DNA of 22,463 nucleotides from the NCBI GenBank assembly GCA_030041195.1, contig JASHOI010000195.1, positions 1-22,463 of the forward strand. Direction: 5' to 3'. Below the pieces are notes generated by a model. That model was not told the origin of the DNA, did not search any database, and worked only from the letters and a program-made list of their open reading frames with translations. The DNA comes from Streptosporangiaceae bacterium. Lineage in GTDB: Bacteria; Actinomycetota; Actinomycetes; Streptosporangiales; Streptosporangiaceae. This document shows, one piece after another, positions 1-22,463 of the stretch. The position numbers and the translations under genes are program-made. Each line of letters starts with the position of its first letter. Position 1 is the first letter of the stretch.

Positions 1-226
1 GCCAGCGCTGCTGCGCGGCCGCACCCTTGGTGATCGACGGCGGGTCGCCGCCGTCGAACCGGTGGCCCTGTTCCCGGCACCAGGCCGCGAGGTGGACCGC
101 GAGGGCAGGGTGCCGCCCGGTGACCGTCAGCTGGTCACCGGCTGGCAGTTGCTCGAGCGCGTGCCCGATCAGCAGGTGGCCGCCGGCGTCGAGGCCGAGC
201 CCATCAAGGTTGGTAGTCGCCGGCAC
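1..226 (-). CDS. TusA-like sulfur-carrier-fold protein, partial (3' end outside window)
   Basis: An open minus-strand frame runs from a GTG at 226 to the window edge, about 75 residues. It begins VPATTNLDGLGLDAGG and contains LEQLPAGDQLTV, a GRHPALAVHLAAWC stretch and CREQGH. That spacing (leucine-rich helix, G..L.V strand, HP in place of DP, then WC...GH) is the usual TusA/SirA/YeeD fold pattern. The normal N-terminal CPxP cysteine that carries persulfide in TusA is absent: the equivalent stretch reads LDAGGHLLIGH. The GTG lies inside the end of the upstream gene (23-nt overlap) and has AGGGA a few bases ahead of it, so translational coupling is likely. An ATG at 204 in another frame meets a stop after 11 codons and was rejected. 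The rest of the protein, possibly a second domain, lies outside the window. Sulfur-transfer function is doubtful given the missing cysteine. Confidence 0.55.
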   Translation of the reverse strand, partial: MPATTNLDGLGLDAGGHLLIGHALEQLPAGDQLTVTGRHPALAVHLAAWCREQGHRFDGGDPPSITKGAAAQQRW

Positions 227-1094
227 TGATCTTTCCCTGCGCGTCGTAGAAGCCCGCCTGGTCGACCGCGTGCTCGAGCTGCTGGTAGCCCTCCAACCGC
301 GGCGGCAGCCACCGCTTGAGGCCCTCCAGGTCGAGCAGCGGGCGCAGGTCCGGGTCGGCGTAGGACATGCCGAGCAGCAGGTCACCGAACCGGCCAGCCA
401 GGGCAGGGTCGGCGCCCGGCCCCGCGGTCATCGTGCAGTGGTCATACGGCGGGGTCTGGGCAACCACCCGGGTGCGATCGGCGGGCAGGATGCCCTCCCG
501 GGCGAACAGCAGCAGGCTCGCGTCCAGCAGGCACGCGGCGTCGACCTCGCCCGCGGCCAGGGCACGGGCCGCATCGCGCTCACCGCCGATGTGATCGCCG
601 TGCAAGCCCACGCCGACATCAAACCGGCGGACCCGCACGTCACCGTCCCGGCCGGTGCTCAGGCCCGCGCCGCGCAGCAGGGCCAGGGGCAGCAGCGTCG
701 CCTGCGGCGAGTCGACCGCGCCGGTGGCGACCACCCGGCCGCGCAGGTCAGCGGCCGTCTGGGCCGGCGAGTCAGCGCGGACTACGACGACTGAGGTCAG
801 GCCGCAGTCGGTGTCGCGCATGGTCACCGGGGTCAGCGGCACGCCAGCCGCCCGGGCCAGACGGCTGGCACGCACCCAGGCCAGGGGCGAGTTCCACGCG
901 AGCCCGATCCTCCCGGCCACCAGGTCTTCGACCTGCCGCTCGTAGTTGGAATACAGGACGTAGTCGAACGGGAGCTGCTGTTCGCGCAGCCAGCTCCGGA
1001 AACCGTCCCAGATCGTTAGCACCTTGGGGTCGTACGCCACCGCCCCGAGAACGAGCTCTCCGCTCACGGGCGCAAGCGCGTCGGTATAGGACAT
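204..1094 (-). CDS. PhnD-like substrate-binding-fold protein without signal peptide
   Basis: 296 residues. The layout resembles the phosphate/phosphite/phosphonate binding-protein family (PhnD, PF12974): an N-terminal strand (ELVLGAVAYDPKV), a YSNYERQVEDLVAGRIGLAWNS region in which a binding site is scanned, then a LRGRVVATGAVDSPQA segment, a helix with AAGEVDAACLLDAS, and a late ..TPPYDHCTM stretch. The family is normally exported and works with an ABC importer. Here there is no hydrophobic leader or lipobox: the protein begins MSYTDALAPVSG, and the ATG at 1094 has a strong GGAGGA site 3-4 bases upstream, so the start is well fixed. The product is therefore predicted to be cytoplasmic, acting as a ligand sensor or enzyme-like protein rather than a transporter component. 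It overlaps the following TusA-like gene. Fold assignment is fairly secure; ligand and role are unknown. Confidence 0.75.
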   Translation of the reverse strand: MSYTDALAPVSGELVLGAVAYDPKVLTIWDGFRSWLREQQLPFDYVLYSNYERQVEDLVAGRIGLAWNSPLAWVRASRLARAAGVPLTPVTMRDTDCGLTSVVVVRADSPAQTAADLRGRVVATGAVDSPQATLLPLALLRGAGLSTGRDGDVRVRRFDVGVGLHGDHIGGERDAARALAAGEVDAACLLDASLLLFAREGILPADRTRVVAQTPPYDHCTMTAGPGADPALAGRFGDLLLGMSYADPDLRPLLDLEGLKRWLPPRLEGYQQLEHAVDQAGFYDAQGKISAGDYQP

Positions 1095-1097
1095 TGC

Positions 1098-1139
1098 TCC
1101 TCCTGCAGAAAACGGGGATGAGGGATTGCCGCAGGAGGA
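1098..1139 (-). promoter_or_regulatory. Hairpin sequestering the ribosome binding site of the PhnD-like gene
   Basis: On the minus strand the Shine-Dalgarno arm GCAGGAGGA (1106-1098) is perfectly complementary over 9 bp to TCCTCCTGC (1139-1131), with a 24-nt loop. Forming the stem would hide the GGAGGA directly ahead of the ATG at 1094. This is the usual design of translation-controlling leaders (riboswitch expression platform, thermosensor or protein-bound leader). The pairing is seen in the sequence; regulation by it is inference. Confidence 0.5.
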
Positions 1140-1178
1140 AGCTCGTCAGCGCCGGCGCCGCCTCCCGCGGTCATGCTC

Positions 1179-1196
1179 CCCGCCCGACCGGGCGGG
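1179..1196. other. GC-rich perfect hairpin in the leader region
   Basis: CCCGCCC, loop GACC, GGGCGGG: seven perfect base pairs and a four-base loop. It has no T-tract on either side. In the minus orientation it sits about 85 nt upstream of the PhnD-like start codon, so it could be an attenuator stem or part of a structured leader together with the RBS hairpin. In this GC-rich genome a chance hairpin is also possible. Confidence 0.4.
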
Positions 1197-1435
1197 ACCA
1201 GTGCAGCGCAGTCAGCGGATCACCGGCATCACTGATCACCCCCTTCAGCAGGTTCGGATATGAGAGCCGTCTAGCCGGATGATAAGCGGCTGTTTTCGGC
1301 GCGCAGCCCCGGTGACCGTGCTAGCCGTACCGCACAGCCGGGTGTCCGCACGGTGGATCTCCTGCTCATGCGCTGTGAGCATTGAGATGTCGGTGACCGG
1401 ACCAGCCGGCACCGCAGCTCACCGGAGGCATCCCG

Positions 1436-2356
1436 ATGCACGCACCGAACGGTAACGTCCGTCCCAGGCGACCGGTCCTCGAGAGGCTGCTGATCAGGTC
1501 GTGGGAGTACCGCCATCTGCGTTTCTGGGCGGGCCTGCGCATCGGCAGCGGTATCGCCCTGACCGTCTGCGGCTTCCTCACGCTCACCTTCGGCGGCTCC
1601 AGCCCGAAGGCGGCCGGGTGGGCAGCGCTGTTCCTGGTTCCGGCGGCACTGAACTTCGCGTTCGGCTACTGGCAGATCGCCATCGCCCACCGGCCGTTGC
1701 CGCTGCGGGTGCGTGAGCTGGAGCGGTCCCGGGCCCGTGCGGTCGACGACTCGGCCGCGAGGCTGCGCCGGATCGAGCGGGACCTGCACGACGGCGCGCA
1801 GGCTCAGATGGTCGCCGTGGCCATGAAGCTGGGACTGGCCAGGGAGCACCTCGGCGGCATGGCCGACGGCGCCGGGCAAGCCGACCTGAACCGGGTCCTG
1901 GAGCTCGTCGTGGCCGCCCACCAGGGAGCCAAACAGGCCATCACCGAACTGCGTGACCTGGCTCGCGGCATCCACCCGCCGGTGCTCGACCACGGCCTGG
2001 ACACCGCGCTCACCACGCTCGCCGCGCGCACCGACCTGCCCGTCGAGCTCGCCCTGGACCTGCCCGAACGCCCGTCGGCGGCGATCGAGACCATCGCCTA
2101 CTTCTGCGCCGCGGAACTGCTGGCCAACGTCGCCAAGCACAGCGGCGCCCGGCACGCCTCGCTGGAGGCGGTCCACCTGCCCGGCCTGCTGCGGGTGCGG
2201 GTCGGCGACGATGGCACCGGAGGCGCTCGCATCGAGGCCCGCGGCGGTTTGGCCGGGCTCGCCGAGCGGGTCCAGACCGTCGATGGCAGGCTGCAGATCA
2301 GCAGCCCGCCCGGAGGCCCCACCGTGGTGGCCGTCGAGTTGCCCTCCCACGCCTGA
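1436..2356 (+). CDS. NarL-type membrane sensor histidine kinase
   Basis: 306 residues. Two predicted membrane helices at about 31-53 and 61-84 replace any large sensor domain. Next comes a HisKA_3 dimerisation and phosphoacceptor helix, RRIERDLHDG, with the phosphorylated histidine at H118. The HATPase_c domain shows the N-box (AELLANVAKHSG, N231), the G1 box (GDDGTGG, 258-263) and a G2 region (GGLAGLAERV, 270-279). It should autophosphorylate and pass phosphate to D52 of the regulator encoded 16 bp downstream. The ATG at 1436 is preceded by GGAGG (1424-1428) at 7-nt spacing. With such a short extracytoplasmic part, the signal is probably sensed in the membrane or by another protein. Family assignment is secure; the stimulus is unknown. 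Confidence 0.92.
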   Translation: MHAPNGNVRPRRPVLERLLIRSWEYRHLRFWAGLRIGSGIALTVCGFLTLTFGGSSPKAAGWAALFLVPAALNFAFGYWQIAIAHRPLPLRVRELERSRARAVDDSAARLRRIERDLHDGAQAQMVAVAMKLGLAREHLGGMADGAGQADLNRVLELVVAAHQGAKQAITELRDLARGIHPPVLDHGLDTALTTLAARTDLPVELALDLPERPSAAIETIAYFCAAELLANVAKHSGARHASLEAVHLPGLLRVRVGDDGTGGARIEARGGLAGLAERVQTVDGRLQISSPPGGPTVVAVELPSHA

Positions 2357-2372
2357 CCGAACCGGAGCCCCG

Positions 2373-3026
2373 ATGCGGATTGTGATCGCCGAAGACTCGG
2401 CGGTGGTGCGGGCGGGCCTGGCGGAGATCCTGTCCGACCGCGGCCACGAGGTGATCGCCGCCGTCGGCAACGCCGGGGACCTGCTGGCTGCGGTGGACGA
2501 GCACCAGCCGGACGGCACCGTGGTAGACGTGCGAATGCCGCCCAGCTACACCGACGAGGGCCTGCGCGCCGCCGTCGCCATCCGCCGTGACCACCCGAAG
2601 GTTGGGGTGCTGGTGTTCTCGCAGTACATCGAGACCCGCTACACGGCCGACCTGCTCGGCGCGTCGCCGGGCGGCGCGGCGGGTGTCGGGTATCTGCTCA
2701 AGGACCGGGTCGCCGACGTCGGGGAGTTCGTCGAGGCACTCAGCCGGGTCGCCGCCGGCGGCACGGCCCTCGATCCAGAGGTCGTGACGCAACTTCTGGC
2801 CGCCAGCCGCCGCAACGACGGGCTCGGCACGCTCACGGCCAGAGAGCGTGACGTGCTGGCTCTGATGGCTGAGGGCCGGTCCAACGGCGCCATCGCCGGA
2901 TCCCTCGTGATCTCCGAGCGGGCCGTCGAGAAGCACGTCGGGAACATCTTCAGCAAGCTCGGCCTCGCCCCGTCGGACGCCGACCACCGCCGGGTGCTCG
3001 CCGTGCTCCGCTACCTGGAGTCCTGA
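2373..3026 (+). CDS. LuxR/NarL-family response regulator
   Basis: 217 residues. The receiver domain has the acidic pocket (AEDS at 6-9), the phosphoacceptor D52 in VVDVRMPP, a switch serine in VFSQY (S83) and the conserved lysine K110 in LLKD. A LuxR-type helix-turn-helix follows at about 153-200 (LTARERDVLALMAEG, then ISERAVEKHVGNIFSKL). It is the cognate partner of the kinase just upstream; the 16-bp gap and a CCGGAG site ahead of the ATG at 2373 indicate one operon. A longer reading of the same frame reaches back into the kinase gene but encodes no receiver-like sequence there, so 2373 is the true start. A hairpin terminator follows the stop. The gene set controlled is unknown; the neighbouring catabolic cluster is a possible target but has its own regulator. 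Confidence 0.92.
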   Translation: MRIVIAEDSAVVRAGLAEILSDRGHEVIAAVGNAGDLLAAVDEHQPDGTVVDVRMPPSYTDEGLRAAVAIRRDHPKVGVLVFSQYIETRYTADLLGASPGGAAGVGYLLKDRVADVGEFVEALSRVAAGGTALDPEVVTQLLAASRRNDGLGTLTARERDVLALMAEGRSNGAIAGSLVISERAVEKHVGNIFSKLGLAPSDADHRRVLAVLRYLES

Positions 3027-3030
3027 GCAC

Positions 3031-3056
3031 GCCGGTCAGCGCGCCCGCTAGCCGGC
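3031..3056 (+). terminator. Terminator-like hairpin after the two-component operon
   Basis: It begins four bases after the response-regulator stop. GCCGG and AGCG on the left pair with CGCT and CCGGC on the right, with a 2x2 internal mismatch and a CGCC loop. There is no T-run, as is common for actinobacterial terminators. Position right after the stop and before the next promoter supports the call. Confidence 0.45.
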
Positions 3057-3074
3057 CTAGTGCGAGATGCTTCC

Positions 3075-3104
3075 TTGACGCCCGGATTCGGTACGAGTTA
3101 CGCT
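3075..3104 (+). promoter_or_regulatory. Promoter of the flavin monooxygenase cluster
   Basis: A TTGACG -35 box (3075-3080) and a TACGCT -10 box (3099-3104, the TAnnnT form usual in actinobacteria) are separated by 18 bp. Transcription would start near 3111, leaving a 5' leader of about 74 nt before the GTG at 3185. The palindrome at 3109-3123 covers this start point. The boxes are visible; promoter activity is inferred. Confidence 0.55.
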
Positions 3105-3108
3105 CCGC

Positions 3109-3123
3109 TCACCATATTGGTGA
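3109..3123. promoter_or_regulatory. Operator-like palindrome at the transcription start
   Basis: TCACCATATTGGTGA has perfect 6-bp arms (TCACCA/TGGTGA) around a TAT centre. It lies immediately downstream of the -10 box, the classic place for a repressor to block transcription. A second, weaker inverted repeat follows at 3129-3145 (ATCCG, 7 nt, CGGAT), and a direct repeat ATCGCGG occurs at 3152 and 3171. The cluster's own Lrp/AsnC protein (8978-10021) is the natural candidate binder, but no binding evidence exists in the sequence itself. Confidence 0.5.
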
Positions 3124-3184
3124 ACGAGATCCGCCTGTCACGGATGTCGGCATCGCGGATCGTGGTACGAATCGCGGGTACGCG

Positions 3185-4411
3185 GTGGCTGTTAAGCGGC
3201 ATGCTGAGGTGGCCGGGGCCGGGCTGGCCGGGCTGGCGATGGCGGCGGCGCTGGCGCAGCGCGGCTGGTCGGTACGGGTGCACGAGCGGGCCAGCGAACT
3301 GCGCGAGATCGGCGCCGGGATCTTTGTCTGGGAGAACGGGCTGCGCGCCCTGGAGGCCGTCGGCGCGTTCGCCGAGGCAACGCAGCGCTCGGAACGCGAC
3401 GACCGGTGGATGCTCTACGACGAGCGCCGCCAGCTGATCCAGACCGACTGGATGATCCCCGGAGTCCGGCTGCACACCATGCTCCGCACCGACCTGCACA
3501 AGGCGCTGGCCGGCGCCGCGGCACGGGCCGGGGCGGAGATCGTCACCAGCTCGCCGGTGACCGGGGCCGACCCGGACGGGACGCTGCGGCTCGGCGACGG
3601 CAGCCAGGTCACGGCGGACCTGGTCGTCGGCGCCGACGGGGTCTCGTCCCGGGTCCGGGACGCGCTGCCGATCGGGGTACGCAAGCGCGACCTGCGCGAC
3701 GGGTGCGGCCGGCACCTGATCCCGCGCAAGGCCACCGACCCGCGGAACGCCACCCTCGAGTTCTGGCAGGGCGGCCGGCGGGTTGGCATCGTGCCGTGCG
3801 CCCCGGAGTTCGTCTACGTCTACCTGTGCTGCCCCGCCAGCGACCGCCCGGGCACCGACCAGGCCAGCGACCGGGCGACCTGGACCGACAGCTTCCCGTA
3901 CCTCGACGACGTGCTCGCGCGGGTGCCGGACGGCGGGCGGTGGGCGTCGTTCACCGACGTGGTCTGCGACCGGTGGTCGGCCGGCCAGGTCGCGGTGATC
4001 GGCGACGCGGCGCACGCGATGTCGCCCAACCTCGGCCAGGGCGCCTGCGTGGCCCTGGCCAACGCGGTGGCGCTCGCCGACGCCCTGGACCGCCACCGCG
4101 ACGTACGCCGCGCGCTGCAGATCTGGGAACGCGCCGAACGCCCGATCGCCGACGCCACCCAGCGGTACTCGCGGCTGTACGGCGCCGTCGGCACGAAGTG
4201 GCCGACCAGCCTGCTCGGCGCGCGTTCCGCCCTCGTCTGGGGCCTGTCCCGCTGGAAGACCTTCCAGCGCCGGGTGAACGCGGCCGCTGTGCACGTGCCA
4301 TGGGACCTGACCGCGGGAGCGCCGCCGCGGCGGCACGCTCCGCTTCCCGAGCCCAGCGATAACGGCCGCCCGGCGGAGCAGGCTCCGCCGGCCAGCGTGC
4401 GGGCGGAGTGA
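3185..4411 (+). CDS. FAD-dependent aromatic-hydroxylase-type monooxygenase (first paralogue)
   Basis: 408 residues. This is a class A flavoprotein monooxygenase fold. The N-terminal Rossmann motif GAGLAGLA binds FAD, the DG motif GADGVSS has D151, and the GD motif GDAAHAMSPNLGQG spans 273-286. Such enzymes use NAD(P)H and oxygen to hydroxylate aromatic or heteroaromatic rings. The start is a GTG at 3185; no ATG or GTG lies in frame between it and the promoter, and the Rossmann strand follows within ten residues. No strong ribosome binding site precedes it. It is roughly half identical to the next gene by eye and carries a unique proline-rich tail of about 35 residues (APPRRHAPLPEP onwards). 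The gap to the next gene is 7 bp, so they are co-transcribed. Substrate unknown. Confidence 0.9.
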   Translation: MAVKRHAEVAGAGLAGLAMAAALAQRGWSVRVHERASELREIGAGIFVWENGLRALEAVGAFAEATQRSERDDRWMLYDERRQLIQTDWMIPGVRLHTMLRTDLHKALAGAAARAGAEIVTSSPVTGADPDGTLRLGDGSQVTADLVVGADGVSSRVRDALPIGVRKRDLRDGCGRHLIPRKATDPRNATLEFWQGGRRVGIVPCAPEFVYVYLCCPASDRPGTDQASDRATWTDSFPYLDDVLARVPDGGRWASFTDVVCDRWSAGQVAVIGDAAHAMSPNLGQGACVALANAVALADALDRHRDVRRALQIWERAERPIADATQRYSRLYGAVGTKWPTSLLGARSALVWGLSRWKTFQRRVNAAAVHVPWDLTAGAPPRRHAPLPEPSDNGRPAEQAPPASVRAE

Positions 4412-4418
4412 GTCGCAC

Positions 4419-5552
4419 ATGCGCAGCGCCGAGATCGTCGGAGCGGGCCTGTCCGGGCTGGCCACCGCGGCGGTGCTCGCGCGTCGCGGCTGGAGCGTGC
4501 GCGTGCACGAGCGAAGCGCTGACCTGCGCGAGATCGGCGCGGGCATCTACCTGTGGGAAAACGCGCTGCGCGCGCTCGAGGAGGTCGGCGCCTTCGAGCA
4601 GGTCGCCGCCGCCGGCGAGAACGTGCTCGACACCCAGTTGCTCGATCACCGGCACCGGCTGCTGCAGCGCCAGTGGCTGCGCGGCTCCCGGCTGTATACG
4701 GTGCTGCGCTCGGACCTGCACCAGGCACTGCGAACCGCCGCGGAGTCGTCCGGCGCCCGGATCGAGACCTCGTCGGAGGTGACCGGGGCGCGCCCGGACG
4801 GCGTCCTGACACTGCGGGACGGCTCGACGATCCGCGCGGACCTGGTGGTCGGCGCCGACGGAGTCGGCTCCGCGGTCCGCGGGTCGCTGGGCCTGACCCG
4901 CTCGGTGGTGGACCTCAGGGACGGGTGCGGCCGTCACCTGATCGAGCGCACGGCCGACGACCCGGTCGGCGCGACGTTCGAGGAATGGCACGGCGGCCGG
5001 CGGATGGGCGTGGTGCCGTGCTCGGCGAAGTGGACGTACATCTTCCTGTGCTGCCCGGAACGCGACGGCGCCGGCATCCGGCAGCATCCCTTCGACCCCG
5101 CGGCGTGGCTGGAGACCTACCCGCACTTCGCCAGCCAGCTGCACCGGATCCCGCGGGACGGCCCCGGCCGGTGGGCCCGGTTCTACGACGTGGACGCCAG
5201 GTCCTGGCATTCCGGCCGGGTGGCGATCATCGGCGACGCCGCGCACGCGATGTCGCCCAACCTGGGGCAGGCGGCGTGCGTGGCCATGGCCAACGCCGTG
5301 GCGCTCGGGCAGATGCTGGACCGGCGGCCGGTCACCGAGGCGCTGGCGCTGTGGGAGCGCAGCGAGCGGCCGATCACCAGCCGGGTTCAGCGGTACTCGC
5401 GCGTCTACGGCTGGGTTGGCACACACTGGCCGACCGCGGCGCTCGGCCTCAGGTCCTCGCTGGTGGCGGCCGTCGGCCGGTCCAAGCGCGTGCAGCGACG
5501 GATCAATTGCGGCGCCGAGCACTTCCCGGTGCCGGCGACGGCGGATCGATAA
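4419..5552 (+). CDS. FAD-dependent monooxygenase (second paralogue)
   Basis: 377 residues, of the same family and order of motifs as its upstream neighbour: GAGLSGLA near the N-terminus, GADGVGS in the middle and GDAAHAMSPNLGQA from 272. The GD motif ends GQA instead of the usual GQG, a small change near the flavin pyrophosphate. Long stretches match the first copy, for instance RGWSVRVHER, LREIGAG and LRDGCGRHLI, so the pair arose by tandem duplication followed by divergence. The two may form a heterodimer, act on successive intermediates, or accept different substrates; the sequence does not decide. The ATG at 4419 has GGAG at 4405-4408. The following permease begins 13 bp after the stop, confirming an operon. 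Confidence 0.9.
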   Translation: MRSAEIVGAGLSGLATAAVLARRGWSVRVHERSADLREIGAGIYLWENALRALEEVGAFEQVAAAGENVLDTQLLDHRHRLLQRQWLRGSRLYTVLRSDLHQALRTAAESSGARIETSSEVTGARPDGVLTLRDGSTIRADLVVGADGVGSAVRGSLGLTRSVVDLRDGCGRHLIERTADDPVGATFEEWHGGRRMGVVPCSAKWTYIFLCCPERDGAGIRQHPFDPAAWLETYPHFASQLHRIPRDGPGRWARFYDVDARSWHSGRVAIIGDAAHAMSPNLGQAACVAMANAVALGQMLDRRPVTEALALWERSERPITSRVQRYSRVYGWVGTHWPTAALGLRSSLVAAVGRSKRVQRRINCGAEHFPVPATADR

Positions 5553-5565
5553 CGGAGGGAAGCAG

Positions 5566-7191
5566 ATGGACAGCGTGAGCAACAGCCGGCTCGGCTCGGC
5601 GGGCAGCGCCCCGACGCTGTTCGCGCGGCAATCAACGGGCCTGGTCCGGGGCTGGTCGATCCGGGATTCGTTCATCTTCGCCTGCCTGGCGACCACGATC
5701 TCGCTGGCCTTTTACGAATTCACGTTCGGCGTGTTCGTGCCGCGGGGCCAGCTGATCACGTCGGTGATCATCACCGGCGTCTGGGTGAGCTTCCTGGTCA
5801 TCACCTACGCCGGGCTGATCTCGGTGATCCCCAGGGCGGGCGGCGACTACGTCTGGCAGAGCCGGCTGCTCGGCGGCCCGATCGGCTTCGTGATGTCGGG
5901 GACCGCGTACTGGTTCATCATCTGGCTCTGGGCGCCGATCTACGGCGCGATACTCAACGTCGAGGTGCTGCAGCCGCTGTTCGCGACCGCCGGCTGGCTC
6001 GGCGCCGCCACGTGGCTGTCCACCCACAACGGCATCTTCGTCGTCTCGCTGATCACGATCGCGCTGGCCGCGGTGCTGGTCTACATAGGGATGGCCGGGT
6101 ACGCGCGGATGCAGAAGTGGTGCTTCTACGGCGCGATCGTGGGGTTCGCGGTGATGGCCATCGTCCTGCTGGCGTCGAGCCGGGCCAGCTTCATCAGCGC
6201 GGTGGACCGCGAGGGGCACAGCCTGTTCGGCGTGAGCAACACCTACGCGGCGATCACCGCGGCCGGGGCCAAGCTCGGCGGCCCGTGGAGCCTGGGGCTC
6301 GGCCCGCTCGGACCGAGCATGCTGCTCGTGCCGATGATGATCTTCTACCTGATGTGGCCGAACTGGGGCTCGCCGCTCTACGGCGAGGTGCGCGGTGCCC
6401 AGGATTTCAAGCGGGTGTTCATCGGGATGTTCCTGGGCCTGTGGGCCACCGTCCTGATATCGGTGATCTTCCTGCTGCTCGCCGACAAGACCTTCGGGTG
6501 GAACTTCTTCAACAGCGCGAACGCCGCCTACTGGGCGGGCAAGTCCCCGATCCCGGTGTTCCCATACCCGGTGCTGATGGCGGGCTGGCTGGTGCACAAC
6601 GAGGCCTTCCAGATCGTCCTCATCCTGCTGATGAGCCTGTGGTTCTTCGGGTTCGTCGGCAACCTGTTCCTCGGCTCGACCCGGGTGATGTTCGCGGCCG
6701 CGTTCGACCGCGTCCTGCCCGACGCCGTGGCCGACGTGTCGGCCAAGCGGCACGTGCCGATGGTTGCCCTGGTGCTCATGCTCACCCCGTCGGTGGCGCT
6801 GAGCGCGCTGTACGCGTACTGGGGGCACTTCTCCACCTACACGCTGGACGCGGTGCTCGTGGTCGCGGTCAGCTACCTGGTCACAACGATCGCCGCGCTC
6901 GTGCTGCCGTGGCGCAGGCCCGAGCTGTGGCGTGCGTCGGCCGCGTCGCGGTACAAGGTCTTCGGCGTACCGCTGGTCCCCGCGGCCGCGGTGATCACCA
7001 TCGGGCTGTTCGCCTTCAACCTGTATGAGTGGCTGTCGAACAGCGTCTACGGCGTCAACAGCAACGCCTCGCTGATCTACATGGGGCTGATGTACGTGCT
7101 GGCGATCGCCATTTACGTGGCGGCCAGGCTGGTGCGCAGGCGGCAGGGCATCGATCTCGGCCTGATCAACAAGGAGATCCCGAGCTCCTGA
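5566..7191 (+). CDS. APC-superfamily amino acid/amine permease
   Basis: 541 residues, with about twelve hydrophobic segments over the whole length. The consensus APC signature IPRAGGDYVWQSR lies at 88-100, after the first two helices (transport core), and a FLGSTRVMFAAAFDRVLP segment in the later cytoplasmic loop is also typical of the family. It should import an amino acid, amine or related organic cation or zwitterion by ion or proton coupling in the cytoplasmic membrane. The start at 5566 is chosen because GGAGG (5554-5558) lies 7 nt upstream; a longer frame would extend into the preceding gene. Its place between two monooxygenases and an amidohydrolase suggests that it brings in the substrate of the pathway. 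The exact substrate cannot be read from the sequence. Confidence 0.88.
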   Translation: MDSVSNSRLGSAGSAPTLFARQSTGLVRGWSIRDSFIFACLATTISLAFYEFTFGVFVPRGQLITSVIITGVWVSFLVITYAGLISVIPRAGGDYVWQSRLLGGPIGFVMSGTAYWFIIWLWAPIYGAILNVEVLQPLFATAGWLGAATWLSTHNGIFVVSLITIALAAVLVYIGMAGYARMQKWCFYGAIVGFAVMAIVLLASSRASFISAVDREGHSLFGVSNTYAAITAAGAKLGGPWSLGLGPLGPSMLLVPMMIFYLMWPNWGSPLYGEVRGAQDFKRVFIGMFLGLWATVLISVIFLLLADKTFGWNFFNSANAAYWAGKSPIPVFPYPVLMAGWLVHNEAFQIVLILLMSLWFFGFVGNLFLGSTRVMFAAAFDRVLPDAVADVSAKRHVPMVALVLMLTPSVALSALYAYWGHFSTYTLDAVLVVAVSYLVTTIAALVLPWRRPELWRASAASRYKVFGVPLVPAAAVITIGLFAFNLYEWLSNSVYGVNSNASLIYMGLMYVLAIAIYVAARLVRRRQGIDLGLINKEIPSS

Positions 7192-7225
7192 CGCCCTGTC
7201 CGCACCAGACACACCGGAGGTCGAT

Positions 7226-8926
7226 GTGCAGGCGGTACCGGACATTAGCCCGGGTTCCGGAACGGGCCGTGTGGTCCTGATCGGCCGGGTACTGCCGATG
7301 GCGGGACAGCGGCGGTACCAGCAGGCTGTCGCGATAGCCGGCGACCGGATCGAGGCCGTGGGCGGCCGGGAGGTCACCGACGCCTACCGGCGGTGGGGCG
7401 CCACGGTGCTGGACTTCGGCGACCGGGCGATCCTGCCCGGGTTTGTGGATCCGCACGTGCACCTGGAGGAAGGCAGCCTGGCGCTTGCCCAGATGGTGGA
7501 CTGCCGGGTGCCGCGCTGCCGGTCGGTCGGCGACGTCCTGGAGACGCTGTCACAGGCCCGCGCGAACGTGGCGCCGGACGAGTGGCTGATCGGGCAGGCG
7601 AACCTGTTCTGGGACCAGAAGCTCGCCGACCGCCGGTTCCCGACGATGGCGGAGCTGGACAGCGTCAGCCGGACCAACCCGATCGTGATCCGTGCGGGAT
7701 CGCACCGCAGCGTGCTCAACAGCCGCGCGTTCGAGCTGGCTCAGCCCGGACGGCTGGACGGCCGGGAGGGGCTCACCGGCCGGGCGATCGTCGAAAGCGA
7801 CGCCAGCGGAGCGCCGTCCGGCGTGGTCGCCGAGATCGACCAGGCGCTGCCGATGCCAGCACCGGACCAGGGCGAGCTCGAGGCGGCGCTGCGACGCGGG
7901 ATCGCCGATCTGTTCACCCGGCACGGCGTCACTACCGTGGGCGAGATCTCCAACAGCCTCGACGGCCTGGCCGCCGCCGACGCCCTGCTCGCGGGCCCGA
8001 GCCCGGCGATCCGGGTGATCGTGCACCTGTGGAGCCCCGGCACGCTGCCGCTGCACGAGGCGTGCGACTGGCGAGCGCGACTGGCGTTCGCCGCCGCGCC
8101 GGACTGGCTGCGCGTCGAGGCGGTGAAGGTATTCGCGGACGGCGGGTTCTCGGCCTGCAACGCGGCCACACTGCAGCGGTACCGCGGCCCGCACGCCATC
8201 CACCCCGGGTCACGCGGCCAGCTGAACCTGCGGCACAGCTTCCTGACACACGCGATGGCCGCAACCGACGCGGCCGGGCTGCAGCTCGCGGTGCACGCGA
8301 ACGGGGAGCGCGCGCAGCTCGCCGTGTGTGACGCCGCGATCCGGGCGGCGGCCGAGATCGGCGCGACGCCCCGGGTCCGGCTCGAGCACGGCGGCAACTT
8401 CCTCACCCGGGACTCGACGATCGAGGCGTGGGAGAACGCGGGCGTCACCGCGCTCTCCCAGCCCGGCTTCCTCTACAACTTCTTCGGCGACTTCCTGCCC
8501 GACTACCTCGGCCCGGCCGGACTGCACGGCAGGCTTCCGCTGCGCAAGCTGCTGGACCGGGGCTGGCGCCCGGCCGGCAGCTCCGACCTGCACGTTGGCG
8601 GGGAGATCGGCGCTACCAACCCGCTGTTCAGCATCTGGTGCTGCCTGCAGCGGCGGAGCTTCCTGGGCCACACGGTGGAACCGGACCAGGCCATCGACAT
8701 CGACGAGGCGCTGCGCCTGCACACGATCGACGCGGCGGCGGCGCTCGGCGAGGCCGGATCGCGGGGCAGCCTCGAGCCGGGCAAGCTGGCCGACATCGCG
8801 ATCCTGGCCAGCGACCCGCGGCAGGCGGCCGCGGCATCGCTGCCGGACATTCCCGTCGACCAGGTTTTCGTCGGCGGCAGCCGGGTGTACAGCCGCGACG
8901 GCGCCGCCGAGCCGGTCGTGGCGTGA
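7226..8926 (+). CDS. Amidohydrolase_3 family metal-dependent hydrolase (YtcJ-like)
   Basis: 566 residues. It has the composite beta-sandwich and TIM-barrel layout of Amidohydrolase_3 (PF07969). Visible metal-site residues are the HxH motif in FVDPHVHLE (H77, H79), a lysine in VKVFADGGF (K301) in the position of the carboxylated lysine, H357 in AVHANGE, H388 in LEHGG and D454 in GSSDLHVG. Relatives include N-substituted formamide deformylases and other amide or cyclic-amide hydrolases. The start is GTG 7226 with GGAGG (7216-7220) 5 nt upstream; the overlapping ATG at 7224 is in a frame that soon stops. The gap to the permease is 34 bp. The likely role is hydrolysis of a C-N bond before or after ring hydroxylation. 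Family assignment is strong; reaction unknown. Confidence 0.88.
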   Translation: MQAVPDISPGSGTGRVVLIGRVLPMAGQRRYQQAVAIAGDRIEAVGGREVTDAYRRWGATVLDFGDRAILPGFVDPHVHLEEGSLALAQMVDCRVPRCRSVGDVLETLSQARANVAPDEWLIGQANLFWDQKLADRRFPTMAELDSVSRTNPIVIRAGSHRSVLNSRAFELAQPGRLDGREGLTGRAIVESDASGAPSGVVAEIDQALPMPAPDQGELEAALRRGIADLFTRHGVTTVGEISNSLDGLAAADALLAGPSPAIRVIVHLWSPGTLPLHEACDWRARLAFAAAPDWLRVEAVKVFADGGFSACNAATLQRYRGPHAIHPGSRGQLNLRHSFLTHAMAATDAAGLQLAVHANGERAQLAVCDAAIRAAAEIGATPRVRLEHGGNFLTRDSTIEAWENAGVTALSQPGFLYNFFGDFLPDYLGPAGLHGRLPLRKLLDRGWRPAGSSDLHVGGEIGATNPLFSIWCCLQRRSFLGHTVEPDQAIDIDEALRLHTIDAAAALGEAGSRGSLEPGKLADIAILASDPRQAAAASLPDIPVDQVFVGGSRVYSRDGAAEPVVA

Positions 8927-8977
8927 CAAGCCGCTGCCCGCGGGCCAATCGGCGCGGGTGGGCGTAGGTTACCGATC

Positions 8978-10021
8978 GTGGCATCTGTGCAGACGACCGG
9001 GAGACGGGAACCCGCGGAGTTCACCCGGCCGCGGCAGATCCGCCGGCTGCCGATCGGCGTGCCGCGGCCGCTGCGGCACACCACCGAGCTGAGCGAGAGC
9101 GACCGGGCGCTGATCCGGCTGCTGCAGACCGACGGGCGGATGCCGTACACCAGCCTCGCCCGGCAGCTGCAGATGAGCGAGAAGACGGTCCGGCGCCGGG
9201 TCGGCGAATTGCTCGCCGACGGCGTGATCGAGATAACGACCGTCTCGGATCCCAGCGCGCTGGGGTATGACGCGGTCGGCCTGCTGGCGATCGAGAGCGA
9301 CGGCTCCAGGTCGCTGCGCGGCCTGGCCCAGGATCTCGCCGAGCTGGACGCGGTGGACTACGTGGTCATCACCAGCGGCCGCTACCACCTGCTCGCCGAG
9401 GTGGTGTGCCCGGACATGGAGGACTTCCTCGAATTCATCGACACCTCGGTGCGCAGCATGCCCGGGGTCGCGCGGTGGGAGCACATCCCGTACCTGTCGC
9501 TGCACTACCAGCAGCCGCAGTGGGAGGCCGCGGCCCGGGCGCCGGACAAAGGCGCACCGGCCATCTCCAAGATCGACCTGGACGAGGTCGACCGGAGCAT
9601 TGTCCGGGAGCTGAACGCCGGCGGGCGGACCCCGTACCAGCAGATCGCGGCGCGGCTGGGGGTGTCCGAGGGGCTGGTCCGCCAGCACGTGAACCGGCTC
9701 AAGGCCAGCGGCGCGATCCGGGTGATGGCGCTGGTCAACCCGTACAGCCTCGGGTTCCGCACGATGGCGTGGCTGGGGATCACCGTGCACAGCGGCGCCC
9801 GGGTGGAGGACCTGGCCCGGCGGATCACCCGCTGCCGCGCGATCACCTATTTGGCCATCTGCGCGGGCCGCTTTGACGTGCTGGCCGAGGTCGTGTGTGC
9901 CGCGCCCGGCGAGCTGACGAAACTGATCGACGACGAGATCAGGCCGGTGAAAGAACTGGCTACCGTCGAGACGTTCCTGTGCCTCGACCTGTACTACCGG
10001 GCGCTGCGGCCGTCGCACTGA
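8978..10021 (+). CDS. Double-length Lrp/AsnC-family transcriptional regulator
   Basis: 347 residues, about twice the usual 150. There are two complete copies of the AsnC/Lrp unit: helix-turn-helix 1 at about 38-85 (LIRLLQTDGRMPYTSLARQL) and ligand-binding RAM domain 1 at about 98-178, then helix-turn-helix 2 at about 200-247 (IVRELNAGGRTPYQQIAARL) and RAM domain 2 at about 260-340. Lrp proteins sense amino acids or related small molecules, consistent with an amino-acid-type permease in the same operon. The GTG at 8978 has only a weak upstream site, and an N-terminal extension of about 37 residues precedes the first helix-turn-helix, so the exact start is less certain. It lies 51 bp after the amidohydrolase and most likely controls this cluster, perhaps through the palindrome at 3109-3123. 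Confidence 0.9.
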   Translation: MASVQTTGRREPAEFTRPRQIRRLPIGVPRPLRHTTELSESDRALIRLLQTDGRMPYTSLARQLQMSEKTVRRRVGELLADGVIEITTVSDPSALGYDAVGLLAIESDGSRSLRGLAQDLAELDAVDYVVITSGRYHLLAEVVCPDMEDFLEFIDTSVRSMPGVARWEHIPYLSLHYQQPQWEAAARAPDKGAPAISKIDLDEVDRSIVRELNAGGRTPYQQIAARLGVSEGLVRQHVNRLKASGAIRVMALVNPYSLGFRTMAWLGITVHSGARVEDLARRITRCRAITYLAICAGRFDVLAEVVCAAPGELTKLIDDEIRPVKELATVETFLCLDLYYRALRPSH

Positions 10022-10072
10022 CCGGGTCTGCAGCCTGGTGTCCGCATTGCCAATGCAGGGGATAACGGGCAC

Positions 10073-10402
10073 GTGACTGCCTGGCCAGAGCTTCCCCGCT
10101 ACAACGTGCGCGTGGAGATCCCCCACATCAGCGGCGCGAGCGGCTGGAACGACGCGGCCACCGCATTCCAGGAGAGCCTCGCGGAGGAAACCAGCCTGCT
10201 GGTGACCGAACGGAAGGTCGAGTTTTTGACGCGGGAGCGCCGGGACTACATCCGGGTATCGGTAACGGTCGAGGCCGCCCACGTCGCGGAGGCGGCCGTG
10301 ATCACCTGGGCAGTGCTGCAGCGGGCTGCGGGCGACGACACTGCGGGCTGGGACATGGCCGGGGCCTCAGCCGAGATACGTCCGGCGAAGACGCGCCGTT
10401 AG
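10073..10402 (+). CDS. Small hypothetical protein (109 aa)
   Basis: 109 residues starting at a GTG, with AGGGG (10057-10061) about 11 nt upstream. It has no membrane segment or signal peptide, and the sequence alternates charged and hydrophobic residues as in a small globular alpha/beta protein (FLTRERRDYIRVSVTVEAA, then a helix rich in alanine). I do not recognise the family. It follows the Lrp regulator after 51 bp, but a small inverted repeat (GCATT/AATGC at 10044-10056) lies between, so co-transcription is uncertain. Codon use looks like the neighbours. It is convergent with the small membrane-protein gene at 10422-10601. Confidence 0.6.
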   Translation: MTAWPELPRYNVRVEIPHISGASGWNDAATAFQESLAEETSLLVTERKVEFLTRERRDYIRVSVTVEAAHVAEAAVITWAVLQRAAGDDTAGWDMAGASAEIRPAKTRR

Positions 10403-10421
10403 CTCACGGCCGCCCACCGCG

Positions 10422-10601
10422 CTATGAGTGGGAGCGCCGCGGACGGAACCACATCCAGGCCAGGATGCCGATTCCCACCACCAGAAACAGTGGGGAGAAC
10501 AGGAGGTGCATGGCGAAGCTGAGGACGGTCAGCGCCACGATGACGATGAGGATAAGCGCGAGGATCACGAGCACGGTGATCGATCTCCATTCATGTCGCA
10601 C
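10422..10601 (-). CDS. Small hydrophobic membrane protein (59 aa)
   Basis: 59 residues from a GTG at 10601, with an AGGTAGG stretch about 10 nt upstream on the minus strand. The sequence is VRHEWRSI followed by a long hydrophobic stretch (residues 9-29), a short FSP turn, a second hydrophobic segment (38-52) and the basic tail WFRPRRSHS. This is a typical two-helix small actinobacterial membrane protein with no assigned function. The frame continues upstream to an ATG at 10703, but that extension is low in hydrophobic residues and arginine-rich like antisense translation, so the short form is preferred. It ends 20 bp from the stop of the convergent 109-residue gene. Confidence 0.6.
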   Translation of the reverse strand: MRHEWRSITVLVILALILIVIVALTVLSFAMHLLFSPLFLVVGIGILAWMWFRPRRSHS

Positions 10602-10760
10602 AGGTTTGTGCCTACCTCTCAAGGCTGCCGCCGCCGGTTGCCCGAGTCGATCCGGATCAGCCCCGGTTCGACCCTGAGATGCAGCCCCGGAGCATCGGGG
10701 CAAACCCTGGCCCCGCCCGGTTGGATCTGCGGCTTGCTCGCCGGCCTCTATGGTGACGTC
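10602..10760. other. Divergent intergenic region with hairpin
   Basis: This region separates the small hydrophobic protein gene (minus) from the six-helix membrane protein gene (plus). It contains a perfect 6-bp stem, GCCCCG/CGGGGC, with a 6-nt loop at 10684-10701. I could not identify -35/-10 pairs with confidence on either strand. Confidence 0.3.
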
Positions 10761-11522
10761 ATGGCCTCATGGTGGCACCGGGACGTGATCGCGGCGGGCA
10801 AGCTGCCCCTGATGCTGTGCTTTCTGGCTTTCGTCGTCACGTTTGTGACGACCCGGACGATCACGCGCATGATTCGCGACGGCCGCGGCCCGTTCCGGAA
10901 CCAGGTGACGGCGAGCGGGACGCACATTCATCACTCTGTCCCCGGCATCATCCTGCTGACCATCGGAGCCTTCACGGCGGTCGGCGGTCCTGACTCGCTC
11001 GGCTGGCGCTCGTTCGCCGGGCTGGCGGTCGGCATCGGCACGTCGCTCGTCATGGATGAGTTCGCGCTGATCCTGCATCTGCAGGACGTCTACTGGAGCG
11101 GCGAGGGCCAGCTTTCGGTCGAGGCGGTGAGCCTGACGGCGGCATGCCTCGGGCTGGCCCTGGTCGGCTTCAGCCCATTCGGCGTCAAAGACATCGACGG
11201 TATCGAGCTGTCACTGCGCCTGACCGCAACCGGGATCCTCAGCATCGACGGCGTGCTCGCCTTCGTCTGCGTAATGAAAGGCAAATACCGGACGGCGCTC
11301 TTCGGGCTCTTCCTGCCACCGGTTGGGCTGGTCGGCGCGCTGCGCCTCGCGCGCCCGTCATCGATCTGGGCACGACATCGCTACCAGGGCAGGCGCCTGG
11401 AACGCGCGACGCGGCGCGCCGCCGACTTCGATCAGCACTGGGCCCCGGTCCAGACCGACTGGGAAGACTTCATCGGCGGGAAACCGTCCCAGCCCAACCC
11501 GCGGCCTGAGCAAGCACCGTGA
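10761..11522 (+). CDS. Conserved actinobacterial integral membrane protein
   Basis: 253 residues with about six membrane segments. The first lies near residues 12-32, followed by a loop with the histidine-containing motif SGTHIHHSVPG, then a helix in GIILLTIGAFTAV, and another in GIGTSLVMDEFALIL, whose acidic residues sit inside a hydrophobic stretch. A soluble tail of about 45 residues contains RYQGRRLERATRRAADFD. From memory, this type of protein with the HxHH loop is widespread but uncharacterised in actinomycetes. The HIHH cluster and the D/E in the later helix could bind metal, but this is speculation. The ATG at 10761 is the only good start in the right place; the frame reaches further upstream but without membrane-like sequence. 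A ribosome binding site is weak. Confidence 0.7.
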   Translation: MASWWHRDVIAAGKLPLMLCFLAFVVTFVTTRTITRMIRDGRGPFRNQVTASGTHIHHSVPGIILLTIGAFTAVGGPDSLGWRSFAGLAVGIGTSLVMDEFALILHLQDVYWSGEGQLSVEAVSLTAACLGLALVGFSPFGVKDIDGIELSLRLTATGILSIDGVLAFVCVMKGKYRTALFGLFLPPVGLVGALRLARPSSIWARHRYQGRRLERATRRAADFDQHWAPVQTDWEDFIGGKPSQPNPRPEQAP

Positions 11523-11941
11523 GCACGATCACCTCCGCCCCCGCCCTGCCGGCGACGGACCGGCTACAGCAGCCGGACGTTGTGCTCGACGGTCTCGATG
11601 ACCTCGTCCATCTTCCCGGTTAGCACCTGCTTGGCGATGCTGAGCGTGAAGCCCTTGGCCGTGGCGGCCGGGACGTGCGAGGGCAGCGCAAGCGCGTAGC
11701 GGTCCACCACCACGTCGACCACGACGGGTCCGCCGGTACGGGCGAGCGCCGTCCGCGGGGCGTCGCGAACGTCGCCGGGCTGCTCGGCGCGGATGCCGCG
11801 GGCGCCGGGCGCCGTCGCCACCTGGCTGAAGTCCGGGTCCGCGAAGCCAGTCGCTCCGGTGACGGGGCGAGCGGGGTCGCCGCCCGGCGCGGCCGGCCTA
11901 CAGCTGCGGCTGGCGCGGCAGGCTCCTACGCTTTGTTGTTG
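11523..11941. other. Gap holding the enzyme remnant and the regulator's upstream region
   Basis: This 419-bp stretch has no intact gene. Most of it is the minus-strand TPP-enzyme remnant. The part next to the regulator includes TACGCT at 11927-11932, nine bases before the ATG at 11942. As a -10 box this would give a nearly leaderless transcript, which would explain the lack of a ribosome binding site there. No good -35 was found. Confidence 0.4.
11564..11848 (-). pseudogene. C-terminal remnant of a pyruvate oxidase-type thiamine-diphosphate enzyme
   Basis: Read on the minus strand, the last 94 codons before the TAG at 11564 match the C-terminal end of PoxB/pyruvate dehydrogenase (quinone)-type enzymes: NPxF-like ADPDFSQVATAPGARGIR, then EQPGDVRDA, GGPVVVDVVVD, ALALPSHVPAATAKGF and MDEVIETVEHN. 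In intact enzymes this part follows the pyrophosphate-binding half of the third domain. Upstream of about 11850 the frame stays open, but the sequence no longer resembles the family and runs antisense into the cyclase/LuxR regulator gene. About 480 residues of the enzyme are therefore missing and there is no start. The recombination junction is near 11850-11940. It is probably a dead fragment; it could still be translated only if fused to something unseen. Confidence 0.75.
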
Positions 11942-14908
11942 ATGGGGACGTACACGTTTCTGTTTTCGGACGTTGACGGCTCGACGGCGCTGCTGCGCCG
12001 CCTCGGGCCAGACGCCTGCGAGCAGGTGCTTGCTGATCATCATGAGCTGATCCAGTCGGCTCTGGCCGCTCACGGCGGCCGGGAATCCAACACCCTTGGA
12101 GACGGGTTCTTCGCCGCGTTCTCCTCGCCGCAGGCCTGCGTCGTCGCGGCGCTGCAGATGCAGGAGGCGTTGGGGTCGCATGCCTGGCCGGGCGGGGAGC
12201 AGGTCCGGGTGCGGATGGGCATCCATACCGGTGAGGCGTCGCGGACGGCCACCGGGCTGGTAGGCCTGGATGTGCACCGGGCCGCGCGGGTGGCGGCCGT
12301 CGCGCACGGGGGGCAGGTGCTGATGTCGGAGACGGCGGCCGTCCTGGTACGCGACTCGCTTCCGCCGGGCGCGGCGCTGACCGATCTTGGTGTGCACCGG
12401 CTGAAGGACCTGGGACGTCCAGAGCATATTTTCCAGCTGCACGCGGCAGGTTCGCGGGCGGAGTTCCCGCCGCTGCGCTCGCTGGGCAGCGCGGCGCTGC
12501 CGAACAACCTGCCGGCCCAGCTGGCGACGTTCATCGGCCGGGGCCGGGAGCTGGCGGAGGTCAGGGCACTGGTCGAGTCTTCGCGCCTGGTCACGCTGAC
12601 CGGGGCCGGCGGGTGCGGCAAGACCAGGCTGGGCCTGCAGGTGGCCGCTGAGCTGCTGGATGGGTCCGGTGATGGGGTGTGGCTGGTGGAGCTCGCCGCG
12701 ATCACCGACCAGGATGCGGTGGCGCCGGCCATTGCCGGGGCGCTGGGGATCGCCGGCCAGCCAGGCCGGCCTGCCGCCGAGACCCTTCTCGACGCGCTGG
12801 CACCGCAGGACATCCTGATCGTGCTCGACAACTGCGAGCATCTGATCGACGCCTGTGCCAAGATCGCTGACGCCATCGTGCGGCGCTGCCCGCGGGCGCA
12901 TCTGCTGGCCACCAGCCGCGAGCCGCTCGGCGTCGGCGGGGAAGCCATTTACCGAGTGCCGTCGCTGTCGCTGCCCGGGCCCGGCGAGCCCGGGCCGGTG
13001 TCGGCGGAGTCTTCCGATGCGGTTGCGCTGTTCGTCGACCGGGCCAGGACGCAGGGCGTCAGCCTGGCCGCCGACGGGCAGACCGCCGCGCTGGTGGTGT
13101 CGATCTGCCGGCGGCTGGATGGGATGCCGCTGGCCATCGAGCTGGCCGCCGCCCGGCTGCGCTCGCTGTCGCTGGCCAGCCTGCATGATCGGCTCGACCA
13201 GCGTTTTCATCTGCTCACCGGGGGGAGCCGCGCCGCCCTGCAGCGGCAGCAGACCCTGCGGGCGACCGTGGACTGGTCCTACTCGCTGCTCAACGGCGCT
13301 GAGCAGTCTCTGCTGCAGCGGCTGTCGGTGTTCCCCGAAAGCTTCGACCTGGACGCCGCCGAGGCGGTGGCCGGCTTCGGCGAGCTCGACGCGCTGGATG
13401 TCGCGGGCCTGCTCGGCTCGCTGGCGGACAAGAGCCTGGTCGGGGCGGAGCCCGCCGGGGCAACCGTGCGCTACCGGCTGCTGGAAACCATCCGCCAGTT
13501 CGCCGCCGAACGGCTCGCCGAGGCCGGCCAGGACGAGGCCGCCGCCGCAGCCGCGCATTGCGCGTGTTTTTTGTCCGTCGCGGAGGCGGCGGCCCCGCAT
13601 CTGACCGGGCCGGACCAGGGCCGGTGGTTCGCGCGGCTGGACGCCGAGCAGGCCAACCTGCGGCGCGCGGCCGGGCACGCGGCCGACCACCCCGAGGGGA
13701 CCGCGGATGTGCTGCGGTTCGGCGTAGCGCTGCGGCGCTACTGGATGGCGCGTTACCGGGACGAGGAGGCCCGCGAGCTGCTCATGCCGGCGCTGCAGGC
13801 TCCCGGCGCCCGGGCAGATCCCCAGCTGTTCGGTGCGGCGCTGGTCACGGCCGTCTTGACCACCCGCGCTGCGGGCTCTGGTACGGCTCGCCAGCTGGGA
13901 GACCAGGCGGTTGAGTTCGCCCGCCAGCTCGGTGACGAGCGGTTGCTCATCGAGTCGCTCGCGGCGAGCTGCGATGCTTACTTCTTCGCGGGCCAGCCGG
14001 AGGCAGGGCGCCCTCTCGGGCAGGAGGCTGTCGAGCGCGCCCGGCAGCTGGGCGACGATGTGCTGCTGGGCCAGAGCCTGATGGAGTACCTGCTGTGCAG
14101 CGACCTCACCGACCCAGCCGGCTACCGGCAGCTGTTCGCCGAGGCCATCGCCTGCACCAGGCGGTCCGGGGACCAGCTCATGAGCCGTATCTTGTACAAC
14201 AACGCCGGCGTTCAAGCGCTGTGGGCCGGCGACATACCGGCTGCCCGGGGTCATCTGGACGCGGCGGTGCAAGCCATGCGGGCGATCGGCGAGGACTCCG
14301 CCCATTTGCCGGTCAACCTGGGCTGGGTGCTGCGCCAGGAGGGCGAGCCGGACGCCGCGCGGTCAATGATCGGGGCCGCCCTGCGGACGGCTCGCCGCAA
14401 CGGGAACCACGCCAGCATCGCCTACGCCAGCCTCGGCCTGGCGTGCCTGGCCGCGGACCGAGGCGACTGGTATCAGGCAGGTCAGCTCCACGGCGTGGCG
14501 CAAGCCTTTCTCGACCGGGCCGCAGAACCATGGCAGCACCCCGAAACCCGCTACCGCCGGGAAAGCCTCGATGAGGTGCGGGAGCACCTCGGCGAGGAGC
14601 AGGCCGACCAGGCCTACGCCGAAGGCATGGCGCTCAGCGTCGACCAGGCCCACGACCTGGCGCGCGCACAGCTGACAGCCCCGGACCCGCGGCAGCCGCC
14701 AGAACCGCCGGGCCTGGCCCAGCTATCGGCCCGGGAACGGGAACTGGTCATCCTGGTCGCCCGCGGGGCCACCGACGCACAGATCGCCGAACGGCTGTAC
14801 ATCAGCGTCAGCACCGTCCGATCCCACCTCGACCGGATCCGGGACAAGACCGGCTGCCGACGCCGCGCCGACCTGACCCGGCTAGCGGTGCAGGTCGGCC
14901 TGATATAG
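11942..14908 (+). CDS. Cyclase / NB-ARC ATPase / LuxR large transcriptional regulator
   Basis: 988 residues. Domain order: class III nucleotidyl-cyclase homology (1 to about 165: FLFSDVDGST, GDGFFAAF, MGIHTGEA, VHRAARVA). Next comes a STAND/NB-ARC ATPase with Walker A GAGGCGKT at 221-228 (K227), Walker B ILIVLDNCEH and the ATSREPL sensor. A winged-helix and TPR-like helical region fills roughly 480-900, and a LuxR helix-turn-helix lies at 928-988 (LSARERELVIL ... VSTVRSHLDRI). The metal-binding aspartates of the cyclase are present (D10, D54). However, the usual substrate lysine before GDG is replaced by the SNT stretch, and the catalytic asparagine of VNxAAR is histidine, so the domain may bind nucleotide without cyclising it. 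The ATG at 11942 begins the cyclase strand; no ribosome binding site is seen. Targets unknown; the ATPase module that follows is a candidate. Confidence 0.9.
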   Translation: MGTYTFLFSDVDGSTALLRRLGPDACEQVLADHHELIQSALAAHGGRESNTLGDGFFAAFSSPQACVVAALQMQEALGSHAWPGGEQVRVRMGIHTGEASRTATGLVGLDVHRAARVAAVAHGGQVLMSETAAVLVRDSLPPGAALTDLGVHRLKDLGRPEHIFQLHAAGSRAEFPPLRSLGSAALPNNLPAQLATFIGRGRELAEVRALVESSRLVTLTGAGGCGKTRLGLQVAAELLDGSGDGVWLVELAAITDQDAVAPAIAGALGIAGQPGRPAAETLLDALAPQDILIVLDNCEHLIDACAKIADAIVRRCPRAHLLATSREPLGVGGEAIYRVPSLSLPGPGEPGPVSAESSDAVALFVDRARTQGVSLAADGQTAALVVSICRRLDGMPLAIELAAARLRSLSLASLHDRLDQRFHLLTGGSRAALQRQQTLRATVDWSYSLLNGAEQSLLQRLSVFPESFDLDAAEAVAGFGELDALDVAGLLGSLADKSLVGAEPAGATVRYRLLETIRQFAAERLAEAGQDEAAAAAAHCACFLSVAEAAAPHLTGPDQGRWFARLDAEQANLRRAAGHAADHPEGTADVLRFGVALRRYWMARYRDEEARELLMPALQAPGARADPQLFGAALVTAVLTTRAAGSGTARQLGDQAVEFARQLGDERLLIESLAASCDAYFFAGQPEAGRPLGQEAVERARQLGDDVLLGQSLMEYLLCSDLTDPAGYRQLFAEAIACTRRSGDQLMSRILYNNAGVQALWAGDIPAARGHLDAAVQAMRAIGEDSAHLPVNLGWVLRQEGEPDAARSMIGAALRTARRNGNHASIAYASLGLACLAADRGDWYQAGQLHGVAQAFLDRAAEPWQHPETRYRRESLDEVREHLGEEQADQAYAEGMALSVDQAHDLARAQLTAPDPRQPPEPPGLAQLSARERELVILVARGATDAQIAERLYISVSTVRSHLDRIRDKTGCRRRADLTRLAVQVGLI

Positions 14909-14980
14909 CCGCTTAGATCGGCCTGTACCACCCCGGCCGGTCCCTGTCTCTGGGCGCGATGGGCAGCCCTGCGCCTGCTG

Positions 14981-15101
14981 ACGCCGATGGGTACTTCTAC
15001 CCCGGCCCTGCCAGCGCCCGGAAGGGGTAACGCGGCCCCTGCCGCGCGGCCAGCCCGGCGGCGCAACCTGGCAACGGCAGGCCGGGACCGGCCCGGCCTC
15101 C
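14981..15101 (+). promoter_or_regulatory. Leader element, copy A (upstream of the P-loop-like membrane protein)
   Basis: This 120-bp stretch has a related copy at 21519-21640. It contains a GGGTA/TACCC hairpin with CTTC loop (14989-15002), an AGGGG...CCCCT pair (15023-15040), a CGCGGC/GCCGCG hairpin with CCCT loop (15031-15046) that would compete with it, and a strong hairpin AGGCCGGG, ACCGG loop, CCCGGCCT (15079-15099). The last stem ends about ten bases before the GGAGA ribosome binding site at 15110-15114. It could act as an RNA leader or as protein-binding DNA. Confidence 0.5.
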
Positions 15102-15120
15102 GCCAGAACGGAGACCACCC

Positions 15121-17226
15121 ATGTCCTCCCGCATCCCGGCCCTGGCCAGGCCCGACGGTCCACAGCACGAGCCGGCCTCGGCCACGGGAATCCCGATGGC
15201 TGGAGATCGTGACATGCGCCGGCTGCTGGATCCCCCGGTGCGTTGGGGGTACGAGTATGTGGAGCCGGCCCGCCCCCTCCAGAGCCCGGACCGGCAGTGC
15301 CAACCGCTTAGGCGATCGCCGCGGATGGTCCCGCGCGCTCAGGCAGCCCGGCTGCCCCAAGCCGCAATCCTGGCCCCGATCGGCGCGGTGTGCGTATTCC
15401 TCATCGAGGTCTCGCTCGGAGTGGGCACCATCAAGGCCGCGAGGGGGCCCGCGCGGGTCGTCATCGCGGTTATAAGCCTGGCCTGCGCCATCATCGCGTT
15501 CCGCCTCGCACAGACGTGGTTGCGTTCACGCCGGGCGGATCAGCCGCGAGCCGCCGAACCGGTGATCGAGCGGTACGGCATTCCTCTGGTCAATGCCGGC
15601 GTCGCTTTCTTCTTCCCGTTCGTTCTGCTGCTCTTCGAGGCCGTGGGGGCGTGGCTGTGGATACTTGCCGGGCGCGTGCAGCTCGCCCCCGACCCGGCGG
15701 ACGTCAAGCGCGCGGAGGCCGAGTACGCATCGACGGTCGCTGCGTGGCAGCGCCGAATTGCGGAGTTCGAGGCCGCTGAGGCGCGGCGTTACGAGACCGC
15801 CGACCTGTGGTACCCGGTCGGTCCGTCAGCCGAGGCTCGAGTGGTCTGCGTGTTCGGCGGAACCTTCGTGTCCTGGACCTCGGCCCTGCTGACCCTGGGT
15901 TCGAGCATGCTCGGCTCCGGCGCACGCCTCTTGATCGCTGATTTGTCCCGTCGTGAGACGACCTCGCCGCTCCTCGAACTCTGCGAGCGGGTCTCCCTCT
16001 CGGCTGCGCGACTCGCGCTCCCGCTTCGCGAGGGCAGGGGGCGGTTGTTTGCCGAGTTGAGGTGGCAGGATCTGAGCTCCATCCTCGTTGAGGTGCTGCA
16101 CTCGGCGAAGGAGGATGCCGATGCGTCCCGCCGCGACCGCCAGGAGGATCAGGCTGTCATCCGGGAAGTAGCAGCGTGCCTGGACCAGTCCGGTCCCGTA
16201 TCGGTCGGGCGGCTGCGGCAGGCGCTGCGGGTCGTGCAGGGGTCCGATCGGGGCACGCCCGGTATCGCGCCCAGGGAATATGACGAGCTCACCAGGCTGT
16301 ACAACGAGGTTCAGCGCGAGCACGGCGGCGTCATGGAGCGGGTGACCCGGATTGAGCGCGCGCTCCGGGACTTCGAGGCGCTGGACGACACGCAGCCCGC
16401 TGGCTGCCGTCCCGAGGCTGTCCTTACCGGGGTCGCGCCGGCATCGGCCGGCCAGAGACCGCCGGAACTGGAGATCATTGAGGTGGACAAGCAGGCGGAT
16501 GATCTCGGCAACGACCAGCTGGTGGACCTGACTTTCCAGTTGTTGCTGCGGCGGGTGAGGCTGGGCTCCGCCAACGCCGACGTCCTGGTGATCCTTGGCG
16601 CGGACCGCATCCGGCGCGTCGCGCTCGAATCGATCGTCACCCATGCGCAACAGCGAGGGGTGCGGATCATCTTGTTCTTCGAGCATCTGCGGCGGGATGC
16701 CGTGGAGCTCGTCGGCACGGGCGGCGCCGCGGCCGCGTTCTGCACCCTCGGCAACCACCGCGAGGCGAAGGAGGCGAGCGATTTCATTGGTTCGGATTTC
16801 AGCTGGCAGGAATCGCAGCGGACGCAATCCGAGGGCAGGAACATGACCGAGACCTGGGGAGCCGAGTTCACCCGGGGAATGTCGCGTAACCTCGGGTTCC
16901 CGGGCGGGACCTCGACGACCACGACGGCGGGCGAGTCGCACAGCATGGCCGCCGGACGGTCCAGCGACCGATCGGTCGGTCAGCAGCGCGTTCGGGAACC
17001 GCTGGTCGAGCCGGAGGTCCTGATGGGGCTTCCCGAGACGGGCATGGTCTACGTCGAGGTCCGTCAGGCGGGCTGGCGAGACTTCAGGTTCGTCGACTGC
17101 AACCCGTATCGCCGGTATGACCGGCGTGTCGCCTCAGCAACCCGGCCACCGGCCGGCGAGCGCGCCATCGTGCATCGGGGGTCTGCAGCTGAGACGAACG
17201 CGGCCGTGGGGAAGCCGCGGCAATGA
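15121..17226 (+). CDS. Membrane-anchored P-loop-like protein with degenerate Walker motifs
   Basis: 701 residues. After a disordered N-terminus there are three hydrophobic segments at about 80-103, 110-134 and 154-184, then a predicted coiled coil (about 192-225) and a cytoplasmic domain. At the Walker A position the sequence reads VFGGTFVSWTSALL (245-258), lacking the GK[S/T]. At the Walker B position it reads VLVILGADRI (around 488-497), lacking the catalytic acid pair. The overall order (strand, loop, helix, later hydrophobic strand, then RIILFFEHLR) still looks like an ATPase fold. Residues about 565-625 are rich in Ser, Thr and Gly. From memory such proteins are widespread but uncharacterised in actinomycetes. 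GGAGA precedes the ATG by 6 nt. The stop overlaps the next start as ATGA, so translation is coupled. Likely a non-catalytic membrane partner of the following ATPase. Confidence 0.75.
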   Translation: MSSRIPALARPDGPQHEPASATGIPMAGDRDMRRLLDPPVRWGYEYVEPARPLQSPDRQCQPLRRSPRMVPRAQAARLPQAAILAPIGAVCVFLIEVSLGVGTIKAARGPARVVIAVISLACAIIAFRLAQTWLRSRRADQPRAAEPVIERYGIPLVNAGVAFFFPFVLLLFEAVGAWLWILAGRVQLAPDPADVKRAEAEYASTVAAWQRRIAEFEAAEARRYETADLWYPVGPSAEARVVCVFGGTFVSWTSALLTLGSSMLGSGARLLIADLSRRETTSPLLELCERVSLSAARLALPLREGRGRLFAELRWQDLSSILVEVLHSAKEDADASRRDRQEDQAVIREVAACLDQSGPVSVGRLRQALRVVQGSDRGTPGIAPREYDELTRLYNEVQREHGGVMERVTRIERALRDFEALDDTQPAGCRPEAVLTGVAPASAGQRPPELEIIEVDKQADDLGNDQLVDLTFQLLLRRVRLGSANADVLVILGADRIRRVALESIVTHAQQRGVRIILFFEHLRRDAVELVGTGGAAAAFCTLGNHREAKEASDFIGSDFSWQESQRTQSEGRNMTETWGAEFTRGMSRNLGFPGGTSTTTTAGESHSMAAGRSSDRSVGQQRVREPLVEPEVLMGLPETGMVYVEVRQAGWRDFRFVDCNPYRRYDRRVASATRPPAGERAIVHRGSAAETNAAVGKPRQ

Positions 17227-20200
17227 ACGCGAAGCTCACGGCACACTCGTTCATCCGGGTACTCACCGCTCCCGCGGCCGACGATGACGGCGAGGCGCCG
17301 CTTCGCCGGGCGATCGTCGCCGGGCTTCTCGACGCGGGAGTGCAGGACCGGCCGGTGGCAGCGGCCTGGATCAGGCCGGCCGCCGGGGCGCCGCTTCACG
17401 TCCTGATCGCCGATGGCCTCGAATCCGGCGCAGCGGAGCGCGAAGCCGAGCATCCCGTCACCCCGTTGCTGTTCCCGCTGGGCGCCACCGGCCGGGTCGT
17501 CAAGCCGGCCGAACTCGGCCAGCTCCTGGCCCCGTTCACGTCGTGGCTAGCGTGCGGTGGAGGCTTCGAGCCGCTGCTGGCCGACACCGAGGATCAGGGC
17601 CGCGCACTCGACCAGCGCTGGTCTGCCGCACCGTTCGACGACGTCGTCGGCTACCTCTCGCACCAACCGTTCGCCTGGGTCGTCGCGTGCACGCCGGTCC
17701 CGGGCCAGGCGGTACAGGATGAGCTCGACAACCTGCGCCGGGAGCTGTTCCGGCTACACCAGGCAGGCCGCCTCTCCGAGTCGGACTCGGTGAGACTGGA
17801 GCGTGGCCAGGCGTGGTTCCGTGAGCTTTCCAGGGCTGGCCAAGGCGGGGTCTGGGAGGTCGCGATCGCCGTCGGGTCGCCCGATAGGGGCAAGATCCGC
17901 AGCCTGGCAGCGATCTTGGCCACCGCGGCGGAGCAGTCAACCGCGAGCTACCGCATCCGTCCGCTCCGAGGTGATCCGGAGGGATCTGCTGACGGGGCGT
18001 TCGCCGCCGCCACGAACGGCGTGGCCGCGGCCGGCAGTGGCACCGGGGCGAGCGGCGGCGACCGGGTGCCGTTCCGCGCCACGACCCAGCTGGCCGCATC
18101 CCTCATCCGCCCGCCAGAGACCGAACTGCCTGGTGTTCGTGCCGTCACGCCGCCGTCATTCGACACCACACCGGAGTGCGATGATGGCCAGGCCGGCGCG
18201 GTGGCACTGGGAACCGTGCTCGACCGGTTCCTGCGCCCGGCCGGGACGCTCACGGTCAGCCCCGATACGCTCACCCGGCACGTGTTCGTGTGCGGCGCAA
18301 CCGGTGGCGGCAAATCCCAGACTGTCCGTACGCTCCTTGAGGCGCTGTCTCGTGGTTCGCCGCCGGTGCCATGGATGGTCATCGAGCCTGCCAAGGCCGA
18401 GTACGCAGCGATGGCCGGACGCCTGAGCGACCTGTCCGATGGTCACGTTCTGGTGATCAGGCCCGGCGATCCGCAGGCCGTCCCTGTTTCGGTCAACCCG
18501 TTGCAGCCCGCGTCGCTGGATCCCGGCGACCCCACCCGAAGTTTCCCGCTGCAGAGTCACGCCGACCTCGTCCAGGCCCTGTTCCTAGCCGCGTTTCACG
18601 CCGACGACCCGTTCCCGCAGGTCCTCTCCCGGGCTCTCACTCAGTGCTACGAGGCAGCGGGCTGGGATCTCGTGACCAGCGAGCCGATGCGCTCGTGGAA
18701 CCGGGCGACCGGTCAGCCGGCGCCGAAGGGCAGCGATCGGTCCCTGCCCCGGTACCCCACGCTCGGCGATCTCGCGGGCGCGGCGCTGCGCATCGTTGAC
18801 GAGATCGGCTACGGCGACGACATGAAGAAGAACGTCCGGGGATACGTGGATGTCCGCGTCGCAAGCCTGCGGCTCGGCACCCCTGGCCGATTCTTCGAGG
18901 GAGGCCACCCGCTCGATTTCGCTGCGCTCCTGCACCGCAATGTGGTCGTCGAGATCGAGGGCGTCACCAACGATCAGGACAAGGCGTTCGTCATGGGCGT
19001 CCTGCTCATCCGCCTCTACGAGCAACTGCTGCTGGAGAACAAGCACCGGCAGGCTGACCCCGCGACCCGCCAGCCGCTTCGCCATCTGACCGTGATCGAG
19101 GAGGCTCACCGGCTGCTCCGCAACGTCCCTCCGGACTCGCCCGCCGCGCACTCCCTTGAGTTGTTCGCGAGCCTTCTCGCGGAGGTGCGCGCCTACGGCG
19201 AGGGCATCGCCGTGGCCGAGCAGATACCGTCAAAGCTCATCCCTGACGTCATCAAGAACACCGCACTCAAGGTCGTGCATCGGCTCCCCGCCGCAGACGA
19301 CCGAGTTGCCGTGGGCGCCACCATGAACCTGACCGACGCCCAGTCGGAGTACGTGGTCACGCTCACCCCGGGAACTGCCGCGCTATTCGCGGACGGGATG
19401 GACCGGCCTGTGCTCGCGCGTCTTCCCGACGGCACCGCGCGTGAGTCAGCCAGCGGCCAGGCCAGCACGTTGCCGCTCGTCGCCGACGGACGCCGGAGCC
19501 GCTGCTGCGGCCACGAGTGCCAGGCCGGAAGTCCCTGCACGCTGAGCTCGATGCGCCATGCCCAGCGCTTCCTCGACAGCCACCCGGAACTGACGTTGTG
19601 GGTGGAGATGAGCGTCGCAGCACACGGCATCGGCGTCCCCGCGCCGGCACTCGCCGACACGCCGGCGATCCGCCGGCTGAAAGCCGCCATGCAGGCCGAG
19701 CCCCGGCAGGTCCAATGCGCGATCGCCCACGCGGCCGAGGCAGCGCTCGCCACCCGATACCACCGGCTCGCCGAGTTCTTCGACCCCGACGCGTTTGCCA
19801 GCCACCTTGCCCGGGTGCTCACCGGCATCCTCACCGGGGACGGCGCGAATTCCGGCTGTATGCAGGACGCAGGCCGGTGGCGCTTCGGGCACCAGCGATA
19901 CAACGACATCAGATCCGGGCTGCTGAGGCAGCCAGAGCGAGCCCAACACGAGGCTCTCATCGCCAAGGCGCGCGAGCGCGGCCTGGATCTGGAAGGCGAC
20001 TCCCCGATGGAGGACTATTCCGCCGTTGCGTGGCTGCCTGCGAACCGGATCGACGCCGACCAGATGCGGCTGATGTTGTTCGGCGAGCAGACACCCGCGC
20101 TCGCGGTGAGCGCCAGCACCCGGCTCGCCGGTCATGGCGAACCCGAGAACCGCACGCGTAAGGCAGTCGACGACCTGCTGCTCTGGGAAGAGCCCGGGCA

Positions 20201-20261
20201 CAAGTCGTCGGTCCTCGACCAGCTCTTCCCCAAGACGACATCCGCTCTAGCCGGAAGGTGA
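17223..20261 (+). CDS. HerA/VirB4-like ATPase with Cys cluster and extra C-terminal domain
   Basis: 1012 residues. Residues 1 to about 270 form an N-terminal region with a stretch resembling the barrel domain of VirB4/TraC-type ATPases (WVVACTPVPGQ, then WEVAIAVG). A Gly/Ala-rich linker follows. The motor core has Walker A GATGGGKS at 358-365 (K364), Walker B LTVIEEAHRLL (E626, E627), and the late HerA motifs AEQIPSKLIPDVIKNTALKVVHRL and VVTLTPGTAALF. After the core there is a CCGHECQAGSPC cluster (C761, C762, H764, C766, C772), probably zinc-binding. A helical domain of about 240 residues follows (AIAHAAEAALATRYHRLAEFF ... WRFGHQRYNDIR) that I do not recognise. HerA/VirB4 proteins are hexameric pumps that move DNA or protein. 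The coupled upstream membrane protein suggests a membrane-docked motor. No relaxase or NurA-type nuclease is visible nearby. Confidence 0.85.
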   Translation: MNAKLTAHSFIRVLTAPAADDDGEAPLRRAIVAGLLDAGVQDRPVAAAWIRPAAGAPLHVLIADGLESGAAEREAEHPVTPLLFPLGATGRVVKPAELGQLLAPFTSWLACGGGFEPLLADTEDQGRALDQRWSAAPFDDVVGYLSHQPFAWVVACTPVPGQAVQDELDNLRRELFRLHQAGRLSESDSVRLERGQAWFRELSRAGQGGVWEVAIAVGSPDRGKIRSLAAILATAAEQSTASYRIRPLRGDPEGSADGAFAAATNGVAAAGSGTGASGGDRVPFRATTQLAASLIRPPETELPGVRAVTPPSFDTTPECDDGQAGAVALGTVLDRFLRPAGTLTVSPDTLTRHVFVCGATGGGKSQTVRTLLEALSRGSPPVPWMVIEPAKAEYAAMAGRLSDLSDGHVLVIRPGDPQAVPVSVNPLQPASLDPGDPTRSFPLQSHADLVQALFLAAFHADDPFPQVLSRALTQCYEAAGWDLVTSEPMRSWNRATGQPAPKGSDRSLPRYPTLGDLAGAALRIVDEIGYGDDMKKNVRGYVDVRVASLRLGTPGRFFEGGHPLDFAALLHRNVVVEIEGVTNDQDKAFVMGVLLIRLYEQLLLENKHRQADPATRQPLRHLTVIEEAHRLLRNVPPDSPAAHSLELFASLLAEVRAYGEGIAVAEQIPSKLIPDVIKNTALKVVHRLPAADDRVAVGATMNLTDAQSEYVVTLTPGTAALFADGMDRPVLARLPDGTARESASGQASTLPLVADGRRSRCCGHECQAGSPCTLSSMRHAQRFLDSHPELTLWVEMSVAAHGIGVPAPALADTPAIRRLKAAMQAEPRQVQCAIAHAAEAALATRYHRLAEFFDPDAFASHLARVLTGILTGDGANSGCMQDAGRWRFGHQRYNDIRSGLLRQPERAQHEALIAKARERGLDLEGDSPMEDYSAVAWLPANRIDADQMRLMLFGEQTPALAVSASTRLAGHGEPENRTRKAVDDLLLWEEPGHKSSVLDQLFPKTTSALAGR

Positions 20262-20265
20262 ACAC

Positions 20266-21480
20266 ATGACTGGGATAGACGCCCCGCCGCCCCCACCCCC
20301 GCCGGATCCACCGGATCACCCGCAGGCGGCGCGGCAGATCGAGGACTCCATCGCCAAGCTGCCAGCCAGCGACACGGTCAAGGCTGACTCGCAGGCCTAT
20401 TCGGACCGGTTCGACGGGCAGCACCCGGCGGCCGACGGCGCCGGCGAGAGGCCGGAGCCCGGCCGGGCCAGCGCGCCTGCCGGTGACGCGCCAGCCGCGG
20501 ACACTCGCTCCCTGATGGACCGGTGGGAGGACAGCGAGGACCGCATCATGGCCCGGGACATCGTGGCCAACCGCCAGGAGATCGACATCTTGCGCCAGCA
20601 GGGCAACGAGGAGGCGGCGCGGCAGATCGAGGACTTCATCGCCAAGCTGCCAGCCAGCGACGCCGTCAAGGCCGACCCACAGGCCTACCTGGACCGGGCC
20701 GACGGCCAGCACCCGGCGACAGACGCCGCCGCCGAGCGGCCGGAGCCGGAGCGTGATCAGTCACCGACCACCGCTGAGACGAACCGGCCGGACGCGGCCC
20801 CCGACAATGGGCCGATCATGGTCGTCCACAATCCCGACGACCTGCCTCCCGATATCAGACAGCAACTGGACGAGTCGGATATCAACGCTATGAACTGGGA
20901 CGACGGGGTCGGGCTTTATAACCATGTCATGTCTGGCGGAGAGTCGTTCGATAAATTCTCCCACTTCGATTGGAACGACACCGGCTCCACGGCCGAACGA
21001 GCCGAGCGCGCTCTTTCGAGCGAAGAGTTTGGGCAAATAAAGTGGGCGCGGCCTGAGGGTAGCGGTGAGGATGCCGTCTTCGACGTTATACACGACATTC
21101 TGCATACGCCCGAAGGAAAACAGATGACGGATGACGAGATCGAGAAACTCGCCGAGGCGCTCGTGTCCAGCGACCCGCACGAAAGCCTTGCCCTTGCCCG
21201 GAAGTTCGATATGGACCCGGGACGGTGGGAGGCGCGCAATGCGCGGTACACACTTACCTTTGAAGGCGGAGCCCGAGCCGCATACCTCAGATCTACGGCC
21301 GCGCCCCAACTCGACAATCTCGAAGATCCCGCCAGCCCTAGGCGCCTTCCAGGGGGAGGCGAACAGGTCCGCTTCCTCAATTACGACGTCGGCCGCAGTA
21401 ATCTCACCGTCGCACCGGTGGGAGGACGAGTCCTGCTCGAGGGTCAGCTGGAGTGGAGATACCGGGACCGTAACCCGTGA
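20266..21480 (+). CDS. Proline-rich protein with internal repeat and foreign-looking C-terminal domain
   Basis: 404 residues; ATG 20266 with GGAAGG (20252-20257) 8 nt upstream, four bases after the ATPase stop, so part of its operon. It opens with a proline run, followed by two copies of a 46-residue unit (about 20-65 and 116-161: AARQIED-IAKLPASD-VKAD-QAY-DR-DGQHPA) separated by a charged helix. The C-terminal part (about 185-404) is acidic, has no membrane segment, and contains DVIHDILHTPEGKQMTDDEIEKL-type helices followed by strands (GGRVLLEGQLEWRYRD). I do not recognise a domain in it. Hand counts give 53% GC for 20881-20940 and 52% for 21061-21120, against 65% for 18901-18960 in the ATPase gene. 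The modular layout suggests a substrate or effector of the ATPase, but this is inference. Confidence 0.7.
   Translation: MTGIDAPPPPPPPDPPDHPQAARQIEDSIAKLPASDTVKADSQAYSDRFDGQHPAADGAGERPEPGRASAPAGDAPAADTRSLMDRWEDSEDRIMARDIVANRQEIDILRQQGNEEAARQIEDFIAKLPASDAVKADPQAYLDRADGQHPATDAAAERPEPERDQSPTTAETNRPDAAPDNGPIMVVHNPDDLPPDIRQQLDESDINAMNWDDGVGLYNHVMSGGESFDKFSHFDWNDTGSTAERAERALSSEEFGQIKWARPEGSGEDAVFDVIHDILHTPEGKQMTDDEIEKLAEALVSSDPHESLALARKFDMDPGRWEARNARYTLTFEGGARAAYLRSTAAPQLDNLEDPASPRRLPGGGEQVRFLNYDVGRSNLTVAPVGGRVLLEGQLEWRYRDRNP
20324..20748 (+). repeat. Two-copy direct repeat, 137 bp each, within the proline-rich protein gene
   Basis: Copies at 20324-20460 and 20612-20748 are offset by exactly 288 bp (96 codons) at both ends, so they align without net indels. 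They differ at scattered positions (for example DTVKAD against DAVKAD and SDRFDGQ against LDRADGQ). This is an intragenic duplication that has begun to diverge, and it keeps the reading frame. Confidence 0.85.
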
Positions 21481-21666
21481 TTGGCCTACTACCGCCCGCC
21501 GCCCGGAAACTGGATGGAACGATCGATTAGGCACTTCTACCCCGCTGCTGCCTCCGATGGAAAGGGGCAGTTGTACCTCTGCCTTACGCGCCCCTGCATA
21601 GCACAGTCTGTGATCAGACGCCGGGAACGGCCCGGCCTGGTGGTCCAATCTGGACAACCGCTATAG
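21481..21666 (+). other. Short open frame of doubtful coding value between operon genes
   Basis: A 61-codon frame could start at a TTG directly after the stop of the 404-residue protein, and it ends with TAG at 21664. It has no ribosome binding site at the right spacing, the start codon is poor, and the translated product (LAYYRPPPGNWMERSIRH ...) resembles nothing I know. It also overlaps leader copy B at 21519-21640, whose sequence is conserved at DNA level with copy A, where no equivalent gene exists. I regard it as non-coding. Confidence 0.25.
21519..21640 (+). promoter_or_regulatory. Leader element, copy B (upstream of the two-helix membrane protein)
   Basis: It is related to copy A at 14981-15101. 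The 40 bp at 21531-21570 match 14991-15030 at 28 positions without gaps. An AGGGGC/GCCCCT stem (21563-21568 with 21590-21595) corresponds to the AGGGG/CCCCT pair in A. The hairpin GCCGGG, AACGG loop, CCCGGC (21620-21636) matches A at 19 of 23 bases, and the spacing to it is conserved to one base (49 against 48). The element ends 37 nt before the ATG at 21678. Confidence 0.5.
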
Positions 21667-21677
21667 AGGGAGGGACC

Positions 21678-22106
21678 ATGCCAGTCAATCCGCGCAGCAG
21701 CGCCTGGGGCGACCAGCCATTTGCCGGGTCAGGTTGGGCGTCCAACGATGATGCCGCCCGAGCCGCAGGGATGATGATGCGAAGCGGTTTGGTGCCATCG
21801 TGGATGGCACCGCTGACGCCCGAGCAGGCGAAACGCGCCTACAGGCGGGCTCAGGCGCGCAGGATGTACTGGGTGATCTGTTTCGGGTTCCTGGGCATCG
21901 CGATGGCCATAGCGGCACTGTCGCTGCTGCTCTCGCATCCGGTGAATGCGCTGGTGGGGCTCGGCGTTAGCCTGCTGCTCCTCGGATTGGCCGTCCGGCA
22001 GTACCGGAACTTCGCGCGCTGGCAGAAGACCGACCCGGTGGACTACATCTGGGCAGTACACCCCGACCGCGGAGTCCGGCAACCGACCAGCCGGAATGAT
22101 CACTGA
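21678..22106 (+). CDS. Two-helix membrane protein of unknown function (142 aa)
   Basis: 142 residues; ATG 21678 with GGGAGGG at 21668-21674. A soluble N-terminus of about 60 residues (SSAWGDQPF, methionine-rich AAGMMMRSG, then the charged TPEQAKRAYRRAQARR) leads into two adjacent membrane helices at about 64-84 and 87-106. A short tail holds FARWQKTDPVDYIWAV. Both ends probably lie on the same side of the membrane. I do not recognise the family. It is separated from the 404-residue protein gene by 197 bp containing leader copy B, so it probably has its own control shared with the first gene of the module. By position alone it could be an immunity or anchoring partner for the preceding protein. 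A strong hairpin follows its stop. Confidence 0.65.
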   Translation: MPVNPRSSAWGDQPFAGSGWASNDDAARAAGMMMRSGLVPSWMAPLTPEQAKRAYRRAQARRMYWVICFGFLGIAMAIAALSLLLSHPVNALVGLGVSLLLLGLAVRQYRNFARWQKTDPVDYIWAVHPDRGVRQPTSRNDH

Positions 22107-22113
22107 CACAGCG

Positions 22114-22146
22114 GCAGGCACCTCACCTGTTCGGCGACGTGCCTGC
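22114..22146. terminator. Bidirectional terminator between the membrane-protein gene and tRNA-Ser
   Basis: GCAGGCAC (22114-22121) and GTGCCTGC (22139-22146) form an 8-bp perfect stem with a 17-nt loop, extendable by a G-T pair. It lies 7 bp after the stop of the plus-strand gene and 4 bp beyond the 3' end of the minus-strand tRNA, so it can serve both convergent transcripts. There is no T-run. Confidence 0.6.
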
Positions 22147-22150
22147 TCAA

Positions 22151-22242
22151 TGGCGGAGGCTCGGGGATTTGAACCCCGGATGGGCGTAAACCCAAACCGC
22201 ATTAGCAGTGCGGCGCCATAGACCGGACTAGGCGAAGCCTCC
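22151..22242 (-). tRNA. tRNA-Ser (anticodon GCU)
   Basis: Read on the minus strand from 22242, the gene starts GGAGGCTTCGCCTAG and ends AGCCTCCGCCA. The acceptor stem GGAGGCT/AGCCTCC is perfect, the discriminator base is G, and CCA is encoded. The anticodon loop is CTGCTAA, with GCT at 22206-22204 reading AGC/AGU codons. A long variable arm (GGTTTGGGTTTACGCCCATCC region) and the TTCAAAT T-loop confirm the class II serine type. Its 3' end faces the ATPase module, the usual target side for integrating elements. Confidence 0.95.
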
Positions 22243-22266
22243 CAACGACCCATCGGGGTCCGACCC

Positions 22267-22296
22267 AGGGTACCGGTACCGGCTGAGCCCCGGCAA
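22267..22296 (-). promoter_or_regulatory. Promoter of tRNA-Ser
   Basis: On the minus strand TTGCCG (22296-22291) and TACCCT (22272-22267) are separated by 18 bp. This places the start near 22260, about 18 bases ahead of the mature tRNA. The -10 sits in a 12-bp palindrome, GGTACCGGTACC (22269-22280). Confidence 0.45.
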
Positions 22297-22325
22297 AGCA
22301 GATGGCGCGGCTGGCGGCGGGCCGG

Positions 22326-22463
22326 TCAGCGGGCTTCGACCACCTCGTAGTCGCCGTTGGCGTACGCGTCCCGGATCCTGGTCTTGGCGAACTTGCCGAC
22401 GCTGGTCTTGGGCACCTCGGCGATGAACGACCACCGCTCCGGCAGCTGCCAGCGCGGCACCTG
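22326..22463 (-). CDS. Acyl-CoA synthetase (AMP-binding family), C-terminal end, partial
   Basis: The last 45 residues of a larger protein whose start lies beyond the right edge. They read QVPRWQLPERWSFIAEVPKT, then SVGKFAKTRIRDAY, and end in EVVEAR. The pattern VP.W.LP..W.F...VPKTSVGKF is the C-terminal lid of fatty-acid/acyl-CoA ligases, and the lysine in SVGKF is the conserved adenylation-step lysine (A10 motif). Such enzymes activate a carboxylic acid with ATP and load it on CoA. The gene is transcribed towards the tRNA-Ser gene on the same strand, 83 bp apart. Codon use and GC fit the chromosomal background. Substrate cannot be told from this part. Confidence 0.85.
   Translation of the reverse strand, partial: QVPRWQLPERWSFIAEVPKTSVGKFAKTRIRDAYANGDYEVVEAR

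What the first reader, a model, noticed from the sequence alone, without database searches (positions are those of the whole stretch)
15121..22106. Putative membrane-docked HerA-like ATPase system of unknown function
Four genes form a unit: a degenerate P-loop membrane protein, translationally coupled to a HerA/VirB4-like motor, a repeat-containing protein with foreign-looking C-terminus, and a two-helix membrane protein. HerA motors are known in DNA repair with NurA, in conjugation and in several defence systems. Here no nuclease, relaxase or other type IV secretion gene is visible, and the motor is tethered to a membrane partner. The large regulator upstream and shared leaders suggest control as a unit.
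Basis: partly seen in the sequence, partly recalled or inferred. Interest (0 to 1): 0.75.

Follow-up and report, generated by a model that had tools for sequence, protein, structure and literature searches.

The report
Predicted toxin-delivery ATPase pair, actinomycetes
The locus pairs a pumping motor of the HerA kind with a membrane-anchored dead twin of such a motor, and in relatives the gene right after the motor often encodes interchangeable toxin-like proteins with matching partner genes, so this looks like a little-described way for soil bacteria to handle, and probably export, toxins.

Summary
The four genes exist as described, but are not equal partners. The conserved core is two genes. 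P0001 is a membrane protein whose predicted fold is that of VirD4/TrwB/VirB4 ATPases but whose P-loop is gone (0 of 26 diverse family rows keep it). P0002 is a HerA-family ATPase with intact motifs. In 18 of 20 HerA loci with gene calls both lie in the same locus. The gene after the motor is variable: in relatives a calpain-like protease, ADP-ribosyltransferase, RelA/SpoT alarmone synthetase or RHS protein behind a Pro/Glu/Asp-rich leader. Tips swap: two cores with 84% identical HerA share a leader (57% over 60 positions) but end in calpain versus RelA/SpoT; the RelA/SpoT tip and its two follower genes recur (58-67%) beside a HerA only 45% identical. This is polymorphic-toxin behaviour. P0003 sits in the effector slot; its activity is unknown. 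P0004 has no relative in the compared loci. Export through the membrane twin is inferred, not shown; an intracellular toxin or defence role remains possible. One published remark, on a Streptomyces albireticuli alarmone synthetase beside TrwB/TrwK/TrwI genes, may concern the same system.

The parts
15121..17226 (+). P0001: membrane-anchored VirD4/VirB4-fold pseudo-ATPase (701 aa)
15853..15879 (+). FGGTFVSWT (residues 245-253) in place of the Walker A loop; no Lys
17223..17226 (+). ATGA stop/start overlap of P0001 and P0002
17223..20261 (+). P0002: HerA-family ATPase (1012 aa); a newer Pfam release also lists PF27615 on it
18294..18317 (+). Walker A GATGGGKS (residues 358-365), intact
19086..19103 (+). 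Walker B LTVIEE (residues 622-627), intact
20266..21480 (+). P0003: gene in the effector slot, 404 aa; Pro-rich start, repeated module, unassigned C-terminal part
20324..20459 (+). first copy of the 136-nt repeat in P0003
20612..20747 (+). second copy of the repeat (88%)
20821..21480 (+). C-terminal part of P0003 (residues 186-404), candidate toxin tip; conserved in P0180 and P0181
   Evidence: boundary chosen by me, approximate
21678..22106 (+). P0004: 142-aa protein with two hydrophobic stretches; no relative in the compared loci; immunity role only a guess
14990..15027 (+). leader element upstream of P0001
21530..21567 (+). second copy of the leader element (74%), upstream of P0004
15081..15099 (+). 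second shared leader block
   Evidence: 95% over 19 nt
21620..21638 (+). second shared leader block, copy upstream of P0004

Best explanation
The locus is a polymorphic-toxin system of actinobacteria built on a two-protein ATPase core. P0002, a HerA-type motor (hexameric by analogy), supplies the energy. P0001, a membrane-anchored VirD4/VirB4-fold protein that has lost its nucleotide site, serves as dock and substrate receptor. The gene after the motor encodes the cargo: a short N-terminal signal (often MS-x(0,1)-[IVL]-[DY]), a Pro/Glu/Asp-rich leader that is probably disordered, and an exchangeable C-terminal toxin, often followed by genes for cognate partner (immunity) proteins. The motor would thread the leader, then the tip, to or through the membrane at P0001 so that the toxin reaches neighbouring cells. 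P0003 would be such a cargo with an unidentified tip. Shown by sequence: the core and its linkage, loss of the P-loop, tip swapping, partner co-variation, shared leader (the last three in relatives). Inferred: receptor role, threading, export, toxicity, and that P0003 is a toxin.
Against: No export was shown, and no recognised channel component accompanies the pair; an M48 peptidase is shared by 4 loci. Three of 17 full-length loci (L047, L115, L116) have no effector-like gene after HerA. P0001-family genes occur without a high-scoring HerA in L001, L002 and 5 further genomes. Lower-scoring HerA relatives (157-397 bits) occur without a P0001-family hit in 7 genomes. P0003 has no recognised toxin domain and a poor model. 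Profile-profile comparison of P0001 with P0002 or with a TraG-type protein was not significant, and the fold matches have modest TM-scores (0.31-0.38 by query, 0.41-0.60 by target for the best twelve).
Confidence: 0.58

Rival explanations
1. Intracellular defence or toxin-antitoxin system: the HerA motor with its membrane partner senses phage or incoming DNA and unleashes the adjacent effector inside the same cell, as in HerA-SIR2 or HerA-DUF4297; the small partners are antitoxins.
For: PADLOC mad8 and HerA models hit P0002 (best 2.3e-14); HerA-effector defence complexes are among the solved structures matched; RelA/SpoT toxins with HD hydrolases are also known as toxin-antitoxin pairs (recalled); L114 lies near an ABC-three-component system.
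Against: NCBIfam HerA_antiphage scores 44.5 against a cut-off of 800. An RHS effector (L101) and long exchangeable leaders suit export; a conserved VirD4-fold membrane protein is not part of those pairs (recalled).
Confidence: 0.25
2. DNA transfer or uptake apparatus (conjugation-like): the motor and a coupling-protein-like partner move DNA, and the toxin genes are passengers that stabilise or protect the element.
For: Both core proteins belong by fold to DNA-pumping families; NCBIfam CedD (52 bits against 600) and TraC (12.8 against 567) hits, both below cut-off; some homologues lie on plasmids typed MOBP; L116 has a canonical TraG-type gene upstream of HerA.
Against: No recognised transfer gene in the window, nor among the shared neighbour families that were scanned (not all genes scanned); the gene in the effector slot overlaps HerA or begins within 60 bases in 13 of 17 loci and effectors share a leader, which passengers would not need.
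Confidence: 0.1
3. Unrelated neighbours: the pair has a general envelope role and variable genes merely insert next to it.
For: L115 and L047 lack an effector after HerA; P0001 relatives exist alone.
Against: Shared leader with different tips between closely related cores, overlapping start/stop codons and co-varying partners.
Confidence: 0.07

Closest known systems
Polymorphic toxin systems (Zhang et al. 2012, PMC3482391; passages seen)
   Same: Shared N-terminal trafficking part, exchangeable C-terminal toxin, adjacent cognate partner genes; RHS and ADP-ribosyltransferase types occur there too.
   Different: The passages seen name T2SS, T4SS, T5SS, T6SS, T7SS, PVC and other routes; no HerA plus pseudo-coupling-protein core is among them (12 of 15 places shown, first 300,000 of 357,715 characters held).
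VirD4-type coupling proteins (TrwB, Cag-beta) and VirB4
   Same: P0001 has the predicted fold, N-terminal hydrophobic helices and a helical insert.
   Different: No Walker A Lys and no Pfam match; no further T4SS gene recognised in the window.
Type VII secretion ATPase EccC/YueA
   Different: The EccCa model scores only 11.9 bits on P0002 against 509; no WXG100 or LXG domain in the effector-slot proteins scanned.
HerA-SIR2 and HerA-DUF4297 antiphage pairs
   Same: HerA-family motor beside an effector gene.
   Different: Far below the family cut-off; has a membrane pseudo-ATPase and swappable toxins with partner genes.
Exported alarmone synthetases (Ahmad et al. 2025, PMC12691689; abstract and passages seen)
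   Same: Reports Streptomyces RelA/SpoT-type proteins without signal peptide in conserved gene clusters; one in S. albireticuli lies with genes called TrwB, TrwK, TrwI. Possibly this same system.
   Different: One sentence there; pseudo-ATPase, leader and swapping are not mentioned in the passages seen; whether it is the same locus type was not tested (its supplement was not open to me).

Membership tests
HerA/FtsK superfamily (P0002) | HerA central-domain profile above cut-off, intact Walker A and B | tested here: met
   DUF87 30.7 bits against 23.2; GATGGGKS and VIEE present, 22 of 22 rows with GxxxxGK[ST]
Antiphage HerA (NCBIfam NF042943) | score above the curated cut-off | tested here: not met
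   44.5 bits against 800
VirD4/TraG coupling protein (P0001) | coupling-protein fold with membrane anchor | tested here: met
VirD4/TraG coupling protein (P0001) | functional nucleotide-binding P-loop | tested here: not met
   0 of 26 and 0 of 42 rows
VirD4/TraG coupling protein (P0001) | sequence-profile match to the family | tested here: not met
   no Pfam family at E 0.1; TrwB only E 0.17 in the profile search; hhalign with a TraG-type protein not significant
Type IV secretion system | further conserved channel components near the ATPases | tested here: inconclusive
   clustering of called genes of 24 loci plus the window: besides core, effector and partner families, M48 peptidase (4 loci), LuxR-type regulators and several families shared by 2-3 loci; those scanned were ABC transporter, WhiB/AbiEi-like, methyltransferase or without match, none a recognised T4SS part; a 231/217-aa protein with five hydrophobic stretches in the L048 copy, shared by L048 and L103, is unassigned; not all genes scanned
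Type VII secretion system | EccC-type ATPase above cut-off | tested here: not met
   TIGR03924 11.9 bits against 509
Type VII secretion system | WXG100 or LXG substrate domains | tested here: inconclusive
   none in the effector-slot proteins scanned against Pfam; other genes of the loci not all scanned
Polymorphic toxin system | constant N-terminal part with exchangeable C-terminal toxin domains | tested here: met
   (L048 against L103, L103 against L114); shown in relatives, not in the window itself
Polymorphic toxin system | adjacent cognate immunity gene following the toxin type | tested here: met
   co-varying partner genes for the RelA_SpoT and ADP-ribosyltransferase types; immunity function itself not tested; for P0003 no partner identified
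Polymorphic toxin system | toxin is exported and acts on other cells | not testable with these tools
   needs experiments

The most novel reading that the evidence does not exclude
An undescribed protein-secretion type of Gram-positive bacteria: a minimal two-ATPase machine in which a HerA motor works against a membrane-embedded dead VirD4-fold twin, recognises a short N-terminal tag plus a disordered acidic/proline leader, and delivers swappable toxins without the rest of a type IV or type VII apparatus.
Probability: 0.33. Interest if true: 0.9.

Novelty: new variant of a known kind. Interest (0 to 1): 0.72.

Why it matters
If the reading holds, actinomycetes, including Streptomyces with plasmid-borne copies, own a dedicated toxin-handling machine that joins two known worlds: HerA/VirD4 pumps and polymorphic toxins. 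It would give a function to a large family that the listing leaves unnamed or calls 'ATP-binding', 'HerA-like' or 'uncharacterized' protein, show how a pump can work with a conserved dead twin, and supply an N-terminal tag that can be tested directly. Streptomyces strains that carry it are in culture, so the question is open to plain genetics.

Tried and rejected
Profile-profile comparison of the P0001 family with the HerA family and with the Embleya TraG-type protein gave nothing significant, so kinship of P0001 to VirD4/VirB4 rests on predicted structure. The model of P0003 came out poor (mean pLDDT 45.5) and was not searched; its profile found no solved structure at E 1; its protein search returned 3 homologues among the 7995 candidates scored. 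Literature searches (held library only, no preprints; only part of the listings opened) showed no description of a HerA plus pseudo-coupling pair with toxins, apart from the one remark in PMC12691689. Passages only were seen of PMC3482391, PMC7159879, PMC9990079, PMC12857230, PMC9503650, PMC12839542 and PMC4631099. Equal contig lengths of P0001 and P0002 homologues suggest pairing in six cases but are no proof: one further equal length (3273) cannot hold both genes. The N-terminal motif test used a motif drawn from the same, partly related sequences, so its p value overstates the case; one of its two strict background matches (L104:7074-10052) proved to be a sensor histidine kinase. The split between high HerA scores (693 bits or more) and weaker ones (up to 397) was set after seeing the scores; weak P0001-family hits in G294 and G819 were not counted as present. 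The genome samples overlap in part. L109 gave no gene calls and is counted only in the whole-genome co-occurrence; L050 was fetched but left out of the gene comparison; L051 (weaker HerA subfamily) is not among the 20 loci. In L114 the annotated HerA start differs from that of my gene caller.

Full report
What is in the window. The four ORFs are as described. P0001 (15121-17226) overlaps P0002 (17223-20261) by four bases; P0003 (20266-21480) starts after a gap of four bases; P0004 (21678-22106) follows after a 197-base gap and is followed by tRNA-Ser (22151-22242, minus strand). P0002 carries the HerA central domain (DUF87); P0001, P0003 and P0004 match no Pfam family above its cut-off. A newer Pfam release lists PF27615 on P0002 and nearly all of the 120 listed homologues; that model is not in the copy held here. 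Ten further window ORFs are metabolic, transport and regulatory genes or have no Pfam match.

The pair travels together. In three samples of actinobacterial genomes (396 from the phylum, 197 and 150 from two orders; some genomes are in more than one sample) HerA-family hits of 693 bits or more occur in 4, 7 and 6 genomes, and every one of them also has a P0001-family hit (statistics). One of the 7 (G683) has a partial HerA and one of the 6 (G775) only fragments of the P0001 type. Adjacency was read from gene calls in 20 loci with a HerA gene of this clade (window, L045, L047-L049, L101-L108, L110, L111; L112-L116). Both genes lie in the same locus in 18 of 20. The exceptions are L047, where the P0001-type genes are on another contig, and L116 (Embleya), where a canonical TraG/VirD4-type gene lies upstream on the other strand instead (TraG-D_C 9.2e-29). 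In L048, L049, L102 and L103 the two genes are not neighbours on one strand. Against the pairing: P0001-family genes without a high-scoring HerA occur in L001, L002, four genomes and one; lower-scoring HerA relatives (157-397 bits) occur without a P0001-family hit in seven genomes.

The gene after the motor is an effector slot. Seventeen full-length HerA loci have readable sequence downstream (window, L045, L047-L049, L101-L103, L105-L108, L112-L116). In 14 of them a co-directional gene for a toxin-type or unassigned, mostly acidic protein follows; L047, L115 and L116 have none. In 13 of 17 the following gene overlaps HerA or begins within 60 bases (in L106 it is a 71-aa ORF, which the 436-aa gene then overlaps); in L048 the gap is 283 bases. 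Pfam domains above cut-off: Peptidase_C2 in L048 (7e-11) and L102 (1.6e-9); ADPrib_exo_Tox in L049 (3.5e-28) and L112 (1.7e-24); RHS repeats with DUF6531 in L101 (2.8e-71); RelA_SpoT in L103 (27.7 bits against 27). L114 has a RelA_SpoT match below cut-off (21.0 against 27) but is 62% identical to the L103 effector over 349 aa. L113 has only a weak NCBIfam match (20.9 against 230); by eye it has a GHSLGA lipase-type motif and is followed by an ankyrin-repeat gene. The others (window, L045, L105-L108) have no assigned domain. L117 is a HerA remnant followed by another Peptidase_C2 protein.

Swapping. The HerA proteins of L048 and L103 are sisters in the tree and 84% identical. Their effectors match at residues 1-60 (57%) and show no other BLAST match at E 1e-3: one ends in calpain, the other in RelA_SpoT. 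The RelA_SpoT tip recurs in L114 (62%), together with an 83/94-aa protein (58%) and an HD_4 hydrolase (67%), although the HerA proteins are 45% and the P0001-type proteins 30% identical. The ADP-ribosyltransferase tip recurs in L049 and L112 (36%) together with a related 119/134-aa partner (29%, E 4e-12). Partners thus follow the tip, not the core. For the calpain type no shared partner was found. Leaders of ten effectors, with ends chosen by me, are 34-62% Pro+Glu+Asp against 18-27% in the rest. Ten of 18 effector-slot proteins (P0180, P0181, L104 and L117 included) begin MS-x(0,1)-[IVL]-[DY], against 2 of 336 other called genes; with a looser pattern that admits P0003 (MTGID) it is 12 of 18 against 6 of 336 (motif chosen from the same set).

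What this says about the window. P0003 lies in the effector slot, starts MTGIDAPPPPPPPDPP like P0180 and P0181 (MSIDNPQPPPRPPDPP, MSSIDAPKAPPPPPDPP), contains a duplicated module and ends in a part of about 220 residues, conserved in those two, without a Pfam or NCBIfam match. Contig lengths suggest that P0180 lies with a HerA homologue and P0181 with HerA and P0001 homologues. Its activity is unknown. P0004 and the repeated leader are unexplained; P0004 may be an immunity protein, but nothing found here supports that beyond its position.

How it may work. HerA-family ATPases act as hexameric pumps (recalled; several matched structures are HerA hexamers). A conserved dead twin with a membrane anchor would serve as dock and receptor; the tagged leader would enter first and the tip follow. 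Partner genes would protect the producer. The steps from receptor to export are inference. The main rival is an intracellular defence or toxin-antitoxin role. The RHS effector and the VirD4-type fold of the partner weigh towards export; the lack of a recognised channel protein near the pair weighs against a full secretion machine encoded in the locus, though neighbouring genes were only partly scanned. An M48 membrane peptidase lies beside the P0001-type gene in four loci (L048, L049, L102, L103) and could take part in processing.

Prior work. In the library searched, Zhang et al. 2012 (PMC3482391; passages) define polymorphic toxins and name export routes without this pair in the passages seen. 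Ahmad et al. 2025 (PMC12691689; abstract and passages) report Streptomyces alarmone synthetases without signal peptides, one in S. albireticuli beside genes named TrwB, TrwK and TrwI; this may be an independent sighting of the same system. Passages of PMC12857230 (T4SS review), PMC9503650 and PMC12839542 describe other HerA/FtsK contexts.

Noticed in passing
L116:3700-5454 and 6821-9769: Embleya plasmid: a HerA of this family without a P0001-type gene but with a canonical TraG/VirD4-type gene upstream on the other strand, which keeps the P-loop Lys (GPRTGKT).
   Followed up: partly
L048:17211-19915 and L103:15056-17775: A block of genes shared by these two loci (WhiB/AbiEi-like match in one, a protein with five hydrophobic stretches in another) lies beyond the effector genes; neighbourhood synteny or part of the system is undecided.
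   Followed up: partly
L001:9971-11986: A P0001 homologue (49%) in a Solirubrobacteraceae MAG has an in-frame TGA, and no high-scoring HerA was found in that genome; decaying gene or assembly error, left as is.
   Followed up: partly
L002:9707-11659: Orphan P0001-family gene in Actinoplanes, with four more genomes having the family without a high-scoring HerA; they may work with another motor.
   Followed up: no
L051:9232-11742: A second, weaker HerA subfamily (262 bits) beside a 358-aa protein with two hydrophobic stretches and no P0001-type gene in the locus.
   Followed up: no
window 17223-20261, residues 762, 766, 772: Three nearly invariant Cys (CxxxCxxxxxC) in the C-terminal part of the HerA family, possibly metal-binding.
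   Followed up: no
L108:6892-8765: Two tandem proteins after HerA share an ISQGEWR N-terminal stretch and a Pro-rich start but have no recognised domain.
   Followed up: no
window 14990-15099 and 21530-21638: Two related leader regions upstream of P0001 and P0004; promoter, operator or RNA element not determined.
   Followed up: partly
window 22151-22242: tRNA-Ser(GCT) directly after P0004, a common border of mobile islands (recalled); no attachment repeats were looked for.
   Followed up: no
L045:6008-6559: A DUF6883 protein (5e-20) is the second gene after the effector-slot gene; a possible second cargo or partner.
   Followed up: partly
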